DNA from: Pseudoxanthomonas suwonensis
Lineage (GTDB): Bacteria; Pseudomonadota; Gammaproteobacteria; Xanthomonadales; Xanthomonadaceae
Length of the DNA stretch: 56,399 nucleotides
Reading direction: 5' to 3'
Assembly (NCBI GenBank): GCA_030535605.1
Contig: JAUNRQ010000005.1
Coordinates: 1 to 56,399 of the forward strand
Under the pieces are notes generated by a model. The model ran no database searches, was not told the DNA's origin, and was given only the letters and a program-made list of their open reading frames with translations. The position numbers were made by a program, and so were the translations under genes. This document shows, piece after piece, positions 1 through 56,399 of this stretch. Within the stretch, counting starts at the first letter, position 1; each line of letters starts with the position of its first letter.

Positions 1-893
1 TCCCCGACCACTTCAAGCACCACATCCTGCCGGACAAGGTGCACATCCTGAACGTCTCGTTCCTGGTGCCGCGGATGCGCCGCGAGTTCGGCGGCTGCGC
101 CGGCAACATCGCCTACAACCTGAAGCTGCTGGGCGGCGATCCGATCCCCATGGCCACCGTCGGTCAGGACTTCGGCCCGTACCGGCAGTGGTTCGAGGAA
201 AACGACATCACGCTGGATCGGATCAAGGTGATCGACGAACTGTTCACCCCGCAGGCGTTCATCACCACCGACCACGACAACAACCAGATCACCGCCTTCC
301 ACCCGGGCGCGATGATGCGCAGCTACGAGAACCACGTGCGCGACGTGCCTGACGTGAGCATCGGCATCGTCAGCCCCGACGGGCGCGAGGGCATGATCCA
401 GAATGCCGAGGAGTTCGCCGAGGCCGGCATCCCGTTCGTGTTCGATCCCGGCCAGGCGATGCCGCTGTTCGATGGCGAAGAGCTGCGCCGGTTCGTCGAG
501 CAGGCGCAGTACGTCACGGTCAACGACTACGAGTCCAACCTGCTGCAGGAACGCACCGGTTGGGACGAAGCCACCATCGCCTCCAGGGTCCGCGCCTACA
601 TCGTCACCCGCGGGCCCAACGGCGCGGTCATCCATGCCGATGGCCAGAGCATCCACGTGCCGCCGGCGCACGAGCGCCGCATCACCGACCCGACCGGCTG
701 CGGGGATGCCTTCCGCGCCGGCCTGCTGTTCGGCATCCAGAAGGGCTACGACTGGCCGACGATCGGCCGCATCGGCAACCTCATGGGGGCGCTGAAGGTC
801 GAACACCCCGGCACCCAGAACCAGCGCTTCGACTACGACGAATTCGCCGGCCAGTTCCTGCAGCAGTTCGGCTACGCGTTGCAGGACAGCTAG
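1..893 (+). CDS. PfkB-family carbohydrate/nucleoside kinase (adenosine kinase-like), 5' end missing
   Basis: The reading frame is already open at base 3 and reads PDHFKHHILPDKVHILNVSF, so the start lies before the window; the in-frame GTG at 39 is internal. The family phosphorylates a sugar or nucleoside with ATP in the cytoplasm. The N-terminal PfkB glycine motif is present (FGGCAGNIAYNLKLLGG). The C-terminal signature DPTGCGDAFRAG supplies the anion hole and the catalytic Asp, in the usual DTxGAGD position. Adenosine kinase-like PfkB proteins of xanthomonads look like this, but the substrate cannot be fixed from sequence alone; ribokinase or another sugar kinase remains possible. It is the only plus-strand gene here and converges on the lipoprotein gene ending at 1052. 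Confidence 0.85.
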   Translation, partial: PDHFKHHILPDKVHILNVSFLVPRMRREFGGCAGNIAYNLKLLGGDPIPMATVGQDFGPYRQWFEENDITLDRIKVIDELFTPQAFITTDHDNNQITAFHPGAMMRSYENHVRDVPDVSIGIVSPDGREGMIQNAEEFAEAGIPFVFDPGQAMPLFDGEELRRFVEQAQYVTVNDYESNLLQERTGWDEATIASRVRAYIVTRGPNGAVIHADGQSIHVPPAHERRITDPTGCGDAFRAGLLFGIQKGYDWPTIGRIGNLMGALKVEHPGTQNQRFDYDEFAGQFLQQFGYALQDS

Positions 894-1015
894 GGGAGCT
901 GCTGCGGCAGGCAGGCCCGACACTCGTCTCGCCCGCATCGGGGTGAGGTCGAAGCAGCGCTGCGGGTGGGGGTGCTGCGGATGGGTGCGTCAGGCACCAA
1001 GCGGTACCCTCGCCC

Positions 1016-1044
1016 CGGCCCTCCCCCGTGAACGGGAGAGGCCG
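1016..1044. terminator. Hairpin between convergent genes
   Basis: CGGCCCTCCC (1016-1025) pairs with GGGAG-A-GGCCG (1034-1044), giving ten base pairs with one bulged A and an 8-nt loop. It sits between the ends of two convergent genes (893 and 1052), where a bidirectional terminator is expected. There is no T tract. Similar CCCTCnCCCGTnnACGGGAGAGG hairpins recur in xanthomonad genomes (my recollection), so it may also be a dispersed repeat. Confidence 0.45.
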
Positions 1045-1051
1045 ACGCGCA

Positions 1052-1795
1052 TCAGTTCCAGCGCTCCGGCATGTTGTCCGGCTTCAGGCCCGCGGTTTCG
1101 AACACCACGGTGCGCATGCCGCCGGCCTTGACCGGGAACTCGATGCTGACGGTGTCCGCATCCTTGAAGCGACGCCACAGGCCGCGATGGTCCTCGATGA
1201 ACATGGCGATGGCTTCGTCGGTATCGGGGCGCGAGGCCGGCAGGCGTTCGGCTGCGGCATCGTCGACGGTGACATTCACCCGGCAGCCGCCGTAGCAGTC
1301 GAAGTCGCCCCGCTCCAGCACCAGGTAGCTGCTGCGGCCCCAGTCGGGATGGTCGCGGAAGATCAGCCGCACCCGTCGCGGGCCGCTGCCGTCGGTATCC
1401 ACCGGGTCCTTGGCGTAAATCGCGGCGGTGACCTGCTCGCCGCGACCGGCGGCGATGCGGTCGTAAGCCCACAGCGCCTCGGTGCGCGCGGCTTCGCGCT
1501 GGATGTCGGACTTTTCGGTGACCTCCGGCAGCAACGCTTCGACCTTGCGCGCGGCCTCGGTGCCCGGATGACGGGCGACCAGCACCGCGCCCTGGGCCTT
1601 GGCCAGCGCCCACTTCTCCTCGGCCACGGAGCGCTCGAACTCCTCCAGCGGCCCGGCGGCGGCGGCTTCGGCGGCGGCCAGCCGCTCGGTCTGGGCCGCC
1701 GCATCATCACGCGGACCGCCGCAGCCGGCCGCGGCGGTGGCAGCGATCGCCGCGACCAGCAGCAGCGGCGTCAGGCGATGACCATGCCGGGGCAT
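1052..1795 (-). CDS. Putative lipoprotein of unknown function, 247 aa
   Basis: The ATG at 1795 begins MPRHGHRLTPLLLVAAIA, a basic then hydrophobic leader ending in TAAAGC, a probable lipobox with Cys about residue 24. An in-frame GTG at 1810 overlaps the stop of the upstream M1 peptidase gene (GTGA), so translation may be coupled; I prefer the ATG because it gives the cleaner signal peptide. The first third of the mature protein is Ala/Glu-rich and probably helical (AAAEAAAAGPLEEFERSVAEEKW). The rest is a mixed domain with a Cys pair (DFDCYGGCRVNV). I do not recognise a family. The role is unknown; the context suggests co-expression with the peptidase lipoprotein. Confidence 0.75.
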   Translation of the reverse strand: MPRHGHRLTPLLLVAAIAATAAAGCGGPRDDAAAQTERLAAAEAAAAGPLEEFERSVAEEKWALAKAQGAVLVARHPGTEAARKVEALLPEVTEKSDIQREAARTEALWAYDRIAAGRGEQVTAAIYAKDPVDTDGSGPRRVRLIFRDHPDWGRSSYLVLERGDFDCYGGCRVNVTVDDAAAERLPASRPDTDEAIAMFIEDHRGLWRRFKDADTVSIEFPVKAGGMRTVVFETAGLKPDNMPERWN

Positions 1796-1806
1796 CGTGA
1801 CGGCCT

Positions 1807-3750
1807 TCACTCGGCCGGCCTGGCGTCGGCGAGGATGCGCTCGACCGAACCGGTAGTGATCGGGTGGTAGCCGGGGCGGGCCTGGTCGAAGACCCGCTGC
1901 GCGAACGCCTTGCCCTCGGCGCTCCGTACCAGCGCGCTGTAGATCGGCAGGATCAGCTTGCGGCGGCCGATGCGCTCGAGGAACGCGGCGATCTCCGGCT
2001 CGGCCGTGGCCGTCTGCCCGCTGCGGACCACCAGCGGATACCAGCGCATCGCGACTTCGCCGTTGGCGGTGCCGGTGAAGGCGTAGGCCTCGTCCAGCTG
2101 TGCGATCTGCTCGGCGCTGAGCGATTCGGGCATGCGCTCGATGAAGTAGACCCACTCCTGCGTGGTCCATTCGCCGGTGACCTGCGGCGAGGGCAGCTCG
2201 CCGCTGCCCAGCCACGCGGTGCGACCGGCATCGACCACGGCGAAACGACGCGATTCGACCTTGGGGGCGAAGTCCGGCACGCCGGGCTCGTACACCCAAG
2301 CCTCGACCTCCGCCATCGCCAGCTTTTCCGGATGTTTGTCCACCAGGTTGGTCTTCAGGTAGTCGACGAACTGGGTGGTGGTGATGCCCTGGAACGCGAA
2401 ATGGTCGAAGTAGTCGCGCAGGAACGCGTCGAAGGTGTCGCGACCGACGCGCTGCTCAAGGAACTGCAGGAACCACGCACCCTTGGTGTAGGCGGTGGCC
2501 GAGGACGAATAGCTGTCCGGGTCCGGCAGGTCACCCGGGCGGGTCGCGAGCACGGTCAGCTTCGGATCCAGGCTGGCGAACTCGGTCTTCAGGTCGTTGC
2601 GCTCGATGACGTATTCCATCTCCGAGCGCTCCTTGCCGAACAGCGCCTCGACGATGCGGTTCTCGACGTAGCTGGTGAAGCCCTCGTTCAACCAGCCGTC
2701 CTCGCTGGTGGCGAAGGTCACCAGGTTGCCGGACCAGCTGTGCGCCAGCTCGTGCGCGATCAGCGCCACCAGCGACTTGTCACCGACAATCACCGTCGGC
2801 GTGGCGAAGGTCAGGCGCGGGTTTTCCATGCCGCCATAGGGGAAGGACGGCGGCAGCACGAGGATGTCGTAGCGCTCCCAGCGATACGGGCCGTAGAGCT
2901 TTTCGGCCGTCTGGATCATGGTCTCGGTGTCGCCGAACTCGCTGGTGGCGCGTTCGACCATTGCCGGTTCCGCCCAGACGCCGGCACGCTCGGAAATCGG
3001 CTTGAACACCAGGTCGCCGGCGGCGATGGCCAGCAGGTAGGACGGGATCGGCTGCGGCATCTTGAAGCTGTACTCGCCGGTGCGCGCAGCATCGGGCTTG
3101 TTGTCCGCGCTCATCAGCACCATGGTGTCGGCCGGTGCCTTGACGGTGGCGCTGTACGTGAAGCGGATGCGCGGCGTGTCCTGCAGCGGCACCCAGCTGC
3201 GGGCGTGGATCTGCTGCGACTGGCTGAACATGAAGGGCTGCTGCTTGCCCTCGGTCATCGACGGCTCCAGCCACTGCAGGCCCGAGGCCTGCGGCGAGGT
3301 GCGATAGCTGATCCGCACCCGTTCCGGGCGGCTGGGGGTGTTGATCGACAGCTTGCTGCCGAGCACCGGATCGGCGTCGGCCAGCTCGAAGGTCAGCGGC
3401 ACGAACACGCCCTCGACGCCGGCGCCTTCGACCTGTTCGATGCTCAGTTCACGGGTGTCCAGCACCAGCTGGGTGGCGCTGTCATCCAGCCAATCCAGTT
3501 GCAAGGTCGCGCTGCCGACCAGTTCCCGTGCCTCGAAGTCCACCACCAGGTCCAGCGCCAGGTCGGTGGTCTTGACCTTGTCCGGCTCGGAGAAGGAATG
3601 CCGGTCCACCACCACTTCGGCGGGCGTCGGCGGCGGCGTGCCGGCGGCTTCCTGGGTCGCCGCGGCAGGGGCGGCGTCGCGCTGGCAACCGGCCAGCAGC
3701 ACGGCGGCAAGGGAGAGGATCGGCAACAGGCGCATGGGCGTGGAGCTCAT
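1807..3750 (-). CDS. M1-family zinc aminopeptidase, lipoprotein
   Basis: This 647-aa protein has the gluzincin signature HELAH at 333-337, with the third zinc ligand Glu356 in WLNEGFTSYVENR, giving HExxH-x18-E. The exopeptidase motif GGMEN is at 306-310. The N terminus MSSTPMRLLPILSLAAVLLAGC ends in a lipobox with Cys22, so the enzyme is probably anchored in the envelope and trims peptides from their N termini in the periplasm. Length and the C-terminal helical region match the leukotriene A4 hydrolase/cold-active aminopeptidase branch. The start at 3750 is supported by the leader; Met6 (MRLLP) is an alternative. The 3' end overlaps a possible GTG start of the next lipoprotein gene, suggesting an operon. 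Confidence 0.93.
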   Translation of the reverse strand: MSSTPMRLLPILSLAAVLLAGCQRDAAPAAATQEAAGTPPPTPAEVVVDRHSFSEPDKVKTTDLALDLVVDFEARELVGSATLQLDWLDDSATQLVLDTRELSIEQVEGAGVEGVFVPLTFELADADPVLGSKLSINTPSRPERVRISYRTSPQASGLQWLEPSMTEGKQQPFMFSQSQQIHARSWVPLQDTPRIRFTYSATVKAPADTMVLMSADNKPDAARTGEYSFKMPQPIPSYLLAIAAGDLVFKPISERAGVWAEPAMVERATSEFGDTETMIQTAEKLYGPYRWERYDILVLPPSFPYGGMENPRLTFATPTVIVGDKSLVALIAHELAHSWSGNLVTFATSEDGWLNEGFTSYVENRIVEALFGKERSEMEYVIERNDLKTEFASLDPKLTVLATRPGDLPDPDSYSSSATAYTKGAWFLQFLEQRVGRDTFDAFLRDYFDHFAFQGITTTQFVDYLKTNLVDKHPEKLAMAEVEAWVYEPGVPDFAPKVESRRFAVVDAGRTAWLGSGELPSPQVTGEWTTQEWVYFIERMPESLSAEQIAQLDEAYAFTGTANGEVAMRWYPLVVRSGQTATAEPEIAAFLERIGRRKLILPIYSALVRSAEGKAFAQRVFDQARPGYHPITTGSVERILADARPAE

Positions 3751-3795
3751 CGACGGAAAGCCCCAGTGTACGCCGGCGCGTCGACGGCTTGCGCC

Positions 3796-3987
3796 TCAGA
3801 TCACGCCGCGTTTCTTCTCCAGCAGCAGATAGCCGATGGCCACTGCCACGCCGATGCCCAGCGAAGCCGCGACACCCACCGGTGCCAGCCAATGCACCGC
3901 AGCCGCCACCAGCGCGCCAAGCACCACGAACTGGCTGTAGCGCCAGGGGCTGTTGCGGAAGGACTTCAACGGTGCCTGCTGCGACAT
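3796..3987 (-). CDS. Small two-helix membrane protein, 63 aa
   Basis: It begins MSQQAPLKSFRNSPWRYSQF and has two hydrophobic segments, FVVLGALVAAAVHWLA and GVAASLGIGVAVAIGYLLL, followed by the basic tail EKKRGVI. The ATG at 3987 lies 2 nt after the ubiE stop (TGA-AC-ATG), so it is almost certainly translated with ubiE. No family is recognised. A role in the quinone pathway is only inferred from position; it may simply ride on the same transcript. Confidence 0.75.
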   Translation of the reverse strand: MSQQAPLKSFRNSPWRYSQFVVLGALVAAAVHWLAPVGVAASLGIGVAVAIGYLLLEKKRGVI

Positions 3988-3989
3988 GT

Positions 3990-4742
3990 TCAGACCTTGT
4001 AACCGGTGTGGATGGCGACGATGCCCGCATTGAGGTTGCGGTAACTGCAACGCGCCAGGCCGGCCGCTTCCATCATCGCCTTGAGCTGATCCTGGGGCGG
4101 ATGCTTGCGGATGGACTCGGCCAGGTACTGGTAACTGCCGGCGTCACCGGCGAACAGCCGACCCAGTCGCGGCAGCACGCGGAAGGAATGGAAGTCGTAG
4201 ACCGGCTTGAACCAGTCGGCGGTGACTTCCGAGAATTCCAGCACTCGCGCCTGCCCGCCGACCTTCAGCACGCGGTTGATTTCGCGCAGCGCGGCATCCT
4301 TGTCGGTGACGTTGCGCAGGCCGAAGGCGATCGTCACCAGATCGAAGCTGGCATCGGGAAACGGCAGCGCCTGGGCGTTGCATTGCACGTAGGAAAAGCC
4401 GCGCACGTTGCCGCGGTCGATCATGCGATCACGACCGACACGCAACATCGCACCGTTGATGTCGCCCAGCACCAGCGAGCCTTCCGGACCGACCCGCTGC
4501 TTCAGCAACGCGGCGATGTCGCCGGTGCCGCCTGCCAGGTCCAGCACCGCATCGCCGCGCGCGACCTGGCAGGTGGCGACGAAGTGCCGCTTCCACAGCC
4601 GGTGGATGCCCATCGACATCAGGTCGTTCATCAGGTCGTACTTGCCCGCGACCGAGGTGAACACCTCGCCGACCAGCTTTTGCTTCTCGCCGGCGGGCAC
4701 GTCGCGGTAGCCGAAATGGGTGGTGCCGTGCTGATCGTCCAT
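3990..4742 (-). CDS. ubiE: UbiE: demethylmenaquinone/2-methoxy-6-polyprenyl-1,4-benzoquinol C-methyltransferase
   Basis: This 250-aa SAM-dependent methyltransferase adds the C-methyl group in ubiquinone (and, where made, menaquinone) synthesis. The family-specific N terminus [19 protein letters not shown] is present, followed by [20 protein letters not shown]. The SAM-binding glycine motif is DLAGGTGD. The UbiE/COQ5 signatures [19 protein letters not shown] and the C-terminal [13 protein letters not shown] are both intact. Length is normal for the family. It is the first gene of a minus-strand pair with a 63-aa membrane protein, 57 nt downstream of the end of mutM. Confidence 0.97.
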
Positions 4743-4799
4743 CAGCCGATTATCGCACCGCTTGCCGCCGCATCGGCGCGGGCGTGCCCGCGGCCGGGT

Positions 4800-5612
4800 T
4801 CAGCGCTGGCAGCGCGGGCACCATACCGAGGTCCGCTGGCCGATGCTGGCCTGCTTCAGCGGCCCCGCGCAGCGCGGGCACGGCGCGCCGCCACGGCCGT
4901 ACACCGACAGCTCCTGTTCGAAATAGCCCGGCGCGCCATCGGGCGCCAGGAAGTCGCGCAAGGTGGTGCCGCCGCGGGTGATGGCATGGGCCAGGATCAT
5001 CTTCACGGCCTCGGCCAGCGCCTCGTAGCGCGCACGCGAGATCTTGCCGGCCGCACGCAGCGGGGAAATCCCGGCCATGAACAGGGCTTCGGCGGCATAG
5101 ATGTTGCCGACCCCGACCACGATGGCCTGGTCCATGAGGAAGGTCTTGACCGGCGCACTGCGGCCACGGCTGCGTGCATGCAGCCAGGCGCCATCGAAGT
5201 CGTCGGACAGCGGCTCCGGCCCCAGCCCCCGCAGCAGGGCGTGGGTCTGGCCGGCCGGCTGCCACAGCAGACAGCCGAAACGGCGCGGATCGTTGAAGCG
5301 CAATACCCGGCCATCGTCCAGGGCGATGTCGACGTGATCATGCGCGCGCGGCGGGGTGTCGCCCGGCAACACCCGCAGGCTGCCGGACATGCCCAGGTGC
5401 AGCAGGGCGCTGCCGCTGGCCACGTCCAGCAACAGATACTTGGCCCGGCGCCGCACCGCGGCGATGCGCTGGCCCGGGAGCACCTCGGACAACTCCGGCG
5501 GAATCGGCCAGCGCAGGTCGGGACGGCGCAAGACCAGCGCATCCACCCGGCGCCCTTCCAGATGCGGGGCCAGGCCGCGGCGGGTGGTCTCGACTTCCGG
5601 CAATTCAGGCAT
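4800..5612 (-). CDS. mutM: MutM: formamidopyrimidine-DNA glycosylase (Fpg)
   Basis: This 270-aa bifunctional base-excision repair glycosylase/AP lyase removes 8-oxoguanine and FaPy lesions. The N terminus [14 protein letters not shown] carries Pro2, the Schiff-base nucleophile after Met removal, and the catalytic Glu3. The beta-clamp lysine lies in [10 protein letters not shown]. The C-terminal zinc finger has the CxxC-x16-CxxC pattern (CPRCAGP...VWCPRCQR). Length is standard. The gene is transcribed away from the desaturase gene with 101 nt between starts; a TAGGAT box near 5675 could be part of a promoter for the opposite strand but has no good -35. Confidence 0.97.
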
Positions 5613-5713
5613 GGCCCATTGTCACCCATGCCTGAACATCGGCGGCGCCCGCGGGTGACGCGGCCTGCCATCCATAGGATGATGACGGGCCACCCGCACG
5701 CCCCGACTGCGCC

Positions 5714-6922
5714 ATGCCCGCCAGCTTCCTCGATTTCCTCTCCTCCGGCCTGCTGCAATGGGGCTGGGGCGCCATGGCGCTGTACCTGCTGGTGGTGACC
5801 CAGATCACCATCTTCACCGTGACCTTGTACCTGCACCGCAGCCAGGCGCACCGCGGCGTGGACTTCCATCCGGCGCTGGCCCATTTCTTCCGCTTCTGGT
5901 CCTGGCTGACCACCTCGATGATCACCCGCGAGTGGGTGGCCATCCACCGCAAGCACCACGCCAAGTGCGAGACCGAGGACGATCCGCACAGCCCGCAGTT
6001 CAAGGGCATCGGCAACGTGTTCTGGCGCGGCGTGGAGCTGTACCGCGACGCACGGCGGGACCGCGCCAGCATCGAGCAATACGGCAAGGGCTGCGCCGAT
6101 GACTGGATCGAGCGCCGCCTGTATACGCCGCTGGCCACCCTTGGCCCGACCGTGCTGCTGCTGCTGAGCTTTGCGCTGTTCGGCTTCAAGGGCGTGGCGG
6201 TGTGGGCGATCCAGATGCTGTGGATCCCGTTCTGGGCGGCCGGCGTGGTCAACGGCCTCGGCCACTGGTGGGGCTACCGCAACTTCGCCACCGCCGACAC
6301 CGCCACCAACCTGTCGCCGTGGGCGGTGTGGATCGGTGGCGAGGAGCTTCACAACAACCACCACGCGTTCCCGTCCTCGGCCAAGTTCGCGCTGCGCCGC
6401 TGGGAATTCGACATCGGCTGGGCCGCGATCCGCGGGCTGGAAGTGCTGCGCCTGGCCAAGGTGTTGCGGGTTGCCCCCAGCCTGGACGTGCGTCCGAACA
6501 TCCAGGTGCCGGACATGGACACCATGAAGGCATTGCTGGCGCACCGCTTCCAGGCGATGACCGACTTCCAGCGCCGGGTGTTCAAGCCGGTGTTGCGCGA
6601 GGAAGCGGCGCAGCGCGGGCAGAAGCTGCGCAAGCTGATGCCGCGCAAGCTGCGCCGCGGCCTGATCGACGATGGCCGCTGGCTGACGCCGGAGGCGCGC
6701 GCGCAGCTGCAGGCGCGCGTGGCCGCCTCGCCGCGCATGCAGAAGCTGGTGGAGTACCGTCGCGAACTGGCCGCGGTGCTGGAGGCCCGCAGCCAGAATG
6801 CCGCCGAGTCGCTGGCCCGCCTCCAGGCCTGGTGCCAGCAGGCCGAGGCCAGCGGCATCCGCGCACTCGAGGAATACGCCGCCCGCCTGCGCGGCTACGC
6901 GCTGGCACCGGCGCGCGCGTGA
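5714..6922 (+). CDS. Membrane fatty-acid desaturase (DesA-like acyl delta-9 desaturase)
   Basis: This 402-aa di-iron membrane desaturase introduces a cis double bond into acyl chains for membrane fluidity. The three histidine boxes are HRSQAH, HRKHH and HNNHH (in GEELHNNHHAFPSS), spaced as in acyl-CoA/phospholipid delta-9 desaturases. Hydrophobic segments occur near residues 10-35 and 145-185. After the last box there is a long basic, helical C-terminal region of about 180 residues, which is also seen in Pseudomonas DesA-type enzymes. The ATG at 5714 is the first start after the divergent mutM. The last codons overlap the start of an EF-hand gene (GTGA), so the two are probably co-translated. 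Confidence 0.92.
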   Translation: MPASFLDFLSSGLLQWGWGAMALYLLVVTQITIFTVTLYLHRSQAHRGVDFHPALAHFFRFWSWLTTSMITREWVAIHRKHHAKCETEDDPHSPQFKGIGNVFWRGVELYRDARRDRASIEQYGKGCADDWIERRLYTPLATLGPTVLLLLSFALFGFKGVAVWAIQMLWIPFWAAGVVNGLGHWWGYRNFATADTATNLSPWAVWIGGEELHNNHHAFPSSAKFALRRWEFDIGWAAIRGLEVLRLAKVLRVAPSLDVRPNIQVPDMDTMKALLAHRFQAMTDFQRRVFKPVLREEAAQRGQKLRKLMPRKLRRGLIDDGRWLTPEARAQLQARVAASPRMQKLVEYRRELAAVLEARSQNAAESLARLQAWCQQAEASGIRALEEYAARLRGYALAPARA

Positions 6923-7263
6923 ACCTGCATCACGCACTGCCCCTGGCGCTGGGCTTGCTGCTGGCAAGCACCGGGGTCTGCGGGCAGGTGCGTGACACCG
7001 ACGCCTATGTTGCGCGCATGGACGCCAGCGGCGATGGACGGGTGTCGCTGGACGAATACCTGACGTGGATGGGCTACGCCTTCGAACGCATGGACCGCGA
7101 TGGCGATGGCGTGCTGAGCGCCGACGAACTTCCCGGCGGGCGGGGCAGGCCGGTCACCCGCGAGCAGCACCGCGCGGACCTGACCGCCGCATTCCGCCGT
7201 CAGGACCGCAACCGCGACGGCTGGCTCGACAGCCGAGAACTGGCAGCACCGCCGCAGCGCTGA
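6919..7263 (+). CDS. Exported EF-hand protein, 114 aa
   Basis: The GTG start overlaps the desaturase stop by 4 nt (GTGA). The product begins with a signal peptide (MNLHHALPLALGLLLAST... ending near GVCGQ). It carries three EF-hand calcium loops: DASGDGRVSLDEY, DRDGDGVLSADEL and DRNRDGWLDSREL. Small periplasmic EF-hand proteins of this size are common in xanthomonads; they are presumed calcium binders or sensors with no established target. The direct overlap with the desaturase is suggestive but does not prove a shared function. Confidence 0.85.
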   Translation: MNLHHALPLALGLLLASTGVCGQVRDTDAYVARMDASGDGRVSLDEYLTWMGYAFERMDRDGDGVLSADELPGGRGRPVTREQHRADLTAAFRRQDRNRDGWLDSRELAAPPQR

Positions 7264-7352
7264 GTGGCGCGCCGCAGCGAAGCGTCGCCGTCGCAGGCGG
7301 GGCAGCACCGAAGCGCGCGACCCGCCAAGCGTTCGATCGCAACGTCGGCCCG

Positions 7353-7874
7353 TCAGCCGCCCTGTCCGTTGCCGGCGCTGTCGGTGCCGTTGTCGCCCAT
7401 GCCGGCGTCGACCACCTTCGGCAACAGTCCCAGCACCACCAGCGCGATCAGCGTGGCGATGATCGCACCGGCCTCGCGCCCCATCCCGGCGGTCATGCCG
7501 ATGGCCGCGGCCAGCCAGATGCCGGCCGCCGAGGTGAGGCCATGGATGGTCTCCGTGCCACGGGTGGCCTGCTTGATGATGGCCCCGGCGCCGATGAAGC
7601 CGATGCCCTGGACGATGCCCTGCATCACGCGCGACAGCGCATCGGTTTCCACCCCTGCCAGCCACGGCCCCAGCACGAACAGCGCCGCGCCCATCGACAC
7701 CAGGATATGCGTGCGCAAACCGGCCGGGTGGCCGCCGCGTTCACGCTCCCAGCCGATCAGCGCGCCCAGCAGCGCGGCGACCAGCAGCCGGGTGACGATG
7801 CGGGTGGTGGTGGCCGCATCCGGCAGGTCGAACTCGGCGGCCAAGGTCTGGCCGATCACGCTGAAGGTGTCCAT
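7353..7874 (-). CDS. MgtC/SapB-family membrane protein
   Basis: This 173-aa protein starts at ATG 7874 (MDTFSVIGQ). It has the MgtC signature GALIGWERERGGHPAGLRTH, followed by MGAALFVLGPWLAG and several transmembrane helices (IVQGIGFIGAGAIIK, GLTSAAGIWLAAAIGMT, AIIATLIALVVLGLL). MgtC proteins are linked to growth in low magnesium and inhibition of F1Fo ATPase in some pathogens; short forms without the C-terminal ACT-like domain, as here, are widespread with unclear roles. It converges with the EF-hand gene. The upstream in-frame ATG at 7889 would add only MHHRR and is less likely. Confidence 0.9.
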   Translation of the reverse strand: MDTFSVIGQTLAAEFDLPDAATTTRIVTRLLVAALLGALIGWERERGGHPAGLRTHILVSMGAALFVLGPWLAGVETDALSRVMQGIVQGIGFIGAGAIIKQATRGTETIHGLTSAAGIWLAAAIGMTAGMGREAGAIIATLIALVVLGLLPKVVDAGMGDNGTDSAGNGQGG

Positions 7875-7916
7875 CCGCCGATGATGCACCCCGCGCGCGT
7901 GTGCGGGGCGTCGCGA

Positions 7917-8120
7917 TCATCCCTGGCCGGATGTGCGACTGCCCGCAGCATCAGGCCCGGCACGCTGCGGGGAGGCTTCCCTGGCGCGCTGCAGCAGCAG
8001 GAAACACTGCCGGTCCTCGAAGCGCACGTGGGCAACCAGCAACGCACCGAACGCGCGGATGACTGCATCATCGAGGCCTTCATCGGCGGCCGTGGTCGGC
8101 CGGGCCGGCGGGGTGCTCAC
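7917..8120 (-). CDS. Possible small protein with hemerythrin-like C-terminal helix, 67 aa
   Basis: The ATG at 8120 overlaps the xerC stop (ATGA), so a ribosome leaving xerC could restart here. Residues 20-42 ([20 protein letters not shown]) resemble the last helix of hemerythrin/HHE domains, where HxxxE supplies two iron ligands. The other helices are absent and the C terminus looks like random GC-rich coding. It is best regarded as a remnant of an HHE-domain gene or a chance frame. Confidence is low. Confidence 0.3.
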
Positions 8121-9025
8121 TCCGGCGGCTGCTCGCCGTCGCCGCGCTTGCGACGGCGCGCGCGGGGGTGGGCGTCGTCGTAGACCTTGGCCAGATGCTG
8201 GAAATCCAGGTGAGTGTAGATCTGGGTGGTGGCGATGTCGGCATGGCCGAGCAGCTCCTGCACCCCGCGCAGGTCGCCGGAAGATTCCAGCACGTGGCTG
8301 GCGAAACTGTGGCGCAGCAGGTGCGGGTGCACGCGCTTGAACAGTCCCTGGCGTTGCGCCAGCTGGCGCAGTCGCAGCTGCACCGCGCGCGGGGTGATCG
8401 GCCCGTTTCGACCGGGGAACACCGGGGCATCGTCGGCGGCACCGGTATCCGCGCGCCAGTCGGCAAGCGCCTTTCGCGCGTGCGACCCGACCGGGACGAT
8501 GCGCTGCTTGCCGCCCTTGCCGTGCACCACCACCTGGCCATCGACCAGGTCCAGGTCACGCCAGCGCAGCCCGCACAGTTCACTCAGCCGCAGGCCGGAG
8601 GAGTAGAACAGCTCCAGCAGCGCGCGATCGCGCAGGCCCAGCGGCGCGTCGGTATCGACCTGGACCAGGTGCATGGCCTCGTCCACGTCCAGCACCTGCG
8701 GCAACTTGCGGGGCGCCCGTGGCGCACGCACGTGCGCGGCGGGATTGGCGGCGATGGCGGCATTGCGCAGCAACCACTGGTACCAGCTGCGGCAGGCCGA
8801 CAGGCGCCGCTGGACGCTCTTGGGCGACAGCCCGCGGCGGTGCTCGGCAGCCACGAACGCGCGCAAGGCCTCGGCATCCAGCGTCGCCGGGTCATCGCAG
8901 CCGCGGGCGGCGGCCCAGGCACGCAACGCGTCGAGATCGCGCCGGTAGGCGTCCAAGGTGTGCGCGGACATCCGCCGCTCCACCTGCAGGTGTTCGAGGA
9001 ACCCGGGAATGTCCAGTGCGGCCAT
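8117..9025 (-). CDS. xerC: XerC tyrosine recombinase
   Basis: This 302-aa recombinase acts with XerD at dif to resolve chromosome dimers. The N-terminal SAM-like core-binding domain spans about residues 5-95 and the catalytic domain about 110-290. Catalytic residues are visible: Arg146 ([13 protein letters not shown]), Lys170 (HGKGGKQR), His235 and Arg238 ([12 protein letters not shown]), His261 (LLGHADI) and the nucleophile Tyr270 (TTQIYTHLD). The gene follows dapF and the DUF484 gene, the classic gammaproteobacterial order, which favours XerC over XerD. There is a 17-nt gap to the DUF484 stop. Confidence 0.96.
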
Positions 9026-9042
9026 CGGTCGGGTTGCCGTGG

Positions 9043-9723
9043 TCAGTCGAAGCGGGCCAGTGCCACCGCCAGCGCCTCGCCCATCATCCGCAGGAACAGC
9101 GTGCCCATGCCCGGATAGAAGCGGTTGGGATCATGGCTGCCGACCGCCACCAGACCGGTGCCCGGCAACGACAGCAACGCACTGGACGCGACGTCGCCGG
9201 CTTGCTCGCCGTAGAGCAAGGCGTGCTTGTCCGGATGCAGCCGGCCACACAGCGGTTCGCCATCGGCGAGGCAGTCACGGAACGGCACCAGCAGCTCGCT
9301 GCCGTCGGCGTGGACCTGCAGCCACGGCTCGTCCTGCAGGCCGTCCACCGGCTGCAGCAACACGATCCGCACCAGATCCCCGGCGAAGTCCTCCTGCAGC
9401 GAAGCGGCCATCGCCCGCAGGGTGTCGGCCGCACTGGTCTGCTTCATCAGCGCCAGCGCCAGCTGGTGGGTGCGCACGGCAAGGCGCTCGTTGACCTGGG
9501 CATTGGCCGACAGCTCGTGCAGGCGACGGTTGAGTTCGCGGTTTTTCTCGCGCAGCACTTCCAGCTGGTAGCTGGCCAGCGACGACGCCGGCCCGTCCTC
9601 GCGCGGGACCACCAAGCTCAGCGCCAGGTCGGGAAACTGTTGCAGGAACGCCGGATGGTGCCGCAGCCAGGCGGCGACCTCGTGCGCGCCGAGGGTTTCC
9701 CGGCCGTGGTGGGGTGTGCTCAT
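9043..9723 (-). CDS. DUF484 family protein
   Basis: This 226-aa cytoplasmic protein starts at ATG 9723, overlapping the dapF stop (ATGA). The family hallmark is near the N terminus ([20 protein letters not shown]), followed by a coiled-coil stretch ([20 protein letters not shown]) and a GAF-like domain. DUF484 proteins sit between dapF and xerC in many gammaproteobacteria; no biochemical function is established. The in-frame ATG at 9732 is an alternative start inside dapF. Confidence 0.92.
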
Positions 9724-10568
9724 GGCAACCATTCTCCGTCGAACACGTGGGCGGTGGGACCGCTCATCAGGATGGGGGATGCGGCGTCCGGCCAGGCAAC
9801 ATGCAGGGTGCCGCCGGGCAGGCGCACGGCGACCTCGCGCGCGACGCGGCCATGCTGCATCAACACCGCCGCCGCGGCGCAGGCACCACTGCCGCAGGCC
9901 AGGGTCTCGCCGGCGCCGCGCTCGTGCACCCGCAGGGCGATGTGCCCCGCATCCAGCACCTGCGCGAAGCCGACGTTGACCGAATCCGGAAACGCCGGAT
10001 GCGCCTGCAACGCCTGCCCCAGCGCGGCCACGGGCGCGGTGCGGACATCATCCACCTCGATCACCGCATGCGGATTGCCCAGCGCCAGTGCACCGAAACG
10101 CACCGGTTGGCCATCGATCAGCAGTTGGTAATGGTCCTGCCGTTCGACGCCCTCCAGGGGCAGCGCCGCCGGCTCGAAGTCGGGCACGCCCATGGCGATG
10201 CAGAAGTGGCCATCGCCCAGCGACTGGACAGCGTGGCGACCTGCCGGGCTGTCCAGCGCGAACGTGGCCCCGGGGGCGCTGCCGTCGCGTTGCAGCCAGG
10301 CGGCGACACAGCGGGCACCGTTGCCGCACTGCCCCGCCGCCGAGCCGTCGCTGTTGAAGATGCCGTAGGCGGCCACCGCGCCGCCGTCGCGCGCGGCCGA
10401 CACGGTCAGGATCTGGTCGCAGCCGACGCCGGTGTGGCGATCCGCCAGCGCGCGGCAGAGTTCGGGCGACGGCGGCGAGCGGTCATCGCGCAGGTCGATC
10501 AGGACGAAGTCGTTGCCGGCGCCATGCAGCTTGGAAAAACGCAGGCGCGCCGGCTCAGCGCGGGTCAT
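9720..10568 (-). CDS. dapF: DapF: diaminopimelate epimerase
   Basis: This 282-aa cofactor-free epimerase converts LL- to meso-diaminopimelate for lysine and peptidoglycan synthesis. The two catalytic cysteines are Cys81 in [12 protein letters not shown] and Cys225 in [13 protein letters not shown]; the N-terminal signature [16 protein letters not shown] is intact. The ATG at 10568 gives the normal family length and overlaps the lptM stop by 14 nt. In-frame codons further upstream (to 10634) encode an Arg-rich stretch and lie inside lptM. It heads the conserved dapF-DUF484-xerC block. Confidence 0.97.
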
Positions 10569-10788
10569 CGTCTTGCTGGGCCGGCGGCGTGTCCTCGCCC
10601 TCCTGGAGCGGCACCGGGTCGGCGCTCTCCACATCCGGCGGCGGCACGTCCACGTCGATGACCGGCGCCGGGGCTTCGGCCGGGCGCGGTGCCAGCGTCA
10701 ACGGCCCCTTGTTGCCGCAGGCCAGCAGGGGCAAGGTCAGCAGGCAGGCCGCTGCGATGCGCGGGAGGGTGCGGGCGGGACTGTTCAT
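10555..10788 (-). CDS. lptM: LptM (YifL-like) lipoprotein
   Basis: This 77-aa lipoprotein starts [19 protein letters not shown] and has a lipobox LLAC directly followed by GNKGPL, the hallmark CGNKGPL of LptM/YifL. LptM assists maturation of the LptDE lipopolysaccharide translocon in E. coli. The tail is Pro/Asp/Glu-rich and low in complexity. It lies immediately before dapF with a 14-nt overlap, the conserved gammaproteobacterial arrangement. ATG 10788 is chosen over an in-frame ATG at 10833 because it places the signal peptide correctly. Confidence 0.92.
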
Positions 10789-10832
10789 GGGCGAAATGGT
10801 AACGCGAACCCGCCGGTCCCGGATCAGTGCCA

Positions 10833-11201
10833 TCAGCGTGGTTCAGGACGCCGCCACAACCAGATCGCGACGCCGCCCATCACCACGATGCCGGGAATCG
10901 CCATGCGCCGGTCGGGCATGAACACCAGCATGACCAGCACCGACAACGCCATCATCGCCACCGCCGTCCGTTTCGCCCGCCGGCTGACCGCGCCGTTGCG
11001 CTGCCAGTCGCGGATCATCGGCCCGAAGCGCCGATCCCGTCGCAGCCAGACATGCAGCGGCCGCGACCCGCGCGCCGCGGCGAACGCCGCCAGCAGGATG
11101 AACGGCACGGTCGGCAACCCCGGCAGGAAGATGCCGATGAACCCCAGCGCGAGGCTGGCGTAGGCCAGCAGCCACCAGGCAAGTCGCGTCAGGGTCGCCA
11201 T
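10833..11201 (-). CDS. YbaN-like DUF454 inner-membrane protein
   Basis: This 122-aa protein has the DUF454 hallmark LGFIGIFLPGLPTVPFILLA at residues 18-37, then a basic loop (RPLHVWLRRDRRFGPMIRDW) and two further hydrophobic segments near the C terminus. The function is unknown (E. coli YbaN is an inner-membrane protein). It sits 54 nt downstream of the last gene of the Tad-like operon and could be read from that transcript, but it is not a known Tad component. Confidence 0.88.
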   Translation of the reverse strand: MATLTRLAWWLLAYASLALGFIGIFLPGLPTVPFILLAAFAAARGSRPLHVWLRRDRRFGPMIRDWQRNGAVSRRAKRTAVAMMALSVLVMLVFMPDRRMAIPGIVVMGGVAIWLWRRPEPR

Positions 11202-11255
11202 GCACGGCAGTGTAGAGGCGGCCGTGCGGCATCGACAGCATCTTGTGCCGATGGC

Positions 11256-11975
11256 CTATCGAGGCAGGTCCGGATTGCGATGGATCGGTGATTGCATGCG
11301 CACGATGGCCGTGCTCTGCAACGGAAGCCGGAATTTCGGCCCTCCTGTCACACGCCCACGGTTGACGATGAGTCCGTTTTCGGGGGTCAGCTCGGTGGCC
11401 GGGATGAGATTGTCGGAACGGATCAGCTCCGAAAGCCCGGCCAGTACCCAGTCGACGAACGGAACGATCAACGGATAGTCGTAGGTCACCTTGATCTTGA
11501 GGATATTGGCGTCCTGGACATTGACGCCGCTGCCGCCAACTGTCTGGCTGCGGAAGGCGAGGCTGTCGTTGGGCAGGGCCATGCGCCCGTCGTACTGTCG
11601 CTCCTGATGCTCCTGCCAGGCGGCCTGGGTGGGGCTGATGATCTCGATCCGCGGCCGGTGCAGCAGGAAATCCCCCTCCATCCGCAGCCGCGCCTCGGCC
11701 ACGCCCTCCAGCCCGGAACGGGTGGCATACAGCGGGATCAGTCCCTCCTTCAGGCCGCGCCGCATCTCGGACACGAGCGCGCCGTTCACCGCGCCGGCGC
11801 GTGCCGCTTGCAACGCCGCATAGTCGAGCGTGGTCTTGGCGCGGTACAGCAGCACCATCTGCACGATCCCGAGCACCAGAAACAGCAGGATCGGGGCGAC
11901 GATGAGGAATTCGGTCGCGGACTGGCCCCGCTGTCGATGGAAGAAACGTGTGCGGAGGTATCGACGCGGTGTCAT
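11256..11975 (-). CDS. TadE-like pilus assembly/minor pilin protein, 239 aa
   Basis: This is the last gene of the Tad-like operon; its ATG overlaps the DUF192 stop (ATGA). The N terminus MTPRRYLRTRFFHRQRG is basic, then Gln18-Ser-Ala-Thr-Glu22-Phe begins a hydrophobic helix (LIVAPILLFLVLGIVQMVLL). The cleavage pattern RG|QxxxE, with Glu at mature position 5, is typical of Flp/TadE prepilins. The soluble part is about 200 residues and has no recognised enzyme motif. TadE proteins are thought to form a tip or initiation complex with TadF/TadG-like proteins. Identity as a TadE-family pseudopilin is firm; the specific role is inferred. Confidence 0.85.
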   Translation of the reverse strand: MTPRRYLRTRFFHRQRGQSATEFLIVAPILLFLVLGIVQMVLLYRAKTTLDYAALQAARAGAVNGALVSEMRRGLKEGLIPLYATRSGLEGVAEARLRMEGDFLLHRPRIEIISPTQAAWQEHQERQYDGRMALPNDSLAFRSQTVGGSGVNVQDANILKIKVTYDYPLIVPFVDWVLAGLSELIRSDNLIPATELTPENGLIVNRGRVTGGPKFRLPLQSTAIVRMQSPIHRNPDLPR

Positions 11976-12346
11976 TTGCGCTGCTCCTGCTGAGGTTGCC
12001 AATCCCATTTCGATCCCAGGCGCGGGCCGATGACATCCAGCGCCCCGGCATGGAACTCCACCGTGCTGCGCGCACCGGTGCACGCGGCAAAGCGGATCGG
12101 TGCAAGGTGTTCACGCCAGCCGCAGACGCGGTCGTCGCGGTCCAGGAACACCACGTCCAGCGCATAGCGCATGCCCAGGGTATGCACCGACGCGCAAGGA
12201 CGCAGCCACAGGGCCTGCCGTGCCCGGTCCTGCAACGGCGCTCGACCAAGCAAACCGCGCAACCGCAGCGGCCAGCGATCCGCCAGCCACGCATGCGCCG
12301 CGATGGTCTGCCCGCTCGCCGCGCAACGGATGCTGCCGGTCTTCAC
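11972..12346 (-). CDS. DUF192 family protein, 124 aa
   Basis: It starts at GTG 12346, overlapping the tadC stop (GTGA), and ends overlapping the TadE-like ATG (ATGA), so it is fully embedded in the Tad translational chain. The DUF192/COG1430 core is LWLRPCASVHTLGMRYALDV followed by VFLDRDDRVCGWREHL. The family folds as a small beta-barrel; no activity is established. Unlike many DUF192 proteins it has no signal peptide and would be cytoplasmic. I recall DUF192 genes beside tad genes in other proteobacteria, which suggests an assembly or regulatory role, but nothing in the sequence shows one. Confidence 0.85.
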   Translation of the reverse strand: MKTGSIRCAASGQTIAAHAWLADRWPLRLRGLLGRAPLQDRARQALWLRPCASVHTLGMRYALDVVFLDRDDRVCGWREHLAPIRFAACTGARSTVEFHAGALDVIGPRLGSKWDWQPQQEQRK

Positions 12347-13236
12347 AACAGCCCCTCCTGCAGCATCTTCAGGTAAATGAAGTAGCCGATGAACAGGAAG
12401 ATCAGCGGGAAGAAGAACATCACCAGCGGCAGCAACATCTTGACCGGTGCCTCCAGCGCCAGTTTCTCGGCGCGCAGGAAGCGCTCTTCACGACGCTGCA
12501 TCGCCTGCGAGCGCAGGGTCTCGCTGAGGTTGGCACCGACCTTGTCGGCCTGGATCAGCGCACTGGTGAAGTTGGTGACCTGCGGCACGTCCATGCGCGC
12601 GGCCATCCGCTTGAGCGCTTCGGTACGTGGCAGGCCTGCGCGCAGGTCACGCAGCATGCGCGAGAACTCGTCGCTGATCGGGCCCGCCGGACCTTTCTCC
12701 ACCGCCTTCTCGATGGCGCCGGTGATGTTCAGACCGGCTTCGACCGCCATGGTGATGAAGTCCAGGAACACCGGCAGGTCGCGCACCACCTTGCGCTGGC
12801 GCAGTTTGCGGCGATCGTTGACCCAGATCATCGGGTACAGCCAGCCGAACAGCGCGCCGAACAGCACGCACAGCAACAGCGCTCCGGGCGAGATGCGACC
12901 GAGCATCACCGCGCAGCCCAGCAGCAGCGCAGTGGCGGTCACCGCACTGACCAGCCGCATGCCGTAAAGCTCTTCGGGAGTCAGCAGATAGTCCTGTCCG
13001 GACGACTGCAGCAGCCGATGGGTCTTTTCCAGTTGCGCCGTCTTCAGCCGCGGCGCGATGAAGCGGGTGGCCATCGTCACCAGCGGCCACAGCATCCGCA
13101 ACACCTTGGGCAAGGGATCCTGGTAGCTGCGATCATCCAGCTCGACGTCACGAACGATGCCGCGGGTACCGGCCAGCACGAGGAACACGGCCGCCCCGAC
13201 CAACACCGCCGCCAGCAGGGGAATGATGCCCGCCAT
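12343..13236 (-). CDS. tadC: TadC: type II/IV secretion F-domain platform protein
   Basis: This 297-aa inner-membrane protein is paralogous to TadB. It starts MAGIIPLLAAVLVGAAVFLV, with a 1-nt overlap (TGATG) with the tadB stop. The F domain runs from RDLPVFLDFITMAVEAGLNI to SQAMQRREERFLRAEKLAL and is flanked by TM helices, with a terminal helix pair LPLVMFFFPLIFLFIGYFIYL. With TadB it forms the platform turned by TadA to assemble the pilus. Length and topology are normal. Confidence 0.92.
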   Translation of the reverse strand: MAGIIPLLAAVLVGAAVFLVLAGTRGIVRDVELDDRSYQDPLPKVLRMLWPLVTMATRFIAPRLKTAQLEKTHRLLQSSGQDYLLTPEELYGMRLVSAVTATALLLGCAVMLGRISPGALLLCVLFGALFGWLYPMIWVNDRRKLRQRKVVRDLPVFLDFITMAVEAGLNITGAIEKAVEKGPAGPISDEFSRMLRDLRAGLPRTEALKRMAARMDVPQVTNFTSALIQADKVGANLSETLRSQAMQRREERFLRAEKLALEAPVKMLLPLVMFFFPLIFLFIGYFIYLKMLQEGLL

Positions 13237-14084
13237 CACACGTCGATCGTCATGATCTTGCGGCACAGCCGGTAGCCCAGGTATTCCATGACCACGCACA
13301 ACGTGATCACCACCCAGCCGTGCCAGGAGTTGAACATCGGTTCCATGGTGTCGGCATACACCACCGTCAGGTAGCCGATCAGGAAGACCGGCAACATCGC
13401 CATCACGATGCCCTGCAATCGGCCTTGGGCCGTCAGTGCCTTGACCTTGTTTTCCATGATCAGCCGGCGACGCAGCGTCTCCGCCAGCGTCGACAGGCTC
13501 TCCGCCAGGTTGCCACCGATCTCGCGCGAGATATTGACGGCCGAAACGAACAGCTTGGCGTCGACGATCGGCACCCGCTCGCTGAAGCGCTCCAGCGCCT
13601 CTTCGGTGCGCACGCCCATGTGCTGCTCGCGCAGCACCAGCGCCAGCTCCTGCGCCAGCGGCGCCTGGCCATCCTTGACCAGCACCTCCAGCGCCGGCGC
13701 GAAGCCGACGCCGGCACGCATGCTGCCGGCCAGCATCTGCAGCGCATCCGGGAGCTGTTCCTGGATCTTGTTCAGACGCCGCTGTTTCAACCACACGTAC
13801 AGCTTCTTCGGCAACACCAGCAGGGCCACGACGACGAGGCCGGCAATCAGCAGGCTGCCGGTCATCATCAACACCAGCAGCGGCACCACCAGCATCGCCA
13901 CGCCGTTGAACATGAACAGCTGCGAGGGATCCATGAACAGGAACATGTCGGCCAAGTTGACCCGGGCCTGGCTCATGAAGTTGTCGCGATAGCGGGCCAT
14001 GAACGCCTCGCTCGCGCGCGCCACCAGGAACAGGGCGACCGCAATGCACACGAACATCACCAGCCCGACGACCCATGGCGCCAT
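13236..14084 (-). CDS. tadB: TadB: type II/IV secretion F-domain platform protein
   Basis: This 282-aa protein begins MAPWVVGLVMFVCIAVALFL, with TM helices near the N terminus and around residues 60-90. The F domain spans about 108-230 (QLPDALQMLAGSMRAGVGFA, AVNISREIGGNLAESLSTLA), then come two C-terminal helices. It overlaps the tadA stop by 1 nt (TGATG). It pairs with TadC as the inner-membrane pilus platform. It is shorter than classical TadB proteins but complete at both ends. Confidence 0.92.
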   Translation of the reverse strand: MAPWVVGLVMFVCIAVALFLVARASEAFMARYRDNFMSQARVNLADMFLFMDPSQLFMFNGVAMLVVPLLVLMMTGSLLIAGLVVVALLVLPKKLYVWLKQRRLNKIQEQLPDALQMLAGSMRAGVGFAPALEVLVKDGQAPLAQELALVLREQHMGVRTEEALERFSERVPIVDAKLFVSAVNISREIGGNLAESLSTLAETLRRRLIMENKVKALTAQGRLQGIVMAMLPVFLIGYLTVVYADTMEPMFNSWHGWVVITLCVVMEYLGYRLCRKIMTIDV

Positions 14085-15778
14085 CAGAATGCCCCTGCCT
14101 GGTTCTTGAAGATGCCCAGGTCCACGGCGACGCCGCGCTGCGCGAGCTCCTCGTAGAACTCGGGGACCGCGCCGGTCGCGATGAATCGGCCTTCCACCCG
14201 GCCCTGCGCTCCGTGGTAGGTGCTGGGCTTGAACAGGAACACGTCCTGCATCTGGATGGTGCCGCTTTCCACCCCGGTGATCTCGGTGATGTGGCTGACC
14301 TTGCGCGAACCACAGGGATAGCGACGCTGGTGCACGATCAGGTCCACTGCGGAGGCGATCTGCTCGCGCACCACCACCATCGGCAGTTCCATGCCGGCCA
14401 TCATCACCATCACCTCAAGACGCGACAGCGTTTCGCGCGGGTTGTTGGCGTGAGCGGTGGTCAGCGAACCCTCGTGGCCGGTGTTCATCGCCTGCAGCAT
14501 GTCCAGCGCTTCACCGCCGCGGCATTCGCCCACCACGATGCGATCAGGGCGCATGCGCAGAGCGTTCTTGACCAGGTCGCGGATGGTGATCTGGCCCTTG
14601 CCTTCCATGTTGGCCGGACGCGCTTCCAGCGCGACGAGATTGGGCTGCACCAGCTTCAACTCGGCGGCATCCTCGATGGTGACCACGCGGTCGCCATCGG
14701 GGATGAAGTTGGACAGGATGTTCAACAGGGTGGTCTTGCCGGAGCCGGTACCGCCGGACACCACGATGTTCTTGCGCTCGCGCACGGCGATGGTGAGGAA
14801 CTCCAGCATCTGCGCGTTCAGGGAATCGAACTTCAGCAGGTCCTCGCCAACCAGCTTGCGCTTGGCGAACTTGCGGATGCTGATGCTTGGCCCGCGCAGC
14901 GCCACCGGCGGGATCACCGCGTTGACGCGCGAGCCGTCCTTGAGCCGCGCGTCGACCAGCGGCGAGCTTTCATCGATGCGCCGACCCAGTGGCGTGACGA
15001 TGCGCTCGATCGCGGCCAGCGCGGCCCGCTCGCTGGTGAAGGTCACGTCGGAGGCCTGGATGCGGCCATCGCGCTCGACGAAGATCCGGTCGTGCGCGTT
15101 GACCATGATCTCCGTCACCGTCGCATCGTCGATCAGGTCTTCCAGCGGCCCCAGGCCGATGGCCTCGTCCAGCACTTCCTTGGCCAGCTTGCGCGGATTG
15201 ATGGTCTTCGGCAGGTCGGCGAATTCGCGCGCCAAGATCTCGTTGATCAGGCCGATGGTGGTCTCGCGCAACGAGTCGTCGCTCATGCTGCGCACGTCCA
15301 CCCGCCGCAGGTCCATCTGCCGCACCAGCGCCGCATGGATACGGCTGCGCCAGAGGTTGATCTCTTCCCGCTGCCGGTCGGGAACGGCCAGTTGCGTGGA
15401 CGCGGAGGCGGCTGCCGGGGCAGCGGGCGCTGCGGCCCCGGTGTCCGCCGATGCCGGCACGACGGCCGGGGCGGTTGCGCGGGTGGTGTTGCTGCTGACC
15501 TTGATCCGGTAATCGCCGATCTGGATCAGGTCGGCTTCATCAATGGGGCCGTGCCGACCGCCGACGCTGGTGCCATTGATCCGCACCGGTTCGGTGCCGC
15601 CAAGCGGCATCAGGTACACACCGGACGCGTCCTTGCTGAGGACCGCGTGGCGGGCGGCGATGGTCCAGCCCTGCAGGTTGACCAGGTTGGCGTCGTCGCG
15701 ACCGATGCTGCACTCGGCATGCATGCATTCGATCTGCCGGCTTTCGGCGCCGGGAACGAACACTTCGATCCTGAACAT
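14084..15778 (-). CDS. tadA: TadA/CpaF secretion ATPase with N-terminal FHA domain
   Basis: This 564-aa ATPase powers pilus assembly. Residues 1-95 form a forkhead-associated fold: SIGRDD (Gly26-Arg27), ARHAVL (His44) and INGTSV (Asn68-Gly69). A Pro/Ala/Ser linker (about 100-130) joins it to a standard CpaF-type ATPase with Walker A GGTGSGKT (342-349) and the Walker B region RIVVGECRGGE (413-423), followed by the His box SLTTAHANNPRE. The Ser that normally contacts phosphothreonine in FHA domains (S-x-x-H) is Ala41 here, so binding of phosphopeptides may be lost or altered. The gene overlaps the rcpA stop (TAATG) and the tadB start (TGATG). Confidence 0.95.
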   Translation of the reverse strand: MFRIEVFVPGAESRQIECMHAECSIGRDDANLVNLQGWTIAARHAVLSKDASGVYLMPLGGTEPVRINGTSVGGRHGPIDEADLIQIGDYRIKVSSNTTRATAPAVVPASADTGAAAPAAPAAASASTQLAVPDRQREEINLWRSRIHAALVRQMDLRRVDVRSMSDDSLRETTIGLINEILAREFADLPKTINPRKLAKEVLDEAIGLGPLEDLIDDATVTEIMVNAHDRIFVERDGRIQASDVTFTSERAALAAIERIVTPLGRRIDESSPLVDARLKDGSRVNAVIPPVALRGPSISIRKFAKRKLVGEDLLKFDSLNAQMLEFLTIAVRERKNIVVSGGTGSGKTTLLNILSNFIPDGDRVVTIEDAAELKLVQPNLVALEARPANMEGKGQITIRDLVKNALRMRPDRIVVGECRGGEALDMLQAMNTGHEGSLTTAHANNPRETLSRLEVMVMMAGMELPMVVVREQIASAVDLIVHQRRYPCGSRKVSHITEITGVESGTIQMQDVFLFKPSTYHGAQGRVEGRFIATGAVPEFYEELAQRGVAVDLGIFKNQAGAF

Positions 15779-17310
15779 TACTGCGGCCCCCGCAACGCAC
15801 CGCCGTGCCGCCCGCGGTTGGACTGCTCCAGGTCATGGCGGATCTGCTCGCCGCGCTGCAGGCCTTCGATGTTCTCCGGGGTGCCCGGGCCGACCACGCG
15901 CGGGGTCACGAACACCACCATCTCGGTGCGGTTGGCGCGGAAGCCGTCGGAGCGGAACAGCCGGCCGATGATGGGGATGTCGCCCAGGAACGGAAACTTG
16001 TCGGCCGAGCGCGCGGCGTTGGTGTCCACCAGCCCGGAAATCACGATGGTCTCGCCCTTCTGCACGTTCAGCTGCGACTCGGTGCGGCGGGTGAGCAAGC
16101 CGGGCACGCCCATCACCGCGACCGAAGGGTCCAGGCGGCTGACTTCGGCCAGCACTTCCGTGGAGATTTCGCCGCGCTGGTTGACCACCGGCAGGATGTT
16201 CAGCTTGATGCCGTATTCCTTGTATTCGATGGTGGTCTGGCCGAACGGGCCGGGTACCGGCACCGGCACTTCGCCGCCGGCGAGGAACCTGGCCGATTCG
16301 CCGCTCTTGGTGGCCAGCTGAGGCTCGGCCAGCACCCATGCCTTGCCTTGGCTCATCAGCAGGTTGATGCTGGAGGCGATCGACGTGGCGATGCCGAAAT
16401 GCGCCTGGGTACCGGGCAGCCGCACCGGCAGGCTGTCGCGAATGTCCTCGAACGCGGGGTCGTTGCGTGGCAGCGTGCGGAAGTAGGGATTGCTGGTGGT
16501 GTCCTTGATGAGCGCGCCCAGCGGACCGCTGATGGCGGTGTCCCAGCGGATCCCGAGCTCTTCCAGCGCATTGCGGTTGAATTCCATGATCTGCACGTCC
16601 ATCCGCACCATCGGCTTCATCGCCACAGGGTCGGGCGTCCCCAGGTTGACGACCTGCGGATACAGCTTGTGCAGTTGCTCGATGCGGCTGACCAGGTCCT
16701 GGTCCATGTCCCTGCCGGACACCACCACGTTGGCGCCGATGGCGGCCACGGTCACCCGTTCGTCGTCCAGCAGTTGCCGCACTGTCCGCGCCAGCTGCGT
16801 GGCGCTGCCCGTGGAGATGCTGACGGTCGCGGTCAGCTGGCGGCCATCGGCCATCCACAGGTGGATGTTGGTCTCGCCCGGCTGCGTGCCCAGCAAGACC
16901 ACCTCGCTGTGGCCGACGGTATGCACCGCCAGCACGTCGCCGTTGCCGATGGCGATGCGACGGATCGCCCCGGCCACCCGGTGCACGCGCGCCTCGCCGG
17001 CGTAGAGGTCGACATGCTGCGGCAGCGGCGCGGCCGGTGAGGCAAATGCCTCGCCCGCCAGCGCGCGCGGGCTCTGCGCCGGGATTTCCATGATGGCCGG
17101 CTGCCCGGCCTCGGCGGCCGGTTCCGCCAGTGCCCGCCGGGGGGCCTGGGCCGGCGCAGCTTCGCTGGCCGACGCGGCATCCTCGGCCAGTGGCGGTGCG
17201 GCGGCGGCAACACCCGGCAGCGATAGCGCCAGCAGTGCGGCGAAGGCAAGCACGCGGCGCGCGCGCATGGGCACGGACGCCGGGACGGCGCGACGGATCG
17301 GATGCTTCAT
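15778..17310 (-). CDS. rcpA: RcpA/CpaC outer-membrane secretin of the Tad pilus
   Basis: This 510-aa protein has a signal peptide (VLAFAALLALSLPGVAAAA), an Ala/Pro-rich linker, and a pilus N-terminal domain (VDLYAGEARVHRVAGAIRRI ... VLLGTQPGETNIHLWMADG). A short BON-like segment follows, then the secretin core (PVPVPGPFGQTTIEYKEYGI, GETIVISGLVD, FPFLGDIPIIGRLFRS, VFVTPRVV). It forms the outer-membrane channel. The ATG at 17310 is chosen because AGGAG lies 6 nt before it; an in-frame TTG at 17316 overlaps the cpaB stop. The 3' end overlaps tadA by 1 nt. Confidence 0.94.
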   Translation of the reverse strand: MKHPIRRAVPASVPMRARRVLAFAALLALSLPGVAAAAPPLAEDAASASEAAPAQAPRRALAEPAAEAGQPAIMEIPAQSPRALAGEAFASPAAPLPQHVDLYAGEARVHRVAGAIRRIAIGNGDVLAVHTVGHSEVVLLGTQPGETNIHLWMADGRQLTATVSISTGSATQLARTVRQLLDDERVTVAAIGANVVVSGRDMDQDLVSRIEQLHKLYPQVVNLGTPDPVAMKPMVRMDVQIMEFNRNALEELGIRWDTAISGPLGALIKDTTSNPYFRTLPRNDPAFEDIRDSLPVRLPGTQAHFGIATSIASSINLLMSQGKAWVLAEPQLATKSGESARFLAGGEVPVPVPGPFGQTTIEYKEYGIKLNILPVVNQRGEISTEVLAEVSRLDPSVAVMGVPGLLTRRTESQLNVQKGETIVISGLVDTNAARSADKFPFLGDIPIIGRLFRSDGFRANRTEMVVFVTPRVVGPGTPENIEGLQRGEQIRHDLEQSNRGRHGGALRGPQ

Positions 17311-17312
17311 GT

Positions 17313-18140
17313 TCAACTCCTGGAACTGCCGACGATGAATTCGATGCTGCGGGCACGACGGCGGGGGCCGGACAGCCCCGTCGATACGCCATCGCCCAGC
17401 GAGCGCAGCAGTTCCCGTTCCGTCATTCCGGTGGCGGTCCCCGGGTAGTCGTCATCCAGCCGCCGCAACACCACCCGCAGGCTTCCGGCCTTGTCCGCCA
17501 CCGCCAACTGCTTGGCCTGGTGCTGGTCCAGTTCCAGCGTGAGCGTGGAATAGCCCTGCTCGTCCGAATCACTGCCGTAGATGGCGTCCTGCACCTGCAC
17601 GCCGGTGGCCAGCACGCGGATCATCTGCAGCAGCGGAAACAGGCGCGCGCCCTGTGGTGCCGCGCCGCTGCTGTCGTTGTCCTTGAGGAAGAAGATGTCG
17701 ATCCAGTCCCCCGGCGCGACCATTCCGGAGATCGAATTGTTCTCGTCCACCGTGAGGTTGTAGGCGATCTTTCCGGAGGGGATCACCGCCGAGAACGTTT
17801 CGTGCAGCGGCACCAGCGCGCCGCCGCTGATCGGCACGCCGGCGCGGATGTCGGCGCGCAGCACGCGGCCGAGGTAGTCGCCGTAGTTGTCCGGGGTCAG
17901 CGCGTTGCTGGGCACCAGGTCGGCCGGCACTTCGCGGATCGCGAGCATCTGCTCGCCCAGCATGGTTCCGGCGGGGATGTCGGCGGTCGGCACGGTGACC
18001 GCCGCGGTGAGGGTGTCGTCGCGACTGCGCTCGTCGACGGTGCGCTGCACGTAGGCCATCGTCAGTACCGCGGCGATGCCGGCCAACACCACGGCGCCGA
18101 TGATGTACAGCAGGTTCTGGCTGATCTTGGGCTTCTGCAT
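17313..18140 (-). CDS. cpaB: CpaB/RcpC pilus assembly protein (SAF domain)
   Basis: This 275-aa protein has one N-terminal TM helix (LLYIIGAVVLAGIAAVLTM) and a periplasmic part. The SAF domain is clear at about residues 45-110 (TVPTADIPAGTMLGEQMLAI, YLGRVLRADIRAGVPISGGA), followed by the RcpC region (VAPGDWIDIFFLKDNDSS). RcpC/CpaB is associated with the secretin and pilus stability. It lies 18 nt after the mini-pilin stop. The stop overlaps a TTG codon just ahead of rcpA. Confidence 0.93.
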   Translation of the reverse strand: MQKPKISQNLLYIIGAVVLAGIAAVLTMAYVQRTVDERSRDDTLTAAVTVPTADIPAGTMLGEQMLAIREVPADLVPSNALTPDNYGDYLGRVLRADIRAGVPISGGALVPLHETFSAVIPSGKIAYNLTVDENNSISGMVAPGDWIDIFFLKDNDSSGAAPQGARLFPLLQMIRVLATGVQVQDAIYGSDSDEQGYSTLTLELDQHQAKQLAVADKAGSLRVVLRRLDDDYPGTATGMTERELLRSLGDGVSTGLSGPRRRARSIEFIVGSSRS

Positions 18141-18158
18141 GGAAACGGGTTCAGGGAG

Positions 18159-18341
18159 TCAGAGAAGGGGAATGGACGACATCGAGATGGAGAACGTGAA
18201 CGCCCGGTAGATCGCCTTGAGGGCGTCCACCAGTTCGGTGATTACGTCGGGGCGTGCCAGCAGCACGATGACGGCGGCCAGCAGCACCACGGTGTATTCG
18301 GCCGTGGCCTGTCCAGCCTGGCGGGAGCGGGGGGAAGGCAT
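18159..18341 (-). CDS. Mini-pilin (Flp-type), 60 aa
   Basis: It starts MPSPRSRQAG, then Gln11-Ala-Thr-Ala-Glu15-Tyr begins a hydrophobic helix (TVVLLAAVIVLLA). The G|QxxxE site with Glu at mature position 5 matches Flp-type prepilin processing. The mature peptide is about 50 residues, the size of a Flp pilin. ATG 18341 has AGGTG 9 nt upstream; an alternative GTG at 18353 directly follows the stop of the previous gene. It could be a minor pilin, the 92-aa protein at 22240-22518 being the better candidate for the major subunit. Confidence 0.75.
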   Translation of the reverse strand: MPSPRSRQAGQATAEYTVVLLAAVIVLLARPDVITELVDALKAIYRAFTFSISMSSIPLL

Positions 18342-18353
18342 CAGCGTGTGCAC

Positions 18354-19040
18354 CTACATCTGGATGACCATGACCGAGGTGTTGCCGGCGTTGCGACTGG
18401 CGTTGATGACGATGCGGTCGCGCCCTTTCTCGTAGTAGGCGACGCATGCCGGCTGCGAGGCGCTGCAGGCTGGCGAGTTCGACGTGCGGACGTAGCCGCG
18501 GCCCGACAACGCGCGCTGGTAGAACGCCTGGTTCTGCTGCGGCGAATGGCGGTTGACCATGTGCAGGGTGCGCGTCTGGCGCGGTGTGTCGCGATGGATG
18601 ATGTCCTCCATCACCCGCGTGCCGGACGGACGCTGGAACCCGGCACCGGGCTGCGCCCGCCGACGGTCGCCCAGCGCCTCGCTGATGCCGATCTGGCCCT
18701 GCGTGCCGGTGCCGCGCGGGCGCAGTTCGACGGTGATGTAGAAATCGCCGCGGGCATGGCCGAGGATGGTCCTGCCCGCCACCACGTCACGGGCCATGCG
18801 GCCGCGCCAGTGCTCACGGTAGAAGGCCTCGACCTCCGCCAGCGGCAACGGCGACGCGAAGCGGCTGGTGCGCATGTTCACGCCGTTGTAGACCATGTGT
18901 CGCGACACCCACTCGCCGCGGGCATCACCCGGCAGCGGCACGTCCGGCCAGTCCTGCGCGCAGGCACCTCCCGCGGCCAGCAAGGCCGACAGGGCCAGCA
19001 GCAGCGGCGCGGCGCGGCGCGGGCACATGGAGGTCGTCAT
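18354..19040 (-). CDS. Exported protein of unknown function inside the Tad-like operon, 228 aa
   Basis: Its ATG overlaps the stop of the upstream TadE-like gene (ATGA). A signal peptide (RRAAPLLLALSALLAAGG...) ends in ACAQ-D, predicting a free periplasmic protein. The mature region opens with PLPGDARGEWVSRHMVYNGV and LPLAEVEAFYREHWRG, a pattern I have seen in xanthomonad secretion-associated proteins but cannot name. There is one Cys pair near the C terminus (PACSASQPACVAYYEKG). No enzyme motif is visible. Position makes a pilus accessory or periplasmic assembly role likely. Confidence 0.8.
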   Translation of the reverse strand: MTTSMCPRRAAPLLLALSALLAAGGACAQDWPDVPLPGDARGEWVSRHMVYNGVNMRTSRFASPLPLAEVEAFYREHWRGRMARDVVAGRTILGHARGDFYITVELRPRGTGTQGQIGISEALGDRRRAQPGAGFQRPSGTRVMEDIIHRDTPRQTRTLHMVNRHSPQQNQAFYQRALSGRGYVRTSNSPACSASQPACVAYYEKGRDRIVINASRNAGNTSVMVIQM

Positions 19041-19858
19041 CGGCCGGCGGGGAACGGCTGCAGCCGTTCGTGCGGGACGTAATCCGGTTCGATGGTGCCG
19101 ATCTTCAGGTCATCGACCCGACCGAGGATCGGCAGCGGCAACGCGCCGACCGTGTCCAGCACCGGCTGCAGGCCTTCCAGGTGCGAGCTGGGCACCAGCG
19201 AACGCACCTGCGAGCGCACGCTCCGCCGTCCCTGGCGTGGTCCGCCTGCATTCCATGCATCGGCCAGCAGCGCCTGGCGGCTGGTGACGCTCAGGCCGAG
19301 GTTGTCGAAGGGCGCGAGGTAGCGGGCCGGCCGGCCGTCGCTGGTGACCAGGTCACGCACGTCCATCCGCACCTCGGCCCGGACGTAGCCATCGCTGTTC
19401 GGCGGGAAAGCCCCGGGCAGCAGCTCCAGCCCTTCGCCGAGGACGCGCGAAAGCCAGCCAGGACTGGCCTGCTGGCGCAACGAGGCCAGATGGACGTTGT
19501 CGCGCTCCAGCAGGCGCTGCTCGCCGAGTGCCCGCAGCATGGGACTGTCGAACCGGCCCTGCGTCGCGGTGTTGGCCAGGTCCGAACGGATCGGGGCATC
19601 GGCATCGGCGAACGTGCGCGCTAGGATCGTCGCGCGCACCGGGCCGGTGCCACGCATCTCGTGCTCCGGGTAGGCCACGGCACCCCAGACCACGTTGCGT
19701 GCCGCCTGCTGCGACATCTGCCTGATGTGCGCGTACTTGGCCACCACCGGCAGCAGCAGGAACATCGGCACCAGCACCACGCAGGCCACCAGGAACTCGG
19801 TCATCGCCTGCCCTCGCATCCCCCGGCGTGCGCCGGACGTCCCCTGTCGCTGCTTCAT
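19037..19858 (-). CDS. TadE/TadF-like pseudopilin, 273 aa
   Basis: ATG 19858 has GAGGA about 7 nt upstream; the in-frame GTG at 19864 is an alternative. The N terminus MKQRQGTSGARRGMRG is basic, then Gln17-Ala-Met-Thr-Glu21-Phe begins a helix (LVACVVLVPMFLLLPVVAK). This gives the same RG|QxxxE processing motif as three other proteins of the operon. The soluble region of about 230 residues has no recognised motif. It is probably a TadE/TadF-type minor pilin. Its 3' end overlaps the next gene (ATGA). Confidence 0.8.
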   Translation of the reverse strand: MKQRQGTSGARRGMRGQAMTEFLVACVVLVPMFLLLPVVAKYAHIRQMSQQAARNVVWGAVAYPEHEMRGTGPVRATILARTFADADAPIRSDLANTATQGRFDSPMLRALGEQRLLERDNVHLASLRQQASPGWLSRVLGEGLELLPGAFPPNSDGYVRAEVRMDVRDLVTSDGRPARYLAPFDNLGLSVTSRQALLADAWNAGGPRQGRRSVRSQVRSLVPSSHLEGLQPVLDTVGALPLPILGRVDDLKIGTIEPDYVPHERLQPFPAGR

Positions 19859-19868
19859 GGCCACGTCC

Positions 19869-20693
19869 TCACTGCTTCAATGAAAACGCCGAGCCGGGCA
19901 CCTGCGTGCCGGTCACCAGGCGTACGGTCCGGATACGACAACTGGCCCCGTCGGCCGGCTCCTGTGCCAACGGCAGACGATCGTTGAACACGCCGACATC
20001 GACATTGCACACGTCACTGGGCAACTGCGAGAAACCGGGCACCTTGGCCGCGTTCCACATGCAGATGCGCAAGCCCGGCACCGTCTGCCGGCGCCACCAG
20101 GTGCATGGCTGGCCCGCCACGTTGCCCTCGCCGTCGCGCTGCCATCCGATCGCCTCGGCGACGGTGAGGTCCTCGTCGACGGCTTCGCCGGCCTCGGGCC
20201 AGACGTCTTCCGGCGGCTGTTCCTGCCGCTGCACCGTGCCGTCCTCGTGGACGCTGTACACCGAGCGATCCGGCCCGTCGTAGTACTCGTGGACCGACTC
20301 GGTGAAGGTGAACAGGCACAGCGTGCCGATGCCTTCGGTCGGACGCTGCGTCGCCCATTCGGTGCCGCGCACCAGCCGGCGCTTGCCGTCAATGGCGACT
20401 TCCACGCGGCGCTTGCCAAGCAGCTCCACCTGTGCGGGCGTGAGGGCTTCGATCGGCCAGCCGGCGGCCGCGCAGATCTCCAGCGCGTCGTCGTAGTCCT
20501 TGCGCAGGTGGTTTTCACCCGCAACCAGCCGCTCGATCATCAGTTCCGCGGCGACGGCGGTCCCGTGCGAGCCGCCGGCAGCCGGTTCGCTACCGACCGC
20601 GCCGACGCCGGATTCCTCCGCGACCGCCGGCGCCCGCGAGCAGGCCATGCACAGGGCCAGCAGCAGCACTGGCGGCAGTGCCCGGCCGTTCAC
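19869..20693 (-). CDS. Putative lipoprotein/exported protein of the Tad-like operon, 274 aa
   Basis: It starts at GTG 20693, overlapping the TadG-like stop (GTGA). The leader MNGRALPPVLLLALCMACSRA is a lipoprotein-type signal with two candidate Cys residues, neither in a perfect lipobox. The mature region has helical (HLRKDYDDALEICAAAGWPI), Lys/Arg-rich (LLGKRRVEVAIDGKRRLV) and Cys-containing (GQPCTWWRRQ, GLRICMWN, SDVCNVDVG, GASCRIRTV) stretches; five or six Cys suggest disulfides. I do not recognise a family. Its place among pilin-like genes suggests an envelope accessory factor. Confidence 0.75.
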   Translation of the reverse strand: MNGRALPPVLLLALCMACSRAPAVAEESGVGAVGSEPAAGGSHGTAVAAELMIERLVAGENHLRKDYDDALEICAAAGWPIEALTPAQVELLGKRRVEVAIDGKRRLVRGTEWATQRPTEGIGTLCLFTFTESVHEYYDGPDRSVYSVHEDGTVQRQEQPPEDVWPEAGEAVDEDLTVAEAIGWQRDGEGNVAGQPCTWWRRQTVPGLRICMWNAAKVPGFSQLPSDVCNVDVGVFNDRLPLAQEPADGASCRIRTVRLVTGTQVPGSAFSLKQ

Positions 20694-22123
20694 TGGAGGG
20701 TCCCCAGCGTGGTGCGTTCGACCATGGGCGTTTCCACCAGTCGCGCCTGCCAGTACGGGCTGAACAGGCTGCCCATTTCCAGCTTGCGGTCCTCGCGGTT
20801 CCAAAGGTAGCGAGTGAAGCGCCGGTTCTGGTGCGGGCGGTTGAAGTACACCTGTGCGCTGGCAAGGGCACGGATGTGGTCACCGCCGAAGTCGTCTTGC
20901 ATTTCCAGCCGCCCGGCGGCCATGTCCTGCTGCACCGCACTGGTGCGCGCGTTGCTGCCGGCCGACTGCGCCTCCACCGTGAAGATCGGCCCGCCTTCGC
21001 GGTCGCTGGTCGGGCGCTTCGCGTAACGCGGCTTGATGTCGTGGAACGTGTGCGCCAGGCCGTTGGTGTAGGTGGAGAAATAGGCATCCTGCTTGCGGCC
21101 ACGCACGAGTCGCCCGCCCGGGTCGCCTTCCACCAGGCGCCCGGCGGGACTGCGGCGGTTGACGCCACCATACGCGGCATGCCGCCGCCCGTCGTACTCG
21201 GACTGCCAGCCGTTGCCGTTGTTGATGCCCGGGAAGAAGCGCGGCTGTTGCGAACCGCCGACGGCCTGCGCGCCGCCCCAGCCAACGGGGATCTTGACCG
21301 CGCCGAACAGGATGTTGACGTCGAACGTGTCCACCGCTGCCCAACGGTCGTAGTCGACCAGATCGGTGCCGCCGCGGGCCTGGACCACGAACCAGGAATC
21401 GCGGCGGTTGCGGCTGAACTTGTCCCGCGACTCCATCACCAGGTTGCGATACCGCTCGCCACCCTCGCTGCGCCGGCCACGACCGCGCGGGACGTTCAAG
21501 GTGTCGAGATAGGTGCTGCGCGCGCTGACCGCCTGACCCGCCAGCACGCCGGTGGCCAGTGGTCGCATGCCTGCGCCGGGCGAGTTGTCGGCCACCACGC
21601 GGCTGGCCAGGTCGGTGACGTTGATGCCGCTGGTTTCGATCATCGCGCGCGCGGTTGCCGCGTACGCGGTGTTCGCCACGTCCAGTACGCCGATATAGGC
21701 AACGCTGCCCGTGCGAAGTCCGGCACGGACGGCCTGCAGACCGCTGTTGGCCGCTTCCATCGCCGCGGCGATCACCTGCCCGGCATAGGGAATGAACCGG
21801 ACGACCTTGGAAATGTTGCTGCTGGTGACGTTGATCTGCGTCATCCAGGAATTCAGGCTGACCGCTTGGGCGATCGCCACTTCGTTGGCAATGCGTCCGC
21901 GATTCATGTACGCCGCGCCGTTCCATGCGCGCGCGTACTCGGCGGCGACGCTGTAGGCGGCGGCATCGGCGGCGTTCACCAGCTCGACCTTCTTGTTGAC
22001 CACCTGGCCGGTGTTGAACACCACCAGCACGCCGGCGGTCAGGGCAAGCAGCAGCAGAAGGACGAAGACCAGGCTCTGCCCGGCCTGCGACTGCCGGCGC
22101 GAACGGGGATGCGGGATCGACAT
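20690..22123 (-). CDS. TadG-like pilus assembly protein, 477 aa
   Basis: It begins MSIPHPRSRRQSQAG, followed by the hydrophobic helix QSLVFVLLLLLALTAGVLVV and then FNTGQVVNKKVELVNAADAA, the Asn-Ala-Ala-Asp-Ala signature of TadG N-terminal (Tad) domains. The remaining 400 residues are soluble and probably periplasmic. Unlike the other pilin-like proteins of the operon, there is no Glu at position 5 after the Gly-Gln site, so it is probably an anchored, unprocessed protein. ATG 22123 is preferred (GGAG 7 nt upstream); ATG 22129 and an ATG at 22147 are in frame. It is the second gene of the operon. Confidence 0.85.
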   Translation of the reverse strand: MSIPHPRSRRQSQAGQSLVFVLLLLLALTAGVLVVFNTGQVVNKKVELVNAADAAAYSVAAEYARAWNGAAYMNRGRIANEVAIAQAVSLNSWMTQINVTSSNISKVVRFIPYAGQVIAAAMEAANSGLQAVRAGLRTGSVAYIGVLDVANTAYAATARAMIETSGINVTDLASRVVADNSPGAGMRPLATGVLAGQAVSARSTYLDTLNVPRGRGRRSEGGERYRNLVMESRDKFSRNRRDSWFVVQARGGTDLVDYDRWAAVDTFDVNILFGAVKIPVGWGGAQAVGGSQQPRFFPGINNGNGWQSEYDGRRHAAYGGVNRRSPAGRLVEGDPGGRLVRGRKQDAYFSTYTNGLAHTFHDIKPRYAKRPTSDREGGPIFTVEAQSAGSNARTSAVQQDMAAGRLEMQDDFGGDHIRALASAQVYFNRPHQNRRFTRYLWNREDRKLEMGSLFSPYWQARLVETPMVERTTLGTLQ

Positions 22124-22204
22124 GGCCATTCTCCGGGGGAACTCCAAGAGGCGATGCGAGGCGGGCTACGTCCTGGGCGTCGTCCGGGGTTCACGACACC
22201 GATC

Positions 22205-22232
22205 GGGGCCGCCCGCGCCTGCGGACGGCCCC
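22205..22232 (-). terminator. Strong intercistronic hairpin downstream of the pilin gene
   Basis: On the minus-strand RNA, a 12-bp stem (GGGGCCGUCCGC with GCGGGCGGCCCC, one G-U pair) closes a 4-nt AGGC loop, 8 nt after the pilin stop and about 80 nt before the TadG-like start. There is no U tract, so it more likely attenuates or protects the 3' end of a pilin-only mRNA than acts as a full terminator. This would allow high pilin and low assembly-protein expression. Confidence 0.6.
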
Positions 22233-22239
22233 GTGGGCA

Positions 22240-22518
22240 TTACGGCGAACGATTGCTTTCTTCGTAGTTCGACAGGTTGCCCTGCTTGGCCGCCTGCGCG
22301 TCCGCCTTGGTCTTGCCGGCAGTGACCTGGCTGCGGTTGGAGCTGTTCTGACCGGCCAGTTCCGACGTCATCACGGCCATCTGGCCACGGACCGTCTTGC
22401 CGAAGGCGGTGTACACGCCGATCGCGGCAATGGCGATCAGGGCGACGATGATGATGTATTCGGTCATGCCCTGGCCGCGCTGGCGGCGGCCGCCGATGAT
22501 GCGGTTGTTGTGCTTCAT
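22240..22518 (-). CDS. Flp-type pilin, probable major subunit, 92 aa
   Basis: The ATG at 22518 has GAGGAG 6 nt upstream, the strongest ribosome site in the operon. The precursor MKHNNRIIGGRRQRG is followed by Gln16-Gly-Met-Thr-Glu20-Tyr and the helix IIIVALIAIAAIGVYTAFGK, so cleavage after Gly15 leaves Glu at position 5. The mature tail is polar (NSSNRSQVTAGKTKADAQAA). First position, strong ribosome site, small size and the following hairpin all fit a major pilin. No prepilin peptidase gene lies nearby; PilD or a TadV encoded elsewhere would be needed. Confidence 0.85.
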   Translation of the reverse strand: MKHNNRIIGGRRQRGQGMTEYIIIVALIAIAAIGVYTAFGKTVRGQMAVMTSELAGQNSSNRSQVTAGKTKADAQAAKQGNLSNYEESNRSP

Positions 22519-23157
22519 GGAGAACTCCTCGAGTGGTTGGTTTGGGTGCCTGCTGGGCGCTGCATCGCAGCAGCGGCGAAGCTGCCCCAGCGCCGATGGC
22601 ACTTCAATCACTGCCCCCTGAATACCCCCGCGTATCGACGAAGCTGAATCATGAAAATCAATGACTTGCGTTATTTCTTGTTCAGCTTGCGTTTATAATG
22701 TGACAGTTTTTGTCAGTTCCGGACCTGTAGTGTCCGTGAAACATTCTGCTTTTCGGAAACCTGAATGGCCGTCCCGGTGCTCCCGAACCCTCATGACGGT
22801 CACGAGCGTTGCGTCGAACGGGGCGGCTGGGCGGACGGCGAGGTCAGGCCTGGATGGCCGTACGAGTGCCGGCATACGGATCGGCTCGATAGGCCCGAGC
22901 CGTCGCCGCCAGTTCCGGCCGACCACGGCGCCTCTCGGGAACACCCTCGCGATGGCGCTGGAGACATGCAGGCGCAAGCCGTCCGGACCGCGCCGGCAAC
23001 GACGCTCGGCAGACTCGCAGGGGCAGCCACGGGCATGCCCGTTGTTCCCATGCGACACGTCCCATGCGATACGGGCCGCGCGTCGCGACAACGCAGCCCC
23101 GGATGTCGCGCACGACGCGGCCGGCAGGCGGCCTGCCCGCCTGCCGGTGCGCGGCGG
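22519..23157. promoter_or_regulatory. 639-nt non-coding region upstream of the Tad-like operon
   Basis: I see no supportable gene here. Bases 22620-22760 are strikingly AT-rich for this genome. They hold the inverted repeats TGACA-N5-TGTCA (22701-22715) and CGGAC-N7-GTCCG (22720-22736), which look like operators. A perfect TATAAT at 22694-22699 faces the plus strand, away from the pilin gene, with only a poor -35 (TTATTT, 17-nt spacer). On the minus strand I find TTGATT (in CATTGATTTTC) but no convincing -10, so the pilin promoter is not resolved. Bases 22760-23120 are GC-rich and without recognisable coding on either strand. Confidence 0.5.
23122..23146 (-). terminator. Hairpin after the OmpA-like gene
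   Basis: This is a perfect 10-bp inverted repeat, CGGCAGGCGG / CCGCCTGCCG, with a 5-nt loop, beginning 11 nt after the stop of the OmpA-like gene. There is no T run on either side. It probably ends or stabilises that transcript. Confidence 0.5.
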
Positions 23158-24177
23158 CTACTGCTTGACCAGTTCCACCCGCCGGTTGCGCGCTCGACCG
23201 GCTTCGGTGTCGTTGTCCGCAACCGGGCGGGTATCGCCATGGCCGGCGGCGCTCAGGCGCCCGGCGTCGATGCCGGCGCCCTGCAGCGCGGCGACGACCG
23301 ACCGCGCGCGGCCTTCCGACAGCGTGCGGTTGTGCGCGGGGTTGCCGGTGTTGTCGGTATGCCCGTCAACCGCCAGCCGCAATGCCGGATCCTGCCGCAA
23401 CAGCGCCACGACCTGTTCGATCTGGGGCATCGAGTCCGCCAGGATCTCGGTGCTGTCGGTGGCAAAGTTGACCTGCAGCGCGACCTTGCCGCTGGCATCC
23501 AGCTGCTGCTTGAGCTCGGATGCCGGCAGCAGCGCGGCGGTGATTGCCGGTGCGGCGCGTTCGGTGACGAGGATGTTGTAGGCGCGTTCGGTGTGGTCGG
23601 ACACCACCTGCACCCAGATCTGCCGGTCGGCCTGCCGTACCAGCCAGGTGGAAAGCGGGTTGCTGGCCACCCCCTGCAGGCCCGATTCCAGTCGCGCCAA
23701 CGCGCCGTCCTCGCTGATCTGCTGGAACGCCGCGGCAGGCAGCCGCGAGGCGTTGACCTTCACGCCCTGCAGCCTGCCGATCACCGCATCCATGTTCGCC
23801 ACGACGTTGGCGAAGCCGCAGTCGGCAGCGCCCTCGGCGGTGATGTACGAGGCCACGGTCGGCCCCTCGACCCATTCGATCCGGTCGCCGGTCCAGTACG
23901 GTGCCCTGGCATGCCGCGGAGCGGTACCGTCGAAGCGGCAGCCTTCGGCCAGCGTCACGAAGGGGAAGTCGCCCAATGGTGCCGTCGACACCGGCGCGGC
24001 GTCGATGTCGAAGGCGACCGGACCGGCGGGCGGTGCAACCTCGGCCGGTTCACCACCCGGGGCCGAATCGCCGGGCGTGGCGTCACTGGCCGATGGCGCA
24101 GGCGGCGTGTCCGTCGGCTGGCAGGCCGACAGCAACGTGGCAATGATGACGATGGCAAGCGGACGCTGGATGAGCAT
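23158..24177 (-). CDS. OmpA-family peptidoglycan-binding lipoprotein, 339 aa
   Basis: ATG 24177 is preceded by AAGGAG at 9 nt. MLIQRPLAIVIIATLLSAC is a lipoprotein leader with Cys19. A Pro/Ala/Ser linker follows, then an uncharacterised middle domain (FPFVTLAEGCRFDGTAP...). The C-terminal OmpA-like domain (about 225-339) has VNFATDSTEI, VDGHTDNTGN and LSEGRARSVV, the motifs that bind diaminopimelate in peptidoglycan. OmpA-type proteins often accompany tad loci and may anchor the apparatus. It is transcribed in the same direction as the pilus operon but is separated from it by 639 nt and a hairpin. Confidence 0.88.
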   Translation of the reverse strand: MLIQRPLAIVIIATLLSACQPTDTPPAPSASDATPGDSAPGGEPAEVAPPAGPVAFDIDAAPVSTAPLGDFPFVTLAEGCRFDGTAPRHARAPYWTGDRIEWVEGPTVASYITAEGAADCGFANVVANMDAVIGRLQGVKVNASRLPAAAFQQISEDGALARLESGLQGVASNPLSTWLVRQADRQIWVQVVSDHTERAYNILVTERAAPAITAALLPASELKQQLDASGKVALQVNFATDSTEILADSMPQIEQVVALLRQDPALRLAVDGHTDNTGNPAHNRTLSEGRARSVVAALQGAGIDAGRLSAAGHGDTRPVADNDTEAGRARNRRVELVKQ

Positions 24178-24504
24178 TCCTGGAGTCTCCTTGACTGGTG
24201 GGGGGAGTCGGCTGCCGGCCGCACGGGACGCTGCGCGCACCTCACGCGACCGCACGGGCTGCATCGGCCGGATGTCCACACGCGGAAGGGCGTCGGGCGG
24301 CACCGGCCCGGTGCACCCGGGCAGATTGTCACCCACGTTCGGCAACAGATCGCAGCGGCCGTTGGCGGCAATTCACGACAGTCGGATGTCAAGCGCACCT
24401 GCGAGCCGGCACGGTGCCGCTCGACTCGGCACCGGCCCTGCAACGCCGTGCACGGCAGCGCCCTGCCCCGCTCATGGGACAGGCACGCATGCCTCGGACA
24501 CGCC
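24178..24504. other. Intergenic region upstream of the OmpA-like gene
   Basis: These 327 nt hold no supportable gene. A minus-strand TTGACA box (24388-24393) has no matching -10 at 16-18 nt. A 6-bp inverted repeat, ACACGC-N4-GCGTGT (24498-24513), spans the ptrB-like stop codon. Confidence 0.4.
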
Positions 24505-26694
24505 TCAGCGTGTTTCGGCCACACCCAACTGATCGAGCATGAAGGCGTACATCTCCGCCTGCTCGCGGAAGCGGCGGAAGCGGCCGGACTTGCCGCCGTG
24601 ACCGGCTTCCATGTTGGTGCGGAACAACACCGGGTGACTGGAGGTGTTCACGTCACGCAGGCGGGCGACGTACTTGGCCGGCTCCCAGTACTGCACCTGC
24701 GAATCCCACAGCCCGGTGCCGACGAACATCGCCGGATAGGCCTTGCGCTCGAGGTTGTCGTACGGCGAGTAGGACAGCATGTAGTCGTAGCTTTCCTTGC
24801 TGGTTTCCGGATTGCCCCACTGGTCGTACTCGTTGGTGGTCAGCGGGATGCTGGCATCGAGCATGGTGGTGACCACGTCGACGAAGGCCACCTGCGAGAG
24901 GATCACGCGATAGTCCTGCGGCGCCATGTTGGAGATCGCGCCCATCAGCAGGCCACCGGCGCTGCCGCCCATCGCCGCCACGCGATCCTTCGCCACGTAC
25001 TTGTTCTCGACCAGCCAGCGGGTGACGTCGATGAAGTCGGTGAAGGAGTTGATCTTGTTGAACATCTTGCCGTCGTCATACCAGGCCCGGCCCATTTCCT
25101 GGCCGCCGCGGACGTGGGCAATGGCGTAGACCATGCCGCGATCCAGCAGGCTGACGATGGTCGAGTTGAAGTTCGGGTCCATCGAGATGCCGTAGCTGCC
25201 GTAGCCGTACTGCAGCATCGCCGCGCTGCCGTCGCGCTTGAAGTCATGTGCATGGACCAGCGTCACCGGGATGCGCACGCTGCCATCGCGCGAGGGCACC
25301 CAGACGCGCTCGGTGCGGTACTTGCTGCCATCGAAGCCCGGCACCGGCTGCTGCTTGAGCTGGCGGCGCTCGCCGGTGGCCACGTTGACCTCGTAGGTGA
25401 TCGCCGGCGTGGTCAGCGAGGTATAGACATAGCGCAGCCAGTCGGTGTCGGCTTCGGTGTTCGCCGACAGGCCCATGGAGTAGGCGCTCTCGTCGACCCT
25501 GACGTACTCCTCGCTGCCATCGGCCTTGAGGATGCGCAGCCGCTCCAGTCCTTCGGAACGCTCGGCGATGACGCTGAAGTCATCGAACAGCTCGAAGCCG
25601 TCGACGAAGACGGCCGGGTCATGGGCGATCCAATCACTCCACTGCGCGCGCGAGGTGGCGTCGCTGGGCGCGGTGACGATCTTGAAGTTGGTTGCCGGCG
25701 CGCCGTCGGCACCGGGTGCGTTGGTGCGGATCACCCAACGGCCGCCGTGATGGTCGGCGTCGTACTCGACGTCGCGCTCGCGCGGGGCCAGCACGGTGAA
25801 GCTGCCGGGATCGGCCGCCGGCGTGCAGCGCAGTTCGCTGGACACCGTGCTTTCCACGCCGATGCAGATGTAGGCATCGTCGCGGGTGCGGTCGATGCCC
25901 ATGTAGAAACTGTCATCGGTCTCCTCGTACACCACCACGTCGTCCTTGGGATCGGTGCCGAGCACGTGCTTCTTCACCCAGCGCGTCAGCAGGGTGTCCG
26001 GATCGTTCTGGACGTAGAAGAACGTGCGGTTGTCGTCTGCCCAGACCACGTTGGCGCTGGTGCCGGGAATGGTTTCCGGCAGGACCTCGCCGGTCTGCAG
26101 GTCCTTGACCCGCAGGGTGTACTGGCGGCGACCGTTGGTGTCGTCGGCATACGCCATCATGCGGTTGTCCTGCGAGATCTCGTAGCTGCCGATGGCGTAG
26201 TAGTCCTTGCCCTCGGCCATCGCGTTGACGTCCAGCAGCACCACCTCGGCGGCGAAATCACCGCGCTGGTTCGCTGCCTGGATCGAGGTGGCATCCACGC
26301 CGGGGCCGTCCTTGCGGCGGGCGTGCACCGGATAGTCCTTTCCGGTCTCGAAGCGCGAGTAGTACCACCAGCCGCGCTCGCGCACCGGCACCGAGCTGTC
26401 GTCCTGCCGGATGCGGCCGACGATCTCCTCGTACAGCGCGTCTTGCACGGGCTTGAGCCGGGCCATGTACGCATCGACATAGGCGTTCTCGGCGTCGAGG
26501 TAGGCGAGCATTTCCGCGTTCTCGCGCTTGTCGTCGCGCAGCCAGTAGTACTCGTCCTGGCGTTCGGCCCCATGCGGGGCGCGCACGGTGTGGGGTTTGC
26601 GGGCAACGTCGGGCGGCGGCGGAAGGTCGGCGGCGTGGCTGGCGGTGGCGGTCATGGCAAGCGCAAGGGCGATGGCGTAGGGGGTGCGATTCAT
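24505..26694 (-). CDS. ptrB: Exported oligopeptidase B (S9A serine peptidase)
   Basis: This 729-aa peptidase cleaves short peptides after basic residues. The N-terminal motif RKPHTVRAPHGAERQDEYYW and the beta-propeller are those of oligopeptidase B. The catalytic triad is Ser578 (MGGSAGGLLMG), Asp664 (GLWDSQVQYWEP) and His699 (EAGHGGKSGR). The S1 region reads EYDQWGNP at 622-629; one position often acidic in the family appears as Gln, which could soften specificity (uncertain alignment). A signal peptide (MNRTPYAIALALAMTATASHA) predicts a periplasmic enzyme, unlike cytoplasmic E. coli PtrB. It follows another S9 peptidase gene, separated by a terminator. Confidence 0.93.
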   Translation of the reverse strand: MNRTPYAIALALAMTATASHAADLPPPPDVARKPHTVRAPHGAERQDEYYWLRDDKRENAEMLAYLDAENAYVDAYMARLKPVQDALYEEIVGRIRQDDSSVPVRERGWWYYSRFETGKDYPVHARRKDGPGVDATSIQAANQRGDFAAEVVLLDVNAMAEGKDYYAIGSYEISQDNRMMAYADDTNGRRQYTLRVKDLQTGEVLPETIPGTSANVVWADDNRTFFYVQNDPDTLLTRWVKKHVLGTDPKDDVVVYEETDDSFYMGIDRTRDDAYICIGVESTVSSELRCTPAADPGSFTVLAPRERDVEYDADHHGGRWVIRTNAPGADGAPATNFKIVTAPSDATSRAQWSDWIAHDPAVFVDGFELFDDFSVIAERSEGLERLRILKADGSEEYVRVDESAYSMGLSANTEADTDWLRYVYTSLTTPAITYEVNVATGERRQLKQQPVPGFDGSKYRTERVWVPSRDGSVRIPVTLVHAHDFKRDGSAAMLQYGYGSYGISMDPNFNSTIVSLLDRGMVYAIAHVRGGQEMGRAWYDDGKMFNKINSFTDFIDVTRWLVENKYVAKDRVAAMGGSAGGLLMGAISNMAPQDYRVILSQVAFVDVVTTMLDASIPLTTNEYDQWGNPETSKESYDYMLSYSPYDNLERKAYPAMFVGTGLWDSQVQYWEPAKYVARLRDVNTSSHPVLFRTNMEAGHGGKSGRFRRFREQAEMYAFMLDQLGVAETR

Positions 26695-26718
26695 GTGCGG
26701 GCTCCGGGTGCAGGATGC

Positions 26719-26743
26719 AAACGCCCGGCGCGTGGCCGGGCGT
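26719..26743 (-). terminator. Intrinsic terminator between the two S9 peptidase genes
   Basis: On the minus strand ACGCCCGGC-CACGC-GCCGGGCGT forms a 9-bp stem with a 5-nt loop, ending in TTT. It begins 6 nt after the stop of the upstream prolyl oligopeptidase gene. Confidence 0.65.
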
Positions 26744-26749
26744 CGCCGA

Positions 26750-28906
26750 TCACTTCTTCAGGTGCTTCCACAGGAACGTGTAGTACAGCGCGTCCATGTG
26801 TGCGGCCTGCTGGTTGTTGGCCGCGCCGCCGTGACCACCCTCGATGTTCTCGTAGTAGCGAACGTCGGCACCGGCCGCTTCCATCAGCGCCATCATCTTC
26901 CGCGCATGGCCCGGATGCACGCGGTCGTCGCGGGTGGAGGTCAGCAGGATGGTGGGCGGGTAAGTCCTGGCGGGGTCGTACAGGTGGTACGGCGAGAAGC
27001 CCTGGATGAACTGCCATTCCTCGGCCTTGTCCGGATCACCGTACTCGGCCATCCACGAGGCGCCGGCCAGCAGCCGGTGGTAACGGCGCATGTCCAGCAG
27101 CGGCACCTGGATGATGATCGCACCGAACAGTTCCGGGTACTGGGTAAGCATGTTGCCGGTCAGCAAGCCGCCGTTGGAGCCGCCACGGACGCCCAGGTGG
27201 GCCGGCGAGGTGACCTTGCGGGCGATCAGGTCCTGCGCAACCGCGGCGAAGTCCTCGTAGGCCTTGTGGCGGTTGGCCTTGAGCGCGGCCTGATGCCAGC
27301 GCGGACCGTATTCGCCGCCACCGCGGATGTTGGCCACCACGTAGGTGCCGCCCTGCTCCAGCCAGGCCTTGCCGACGCCCGCCGAGTAGCCCGGCGTCAG
27401 CGAGATCTCGAAGCCGCCGTAGCCGTACAGCAGGGTCGGGTTGCTGCCATCCAGCGTCAGGTCCTTCGGCTGCACGATGAAGTACGGCACGCGGGTGCCG
27501 TCCTTGCTGGTGGCGAAGTGCTGCTTGACCTCGTGGGTGTCGGCGTCGAAGAACGCCGGCATGGACTTCAGCGGCTCCGGCTGCGCGCCGATGTCCGGGA
27601 TCAGCGACAGCGTGGTCGGGGTCAGGTAGTCGTTGACCGTCATCCACAGCGCGTCGGATTCGTCGCGGTCCACCGCGCCGACGCTGACCGTGCCGATGGC
27701 CGGGGCGTGCGCCAGCGGTGCCGAGTCCCAGGCCGTGCCGGCGGCGGCGTCGGCGGCCGGCGGAGTCAGCACGTGCAAGGTGTTCTTCACGTCCTCCAGC
27801 ACGTTCAGCACCAGATGGTTGTTGGTGAACGTGTAACCGGCCAGCGAGGTGGTGTCGGTCGGCGTGAACAGCACCGCGAACTCGCGCGCGCCTCCCATGA
27901 ACGCATCGAAGTTGGTCGCCAGCAGCGAGCCGGCCGGGTAGGTGCGGCCACCCACGGTCCACGGATCACGTGGTGCCACCAGCAGCCAGTCGCGGCGCAC
28001 GTCGGCCTGCGCCGAGTTGGGGACGTCGATCTTGGTCAACGCACCATCGGCCCCGCGCAGGTACAGCTCGTCGTTGTAGAAGGCCAGCGTGCGACTGACG
28101 AAGTCGCGCTCGTGGCCGGGCGTGTGGTCGCGGCTGGCGGAGATGTACATGTCGCCGGCCTGGCCTTCGTACACGACCTGCGCCTCGCTCATCGGCGTGC
28201 CGCGGCGCCACTGCTTGACGATGCGCGGGTAGCCGGAGCTGGTCATCGAGCCGTCACCGAAGTCGGTGAAGACATACACGGTGTCGCGGTCGATCCACTG
28301 CAAGCCACCCTTGGCTTCCGGACGGTAGAAGCCGCCATCGACCCACTGCTTGCTGGCCAGGTCGAATTCACGGGTGACGTTGGCATCGGCGCCGCCGCGC
28401 GACAGCGCGATCAGGCAGCGCTGGTAGTCCGGGCGCAGGCAGTCGGCCCCGGCCCAGACCCAGTTCTCGCCCTCTGCCTTGTTCAGCGCATCAAGGTCCA
28501 GCAGCACTTCCCACTGCGGGTTGTCCTTGCGGTACTCCTCGAGCGTGGTGCGGCGCCACAGGCCGCGTTCGTTGTTCTTGTCGCGCCAGAAGTTGTAGTA
28601 GTAGTCGCCCATCTTCGACACGCCGGGGATGCGCGCGTCGGAGTCGTAGATCTCCAGCAACTCGGCTTCCAGCCGCTTGAATTCGGGGGTCGCGGCCAGT
28701 TCGGCCTCGGCCTTCGCGTTGCGCTGGCGCACCCAGTCCAGCGCACGCTCGCCTTCCACGTCCTCCAGCCACTGGTAGGGATCGTGATCGGCGCTGATGC
28801 GGGACATCGGGGCAGGCTCCTGGGCGTGGAGAACGGGGACCGCCAGCGCCAGGCCACAGGCGGCGGCCAGCGCGGAAAGGACGGTTCGACTGGGGGATGC
28901 AGGCAT
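26750..28906 (-). CDS. Exported prolyl oligopeptidase (S9A serine peptidase)
   Basis: This 718-aa protein starts at ATG 28906 with the signal peptide SALAAACGLALAVPVLHAQE. The N-terminal DPYQWLEDVEGERALDWVR is the classical prolyl oligopeptidase opening. The alpha/beta-hydrolase domain carries nucleophile Ser577 (GVRGGSNGGLLTG), Asp660/661 (STRDDRVHPGHA) and His692 (IEGGHGGA). It probably hydrolyses small proline-containing peptides in the periplasm. Adjacent ptrB-like and distant M1 and DUF885 genes make this stretch rich in envelope peptidases. Upstream in-frame codons to 29032 lack a signal-like sequence and are rejected. Confidence 0.93.
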   Translation of the reverse strand: MPASPSRTVLSALAAACGLALAVPVLHAQEPAPMSRISADHDPYQWLEDVEGERALDWVRQRNAKAEAELAATPEFKRLEAELLEIYDSDARIPGVSKMGDYYYNFWRDKNNERGLWRRTTLEEYRKDNPQWEVLLDLDALNKAEGENWVWAGADCLRPDYQRCLIALSRGGADANVTREFDLASKQWVDGGFYRPEAKGGLQWIDRDTVYVFTDFGDGSMTSSGYPRIVKQWRRGTPMSEAQVVYEGQAGDMYISASRDHTPGHERDFVSRTLAFYNDELYLRGADGALTKIDVPNSAQADVRRDWLLVAPRDPWTVGGRTYPAGSLLATNFDAFMGGAREFAVLFTPTDTTSLAGYTFTNNHLVLNVLEDVKNTLHVLTPPAADAAAGTAWDSAPLAHAPAIGTVSVGAVDRDESDALWMTVNDYLTPTTLSLIPDIGAQPEPLKSMPAFFDADTHEVKQHFATSKDGTRVPYFIVQPKDLTLDGSNPTLLYGYGGFEISLTPGYSAGVGKAWLEQGGTYVVANIRGGGEYGPRWHQAALKANRHKAYEDFAAVAQDLIARKVTSPAHLGVRGGSNGGLLTGNMLTQYPELFGAIIIQVPLLDMRRYHRLLAGASWMAEYGDPDKAEEWQFIQGFSPYHLYDPARTYPPTILLTSTRDDRVHPGHARKMMALMEAAGADVRYYENIEGGHGGAANNQQAAHMDALYYTFLWKHLKK

Positions 28907-29032
28907 GGCTGTTCGCAGCTCCGCTGGGCAAACCCCGAACGTAGCACAGCCACGCATCGGCTTCGCCTGACGAAGGTCAGGATCTGCCTGGAAAGCCCGT
29001 CGACGGCCAGGGAACGGACCCGGGGCCGACAC

Positions 29033-29350
29033 TCACGAGCGGTAGCCGAACACTGCCACGCCTGTCCCGGAACGACGCCCGGTGCGCATCCGCGCGGTGC
29101 GCGCCTGCGGCCCGCCGCGGCGGCGGCGATTGACCTGCAGCGCCACCGTGTCGCGACCGCGCAACGCCAGCAATGCCCATGCCAGCAGCGGCATCAGCAC
29201 CAGCCACAGCGGCCACCAGCCCAGCAGCGCGTGGCTGCCGCGGGCCGCCGGCAGGCACAGCACCACGGCCAGGCCGCAACAGGTGGCTGCGCGCGCGAAG
29301 GCGGGCAGGCGCGGGTCAAGCAGGGGGACATGCACGACGGAACGGGCCAT
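29033..29350 (-). CDS. Small membrane protein of unknown function, 105 aa
   Basis: It starts MARSVVHVPLLDPRLPAFAR with AGGA 7 nt upstream of ATG 29350. Two hydrophobic segments (CCGLAVVLCLPAA and WPLWLVLMPLLAWALLAL) are followed by an Arg-rich cytoplasmic tail (VNRRRRGGPQARTARMRTGRR). I recall proteins of this outline upstream of xanthomonad lipocalin genes, but no function is known. It is divergent from the lipocalin gene (83 nt between starts). Confidence 0.7.
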   Translation of the reverse strand: MARSVVHVPLLDPRLPAFARAATCCGLAVVLCLPAARGSHALLGWWPLWLVLMPLLAWALLALRGRDTVALQVNRRRRGGPQARTARMRTGRRSGTGVAVFGYRS

Positions 29351-29433
29351 GGGAGATTCCTTTGCTGAACGCCGGAGTGACATTCAGCCTGCGTGATGGC
29401 GATCTCAACGGCTGCGACGGTACGCTTCGGTCC

Positions 29434-30030
29434 ATGGATCAACGTCTTTCGCGCGTCATCGCCCTGCTCGCCACCGTCCTGCTGGCCGGATGGCTGAGCG
29501 CCTGCGCCAGCCGTGGCGCCAGTCCTGCCGATGCGGCCACGGTCCACGCCGATCCCATCGACCTGCAGGCCTTCATGGGCACCTGGCATGTGGTCGCGCG
29601 CATCCCCAACATGATCGAACGCGGCCACATGGGCGGGCGCATGGACTATGCGTTGCAAAGCCCGGAACGGGTCGACATCACCTACAGCTATCGCACCGGG
29701 CCGCGCGAGGACTGGCGGCAGATGCGGCTTGCCGGCCAAGTGCAGGCCGGCAGCGGCGGTCGCGACTGGCGGGTGCGGTTCTTCCGGCTGGTGCCGACCA
29801 CCCAGCGCATCCTCGAGATCGATCCCGACGGGCAATGGGCGCTGCTGAACTCACCGGGCCGCGAACTGGCGTGGATCTTCGCGCGCACGCCGGAACTGGA
29901 CGAGACCCTGTACCGCGAGCTGCGCGATCGCCTGCGCGGCCACGGCGTGGACACCGACAAGGTCTGGCGCGTGGTGCACACGCCCGAGCAGGTGGGCCAG
30001 CGCGGCTTTGATCAGCCGAACCGGCCTTGA
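29434..30030 (+). CDS. blc: Blc-like outer-membrane lipocalin lipoprotein
   Basis: This 198-aa protein starts at ATG 29434 with a lipobox (LLAGWLSAC). The lipocalin signature is FMGTWHVVARIPN, and later strands read VDITYSYRT and WALLNSPGRELAWIFARTPE, as in bacterial lipocalins. Blc binds fatty acids or lysophospholipids and is lipid-anchored in the outer membrane; it is often stress-induced. The C-terminal helix (YRELRDRLRGHGVDT) is conserved in the family. It converges with the WYL regulator gene. Confidence 0.9.
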   Translation: MDQRLSRVIALLATVLLAGWLSACASRGASPADAATVHADPIDLQAFMGTWHVVARIPNMIERGHMGGRMDYALQSPERVDITYSYRTGPREDWRQMRLAGQVQAGSGGRDWRVRFFRLVPTTQRILEIDPDGQWALLNSPGRELAWIFARTPELDETLYRELRDRLRGHGVDTDKVWRVVHTPEQVGQRGFDQPNRP

Positions 30031-30103
30031 GCGCGACCCGGCCGAACCGACCGCCTGCCACATCACCCGACCCGCGAGCCGTTGCCAGCGCAGGCGTCGC
30101 GCG

Positions 30104-31072
30104 TCAGTCGTCGTAACGACTCAACGCCAGCGCCAGCAGCGCCTTGGCCTGCTCGCGCAGCGACACCGGCTCGGCGATCTCGGCGTCGGCGCCGTAATGC
30201 AGTACGTCCATCAGCAGTTCACGGCCGATGCTGTACGGCACCCGCCGCTCCAGCCGGCCGTCGGCCAGCCAGCGGTCCTGCTGCTGCGAATGCCAATGCT
30301 CGTCGGCCACCCAGCGCGCGGCCTTGGCCGAGAAGCGGATCACCGCATGGCCGCGCGGCTCGCCGGAGAAGATGCCGTAACCGCTGGCCAGGTGGCGGTC
30401 GAGCTCGGCCTCCTCCACGTCCCGTGCCGGCGCTTCCAGCAGCCGCGCCTGGCTGATGCGGTCGACCGAAAAGCTGCGCAGCGCATCGCGGTCGTGGTCC
30501 CAGGCATCCAGGTACCAGTTGCCGCGATAGTGGGTGATGCGCTGCGGGCTGACCGTGCGCCGGGTGTTCTCGTCGGTGGAGCGCGCGCGATAGTCGAAGA
30601 CCAGGCGGCGACGCTCCAGGGTGCCGGAGGCGACGGTTCGGAACACGCCTTCGTCCTGCTTGCGGCTGTGATGGGGAATCACCCGCACCCGCTCCACCGG
30701 CCAGCGCTTGCCACCGCCCTGCCCCGCCAGCAGCGCCTCGATGCGCGCCTGCAGCGGCGCCAGCGCGCCGGACAGCACGCCGCCACCGGTGCGCTTGAGC
30801 AGTTGCTGCGCCGCCAGCAGCGCGTGCAGTTCCTCCGAGCTCATCCACATGCCGGGCAGCTCGAAGCGGTCGGATTCGGACGGGTCGTAGCGGAAGGTGC
30901 TTTCGCCTTCGGCGCTGACCGGCGCCATCAGCGCATCGCGCAGGAAGGCGATGTCACGGTAGACCGTGGCCCGCGAGCAGCCCAGCTCGTCCTGCAGCCG
31001 CGTCACCGACAGCGGGTAGCGCGCGGACTTGAACAGCCGGTGCAAGGTGGTGATGCGCTGGTAACGGTCCAT
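30104..31072 (-). CDS. WYL-domain transcriptional regulator with N-terminal HTH
   Basis: This 322-aa protein has a DeoR/YafY-type winged helix at residues 1-60 (MDRYQRITTLHRLFKSARYP; LQDELGCSRATVYRDIAFLR). The central WYL domain includes YRGNWYLDAWDHDRDALRSF with VDRIS, followed by the WCX extension. WYL proteins bind nucleic acid or nucleotide ligands and often control stress or defence genes. No defence locus is visible beside it, so targets are unknown. The ATG at 31072 fits the HTH; an in-frame Met 18 nt upstream (MGIIGP) is an alternative. Confidence 0.9.
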   Translation of the reverse strand: MDRYQRITTLHRLFKSARYPLSVTRLQDELGCSRATVYRDIAFLRDALMAPVSAEGESTFRYDPSESDRFELPGMWMSSEELHALLAAQQLLKRTGGGVLSGALAPLQARIEALLAGQGGGKRWPVERVRVIPHHSRKQDEGVFRTVASGTLERRRLVFDYRARSTDENTRRTVSPQRITHYRGNWYLDAWDHDRDALRSFSVDRISQARLLEAPARDVEEAELDRHLASGYGIFSGEPRGHAVIRFSAKAARWVADEHWHSQQQDRWLADGRLERRVPYSIGRELLMDVLHYGADAEIAEPVSLREQAKALLALALSRYDD

Positions 31073-31172
31073 GGGCCCGATTATGCCCATGCCCGATGGC
31101 GGATAACCAACGGCTAACGCGGACACGGCCATGCTGCGCCGCGACACGGGCAAGGACGCGCTGAGTGGGGCG

Positions 31173-31872
31173 ATGGTGATGACCGACGAATGGGCACGAG
31201 GTCGCGGGCGAACGCGCGTGGCGCACGGAGGCACTGAGACCGGCAACCCCCTCGGGGGCGAGCGTCTGCTGGCGCTGGCACTGGCCACCGCGCTGCCGCC
31301 GATGCTGGCCTGGCTGGGGTTGCGCTCGTGGGCGACGCTCGCCGCGCCTGTCGAAACCCGCGCACTGCAACTGGTCTGGCTCGAGATGGCGCGGGAACCG
31401 CCACCGGCACCCGGGCAGGTCGCGTCGCCGCCAACGCCATCGGCCGGCCCACGCCCCCCGACACCGAGCACCGCGAGCCGCCCCCCCGGCACCGACGCCA
31501 CCCGCGTTGCAGGTCGTGGACATCGCTGCGGCCGATGCCGGCACCCGCCCCACGCACGCACCATCGTCCGCGGAGCTGCTGCTGCAGGCGCGTGACGCGG
31601 CGCTGGCCGGCGATGCCGGTGCCGATTTCCACCAGGATCCGCTGGCCGACCGGCCAAGCGCCCATGCCCACGTGGCCGATGGCCGCTTCACCATGCGCCA
31701 GCGCCTGTCCGCAGCCGACGTGGTCGCGGGGGCAGGACAAATGCTGTTCGGCGGCAGTCCCGACCCCTGCCCGGAGATCCGCGCCGACATCGCCCGGCAC
31801 CACGGCATCGACGGCAACCGCGAGCGCCTGGACGAAGCGCTGCGCCGCCACCGGGCCGGCCGCTGCCGCTGA
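31173..31872 (+). pseudogene. Proline-rich, one-TM envelope protein gene split by a +1 frameshift in a C run
   Basis: Frame 1 (from about 31173, MVMTDEW) encodes a TM segment (LLALALATALPPMLAWLGL) and a Pro-rich linker ending ...TPSTASRPP. A second frame continues without a Met as APTPPALQVVDIAA and ends at 31872 with LSAADVVAGAGQMLFGG and DPCPEIRADI. Removing one C from the C7 run at 31481-31487 joins the two into one protein of about 230 aa; a C6 run at 31454-31459 is another possible slip site. The joined product resembles TonB-like Pro-rich hypothetical proteins of xanthomonads. It may be a real pseudogene, phase variation or a sequencing error. The exact start is uncertain. Confidence 0.6.
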
Positions 31873-31895
31873 CCGGCCGGCGGCGAACAGGCACA

Positions 31896-34751
31896 ATGGC
31901 CGGCATGCGCGAGCCCGCCCTCAACCTGTCCCCGTCGCCCGGCGACGAGGTCAAGACCACCACGTGCTACATGTGCGCCTGCCGCTGCGGCATCAAGGTG
32001 TGGCTGAAGCACGGCAAGGTCCGCTACATCCAGGGCAATGCCACCCATCCGGTCAACAAGGGCGTGCTGTGCGCCAAGGGCGCGTCCGGGATCATGCAGC
32101 ACTACTCGCCGGCGCGACTGCGCAAACCGCTGCTGCGCGTCGGTGAGCGCGGCAAGGGCGAGTTCCGCGAAATCGAGTGGGACCAAGCGCTGGCGATCGC
32201 CACCGACTGGCTCGGCGCGATCCGCGAACGCGATCCGGACGAACTGGCGTTCTTCACCGGCCGCGACCAGTCGCAGGCGCTGACCGGCTGGTGGGCGCAG
32301 CAGTTCGGCACCATCAACTACGCCGCGCATGGCGGTTTCTGCTCGGTCAACATGGCCGCTGGCGGGCTGTATTCGGTCGGCGGCAGCTTCTGGGAATTCG
32401 GCGAGCCGGACTGGGAGCACAGCCGCTACCTGATGCTGTGGGGCGTGGCCGAGGACCACGACTCCAATCCGATCAAGCTCGGCCTGGGCAAGCTCAAGGG
32501 CCGTGGCGCCAAGGTGGTCGCGGTCAATCCGGTGCGGACCGGCTATGGCGCGATCGCCGACGAATGGATCGGCATCCGCCCCGGCACCGACGGACTGTTC
32601 GCGTTCGCGCTGATCCACGAACTGCTGCGCACTGACCGCATCGACCTGGACTACCTGGTGCGCTACACCAATGCCCACTGGCTGGTGATCGATGCACCGG
32701 CTACCGCGGACGATGGCCTGTTCGCACGCGATGCCGAGGGGCAGCCACTGTGCGCGCTGGCCGAAGGCGGCATTGCGCGCGCGCAGACCATCGACATCAG
32801 CCCGGCTGTCGTCGGTGAGGTGACGCTGGACGACGGCCGCAAGGCGCGCCCGGTGTTCCACTTGCTGGCCGAGCGTTACCTCGATCCGCAGTACGCACCG
32901 GATGCGGTGGCCGAGCGCTGCGGGATTCCCGCAGACACCATCCGCCGCATCGCCCGCGAACTGGCCGAGGCCGCGTTCGATTCGCAGTTCGAGCTGCCGA
33001 TCCCGTGGACCGATGCCTGGGGCCGCCGCCACCAGAGCATGGTCGGCCGCCCTGTCAGCTTCCACGCCATGCGCGGCATCAGCGCGCATTCCAACGGCTT
33101 CCACACCTGCCGTGCGCTGCACCTGCTGCAGATGCTGCTGGGCGCGGTCGATGCACCCGGCAGCTTCCGCTACCAGCCCCCGTTCCCGCGGCCGATCCCG
33201 CCGGGCAACCGGCCAGGCAAGACGCGCAAGGCCGACGGCACGCTGGATGCCGCGCCGCTGGGCTTCATCCACGGCCCGGAAGACCTGCTGGTGGATGCCG
33301 ATGGCCAGCCGCGGCGCATCGACCACGCCTACTCGTGGCGCTACCCGCTGGCCGCGCACGGGATGATGCACACCGTCATCCGCAATGCCTGGGCGGGCGA
33401 TCCCAAGCGCATCGACACGCTGATGATGTTCATGGCCAACATGAGCTGGAATTCGGCGATGAACACCGCCCGGACCATGCAATGGTTGACCGACAAGGAC
33501 GAGAACGGCGAGTACCGCATCCCGCGGATCATCTATTCCGATGCCTACGCCAGCGAGATGGTCGCCTATGCCGACCTGGTGCTGCCGGACACCACCTACC
33601 TGGAGCGCTTCGACGCGATCAGTTTGCTGGATCGGCCGATCTCCGATGCCGACGGTGCCGCTGACGCCATCCGCCATCCGGTGTTCGACCCGGCGACGCA
33701 ACCGGACGCCGAGGGCAAGCCGCGTGACGTGCGCGGCTTCCAGTCGGTCCTGATCGAGCTGGGCGCCCGGCTGGGACTGCCCGGGCTGGTGAACGCCGAC
33801 GGCTCGCCCCGATACGCCGACTATGCCGACTACATCCAGCGCCACGAGCGCATGCCCGGCGTGGGACTGCTGGCGGGCTGGCGCGGCGATGGCGGCGAGG
33901 CCGAAGGCAAGGGCGCGCCCAATCCCGGGCAGCTCGGCCGCTACATCGAGCACGGCAGTTTCTGGCATGCCGAAATCCCCGCCGAGGCGCGCTACTACAA
34001 GATGGCCAATCGCGCCTATCTCGACTGGGCGCACGGCTTCGGCTTCATTCCCGCGGCACAGCCGGTGGTCCTGCAGCTGTACTCGGAAACGCTGCAGAAA
34101 TTCCGCCTGGCCGCCCGCGGCCACGGCCCGTTGCAGCCGCCGGACGGCGAACGCGAACGGGTGGCGAGCTACTTCGACCCGTTGCCGATCTGGTACGAGC
34201 CGTTCGAGCAGGCGCAGGTGGACGTCGAGCGCGAGTTCCCGCTGCACGCCATCACCCAGCGGCCGATGTTCATGTACCACGCCTGGGGCTCGCAGAACGC
34301 CTGGCTGCGGCAGATCACCGCGCGCAACCATCTGTACATGCACCCGTCGACCGGCGCGCGCCACGGCGTAGGTGATGGCGACTGGGTCGAGGTGTCCTCG
34401 CACAACGGCAGCATCACCGTGCAGGCGAAGTTCGCCGCCAACACTCAGCCGGACACGCTGTGGACCTGGAACGCCATCGGCAAGCGCCGCGGTGCGTGGA
34501 AGCTGGACAAGGATGCGCCCGAAGGCCGCAAGGGCTTCCTGCTGAACCACCTGATCTCGGACCTGACCCCGCGCGGCGACTATGCCAACGCGGACCCGGT
34601 GACCGGGCAGGCGGCATGGTTCGACCTGCGCGTGGCGATCCGCCCGGTGGCCGGCGCCAGCGGCAGCGAGCCGCAGTTCGATCCCCTCCTCGACACCGCC
34701 GCCACGGACGCTCCGCTACGCTTCGGCGCGGACCTCCGGCACGGGGACTGA
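31896..34751 (+). CDS. soeA: Molybdopterin oxidoreductase, SoeA-like catalytic subunit (probable sulfite dehydrogenase)
   Basis: This 951-aa member of the DMSO reductase family is cytoplasmic, with no Tat leader. An N-terminal [4Fe-4S] motif is formed by Cys24, Cys27, Cys31 and Cys59 (CYMCACRCG ... GVLCAKG). Cys149 in HGGFCSVNMAAGG is a probable Mo ligand, as in Nap/Psr-type enzymes. The C-terminal molybdopterin-dinucleotide domain is visible around HAWGSQNAWLRQITARNHLY. Size, lack of leader and the following FeS and NrfD/DmsC-type subunits match SoeABC, which oxidises sulfite to sulfate at the inner membrane in Allochromatium. A polysulfide/thiosulfate or other oxidoreductase is not excluded. 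ATG 31905 (MREPAL) is an alternative start. Confidence 0.85.
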   Translation: MAGMREPALNLSPSPGDEVKTTTCYMCACRCGIKVWLKHGKVRYIQGNATHPVNKGVLCAKGASGIMQHYSPARLRKPLLRVGERGKGEFREIEWDQALAIATDWLGAIRERDPDELAFFTGRDQSQALTGWWAQQFGTINYAAHGGFCSVNMAAGGLYSVGGSFWEFGEPDWEHSRYLMLWGVAEDHDSNPIKLGLGKLKGRGAKVVAVNPVRTGYGAIADEWIGIRPGTDGLFAFALIHELLRTDRIDLDYLVRYTNAHWLVIDAPATADDGLFARDAEGQPLCALAEGGIARAQTIDISPAVVGEVTLDDGRKARPVFHLLAERYLDPQYAPDAVAERCGIPADTIRRIARELAEAAFDSQFELPIPWTDAWGRRHQSMVGRPVSFHAMRGISAHSNGFHTCRALHLLQMLLGAVDAPGSFRYQPPFPRPIPPGNRPGKTRKADGTLDAAPLGFIHGPEDLLVDADGQPRRIDHAYSWRYPLAAHGMMHTVIRNAWAGDPKRIDTLMMFMANMSWNSAMNTARTMQWLTDKDENGEYRIPRIIYSDAYASEMVAYADLVLPDTTYLERFDAISLLDRPISDADGAADAIRHPVFDPATQPDAEGKPRDVRGFQSVLIELGARLGLPGLVNADGSPRYADYADYIQRHERMPGVGLLAGWRGDGGEAEGKGAPNPGQLGRYIEHGSFWHAEIPAEARYYKMANRAYLDWAHGFGFIPAAQPVVLQLYSETLQKFRLAARGHGPLQPPDGERERVASYFDPLPIWYEPFEQAQVDVEREFPLHAITQRPMFMYHAWGSQNAWLRQITARNHLYMHPSTGARHGVGDGDWVEVSSHNGSITVQAKFAANTQPDTLWTWNAIGKRRGAWKLDKDAPEGRKGFLLNHLISDLTPRGDYANADPVTGQAAWFDLRVAIRPVAGASGSEPQFDPLLDTAATDAPLRFGADLRHGD

Positions 34752-34757
34752 GGCGCC

Positions 34758-36521
34758 GTGGACATTGCCATCCTGCTGACATTCCTGGTACTGGCCGGTG
34801 CGGTCTACCTGTTCGTGACCGAAAAACTGCCGGTCGACCTGGTGGCGATGCTGGTGCTGGCCAGCGTGCTGGCACTGGGGCTGGTCACGCCACGCGAAGC
34901 GTTGTCCGGCTTTTCCAGCGAGGCCACGGTCACGGTCGCGGCGATGTTCGTGCTCAGCGCCGGCATTTCGCGCAGCGGCGTGCTCCAGGGGCTGGGCGAT
35001 CTGCTGGGGAAGATCCGCTGGCCCTGGCTGTTCGCGTTGGTGCTGATGGCCTTCGCGGCCGCGACCTCGGCGTTCATCAACAACACCGCGATCGTCGCGG
35101 TGTTCCTGCCGCTGGTGATCGCCGCGGCCGGCGCCACCGGCACGTCGCCGTCGAAGATGCTGATCCCGCTGTCCTATGCCGCGCAGTTCGGCGGCGTGTG
35201 CACGCTGGTCGGCACCTCGACCAACCTGCTGGTGCACTCGGTCGCGCAACAACGGGGACTGCCGGGGTTCACCCTGTTCGAGTTCACCCAGCTGGGCCTG
35301 TGGTTCGTCGGCGCGGGAACGCTCTACCTGCTGGTGGCGCAGCGCTTCCTGTTGCCTGACCATGGCGTTGCGCGTGACCGCACCGACAGCCACGCCGGCC
35401 GCTTCGTCACGGAACTGCATGTGCCGGAAAAATCCCCGGCCATCGGCAAGACCGGCAGCGAGGTGCTGCCCCTGGACACCGGCGATGCGTTGTTGCTGGA
35501 GATCTACCGCGACGGCTACATGCTGCTGCAACCGCGCGCGGCGACCGTCGAAGCCGGTGACCGGCTGCTGGTACGCGGTGGCTGGGACGCGATCGAGAAG
35601 GCGCGCAAGGCGCTGAAGCTGACCTTCGACCCGGTCGCCCGCGACCTCGACGGCGATCCGGCCGAGGACCGGCTGCACGCCGAGGTCATGATCGCGCCCG
35701 GCTCGCACCTTGCCGGCCGCTCGCTGGCGCAACTGCGCTTCGGCCATACGTACCGGCTGCGCGTGCATGGCCTGCAGCGGCCCGGTGAAGCCATCCGCCA
35801 GGCCCCGCACAAGGTGCCGCTGGCCGTCGGCGACGTGCTGCTGGTGGATGCCACCGAGCGCGCGATCGACGGGCTGCGCAGCGAGCCGGGCGTGATGCTG
35901 CTGGACCAGCGGCGCCGCCAGGGCGTGGACGGTCGCCGCGCCTTCCTGTCGGTGGCGATCATGATCGCCGTGATCCTCGTGGCGGCGCTGGAAATCATGT
36001 CGATCGTGTCCTCGGCGTTGATCGGCTGCGTGGCGCTGGTGGCCTTGCACGTGCTCAAGACGGAGGAAGCCTACGGCGGCATCGACTGGCGGGTGATCAT
36101 GCTGCTGGCCGGGGTATTGCCCCTGGGCATCGCCCTGCAGAATTCCGGCGGTGCCGAATGGCTGGCGCACACGTCGTTGCGTTTCGTCGGCGAGGGCAAT
36201 CCGCTGCTGGCGCTGGCCATCGTCTACCTGCTGACCTCGGTGATGACCGAGCTGATGAGCAACAACGCCTCGGCGGTGCTGGTCGCGCCCATCGCCATTG
36301 CCACCGCCGAACTGATGGGCGTGGACAGCAAGCCGTTCCTGGTGGCGGTGGCCTTTGCCGCATCGACCAGCTTCGCCACCCCGATCGGCTACCAGACCAA
36401 CACCATGGTCTACACCGCCGGCGGCTACCGCTTCGGCGACTTCTTCAAGGTCGGGATGCCTTTGAACGTGATCTTCTTCATCATGGCGGTCGTGCTGATC
36501 CCCCGTTACTTCCCCTTCTGA
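34758..36521 (+). CDS. SLC13-family permease with TrkA-C domains
   Basis: This 587-aa membrane protein starts at GTG 34758, 6 nt after soeA. The N half has helices including DIAILLTFLVLAGAVYLFV and the signature AFINNTAIVAVFLPLVIAAA. Two TrkA-C-like regulatory domains (about 205-385) interrupt it (VPEKSPAIGKTGSEVLPLDT; IAPGSHLAGRSLAQLRFGHT). The C half repeats the motif as LMSNNASAVLVAPIAIATAE and FATPIGYQTNTMVY. This is the architecture of bacterial and algal SLT-type sulfate transporters. Its place inside the soe-like operon suggests movement of sulfate, sulfite or another anion, which is inference. Confidence 0.88.
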   Translation: MDIAILLTFLVLAGAVYLFVTEKLPVDLVAMLVLASVLALGLVTPREALSGFSSEATVTVAAMFVLSAGISRSGVLQGLGDLLGKIRWPWLFALVLMAFAAATSAFINNTAIVAVFLPLVIAAAGATGTSPSKMLIPLSYAAQFGGVCTLVGTSTNLLVHSVAQQRGLPGFTLFEFTQLGLWFVGAGTLYLLVAQRFLLPDHGVARDRTDSHAGRFVTELHVPEKSPAIGKTGSEVLPLDTGDALLLEIYRDGYMLLQPRAATVEAGDRLLVRGGWDAIEKARKALKLTFDPVARDLDGDPAEDRLHAEVMIAPGSHLAGRSLAQLRFGHTYRLRVHGLQRPGEAIRQAPHKVPLAVGDVLLVDATERAIDGLRSEPGVMLLDQRRRQGVDGRRAFLSVAIMIAVILVAALEIMSIVSSALIGCVALVALHVLKTEEAYGGIDWRVIMLLAGVLPLGIALQNSGGAEWLAHTSLRFVGEGNPLLALAIVYLLTSVMTELMSNNASAVLVAPIAIATAELMGVDSKPFLVAVAFAASTSFATPIGYQTNTMVYTAGGYRFGDFFKVGMPLNVIFFIMAVVLIPRYFPF

Positions 36522-36543
36522 CGCACGAGGCCGACACCACGCC

Positions 36544-36762
36544 ATGCTGATGCGGATACTGCGCGCACTGATGCTGCTGGCCGGGCTGGCCGGCGTCATT
36601 GCCTGCACCTGGGCACTGCTGGATCCTTCGATCATGGCCAACGCCACCGGGCGCCTGCCGGAGCCGCCATCGCCACGCTGGCGCGCCGCCTTCGGCCTGC
36701 TGTTCTCGCTGCTGATCCTTGGCTGGGGCGCTGGCGTGCTGCGCCACCGGGAGCTGCCATGA
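36544..36762 (+). CDS. Small two-helix membrane protein in the soe-like operon, 72 aa
   Basis: The product has two hydrophobic segments, ILRALMLLAGLAGVIACTWA and FGLLFSLLILGWGAGVL, with a short Pro-rich loop (GRLPEPPSPRWR). Its stop overlaps the soeB-like ATG (ATGA), so it is co-translated with the FeS subunit. I recognise no family. It could assist the membrane complex or the permease. Confidence 0.75.
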   Translation: MLMRILRALMLLAGLAGVIACTWALLDPSIMANATGRLPEPPSPRWRAAFGLLFSLLILGWGAGVLRHRELP

Positions 36763-37610
36763 CCGGGTTGCCACCGCCGTCTGCGAAAAAGCTCGGGCTG
36801 GTCATCGACCTGGACATCTGCGTCGGCTGCCATGCCTGCGCGACCAGCTGCAAGGAATGGAACGCCGCCGGAATCGCCGGGCCGCTGACCGACGAAAACC
36901 CCTACGGCAAGGACCCGCACGGCATCTGGTTCAACCGCGTGCACAGCTACGAGGTGGAGGCGCAATCCCCCACCCCGGTCCTGGCAAGTGGGCGGGAACC
37001 GGTGCATGGCGACGCCGCCGCCGACGCGAACCGGACTGCCCGGCAGCGCAACGCGGTTCCGGGCGAAGGCAACGCGCCGCCGCAACCGGCCATGACCCTG
37101 CATTTTCCGCGCAGCTGCCTGCATTGCGACACCCCGCAATGCGTCACCGTGTGCCCGACCGGTGCCAGCTTCAAGCGCGCCGAAGACGGCATCGTACTGG
37201 TGGACGAGGACAAGTGCATCGGCTGCAAGCTGTGCTCGTGGGCCTGCCCCTACGGCGCACGCGAGTACTCGCATGTGGAAGGGGTGATGAAGAAATGCAC
37301 CCTGTGCGTGGACCGGATCTACAACCAGCACCTGCCCGAGGCCGAGCGCCAACCCGCCTGCGTGCAGGCCTGTCCGACCCGCGCGCGCCATTTCGGCGAC
37401 CTCGGTGATCCGCAGTCGGAAGTGTCGAAACTGGTGGCCGACCGCGGCGGTGTCGCGTTGATGCCCGAACTGGGCTACGCGCCGGTCAACCGCTACCTGC
37501 CGCCGCGCCCGCGCCGTGGTGGTGACGAAGATGCCGCCACATCCGGCACCGACGCCGGCACCAGCGGCAACCCCCTGCAACGCTGGCTCGGCCGACTGGT
37601 GAAACGCTGA
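36759..37610 (+). CDS. soeB: 4Fe-4S ferredoxin-type electron transfer subunit, SoeB/DmsB-like
   Basis: This 283-aa protein carries four [4Fe-4S] cluster sets: CVGCHACATSC, CLHCDTPQCVTVCP, CIGCKLCSWACP and CTLCVDR...CVQACPT, the standard DmsB/PsrB/SoeB pattern passing electrons between the Mo subunit and the membrane anchor. An insertion of about 40 residues, low in complexity (LASGREPVHGDAAADANRTA and following), lies between the first and second cluster sets, and the C terminus has a Gly/Asp/Thr-rich tail. The start overlaps the upstream gene by 4 nt, and the stop overlaps the soeC start by 1 nt (TGATG). Confidence 0.9.
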   Translation: MTGLPPPSAKKLGLVIDLDICVGCHACATSCKEWNAAGIAGPLTDENPYGKDPHGIWFNRVHSYEVEAQSPTPVLASGREPVHGDAAADANRTARQRNAVPGEGNAPPQPAMTLHFPRSCLHCDTPQCVTVCPTGASFKRAEDGIVLVDEDKCIGCKLCSWACPYGAREYSHVEGVMKKCTLCVDRIYNQHLPEAERQPACVQACPTRARHFGDLGDPQSEVSKLVADRGGVALMPELGYAPVNRYLPPRPRRGGDEDAATSGTDAGTSGNPLQRWLGRLVKR

Positions 37611-38515
37611 TGCATCCCGCGCTGTCCGTGATCTTCTTCACCACCCTGTCGGGCCTCGGCTATGGCATCTGGATCTGGGTCGGCCTGCGCCTTGCGTTCG
37701 GCCCGGCACCCGACGGCTTCCTGCCGCTGGGCATCTGGCTGCTGCTGATCGCGGGCGCCGTGCTGACCGCCGTGGGCCTGTTGTCGTCGTTCTGGCACCT
37801 GGGCAAGCCGCTGCGGGCGTGGCGCGCGTTTTCGCAATGGCGCACGTCGTGGCTGTCGCGCGAAGGGGCCATGGCGGCACTGTGCTTCGTCCCCGCCGCG
37901 TTGCTGTGGCTGGCTCCCGACGCCGGCATCCCCGCGCGGGTGCTGGGCATGCTGCTGGCCCTGTGCGCGCTGGTGACCGTGGCCTGCACCGCGATGATCT
38001 ACGCCAGCCTCAAGCCGATCCCCGCGTGGCGTCATCATCTGGTGTTGCCGGTCTATCTGGGCTTCGCCGTGCTGGGTGGCGGACTGGCCTGGCTGGCGAT
38101 GGCCGGTGGCGGCGCATGGCTGGCCGGGTTGCTCGCCGTGCTGGCCTTGGTGCTGATCGGGATGAAGCTGGGGTACTGGCGCGACATCGATGGCAGCGCG
38201 TTGCCACAGGACCGCGGTGATGCCGTTGGCCTGCCCGGACGCGGCGTGCGGGTGTTCGAGCACCCGCACACCGAAGCCAACTACCTGACCCGGGAAATGG
38301 GCTTCGTCGTCGCCCGTCGCCATGCGCGCACGTTGCGCCTGCTCATGCTGCTGTGCCTGGCCACGGTGCCGATCGGCATGCTGCTGCTGGCGGCCGGACT
38401 GCTGGCGCCGGGCGCATGGCTGTGGCTGCTTCCGGCGGCCGTGCTGCTGGGCAGCGTTTTCGAACGCTGGTTGTTTTTCGCCCAAGCCCGGCACCTGGTG
38501 ATGCTGTACTACTGA
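37610..38515 (+). CDS. soeC: DmsC/SoeC-type membrane anchor subunit
   Basis: This 301-aa integral membrane protein has about eight hydrophobic helices, starting MHPALSVIFFTTLSGLGYGI. The region SSFWHLGKPLRAWRAFSQWR with TSWLSREG is the DmsC/YnfH signature. The anchor takes electrons from the FeS subunit to the quinone pool (or the reverse). The start overlaps soeB (TGATG). Length fits the family. Confidence 0.9.
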   Translation: MHPALSVIFFTTLSGLGYGIWIWVGLRLAFGPAPDGFLPLGIWLLLIAGAVLTAVGLLSSFWHLGKPLRAWRAFSQWRTSWLSREGAMAALCFVPAALLWLAPDAGIPARVLGMLLALCALVTVACTAMIYASLKPIPAWRHHLVLPVYLGFAVLGGGLAWLAMAGGGAWLAGLLAVLALVLIGMKLGYWRDIDGSALPQDRGDAVGLPGRGVRVFEHPHTEANYLTREMGFVVARRHARTLRLLMLLCLATVPIGMLLLAAGLLAPGAWLWLLPAAVLLGSVFERWLFFAQARHLVMLYY

Positions 38516-38548
38516 GCACGTTGGCTGAACACGGCCCGCGCAACCGGC

Positions 38549-38577
38549 TTGGACGCGCCGCGCGGGACGGGCAAAAT
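38549..38577 (+). promoter_or_regulatory. Sigma-70-like promoter for the outer-membrane-like protein gene
   Basis: TTGGAC (38549-38554) and CAAAAT (38572-38577) are separated by 17 nt and lie about 40 nt before ATG 38616. A GGGCAAAAT box also precedes the ABC transporter gene at 55916-55924. Confidence 0.45.
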
Positions 38578-38615
38578 GATCCGCTGACGTTCCGAAGTAC
38601 CTTGCCGCGACGACA

Positions 38616-39248
38616 ATGTCCGCCGTACTGACATTGCTGATCCTGCCCGTGTTCCTGCAGCCGGTGACGGAGGATCCCTCGCGTCCGGTGGCCCTGCAGG
38701 TGCCGGCCGAATACGCGCCGATCCCCATGCATTGCCGCGAGCTGGCCTGCACCGGCGCCGGTCCGCGGCTGGCCTTCGCCGAAACCACGCCGCGCCGTGA
38801 CCTGCCCGGCCAGCCGCGGCGTGGCCAGCGCCTGCGCGCGCCGACCAGCCGCAACAGCTGGGTCGCGACCGAGTTCAACGACTCTCGTCTCGGCGCACGC
38901 TACGGTGTCCAGGCTTGGCATGACGCCGACACCCAGCTGCGCGTGGAAGTCGGCACCGGCCTGCGCTGGCGTCCCTATGCCGACAACGGCAGCGCCAGCC
39001 AGGGACTGGTCGCTCGCGGCCAGGTCGACCTGCAGCACCGTCTGGGCGAGCGCACCCGCCTGAGCCAGCGCACCTGGTTCGAGACCGGCAACAACGCGCG
39101 CTACCTGCGCAGCGCCATCGGCCTGACCATGCAACTGCAACCGCAGCTGAGCTGGCAGACCGAGGTCGAGCTCCGCCACCACGCCACCCACGGCGGCACC
39201 GAGCAGACCCGAACCGAAAGCCGCACCCAGCTTCGCTATCGCTTCTGA
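38616..39248 (+). CDS. Probable outer-membrane beta-barrel protein, 210 aa
   Basis: After a short hydrophobic N terminus (MSAVLTLLILPVFLQPV) and a basic linker, residues about 80-210 alternate as amphipathic strands (RLGARYGVQAWHD, LRVEVGTGLRWRPY, SQRTWFETGNNARYL, GLTMQLQPQLSWQTEVELRH) and end in LRYRF, the terminal aromatic typical of Bam substrates. The pattern resembles small DUF481/YdiY-like barrels. No catalytic motif is visible. The signal peptide is short and the start could be further upstream, although no better ATG is seen. Its link to the soe-like genes is only proximity. Confidence 0.65.
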   Translation: MSAVLTLLILPVFLQPVTEDPSRPVALQVPAEYAPIPMHCRELACTGAGPRLAFAETTPRRDLPGQPRRGQRLRAPTSRNSWVATEFNDSRLGARYGVQAWHDADTQLRVEVGTGLRWRPYADNGSASQGLVARGQVDLQHRLGERTRLSQRTWFETGNNARYLRSAIGLTMQLQPQLSWQTEVELRHHATHGGTEQTRTESRTQLRYRF

Positions 39249-39264
39249 ACGGCCAAGCGCCGCG

Positions 39265-39585
39265 CTACTGCTGTTGCGGCCGCCAGCCGCGGTTGCGGAT
39301 GTCCAGCCACAGGCTGTAGGCGGCGGTGAACGCGGGCAGCAGGTTCTGCACCACCCCGACCGCGTCCTGCTTGGACGAAAAGAGGAAGTACGACAACGTC
39401 ATCGCACTGCCGGCCAGGCTCATCAGCCAGAACGCCCGCGGGATCACCGGCATGCGCGCCTTGCGCGTGGCCAGGAACTGCACCAGCCAGCGCAGCCCGA
39501 ACAGGGTCGCACCGGTCAGGCCGATCAGCTTCCACGGGGTCATGTGCAGGCCGGTCCAGGCCAGCCAGGTCAATTCCTGGTTCAT
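39265..39585 (-). CDS. LAB_N-domain inner-membrane protein (lipid-A-disaccharide synthase N-terminal domain), 106 aa
   Basis: The protein has three or four hydrophobic segments with the LAB_N pattern WKLIGLTGATLFGLRWLVQF followed by FWLMSLAGSAMTLSYFLF. This stand-alone domain occurs beside glycosyltransferases that modify lipid A. Its ATG overlaps the GT2 gene stop (ATGA). By analogy it is thought to support transfer or flipping of a lipid-linked sugar; this is unproven. Confidence 0.88.
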   Translation of the reverse strand: MNQELTWLAWTGLHMTPWKLIGLTGATLFGLRWLVQFLATRKARMPVIPRAFWLMSLAGSAMTLSYFLFSSKQDAVGVVQNLLPAFTAAYSLWLDIRNRGWRPQQQ

Positions 39586-40334
39586 GGGACGGCTCCCTCC
39601 CGCGTGATTTCGACGGCGTCATGGCGAGCGGCGCCACCGCGGCGGATCAACCACAACATGCCGAGCAGGTCGTGGATACCGACCAGCGCGCGCGAAAGGT
39701 TGGTGTACTTGGAAGCCCCGGCGGTGCGTGGCCGATGCCGAACCGGCACGCTTTGCGTCTGCCAGCCGGCACGCTGCACCAGTGCCGGCAGATAGCGGTG
39801 CATGTGGTCGAACGCGGGCAGGCGCAGGAACGCTTCGCGCTCGAACAGCTTGATCCCGCAGCCGGTGTCGGGGGTGTCATCGCGCAGCAGCGCGGTGCGG
39901 ATGCGGTTGGCCCAGCGCGACGCCAGGCGCTTGCTGCCGCTGTCCCGGCGCTGCACCCGCCAGCCGGCGAACAGCTTGACCCCGGCGGCGGCGGCATCAC
40001 GTTGCGCCAGCAGTCCGGGCAGGTCCGCCGGATCGTTCTGGCCATCACCGTCCAGCGTCGCGACCCACGGTGCGCGTGCGGCCAGCACCCCGGAACGCAT
40101 CGCGGCACTTTGCCCGCGGCGCCGTGGTTGCGCCACGACCCGCAACGCCGGCGTGGTGACGGCCTTGGCCCGCAACACCGCCAGGCTGTCGTCGGAGGAG
40201 GCGTCATCCACGCACACGATCTCGAAACGGCCCAGCCCGGGCACCGCGAGGATCTCGTCGACCAGCGGCACGATGTTGTCGCGCTCGTTGAACACGGGGA
40301 TGACGATGGACAGCTCGGGAACGGGATGGCTCAT
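39582..40334 (-). CDS. GT2 glycosyltransferase (polyprenyl-phosphate sugar synthase, DPM/ArnC-like)
   Basis: This 250-aa protein begins MSHPVPELSIVIPVFNERDN, the GT2 opening, followed by the nucleotide-sugar motif VCVDDASSDDS and the metal-binding ATLDGDGQNDP. The acceptor-side segment is DTGCGIKLFEREAFLRLP. It lacks the two C-terminal TM helices of ArnC, so it resembles dolichyl-phosphate mannose synthase-like enzymes that load a sugar onto undecaprenyl phosphate. It lies between an ArnT-like transferase and a LAB_N protein, suggesting a lipid A/LPS decoration pathway. The donor sugar is unknown. Confidence 0.88.
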   Translation of the reverse strand: MSHPVPELSIVIPVFNERDNIVPLVDEILAVPGLGRFEIVCVDDASSDDSLAVLRAKAVTTPALRVVAQPRRRGQSAAMRSGVLAARAPWVATLDGDGQNDPADLPGLLAQRDAAAAGVKLFAGWRVQRRDSGSKRLASRWANRIRTALLRDDTPDTGCGIKLFEREAFLRLPAFDHMHRYLPALVQRAGWQTQSVPVRHRPRTAGASKYTNLSRALVGIHDLLGMLWLIRRGGAARHDAVEITREGAVP

Positions 40335-40399
40335 GAGGGCTCCGGCACAGGGGCAGGCGTGGGGCAGGCTTGGAGCAGGCGGGGGACCATTCGCGCCGC

Positions 40400-42109
40400 T
40401 CATTCCGGCGGCTCCGGCGCGAATGGCGGCACCGTGCATCCGGCGCGCACCGCGGTGCCCGGCACCAGCCACCACGTGCGCCGATTGGAGACACCGATGG
40501 GCTCGGCATGCGCGCGCTCCACGCACGGGCCCAGCGCGTCCTCCAGCACGAACAGCCAGCGCCTTCCGGGCGCTTCGGCCAGCCAACGGGCGGCGTCCTG
40601 CCATTGCAGCTCCCACGGTCGCTTGAAGCCGAACTCGGCCACCGGGCGGCCAAGTTCGCGATTGGCCTGCAACAGATGCTGCTCGCGCCAGGCCAGCAGG
40701 CCCAGTTCCGCCTCCGGACCGATCCGCTCGCCGGCCTGGCGCATGATCGCGCGGGCCGAACTGTCGGCATCCACCGCCGGCATCAGGCCGATGCCGTAGA
40801 CGCTCCACAACAACGCGGTGCCGACCACCACGGCCGTGCCGATGCGCCGCAGCCGCGACCAGGCCAGCAACGCCAGCAATCCCCCACCCAGCAACAGCAA
40901 CCAGCCACCGAGCGACGCGACGGAAGCGGCATCCATGCCGCGTCGCGCCACCTGCGTGGCCAGCCATGGGGCCTGCTGCGGCCAAGCCGACAGACCGATG
41001 GCCAGGGCCAGCACCGCCAGCAGCAGCAGCCATGCGGCCAGCACCAGACGCGGCCCGCGTCGGCGCAGCAGGACCGGCAACAACGGGGCGGCGGCGAGGC
41101 ACAGCGCCGGCAGCGCCGGGAAGATGTAGACCTCGCGCTTGCCCGGGCTGAGCGTGAAGAACAGCAGCACCAGCAAGCTCCATCCAAGCAACAGCACGAA
41201 GCGTGCGTCCATGCGCCGCACGCGCCGCCTCCATGCCGGCAGCATCCACGGCAGCAGCGCGGCACCCGGCAACCACAGCGTTGCCATCACCTGCAGGTAG
41301 TACCAGGCCGGGCGCACGTGGTGCCAGGGATTGGCGTAGCGTGTGCCGGTCTGCTTGAACAGCAATTCCGCGGCATAGCCACGCAACGCCGGATCGTTCC
41401 CGGCCAGCAGCGCCACGCCCAGCGGCAGCAGCCAGACACCGACCCCCAGCAGGAAGCCGCCGATGCCGGCCAGCAGGTGCCACGACCATGCCGATGCCGG
41501 CGAGGCCACCACCGCCTGCCGGCGACGCACCAGCAGCCACGGCAGGAACACCAGCAACGGCAGAAAGCCCACGCCCTTAGTCACCGTGCCCAGGCCGGCG
41601 GCAAAGGTGCCCAGCAACAACAGCCGCCAGTCCCGGCGCAGCAGCAGGTAGCGGCACAACGCCCACAGCGACAGCGTGGTCATCGCCACCAGCACCATGT
41701 CGATCTGCGCACGCTTGGCCTGCAGCCCGAACTGCAAGCACACGAACAGCGCCAGCGCGGCATGGGCGGCAATGCGCGGACTCCACAGGCGCCGCGCCAG
41801 ATCCCACGTCAGCCCCAGCGTGAGCAGCGCCGCCAGCCATGACGGCAACAGGAAGGCACTCCGCCAGTCACCGGTCAGCGACTGCGCGGACGCAAGCAAC
41901 CACATGAACGTCGGTGGCTTCTCCGCATACAGCTCGTGCCCGCGATGCGGCAGCAACCACTGGCCGCTTTCGACCATGCGCTCGGCCGCCAGCACGAAGC
42001 GCGGTTCGTCTGCCGGCTGCGGGTCGCGCAGGCCGACACCGGCCAGCAACGCCAGCGCGACAAGCACGATCAACAGGAGGAAGCGGTGGCGAAGAAGCAC
42101 TGCGGCCAT
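40400..42109 (-). CDS. ArnT-like integral membrane glycosyltransferase (GT83/PMT type)
   Basis: This 569-aa protein with about 12 hydrophobic helices begins MAAVLLRHRFLLLIVLVALA at ATG 42109 (an in-frame TTG at 42115 is less likely). The first periplasmic loop has LRDPQPADEPRFVLAAERMV then LYAEKPPTFMWL, the Asp-Glu catalytic region of ArnT/PMT enzymes. It is expected to move a sugar from undecaprenyl phosphate to lipid A or another acceptor in the periplasm. With the GT2 and LAB_N genes downstream it forms a three-gene module. L-Ara4N synthesis genes are absent from the window, so the sugar may differ. Confidence 0.87.
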   Translation of the reverse strand: MAAVLLRHRFLLLIVLVALALLAGVGLRDPQPADEPRFVLAAERMVESGQWLLPHRGHELYAEKPPTFMWLLASAQSLTGDWRSAFLLPSWLAALLTLGLTWDLARRLWSPRIAAHAALALFVCLQFGLQAKRAQIDMVLVAMTTLSLWALCRYLLLRRDWRLLLLGTFAAGLGTVTKGVGFLPLLVFLPWLLVRRRQAVVASPASAWSWHLLAGIGGFLLGVGVWLLPLGVALLAGNDPALRGYAAELLFKQTGTRYANPWHHVRPAWYYLQVMATLWLPGAALLPWMLPAWRRRVRRMDARFVLLLGWSLLVLLFFTLSPGKREVYIFPALPALCLAAAPLLPVLLRRRGPRLVLAAWLLLLAVLALAIGLSAWPQQAPWLATQVARRGMDAASVASLGGWLLLLGGGLLALLAWSRLRRIGTAVVVGTALLWSVYGIGLMPAVDADSSARAIMRQAGERIGPEAELGLLAWREQHLLQANRELGRPVAEFGFKRPWELQWQDAARWLAEAPGRRWLFVLEDALGPCVERAHAEPIGVSNRRTWWLVPGTAVRAGCTVPPFAPEPPE

Positions 42110-42216
42110 CGGCAATGAAAGGGGTGGTGGAACACGAAGCGTGCCGGGGCCAGCTTAAGGAACGCTCGTCAACGCGTGGTTGCGGTGGCCCGCCTCACGC
42201 CGGGACAAGGCACGGC

Positions 42217-43134
42217 TCACGCCGTCGGCTCTCCGAGCATCGCCGCCGCGCCCTGTGCCAGCAGGCCTTCGGCAACCCGCGTGCCCAGAGCCTCGGGCGC
42301 ATCGGCCGGCCCTTCGGCAAACTGGCGAACCAGCCGGCCACTGGCGGCCTCGCCGACCAGCCCGTGCAGCTGCAGCATGTCACCCTGCAACCGTGCCAGC
42401 GCCGCCACCGGCACATGGCAACTGCCGTGCAGAGCCAGGTTCATGGCCCGCTCGGCGTCCACGCAACGGCGGGTATCGGCGTGGTCCAGCACCGCCAGCA
42501 ACTCGGCCAGCGCGACATCGCCGTCGCGACATTCGATCGCGATCGCGCCCTGCGCCGGCGCCGGCAGCCAGTCCGGGTCCAGCAGGCGGGCACGGATGCG
42601 CGCCTCCAGTCCCAACCGTTGCAGGCCGGCACACGCCAGCAGGATGGCGTCGTAGTCGCCAGCGTCCAGGCGCGCCAGCCGCGTGTTGACGTTGCCGCGC
42701 AGGTCGCGGATGTCCAGGTCCGGCCGCAACGCGCGCAGCTGCGCCTGCCGGCGCAACGACGACGTGCCCACCACGGCACCCTGCGGCAACTCCTGCAGCG
42801 CCTGCCACCGATTGCTGACGAATGCATCGGCGTGATCGGCACGCTCCAGCACCGCGGGCAGCATGAAGCCGGGCTCCAGCTGCATCGGCACGTCCTTCAG
42901 CGAATGCACCGCGCAATCGGCATCGCCGCGCTGCATGGCCACTTCCAGCTCCTTCAGGAACAGGCCCTTGCCACCGATCGCCGCCAGCGAGCGATCCAGC
43001 ACCTCGTCGCCGCGGGTCGACAGCGGCACCAGCGCGACGTCCAGCGCAGGATGCGCCTGGCGCAGGCAGGCGGCAACGTGTTCGCTCTGCCACAGGGCAA
43101 GCGGACTTTTCCGGGTGGCGATGCGAAGCAACAT
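42217..43134 (-). CDS. hemC: HemC: porphobilinogen deaminase
   Basis: This 305-aa enzyme polymerises four porphobilinogens to hydroxymethylbilane in heme synthesis. The N-terminal motif [19 protein letters not shown] and [13 protein letters not shown] are present. Cys239 in [13 protein letters not shown] anchors the dipyrromethane cofactor; the usual Gly-Gly-Cys is Gly-Ser-Cys here. Length is normal. It lies 81 nt downstream of the algR-like gene, in the algR-hemC order known from Pseudomonas, and has its own likely promoter. hemD does not follow. Confidence 0.96.
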
Positions 43135-43166
43135 GCGGGCAGGCGGGCCTTGCGAAAACGTCCGCC

Positions 43167-43196
43167 ATCTTAGGCCCTGCGGCCCTCCGGACCCAA
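43167..43196 (-). promoter_or_regulatory. Sigma-70-like promoter for hemC
   Basis: On the minus strand TTGGGT (43196-43191) and TAAGAT (43172-43167) are separated by 18 nt, giving a leader of about 25-30 nt before ATG 43134. Confidence 0.45.
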
Positions 43197-43215
43197 GGTC
43201 GCACCCGCGCGGCTG

Positions 43216-43944
43216 CTACAGCCGCCGCAACACCTCGCGCACTTCCGGCAGGCAGCGGCGACTGGCCTCGAAGCGCAGCGCGCCGTCACGCAGCAGCACC
43301 CAGGTGCGGCCTTCGGCATCGCGCTGCAGGCCGGTGATCGCCTTGCGTGCGACCAGGCAGTTGCGGTGAATGCGCACGAACAGCGCGGCGAACTCGTCCT
43401 CCAGCGACTTCAGCGACTCTTCCAGCAAGTCCTCGCCACCGGCATGGTGCACGACCACGTACTTCTCCTCGGCGCGCAGGCAGTCGACGGTGTCCACCGG
43501 GATCAACCGCAGCTGGCCCCCCAGACGGGCACTGAGGCGGGTACGGCGGCCGGAAGGCGCCCCGGTGGCCGGGCGACTGCGGCCTTCGACCATGATCCGC
43601 GCCCGCTCCAGCGCCGCCGCCAGGCGTTCGCGGCGCACCGGCTTGACCAGATAGTCGACCGCGGCCGCTTCAAACGCCGACAGCGCGTGGGCATCGTACG
43701 CAGTGCAGAAGATGACCGCCGGCGGCGGCTCGAACAGGCGCAGCTGGCGGGCCGCTTCCAGCCCGTCGATGCCGGGCATGGCGATGTCCAGCAACACCGC
43801 ATCGGGACGGTGCTCGGCACAGGCATCCAGCGTGGCCTGGCCATCACCGGCCTCGGCCACCAGCTGCACGCCGCCGATCCCGTCCAGCAACTCGCGCAAC
43901 CGCTCGCGCGCCAACGGTTCGTCGTCGGCTATCACCAGTCGCAT
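43216..43944 (-). CDS. LytTR-family response regulator (AlgR-like)
   Basis: This 242-aa protein has a receiver domain (1-120) with Asp7/Asp8, phosphoacceptor Asp53 (AVLLDIAMPG) and Lys101 (YLVKPV), and a LytTR DNA-binding domain from about residue 138 (RLIPVDTVDCLRAEEKYVVV, FVRIHRNCLVARKAITGL). Together with adjacent hemC this matches Pseudomonas AlgR, a regulator of alginate, type IV pili and virulence. The usual partner kinase gene algZ is not next to it here; the upstream neighbour is a carboxylesterase. ATG 43944 is chosen because the receiver domain starts directly. Confidence 0.92.
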   Translation of the reverse strand: MRLVIADDEPLARERLRELLDGIGGVQLVAEAGDGQATLDACAEHRPDAVLLDIAMPGIDGLEAARQLRLFEPPPAVIFCTAYDAHALSAFEAAAVDYLVKPVRRERLAAALERARIMVEGRSRPATGAPSGRRTRLSARLGGQLRLIPVDTVDCLRAEEKYVVVHHAGGEDLLEESLKSLEDEFAALFVRIHRNCLVARKAITGLQRDAEGRTWVLLRDGALRFEASRRCLPEVREVLRRL

Positions 43945-44042
43945 CGCACCCTCCCCGGCGCCATCGGCAACGGATCCCCGCGCCATGGTACCCAAACCAG
44001 CGCGGCCGCCGGTGCTGGTCAAGCCTGCCGTCAACCCGCTCG

Positions 44043-44714
44043 TCAGAGCGCCAGCCGCCGGCCCATCCATGCACGCAGGTCGGCGATTTCCTGCGCGCAC
44101 ACCTGATGGCCCATCGGATAGACGTGCCAATCGACCGCGAAGCCGGCCCGCTGCAGCGCGTCGCGGCTGCGCTTGCCACCGATGTACGGCACCACCGGGT
44201 CGTCGCTGCCATGGGCCATGAACACCGGTTGCGAACGTGCGGCGGTGGTGGCGTCAGCGGCCATTGTGGCCCCCAGCAGAAGGTAGGTCGACAGCGCCAC
44301 CAGTCCGGCCAGCGGCTCGCTGCGGCGCAGGCCCACCGCAAGCGTGATCGCGCCACCCTGCGAGAATCCGGCCAGCAACACCCGTGATGCCGGCACGCCA
44401 CGGCTGGCTTCGCGGGCGATCAGCGCCTCGACCTGTTCCACCGACTCGGCCACGCCCTCGGCATCGGCGCGGTTGGCCAGGTCCAGGTCACGGATGTCGT
44501 ACCAGGCGCGCATGCGCACGCCGTTGTTGATGGTGACCGCGCGCGTCGGCGCGTGCGGGAACACGAAGCGCAACGCCGGCCAGTCCGGTGCCACCAGTTC
44601 CGGCACGATCGGCTCGAAGTCATGCCCGTCCGCACCCAGCCCGTGCAGCCAGATCACGCTCCACTGCGGATCGGATGCAGTCTGGATCTCGATGCACTCA
44701 AGCAGCTCGTTCAT
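44043..44714 (-). CDS. Carboxylesterase/phospholipase-type alpha/beta hydrolase
   Basis: This 223-aa cytoplasmic hydrolase of the acyl-protein thioesterase/EstB family begins MNELLECIEIQTASDPQWSV. The oxyanion motif is WLHGLGADGHDF, the nucleophile Ser118 lies in LLAGFSQGGAI, Asp172 in HGSDDPVVP and His203 in YPMGHQVC. It hydrolyses short-chain esters or lysophospholipids; the physiological substrate is unknown. It is 98 nt upstream of the algR-like gene in the same direction, possibly one transcript. Confidence 0.93.
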   Translation of the reverse strand: MNELLECIEIQTASDPQWSVIWLHGLGADGHDFEPIVPELVAPDWPALRFVFPHAPTRAVTINNGVRMRAWYDIRDLDLANRADAEGVAESVEQVEALIAREASRGVPASRVLLAGFSQGGAITLAVGLRRSEPLAGLVALSTYLLLGATMAADATTAARSQPVFMAHGSDDPVVPYIGGKRSRDALQRAGFAVDWHVYPMGHQVCAQEIADLRAWMGRRLAL

Positions 44715-45020
44715 GGCGGACGCTCCGGGAAAACGTCCATTGTGCCGGGCGCTGCGCGCCTCTACAAAACAAAAGATTGGGCCGCCGGTCCGATCACTGC
44801 CCAGAAAAAGGGCCGCGCGGTGGCGGCCCGAAGTCTTGGAGAGAGATTGCAGGTGCACTGTCGCAAGCCGCGGGTTCGAATGGCGTGAACCGGCGCGCCG
44901 CACGTCTTTACGATCCAGCAACATTTGCACGGAGCGAGCCAACCGATGGCACGGCCGGCCGGGCCGATTGCGGCGCTAGAATCGGGCCACCGCCCACTCC
45001 GCCCTGACTTGGAGCGTCCC
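44715..45020. other. Divergent intergenic region with a buried terminator
   Basis: These 306 nt lie between the divergent esterase and DUF885 genes and hold no supportable protein gene. A TAGAAT box at 44977-44982, 38 nt before the DUF885 ATG, could be a -10 element, but no matching -35 is visible. A minus-strand terminator-like hairpin lies at 44805-44829. A T-loop-like GGTTCGAAT near 44870 lacks a complementary stem and is not a tRNA. Confidence 0.4.
44805..44829 (-). terminator. Terminator-like hairpin with T5 tail upstream of the esterase gene
   Basis: On the minus strand GGGCCGC-N6-GCGGCCC is followed at once by TTTTT. No protein gene ends before it on that strand, so it may end a short transcript or act as an attenuator in the esterase leader. 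Confidence 0.5.
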
Positions 45021-46880
45021 ATGTGCAACCGCCTGACCTGCAGCATCCTGCTGGCCCTGTCCGCCACCCTCGCCGGCTGCGCTACCGCCCCGGCCGACAC
45101 CCGCCCGGCCGTCGCCGCGACCGCCGTCGCCCAGGACGAATCGGCCCGGCTCAATGCCTGGTTCGACGAGCAGTACGAACAGTCGCTGCAGTTCAGTCCG
45201 ATGCGCATGACCATGCTTGGCCGCAAGGACCTGCAGGACCAGCTCGAGGACGCCTCCGAAGCGGCGACCCGCGCACGCCTGGAATGGATGCGCCGCTCGG
45301 TGGCGCAGATGGAGGCGCAGTTCGACTACCAGCGCCTGGACGAAGACACCCGCCTGTCCTGGCAACTGTGGAAGCGCCAGTACGAACGCGCCCGCGACGG
45401 CGAGGCCTTCCGCGACCACGGCTACCCGTTCACCCAGTTCGGCGGCACCCACAGTTTCCTGCCGACCTTCCTGATCAACTTCCACAAGGTCGAGGCCGAG
45501 GCGGACTACCTGGCCTACATCTCGCGGCTGCGCGCGGTGCCGGTGCTGGTGGAGCAGACCCTCGAACGCGCGCGCGCCTCCTCGGCCAAGGACATCCGTG
45601 CACCGCGCTTCGCCTTCGATGGCGTCATCGACCAGGCGCGCCGGGTCATCACCGGGGCACCGTTCACCGAAGGCGACGACAGCGCGTTGTGGGCCGATGC
45701 CCAGGCCAAGGCCGACGCGCTGGTGGAGAAGGGCGTGATCGACGCGGCCCGCGGCGCGGCGTTGAAGCAGCAGGCTCGCGAGGCGCTCGAGCAGCAGCTG
45801 CGTCCTGCCTACGACGCGATCATCGCCTACGCCGAAGGCGAACGCGGCAAGGCTCCGACCAACCCCAGCGGCGTCGGCACCACCCACCCCGGTGGCGAAG
45901 CCTTCTACAACTGGCAGATCGCCCAGCACACCACCACCGACATGAGCGCCGAGCAGATCCATCAGCTGGGTCTGTCGGAAGTGGCGCGGCTGCGCGGCGA
46001 GATGGAGGCACTGAAGCAACAGGTGGGCTTCGATGGCGACCTGCAGGCGTTCTTCCGCTTCATCGCCACCGATCCGCAGTTCAAGTACCCCGACACCGAT
46101 GCGGGCCGTCAGGCGTACATCGACGATGCCACCGCCGCGATCGACACCATCCGCAAGGTGCTGCCGCAATACTTCGGCCTGCTGCCGAAGGCCGAACTGG
46201 TGGTGCGCCGGGTGGAGCCGTTCCGCGAGCAGCCCGGTGCCGCGCAGCACTACTACCCCGGCACCCCCGACGGCTCGCGCCCCGGCATCTACTACGCGCA
46301 CCTGTCGGACATGAACGCCATGCCCAAGCCCGAACTGGAGGTGATCGCCTACCACGAGGGCCTGCCGGGCCACCACATGCAGATCTCGATCGCCCAGGAG
46401 CTGACCGGCGTGCCCAAGTTCCGCACGCAGATGGGGTCGACCGCCTACAGCGAAGGCTGGGGCCTGTATTCGGAATGGCTGGCCAAGGAAATGCCCGGCA
46501 CCTACCAGGACCCGTACTCCGAGTACGGCCGCCTGACGTCCGAGATGTGGCGCGCGATCCGGCTGGTGGTCGACACCGGCATGCATGCCAAGGGCTGGAC
46601 CGAAGAACAGGCGGTGGCCTACTTCCTGGCCAACAGCTCGATCCCGGAAACCGCGGTGCGCTCGGAAGTGCAGCGCTATCTGGTGATGCCCGGCCAGGCC
46701 ACGGCCTACAAGGTCGGCATGATCCGCATCCAGCAGCTGCGCGCCCGCGCCGAGTCCGAGTTGGGTGATCGCTTCGACATCCGCGGCTTCCACGACACCG
46801 TTCTGGGTGGCGGCGCCATGCCGCTGGACCTGCTGGAACAGCGCGTGGAGCGTTGGATCGCGGCGCGCAAGGCGGGATGA
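45021..46880 (+). CDS. DUF885 lipoprotein, putative zinc metallopeptidase
   Basis: This 619-aa protein starts at ATG 45021 with a lipobox (ATLAGC). Its large helical body matches DUF885 and carries the metal motif HEGLPGHH at 445-452 and, further on, YSEGWGLYSEWLAKE, whose Glu is a likely third ligand, resembling M32-like gluzincins. DUF885 proteins are presumed peptidases; none is well characterised. It would be anchored in the envelope, adding to the several exported peptidases of the window. The longer in-frame extension upstream to 44925 has no signal peptide and is rejected. Confidence 0.9.
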   Translation: MCNRLTCSILLALSATLAGCATAPADTRPAVAATAVAQDESARLNAWFDEQYEQSLQFSPMRMTMLGRKDLQDQLEDASEAATRARLEWMRRSVAQMEAQFDYQRLDEDTRLSWQLWKRQYERARDGEAFRDHGYPFTQFGGTHSFLPTFLINFHKVEAEADYLAYISRLRAVPVLVEQTLERARASSAKDIRAPRFAFDGVIDQARRVITGAPFTEGDDSALWADAQAKADALVEKGVIDAARGAALKQQAREALEQQLRPAYDAIIAYAEGERGKAPTNPSGVGTTHPGGEAFYNWQIAQHTTTDMSAEQIHQLGLSEVARLRGEMEALKQQVGFDGDLQAFFRFIATDPQFKYPDTDAGRQAYIDDATAAIDTIRKVLPQYFGLLPKAELVVRRVEPFREQPGAAQHYYPGTPDGSRPGIYYAHLSDMNAMPKPELEVIAYHEGLPGHHMQISIAQELTGVPKFRTQMGSTAYSEGWGLYSEWLAKEMPGTYQDPYSEYGRLTSEMWRAIRLVVDTGMHAKGWTEEQAVAYFLANSSIPETAVRSEVQRYLVMPGQATAYKVGMIRIQQLRARAESELGDRFDIRGFHDTVLGGGAMPLDLLEQRVERWIAARKAG

Positions 46881-47033
46881 GGCCAACCCGTGGGCAGGCG
46901 CCGATGCATTCGCGCGCCGATGCCCGGCCCCTCGACACGGGCAGGTCGCGAATGGAATCGGCTGCCGCGGCGACCTCGATCCGGCTGCGCACATCACGCG
47001 AGGCCGGAACGCCGGCAGCGCAGCCGTTGTTTT

Positions 47034-48788
47034 CTACACCGCTGCCGGCGTGGTCGTGACCGCAAGGCGCATGGCCAAGCCGGAAGCACGCTGCACGCGC
47101 TGGCGCAGCGCACCGGCGAACACCGCGTCACTGCCCAGCACATGCAACTGCCGGCGCGCGCGCGTCAGGGCGGTGTAGACCAGTTCCCGCGTCAGTGGCC
47201 GGGCGGCGGCCCGTGGCAGTTGCAGCCACACGGTGTCGAACTCCGAACCCTGCGCCTTGTGCACCGTGCTGGCCCACGCGCTGGCGTGGGCCGGGAGGTT
47301 GCCGGGCAGGAAACGCCGCGGCTGGCCGCCTTCGCCATGGAACCAGACTTCGACCACGCCATCGGCACCGCGCAGGCAGATGCCGGTATCGCCGTTGAAC
47401 AGGCCGTGGCGGTAGCTGTTCTCGGTGACCATCAGCAGCCGACCATGGAAATATGCCTCGCGGCGCGCACCGGCCAGTGCATCCTCGATGCGGGCATTGA
47501 GGCTGGCGGCGCCCTGCGGGCCTTCGCGCAGCACGGTGAGCAGGCGCTGCACGTCCATCGCCGCCAGCGCCTGCCGTGGATCGTCCAGCGCCAGCAGGGC
47601 CCGCCACGGCGCCAGCAGGCCGTCACGCAGCGACGGATGCAGCGGATCGTGCTGGCCAGCATGGAAGTGCACGCCGGACAGCGCGCCATCGCGCAGCAAG
47701 CGCAGCGCCTCGGCATCCTCGCCGGCACGCACCGCAGCGGACAACGGTGCCAGCTGCAATGCGTCGGCCTGCCGCCAGGCACCGCGCAGCCGCGCATGCG
47801 GCAACGTGCCGTGGTCGTCGGCAGCGGCCATCATCGCCGCCAGCACGTCACCGGCTTCCACCGACGGCAGCTGGTCCGGGTCGCCCAGCAGCAGCAGGCG
47901 GCTGCCATCAGCCACGGCATCGACCAGCTTGGCCATCAACGGCAGATCGATCATCGACGCCTCATCGACCACCACCACGTCGAACGGCAGCGGATTGTCC
48001 GTGTGGTGACGGAACCGGGGGCTGTCGGGAATGCTGCCCAGCAGACGGTGCAGCGTGCTGGCGCTGGCCGGCAGGGCCGCCAGCCATTCCGGGGCGACGG
48101 CCGGCATGCCCTCCAGTTGCAGGCGGGCGTGACGCAGGCTCGCGGCCATGCGGTCGGCAGCGCGGCCGGTCGGCGCGGCCAGGGCGATGCGCGGCACCGC
48201 CGCGTCCTTGGTCGCCGCGCGTGCCAGCAGCAACAGCAGGATGCGCGCGATGGTGGTGGTCTTGCCGGCACCGGGCCCGCCGCTGACCAGGCACAGGGGC
48301 TGGCGCAGCGCGAGACGCGCGGCGTCCGCCTGCGAGGCGTCACCATCCTCGGGAAACATCGCCGCGAACACCTCGGCCGGGGCGTCGCCGGTCATGTCCT
48401 CGCGGGCGATGCGCCGCAGGCCAGTGGCCAGCCGGCGCTCGTACTCGCGGTAACGACGCAGGTACAGCAGGCCATGCTCCAGTACCAGCGGCGCTTGCTC
48501 CCGAGCCGGCTGATCAGCATCGGCGGGAACGTCCACCCAGCGCGATGCCGCCAGTTGCGCCTGCCACTGCACGGGATCGGGAAACGCGGACGCCGCCACG
48601 CCCTCGATGGCCGGCGGCCCCGCCAACGGCAGGCCGGCATCGCCGCGCGCCACGGCCAGCGAGGCCAGTGCCGCGGCAGCGAGTACCGCGTCCGGAGTCC
48701 CGGGATCCAGTCGCTTCAAGGTCCGCGCCAACGCACCATCCAGCGGACGCAACTGGCCGCTGCGCACCAGCGTGTCGAACAGGTTCAT
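47034..48788 (-). CDS. recD: RecD: exonuclease V alpha subunit, 5'-3' helicase
   Basis: This 584-aa subunit is the fast motor of RecBCD. Walker A is LVSGGPGAGKTTTIAR (about 170-178) and Walker B VVVVDEASMIDLPLMAKL. Superfamily-1 motifs follow: LLLGDPDQLPSVEAGDVLAA, VTENSYRHGLFNGDTG and STVHKAQGSEFDTVWL. Start and length fit the family (E. coli RecD has 608 aa). The ATG overlaps the recB stop (ATGA). It converges with the DUF885 gene. Confidence 0.96.
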   Translation of the reverse strand: MNLFDTLVRSGQLRPLDGALARTLKRLDPGTPDAVLAAAALASLAVARGDAGLPLAGPPAIEGVAASAFPDPVQWQAQLAASRWVDVPADADQPAREQAPLVLEHGLLYLRRYREYERRLATGLRRIAREDMTGDAPAEVFAAMFPEDGDASQADAARLALRQPLCLVSGGPGAGKTTTIARILLLLLARAATKDAAVPRIALAAPTGRAADRMAASLRHARLQLEGMPAVAPEWLAALPASASTLHRLLGSIPDSPRFRHHTDNPLPFDVVVVDEASMIDLPLMAKLVDAVADGSRLLLLGDPDQLPSVEAGDVLAAMMAAADDHGTLPHARLRGAWRQADALQLAPLSAAVRAGEDAEALRLLRDGALSGVHFHAGQHDPLHPSLRDGLLAPWRALLALDDPRQALAAMDVQRLLTVLREGPQGAASLNARIEDALAGARREAYFHGRLLMVTENSYRHGLFNGDTGICLRGADGVVEVWFHGEGGQPRRFLPGNLPAHASAWASTVHKAQGSEFDTVWLQLPRAAARPLTRELVYTALTRARRQLHVLGSDAVFAGALRQRVQRASGLAMRLAVTTTPAAV

Positions 48789-51700
48789 GGCGCGGCTCCG
48801 GTCATGGCGCGATCCGCGGCCTCGGGGTCGCCGCCGAACAGCGCGTCCAGTGCATCGACCAGTTCCCGCGGAAAGCGCTGCGCGAACACGCCGGCGCCGG
48901 AATCCGATTCCGGCGCCAACCCGCGCGCGAACAGATAACGCACGCCGCCGAAGTCACGCGCGTAGTCGTAGCGCTCGCCCAGGCGGAAACGCAGCCAGCG
49001 GTGCAGTGCCACGGTGTAGATCAGCGCCTGCAGGTCGTATTCGCTGTGGGTCATGGCCACGGCCAGTGCAGGGCCGTCATAACGCGGCAGGCGGTTGGAC
49101 TTGTAGTCCAGCACGTACCACTTGCCGGCATGGCGGTAGGTCAGGTCGATCTTGCCCGTCATCAACCCTTCCAGCCGCCTGCGCTGGCCGAAGCCGGAAC
49201 GCTCCGGGACCACGCCATGGTCGTGCAGCAGCGCCAGCAGGGCCGGCACCGCAGTGGGCTGCAACGGGAAGTGGAATTCGATTTCGGCGCGGCGCTGATG
49301 TGCCGGCAGCGCATGCAGGCGACCGCCTTCCGGCAGCGGCACGGTCAGCGTGCGGCCGACCAGGCGTGTCAGCAGGGCCGCTCCGTCCTCGCGCAACGCA
49401 TCGCCGTAGCCGTGCGCGGCCAGCGCCTCGGCAAGCATCGCGGTTTCGCCGGTCGGCGCCGGGTCGCCTTCGCGCCAGTCGGCCCAAGCGGCGAAGTCGG
49501 CGCGCTCGAGCACGTCATGCAGGGCGTTGCCGAAGTCGCTGCCACCGAACCGGCGGTCACTGTCGTCATCGCTGCCGGTGGTCGCCGGCACCTCGTCGCT
49601 GGCGGCACCGGCGTCCTCCGTCGCCGCGGCATGACGCTCCTGCCAGGACTCGCGCCGGGTCAGTTGCGAGAAGCTGTGCACCCACCAGTCACCGTGCAGC
49701 ACGCGCGTCGGCGTGCGCGCCGCATCCGCTGCCGCCGTGCTCTCCGGTGGCAGCCGCGGCGGACGCGCGGGCATGGCGTGGTCGTGGACGATGTCGCCGG
49801 CATGGCCGGTGTCCAGCGCGTCCGGCTCGGCCAGCATCGCGCCCAATGCAGTGTGCGCGAGGCCCTTCAACGCACCACCGGCCAGCCACAGCGCATCACG
49901 CGCGCGGGTCAGGCCAACGTAAAGCAGGCGTGCATCCTCGCTCCGTTCGGCCTCCTGCCAGCGGCTGACGGCCTCACCCCAGCCCGACGCATCGACCTGC
50001 AGCCGCCAGTGCAGGCGGCGGCCGTCGGCATCGCCGACGGTGACATGCCGGCCCGCCCGTCGCTGCTGGCCGTGGATGCCGGCATAGGGAACGAAGACCA
50101 GCGGGTACTCCAGGCCCTTGCTCTTGTGCAGCGTGACGATCTGCACGCGGCGCGCGTCGGACTCCAGCCGCAGCAGTTGTGCTTCATCGCTGTCGTCGGC
50201 ATTGGCGATGGCGCTGCCCAGCCAGTCGACCAGCCCCGACGGGCCGCGCGTGTGCAGCGTCGCTTCCTGAAGCTGTTCGGCCAGTTGCAGGTAGTTGGTC
50301 AGGCGACGCTCGCCATCGAGCAGGCGCAGAAGCCGCGGTGCATGCTCGGCGCACAGGTCGCCGAACAGCGCGAGCGGACCACCCAGCGCCAGCCGTCGCC
50401 GCCAGTCCTGCAGCGCGTCCTGATGGCGACGCAACGCATCCGCATCGCTGTCCAGGGCATGCAGTGCCACGGCATCCAGACCCGCCAACACCGTGGACAG
50501 CGCCGCCCGCAGGCGTCCGTCGTCATGCGCGTGCAACAGCGCCTGCAGCAGGGTGAAGGCCTCGCGTGCCTCGTCGGTGGCGAACAGGCTCTGCTTGCCC
50601 GCGGCCACCGCCGGGATGCCTGCTGCGGCCAACGCCTGGCGAATGCGGGTGGCCTCGTGATGCTGGCGTACCAGCACCGCGATGTCGCCGGGCTGGACCG
50701 GCGCACCCTTGATGCAGGCACGGCTGTCGCGGGCCGCGCCGAGCACGGCGTGGATCGCGGCCACGCAGGCATCGGTGGCGGCGGCACGCGAGGCTTCGAC
50801 CGAGGCGGCGGCCTCGTCATGGGCGTGCCAGAGCGTCAGCGCCGGTGCCGGTCGCAGCGGCGGCGGCACGGCGGCACCGTGGTCGTCGGCCGCACCCAGC
50901 AGGAAGTCGTCATCGCGACGCGTCCCGCCGGGCTGGACCGGGGTGAAGCGGATGCGCGGCTCATGGAAGGCGTGCTCGACGCCGGCCTGCCGGTACAGCG
51001 CTTCGATGACGCGCAGCACGCCCGGACGCGAACGGAAGTTGCGATCCAGCGCCGGCGCGTCCTCGGCGACGGCACGCGCGGCGAGATAGGTTTCCACGTC
51101 GCCGCCGCGAAAGCCGTAGATCGCCTGCTTGGGGTCGCCGATGAGAAACAGCGCCGGGTCGCTGCCGCTGCCGAACACGCGGCGGAAGATCTGCCATTGG
51201 CGCGGGTCGGTGTCCTGGAATTCGTCGACCAGTGCCACGGCGTACTGGTCACGCAGCGCTGCCGCCAGCGCCTCGCCGTCTTCGCCCTGCAGCGCGTCGG
51301 CGACGCGGGTGATGAGATCGTCGTAGGTCTGCAGGCGCAGTTGCCGCTTGCGCTGGTCCATGCGGCGGCGACCTTCCTTGCGCACCGCGTGCAGAAGGCG
51401 CACGCGCGCCGCCTCGCGCCACGCCGCATGCGCGGCCACGGCGGCCAGGCAATCGGCGATGGCATCGCACAACGGCGAGTCCGGGGTCTTGCCGACGCTG
51501 GCCGTGTTGGTCTTTTCCCGCAACGCATCGCGACACAGCATCGGCAGCTTGCCGTGGGCGAAGGCCGCCACCTGGTCGCTCGCAGACCAGCGCATCAGTC
51601 CATCGAACAGCGCGTTGATCCAGTCGGCCGTGTAGCTGCGCCCGTTCAGGACCTTGGACGCGCAGGCATGCAGCAGCGCTTCGCGAAACTCGTCCCCATG

Positions 51701-52459
51701 CAGGAGCGCGACGGCCCGCAACGTCGCGAAGGCCTTGGCGGTGTCGGGCGGCGTCGCTCCGGGGGCGGGGTCGGCAGGCGCGGGCAGCAACTCGGTGCTG
51801 GCGAGCAGGTCGCCCAGATCGCGTGCCAGATCCTTCGGGCCCGCGGGCCACAGCGCCAACAGGTCCGCACTGCTGTCCTCGTCGACGGCATGCACGCGCC
51901 ACAGGTCGGCGGCGATTTCCTCGCGCAGGTGGCGTGCGTTGGCCAGCAGTTCCGGTGGGTCGAAACCCTGCCCGCTCGCCAGGGCATGTTCGCGCAACAC
52001 CCGCAGGCAGAAGCCGTGGATGGTGAACACGGCGGCCAGGTCGATGCCGTCGGCGGCTTCGCGCAGGCGCAGGCGCAGGGCACCGGCGCTTTCCTCGCCA
52101 CGCGCCAGATGCCTGTCCAGAACGGCCCGGGACAGCCGAACCTCGCTGTCGTCGGCGTCGTCACTGGCCGGCGCATCGAGCAGGCCGGCGGCCAGCAGCA
52201 ACCGGGCACGGATGCGTGCGCGCAATTCCTGGGTCGCCGCTTCGGTGAAGGTCACCGCCAGCACCTGGCCGATGCGCAGGCCCCGCTCCACCACCAGCCG
52301 CAGCACCAGCGTGGCCAGGGTGAAGGTCTTGCCGGTGCCGGCCGAGGCTTCGATCGCGTGCACGCCGTGCAGCGGCAATTGCAGGTAGGGGTCGTGCACG
52401 GCGGGATCGTCCAGGCTCGCGTCGTTGGCGGCGGGAGTGTCGGCGGCAATGCGGCTCAT
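48785..52459 (-). CDS. recB: RecB: exonuclease V beta subunit, helicase-nuclease
   Basis: This 1224-aa protein has a UvrD-type 3'-5' helicase followed by a RecB nuclease. Walker A is EASAGTGKTFTLATL (about 38-46), motif II is LVDEFQDTDPRQWQIF and motif III LIGDPKQAIYGFRGGD. The C-terminal nuclease has GKIDLTYRHAGKWYVLDYKS, containing the two metal-binding Asp and the Lys of the DYK motif, then YDLQALIYTVALHRWL. It repairs double-strand breaks and degrades linear DNA. It overlaps recC upstream and recD downstream (ATGA in both cases), the compact order recC-recB-recD. Confidence 0.97.
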   Translation of the reverse strand: MSRIAADTPAANDASLDDPAVHDPYLQLPLHGVHAIEASAGTGKTFTLATLVLRLVVERGLRIGQVLAVTFTEAATQELRARIRARLLLAAGLLDAPASDDADDSEVRLSRAVLDRHLARGEESAGALRLRLREAADGIDLAAVFTIHGFCLRVLREHALASGQGFDPPELLANARHLREEIAADLWRVHAVDEDSSADLLALWPAGPKDLARDLGDLLASTELLPAPADPAPGATPPDTAKAFATLRAVALLHGDEFREALLHACASKVLNGRSYTADWINALFDGLMRWSASDQVAAFAHGKLPMLCRDALREKTNTASVGKTPDSPLCDAIADCLAAVAAHAAWREAARVRLLHAVRKEGRRRMDQRKRQLRLQTYDDLITRVADALQGEDGEALAAALRDQYAVALVDEFQDTDPRQWQIFRRVFGSGSDPALFLIGDPKQAIYGFRGGDVETYLAARAVAEDAPALDRNFRSRPGVLRVIEALYRQAGVEHAFHEPRIRFTPVQPGGTRRDDDFLLGAADDHGAAVPPPLRPAPALTLWHAHDEAAASVEASRAAATDACVAAIHAVLGAARDSRACIKGAPVQPGDIAVLVRQHHEATRIRQALAAAGIPAVAAGKQSLFATDEAREAFTLLQALLHAHDDGRLRAALSTVLAGLDAVALHALDSDADALRRHQDALQDWRRRLALGGPLALFGDLCAEHAPRLLRLLDGERRLTNYLQLAEQLQEATLHTRGPSGLVDWLGSAIANADDSDEAQLLRLESDARRVQIVTLHKSKGLEYPLVFVPYAGIHGQQRRAGRHVTVGDADGRRLHWRLQVDASGWGEAVSRWQEAERSEDARLLYVGLTRARDALWLAGGALKGLAHTALGAMLAEPDALDTGHAGDIVHDHAMPARPPRLPPESTAAADAARTPTRVLHGDWWVHSFSQLTRRESWQERHAAATEDAGAASDEVPATTGSDDDSDRRFGGSDFGNALHDVLERADFAAWADWREGDPAPTGETAMLAEALAAHGYGDALREDGAALLTRLVGRTLTVPLPEGGRLHALPAHQRRAEIEFHFPLQPTAVPALLALLHDHGVVPERSGFGQRRRLEGLMTGKIDLTYRHAGKWYVLDYKSNRLPRYDGPALAVAMTHSEYDLQALIYTVALHRWLRFRLGERYDYARDFGGVRYLFARGLAPESDSGAGVFAQRFPRELVDALDALFGGDPEAADRAMTGAAP

Positions 52460-55400
52460 CCGGCGTCCTCCTCGGCATCGAAGCTGAAATCACCGATATC
52501 CGGAAGTTCCACGCTGTCCGGATCGACCACCGCACCGCCCTCCAAGGCGGCGAAGATCGCCACGGCCAGACCGATGAAGCGCTGCAGCGAGGCCGGATCG
52601 ACGAACGGATCACGCCCACGCAGCGCCAGTCGCATCACGTCGGTGCCGCCTTCGGCCCAGACATGCGTTCCGCCGCGCCATTGGCCCAGGGCCTTGCGTA
52701 CACCGACCCGGGCCTTGGGTTCCGCGTGATAGGCCCAGCCACTGCGGGCGGCGAAGGGAAGCGGTTCGCGGAAGGCGCGATCGTGGATCGACAGCAGGTG
52801 TTCCAGCGCGGCGCGGGCCTGCGCCGGTTCCAGCGGCTCGCGGGGCGTCGGCGGCAGCGCGTCCTCGTGGAACGCGACCAGCGGCAGCTGCAGGCCATGG
52901 GCACACGCGACCAGCCAGTCCAGTCCGCTGCGGATCACCGACGGTCCATTGCGCTTGCCGAAACGCAGGCGGGCGATGCCGTGCGGGTAGATGTCGCCCA
53001 GCTGGGCGTGCACGGTGCGATCGCCCAGCGGCAACACGATCCGCCGCGCCTCCGCCGTGGCCTCGCCGCGCCAGTCGCGGAACGCCTGCACATACGGTTC
53101 CAGCCGCTGCCGCTCCCGCGCCAGCAAGGTGCGACCCAGCGCCGCGGCGGGAAGCAGGCCGCGTGCCCGCAGGCGCTGGTGCAGCGTGTCCTCGTCCATG
53201 CCGTCGACCAGCGCCGGGAACAGCGCGCGCTGCAGGATGGCGCGGTCGATGCCGCCTTGGGGCCCGGCCAGTGGCTCGATGTCCTCGCCGGCGTCTTCCA
53301 CCACGTCCATGCGCAGGCCCAACGTGTGCTGCAGGAAGGCACTGGCCGGCGTCTCCAGGACACGGCGAAGCGCATCGAGCCGGATTGCTGCCGCTGGCGT
53401 GGCCGCCTCGGCCAGCGGCGCACTGTCGAACCACGGCGCCAGCACGCGCCGCGGCGACGAGGCGCCTTCCGCCGCCGCCTGCCATTGGCGGCGGTAACTG
53501 AAGCGGCGCCTGTCGTCGCCACCGAAGGCCTGCGGTGAGAACGGTTGCAACGGATGCCGCACCACCAGCCGTCGCCGGGCGGCGTCGGGGTCCGCATGCT
53601 GGCGCGCGGCTTCCTCGAGCAGTTCACTGACCAGCACCGAAGGCTCTCGCATGCTGCCGTCGCGCGCGTCGGCACCCAGGTAGCTGACGTAGAACACGTC
53701 CTGTGCCGCGGTGAACAGCTGCAGGAACAGGAAACGGTCATCCTCGCGCACCGAACGATCGCCGCGACGACGCGCGTCGGTGCCGATCGCCGCGGTCGAC
53801 CGGCTCAGGCCGGCGGCGGGATCGCGCCGCGGGAAATCGCCATCGTTCATGCCCAGCACGCAGATCACCCGGAACGGCAACAAGCGCATCGGCACCATGC
53901 GCCCGAAGCTGATGCCGCCGGTCAACAACGGCGCGCGGGTGTCGGCCTCGCCAAGCGTGGCGGCGAAGTGCGCACGCACCACGTCCGCCGGTACCGGTGC
54001 ATCGAAGCCGGCGGCCTGCGCCTGCACGACGAACTCGTTGACCAGGCTGCGAAGGCGCTCCAGTGCGCGGCGGCTGCCGGCGTCGGCCGGCGGCTCCGGC
54101 AGCAGAGTCTCCAGCACCCCGAGCAACAGTGCGCGCCATTGCGTCGGCGTGTGAGCATCACCCAGACGCCGCTGCCAGCCGGCGAACTCGCGCAGCCGCT
54201 GCAGCAGGGCATCCAGCGCGGACAACGCGCCGCCCTCCAGCTCCGGCCGCGGTGCCACCCCGGCGGTGTCGGCATCACTGCCGGTGGCATGGCCCAGCAG
54301 CAGGCGATCCAGCGCGAACTGCCAGGTCCAGGTGTCATCGGCCGGCGCGTCCTGCGACTGCCGGTGTGCGGCATCCAGCCCCCAGCGCACGCCGGCGGCC
54401 TGCAGCCAGGCGCGCAGACGGTCGAAATCGGCCTCGTCCAGCCCGGAGGCGGTCGCCAGCGGCGGGCTGCCCATCAATGCCAGAAGCTCCGACAGCCCGA
54501 AGCGCGAGACCGGCAGTTGCAGCACCTGCAGGAACACCTCGGCCAGCGGTTCGCCCTGCAGCGGGCTGGTGTCGGCAACGGTCCACGGCAGGCGCTGCCC
54601 GGCATCGCCCCCGAACACCGCTTCCAGGTACGGCACGTAGGGGTCGATGTCCGGTGCCAGCACCGCGATCTGGCGCGGCTGCAGCGGTGGATCGAAGCGC
54701 GGATCCTCCAGCAGTCCGCGCAACTGGTCGTGCAGCACCTGCAGTTCGCGCAGGCGGGTATGGCAGGCATGCACCTGCAGGGTCGGGTCATCGACGCGCA
54801 CGTCGGCGATGCCCGGCGCCGTCGCGCGACGCTGCAGGATGTCGTGCTGCATCCGCCGAAGCAGGCCGTCGGCCAGCGCACCGCCGGCCTCGAGCGGGTC
54901 CGGCCAGGCACCGACATCCAGGCGGGGATGCACGACTTCATAACCGCCGAGCAGCGCCATGAAGTCGCGACCGGCGCTGCCCCACGCCTGCAGCAGGCGG
55001 CTGTCACCGGCGGCGGCATCGAACGGATCGGCGCTGTCCGCGGGCTGCGCGGCGCGCAGGCGCTCCAGGTCACCCCAGTACCGCTCCGACGGGCTGGGGA
55101 CAAAGAAGTGCAAGGTGCCGCCGCGCGCCTGGGTGGCGATGACGCGCAGCACGTCGGGCGAGATGTTCTGGATGGCGAACGCGAACAGTCGGCTCGGCAG
55201 GCCTTGCGGCAGCGGCTTGCCGTCACCGGCGAAGCCGTCGAGATAGCCCTGGATGCGCCGCGCCCGATGCTGGCGTCCCCCGGCGACGGTGCGCCACAGG
55301 ACCGCCTGGGGATCATCCGGCTCGGCACCGGCCTCCCAGCGCAGCAGCCAGTCCCGACGCCAGGCCTGGTATTTCTCGAACACCGACGCCAGTTCGCCGG

Positions 55401-55797
55401 CCAGCGACCAGGCATGCAGTGCATCGCCGGCATCCAGATAACGCCGGATCCGTGCCATCGCCGGCTGCTTCAGCAGCGCCGGCTCGCCCAATGCCGCGTA
55501 CAGGCGCCAGCGCAGGGCGGCGGCATCCAGATCCTCGGCGGCACCCGGAACATTGGCATCCAGCACCCGGCGCACGAATTCACCGGGGGCCAGGAACTCC
55601 AGGTTGGCGGCAATGCCATGCCGCGCGGCCAGCGTCGCCTGCAGCCAGCGCTTCATCGCCACCTGCGGGATCAGCACGATGTCCGGCGCCAGTGGCGCCT
55701 GCTCGGATGCCGGCGTGCGCAGCGCATCGGCCAGCAGCCCCGCGAGCACCTCGAGGGCATTGGACTGGTACAGGCGGAAGTCGGGCGAAGGCTGCAT
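52456..55797 (-). CDS. recC: RecC: exonuclease V gamma subunit
   Basis: This 1113-aa subunit recognises Chi and splits the DNA strands in RecBCD. The N terminus FRLYQSNALEVLAGLLADAL is the RecC opening; later PDIVLIPQVAMKRWLQATLA, LFAFAIQNISPDVLRVIA and RVICVLGMNDGDFPRRDP match the family. Length is close to E. coli RecC (1122). ATG 55797 gives the classical N terminus; an upstream in-frame Met (MHVDAGLV) is unlikely. The start is 136 nt from the divergent ABC transporter gene. Confidence 0.96.
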   Translation of the reverse strand: MQPSPDFRLYQSNALEVLAGLLADALRTPASEQAPLAPDIVLIPQVAMKRWLQATLAARHGIAANLEFLAPGEFVRRVLDANVPGAAEDLDAAALRWRLYAALGEPALLKQPAMARIRRYLDAGDALHAWSLAGELASVFEKYQAWRRDWLLRWEAGAEPDDPQAVLWRTVAGGRQHRARRIQGYLDGFAGDGKPLPQGLPSRLFAFAIQNISPDVLRVIATQARGGTLHFFVPSPSERYWGDLERLRAAQPADSADPFDAAAGDSRLLQAWGSAGRDFMALLGGYEVVHPRLDVGAWPDPLEAGGALADGLLRRMQHDILQRRATAPGIADVRVDDPTLQVHACHTRLRELQVLHDQLRGLLEDPRFDPPLQPRQIAVLAPDIDPYVPYLEAVFGGDAGQRLPWTVADTSPLQGEPLAEVFLQVLQLPVSRFGLSELLALMGSPPLATASGLDEADFDRLRAWLQAAGVRWGLDAAHRQSQDAPADDTWTWQFALDRLLLGHATGSDADTAGVAPRPELEGGALSALDALLQRLREFAGWQRRLGDAHTPTQWRALLLGVLETLLPEPPADAGSRRALERLRSLVNEFVVQAQAAGFDAPVPADVVRAHFAATLGEADTRAPLLTGGISFGRMVPMRLLPFRVICVLGMNDGDFPRRDPAAGLSRSTAAIGTDARRRGDRSVREDDRFLFLQLFTAAQDVFYVSYLGADARDGSMREPSVLVSELLEEAARQHADPDAARRRLVVRHPLQPFSPQAFGGDDRRRFSYRRQWQAAAEGASSPRRVLAPWFDSAPLAEAATPAAAIRLDALRRVLETPASAFLQHTLGLRMDVVEDAGEDIEPLAGPQGGIDRAILQRALFPALVDGMDEDTLHQRLRARGLLPAAALGRTLLARERQRLEPYVQAFRDWRGEATAEARRIVLPLGDRTVHAQLGDIYPHGIARLRFGKRNGPSVIRSGLDWLVACAHGLQLPLVAFHEDALPPTPREPLEPAQARAALEHLLSIHDRAFREPLPFAARSGWAYHAEPKARVGVRKALGQWRGGTHVWAEGGTDVMRLALRGRDPFVDPASLQRFIGLAVAIFAALEGGAVVDPDSVELPDIGDFSFDAEEDAG

Positions 55798-55933
55798 CCG
55801 GCCATGATGCCGGAGGCCGGTCGCAGCGGCTGCGACCAGGCCGGCATCGACATGCATCCCGTCGTGCAGCGGGCGGGCCGGTGCGCGAAGCATTGCCGCC
55901 CATTCAGCTTTCGTTGGGCAAAATAGCCGGTTG

Positions 55934-56399
55934 ATGAAAGCCTCCCCCGCCGCCGCCGTCGAACTGCAGTCCGTGCGCCTGGACCGCGGCAGCCGCACGA
56001 TCCTGCGCGAGATCGACCTGCACGTGCCGCGCGGCGGCATCACCGCCGTGCTGGGGCCGTCGGGCAGCGGCAAGTCGACGCTGCTGTCGGCCATCACCGG
56101 CGAGCTGGAACCGGTGAGCGGCAACGTGCGCGTGTTCGGCGAACCGCTGCCGCAGTCGCGACGCGCGTTGCTGGAGGCGCGCAAGCGCATCGGCGTGCTG
56201 CTGCAGGGCAACGGCCTGCTGACCGACCTGACCGTCGCCGAGAACATCGCCCTGCCGCTGCGCACCCACACCGCGCTGCCGCGTCCGGTGCTTGAGCGGC
56301 TGGTGGCGATGAAGCTGCACGCCGTGGGTCTGCGCGAGGCCGGCGAGCTCTACCCGCGCGAGTTGTCCGGCGGCATGGCCCGGCGCGTGGCGCTGGCCC
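55934..56399 (+). CDS. ABC transporter ATP-binding protein, MlaF-like, 3' end missing
   Basis: This gene runs off the window; 155 codons are visible. It begins MKASPAAAVELQSVRLDRGS with Walker A VLGPSGSGKSTLL, a Q-loop region GVLLQGNGLLTDLTVAENIA and the ABC signature ELSGGMARRVALA. The wording LQGNGLLTDLTVAENIALPL resembles MlaF, the ATPase of the phospholipid retrograde/anterograde system; mlaE, mlaD, mlaC and mlaB would be expected next. A GGGCAAAAT box (55916-55924) just upstream may be its -10. Confidence 0.85.
   Translation, partial: MKASPAAAVELQSVRLDRGSRTILREIDLHVPRGGITAVLGPSGSGKSTLLSAITGELEPVSGNVRVFGEPLPQSRRALLEARKRIGVLLQGNGLLTDLTVAENIALPLRTHTALPRPVLERLVAMKLHAVGLREAGELYPRELSGGMARRVALA

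Follow-up and report, generated by a model that had tools for sequence, protein, structure and literature searches.

Tad locus and motor protein

The window, that is, the entire 56,399-nucleotide stretch of Pseudoxanthomonas suwonensis DNA analysed here, carries a Tad pilus operon on the minus strand, in the order candidate Flp pilin, TadG-like protein, CpaB, CpaC, CpaF, TadB, TadC, DUF192 protein and TadE. The candidate Flp pilin gene (22240..22611) is syntenic with Flp genes elsewhere, its Flp_Fap score of 19.5 bits lying below the cut-off of 32.2. It is accompanied by the genes for the TadG-like protein (20690..22147; PF13400, 36.7 bits), CpaB/RcpC (17313..18140; PF16976 and PF08666), and the CpaC secretin (15778..17316; PF00263, 139 bits). 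The last of these lies directly upstream of cpaF and holds the slot occupied by cpaE in most FHA-free loci. On the other side of cpaF stand the platform proteins TadB (13236..14084; PF00482, 58.5 bits) and TadC (12343..13236; PF00482, 72.5 bits), the DUF192 protein (11972..12346; PF02643, 36.4 bits), conserved among Tad loci of this type (cluster c10, 25 loci), and a TadE-like pseudopilin (11256..12083; PF07811, 46.1 bits). Two further proteins of the region have no Pfam match: a conserved one of about 230 aa (18354-19040), found between the TadE-like gene and cpaB in 30 loci, and another (19869-20804) present in nine compared loci, all from Lysobacteraceae. Additionally, an OmpA-family protein (23158-24345) adjoins the operon, as it does at other loci of the family.

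The motor gene cpaF/tadA (14084..15778, minus strand) encodes a 564-aa ATPase with an N-terminal FHA domain, as established by its open reading frame, Pfam matches to FHA and T2SSE, and a full-length AlphaFold2 model. A preliminary description had proposed this fusion without naming a strand; the plus-strand frame over the same interval is a shadow ORF. The FHA domain comprises residues 1-98 (15485..15778, minus strand). PF00498 matches residues 24-88 with 32.7 bits against a cut-off of 20.7, and residues 1-105 are modelled as all beta with a pLDDT of 92.1. The top solved structures matching the model are all FHA domains, namely EmbR (Z 16.1), Ki67 (15.6), and FhaA (15.5), and the phosphopeptide-bound FHA domain of DgcB is also among the best structural matches (Z 14.9). 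Searched by sequence against the PDB, the region gave no significant match, the best being the FHA domain of DgcB (6hc1) at E 0.84. Profile and predicted fold thus both agree with the FHA assignment made earlier.

In the full-length model, the FHA domain is followed by disorder at residues 99-132, helices at 135-207, and the ATPase thereafter. The proposed Pro/Ala linker to a complete CpaF ATPase was likewise recovered: the linker spans residues 99-134 (15377..15484, minus strand; pLDDT below 50 at 99-132), and the three-helix bundle and ATPase core span residues 135-564 (14087..15376, minus strand), with PF00437 (T2SSE) matching residues 208-506 at 211 bits. The Walker A motif GGTGSGKTT and the other catalytic columns are invariant among 39 relatives. 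With intact Walker motifs, and encoded together with TadB, TadC, CpaB, CpaC, and pilin-like genes, the protein is a Tad motor. Its N-terminal FHA domain and disordered linker ahead of the helix bundle place it in class III as defined in PMC12019362.

That 2025 cryo-EM paper describes class III CpaF as FHA-IDR-3HB-NTD-CAD, for example in Achromobacter xylosoxidans (E3HIW0), with the same domain order and Tad role as in the window protein (PMC12019362). An FHA-fused Tad motor is also known as KilF of Myxococcus xanthus, whose system includes many FHA proteins (PMC8460266). The fusion, previously put forward as a novelty, is therefore already published (PMC12019362, PMC8460266). What goes beyond published class III is a two-way split of the phosphothreonine pocket and the absence of CpaE, neither of which turned up in the open-access literature searched.

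Loss of phosphothreonine pocket residues

Class III FHA domains are said to bind phosphothreonine peptides (PMC12019362). The window domain keeps Gly26 and Arg27 of the beta3-beta4 loop and the structural His44, and all six residues singled out in the preliminary description (G26, R27, A41, H44, N68, and G69) are as given there. Nevertheless, two residues that define phosphothreonine binding are changed. Ala41 (codon 15656..15658, minus strand) aligns with the phosphate-contacting Ser of the DgcB domain 6hc1, and Glu63 (codon 15590..15592, minus strand) aligns with the pocket Asn of its STNGT motif. The hit behind this alignment has an E of only 0.84, but its register can be trusted because the IGR, HA, and NG motifs are common to both domains, and the family alignment agrees. 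The altered pocket proposed earlier is hence right with respect to Ala41 and incomplete with respect to Glu63. Asn68-Gly69, which had been read as part of the FHA order, is present but represents a second Asn-Gly motif (Asn68 codon 15575..15577, minus strand), the position of the pocket Asn being that of Glu63.

For comparison, FHA-CpaFs were gathered from Lysobacteraceae, the wider class, and named genomes, the contig search using a full-length alignment. In an unrooted tree built from the ATPase columns alone by a quick method, 50 of them, almost all beta- or gammaproteobacterial, form one clade (SH-aLRT 99). Both Ser41 and Asn63 are missing in 44 of these 50 and both present in one, whereas 18 of the 23 FHA-CpaFs outside the clade keep both. 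Position 41 is Ser in 22/23 outside and Ala or Gly in 44/50 inside; position 63 is Asn in 18/23 outside and 2/50 inside. In each of the 32 Lysobacteraceae members inspected, position 41 is Ala or Gly, position 63 is not Asn, and position 38 is Trp. The double pocket loss is a trait of the beta/gammaproteobacterial clade. The pocket state changes about four times on the tree, and Fisher values for the pocket and kinase contrasts, which ignore relatedness, are descriptive only. The sole clade member with Ser41 and Asn63 (L136) has them alongside Trp38 and Gly-Pro, as an intermediate or a reversal.

New residues accompany the loss. Trp38 (codon 15665..15667, minus strand), adjoining the former phosphate site, is found in 45/50 clade members, the commonest residue outside being Pro; Asn68 is found in 49/50 against 9/23 outside; and Gly77-Pro78 (codons 15545..15550, minus strand) in 48/50 and 49/50, respectively. 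Gly26 and His44 are invariant, Arg or Lys27 is kept in 43/50 clade members, and position 43 varies freely. The conserved FHA residues fall in predicted loops of the model near the old ligand site. Decay of a functionless domain was rejected, as Trp38, Asn68, and Gly77-Pro78 are nearly invariant. Since the pocket change is an old one whose replacement residues have been kept, a different ligand is a likelier explanation than decay. Owing to the retention of Arg or Lys27, weak phosphate binding is possible; phosphopeptide binding by a non-canonical FHA domain is reported for Pellino (PMC11884936).

The clade departs from the published description of class III in having lost both pocket residues. 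A KilF relative from Citreicoccus keeps the canonical VSKYH and STNGT, unlike the window protein.

The preliminary description had suggested that pilus assembly is tied to a Ser/Thr kinase. For the window protein this is not supported: the pocket residues are gone, and no Hanks-type kinase or second FHA protein is encoded within 12 kb of cpaF, the three Hanks kinases of the genome all lying on other contigs. At least one such kinase occurs in 53/55 FHA-CpaF genomes. The genomes G418 (one contig, 100% complete) and G695 (99%), both near-complete and with the clade FHA type, show no Hanks kinase match genome-wide, which also speaks against the tie for this FHA type. A linked kinase was found at 3/38 clade loci versus 8/12 canonical-pocket loci with enough flank; at the latter it lies upstream of the pilin gene. 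For a second FHA protein the counts are 1/38 versus 11/13. Few independent events underlie these associations, because the pocket changed only about four times; moreover, the kinase and PP2C profiles, like that for CpaE, were built from a few seeds, and gene neighbourhoods are cut by contig ends. The kinase tie fits the other FHA-CpaF branch, in which the pocket is kept and the locus also encodes a kinase and another FHA protein.

The three clade exceptions have their kinases 8-9 kb from cpaF, near the pilin end (L105 93-983 with L212 10906-12300; L112 with L221; L133 291-1802), and two of the three loci also have a Tll0287-like/HAMP sensor gene.

Mutual exclusion of FHA-CpaF and CpaE/TadZ

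The MinD-like ATPase CpaE/TadZ, whose dimers ring CpaF in situ, is described as ubiquitous in Tad systems (PMC13170226). It is regarded as responsible for proper localisation. In the sampled loci, FHA-CpaF and CpaE/TadZ exclude each other. None of 70 FHA-CpaF loci (0/69 plus L289) yielded CpaE, against 69 of 77 FHA-free loci. Of the first 42 of the latter, 27 have it as an adjacent gene and 10 as a fusion to the CpaF N-terminus, the fusion being confirmed by Pfam; among 35 further loci it is adjacent in 32, including 18/18 from Lysobacteraceae. The search profile represents the MinD-like part, an iterated version having drifted to receiver domains. Genome-wide, a full-length CpaE is missing from 35 of 40 FHA-CpaF genomes, which yield nothing beyond weak MinD/ParA or receiver matches, and the remaining five have a full-length CpaE beside a second, FHA-free Tad locus. 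The window genome, whose assembly is 82% complete, is among those without full-length CpaE, and 34 more FHA-CpaF genomes agree.

The exclusion spans several phyla. The tree implies about three changes each for FHA and for CpaE, in opposite directions, giving only one or two independent pairs, so that a replacement of CpaE is not statistically separable from one ancient coincidence. CpaE/TadZ resembles the FHA domain in being an accessory module of the same motor and differs from it in consisting of receiver-like and MinD-like ATPase domains with no FHA fold.

In Bdellovibrionota, Omnitrophota, and others, a MinD/ParA-type (CpaE-like) ATPase is fused to the CpaF N-terminus, at the site of the FHA domain in class III. 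Such fusions are seen in L151 (9239-11395) and L160 (4925-7084), and also in L150, L152, L153, L155, L158, L165, L171, and L186.

A proposed dock for the Tad motor

Taken together, we lean towards the window FHA domain being a phosphorylation-independent dock for the Tad motor that stands in for CpaE. An FHA domain would be present on every subunit of the motor (six by homology), held by the flexible linker, and would bind a partner within the Tad machine that is fixed and unphosphorylated, such as the TadB/TadC platform, CpaB or the membrane assembly. Such docking may recruit or position the motor, which in other Tad systems is presumably the job of the CpaE ring. The constitutive protein-binding module suggested in the preliminary description fits better than the kinase tie, and that interpretation as a whole finds partial support.

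Phosphorylation-independent FHA domains have precedents in other secretion machines. Those of EssC in type VIIb secretion are without phosphothreonine residues (PMC4925161), EssC differing in that it is a membrane ATPase of the FtsK type carrying its FHA domains in tandem, a motor unrelated to CpaF. The cytoplasmic FHA domains of the type III secretion protein SctD (YscD/PscD/MxiG) mostly bind no phosphopeptide (PMC4045390), although one report describes such binding for Shigella SctD. SctD is alike as a non-canonical FHA protein of a secretion machine, and the structural matches of the window domain include PscD and YscD; it differs in being a membrane ring protein and not a motor. All 40 CpaF FHA domains scanned match PF16697 at E ≤0.01, the window score lying under the cut-off of that profile.

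A phospho-reader of an unusual type, using Arg27 and Arg43 to recognise a partner phosphorylated by a kinase encoded elsewhere, could explain the invariant Gly26 and His44 and the common Arg or Lys27, and nearly all FHA-CpaF genomes, that of the window included, have Hanks kinases to supply the mark. We nonetheless consider it improbable, as Ser and Asn are both lost across the clade, position 43 is free to vary, the kinase link of canonical loci has mostly gone, and no Hanks kinase match came from two near-complete genomes that carry the clade FHA type. A purely structural role, in which the domain would stabilise class III motors at the level of the subunit or the hexamer and have no outside partner, is somewhat easier to entertain, since EssC lacking its FHA domains is undetected in cells, the domains being needed for a stable ATPase (PMC4925161). 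Still, a 36-residue disordered tether makes a poor ring stabiliser, the conserved loop residues near the old ligand site are what a binding face would be expected to show, and a structural role offers no account of the missing CpaE; this role is accordingly judged unlikely.

The last alternative deserves the most weight of the three, while being itself rather doubtful: FHA and CpaE would be functionally unrelated, one ancestral Tad locus having by chance gained the one and lost the other. The few transitions on the tree, with their one or two independent pairs, count in its favour. Against it, nearly all the other sampled loci have CpaE, which is also described as ubiquitous, the exclusion is seen in several phyla, and FHA domains sit at the same N-terminal site on CpaF as the CpaE-like ones.

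The docking role in place of CpaE can be set in a wider scheme, which we offer tentatively. There may be two kinds of Tad machine, one with a CpaE/TadZ ring and the other with an FHA domain replacing CpaE altogether. The ancestral FHA-CpaF might have been a phosphorylation-licensed dock with its own kinase, later made constitutive in Beta- and Gammaproteobacteria, where Trp38, Asn68, and Gly77-Pro78 would form the new face. This canonical-first direction is only suggested, because the tree is unrooted.

Many Beta- and Gammaproteobacteria have Tad loci that are without CpaE and always carry an FHA domain on the motor, which offers a direct test of the job of CpaE. Moreover, the assumption that class III implies phosphothreonine binding is to be corrected, as most of the proteobacterial members sampled probably do not bind it. 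FHA-CpaFs accompanied by kinase and second FHA genes probably do, so that a phosphorylation-controlled Tad pilus becomes testable there. A candidate for such a pilus is L129 (3341-18234), where a Hanks kinase, a PP2C phosphatase, and an FHA protein, all three confirmed by Pfam, are found together with a canonical-pocket FHA-CpaF. PP2C linkage was also tried as a group marker; it occurs at few loci and fails to separate the groups. In genome G536 (L214 1756-3321), a PP2C phosphatase gene adjoins that of a small FHA protein; the pair lies downstream of a clade FHA-CpaF, at a distance of about 11 kb.
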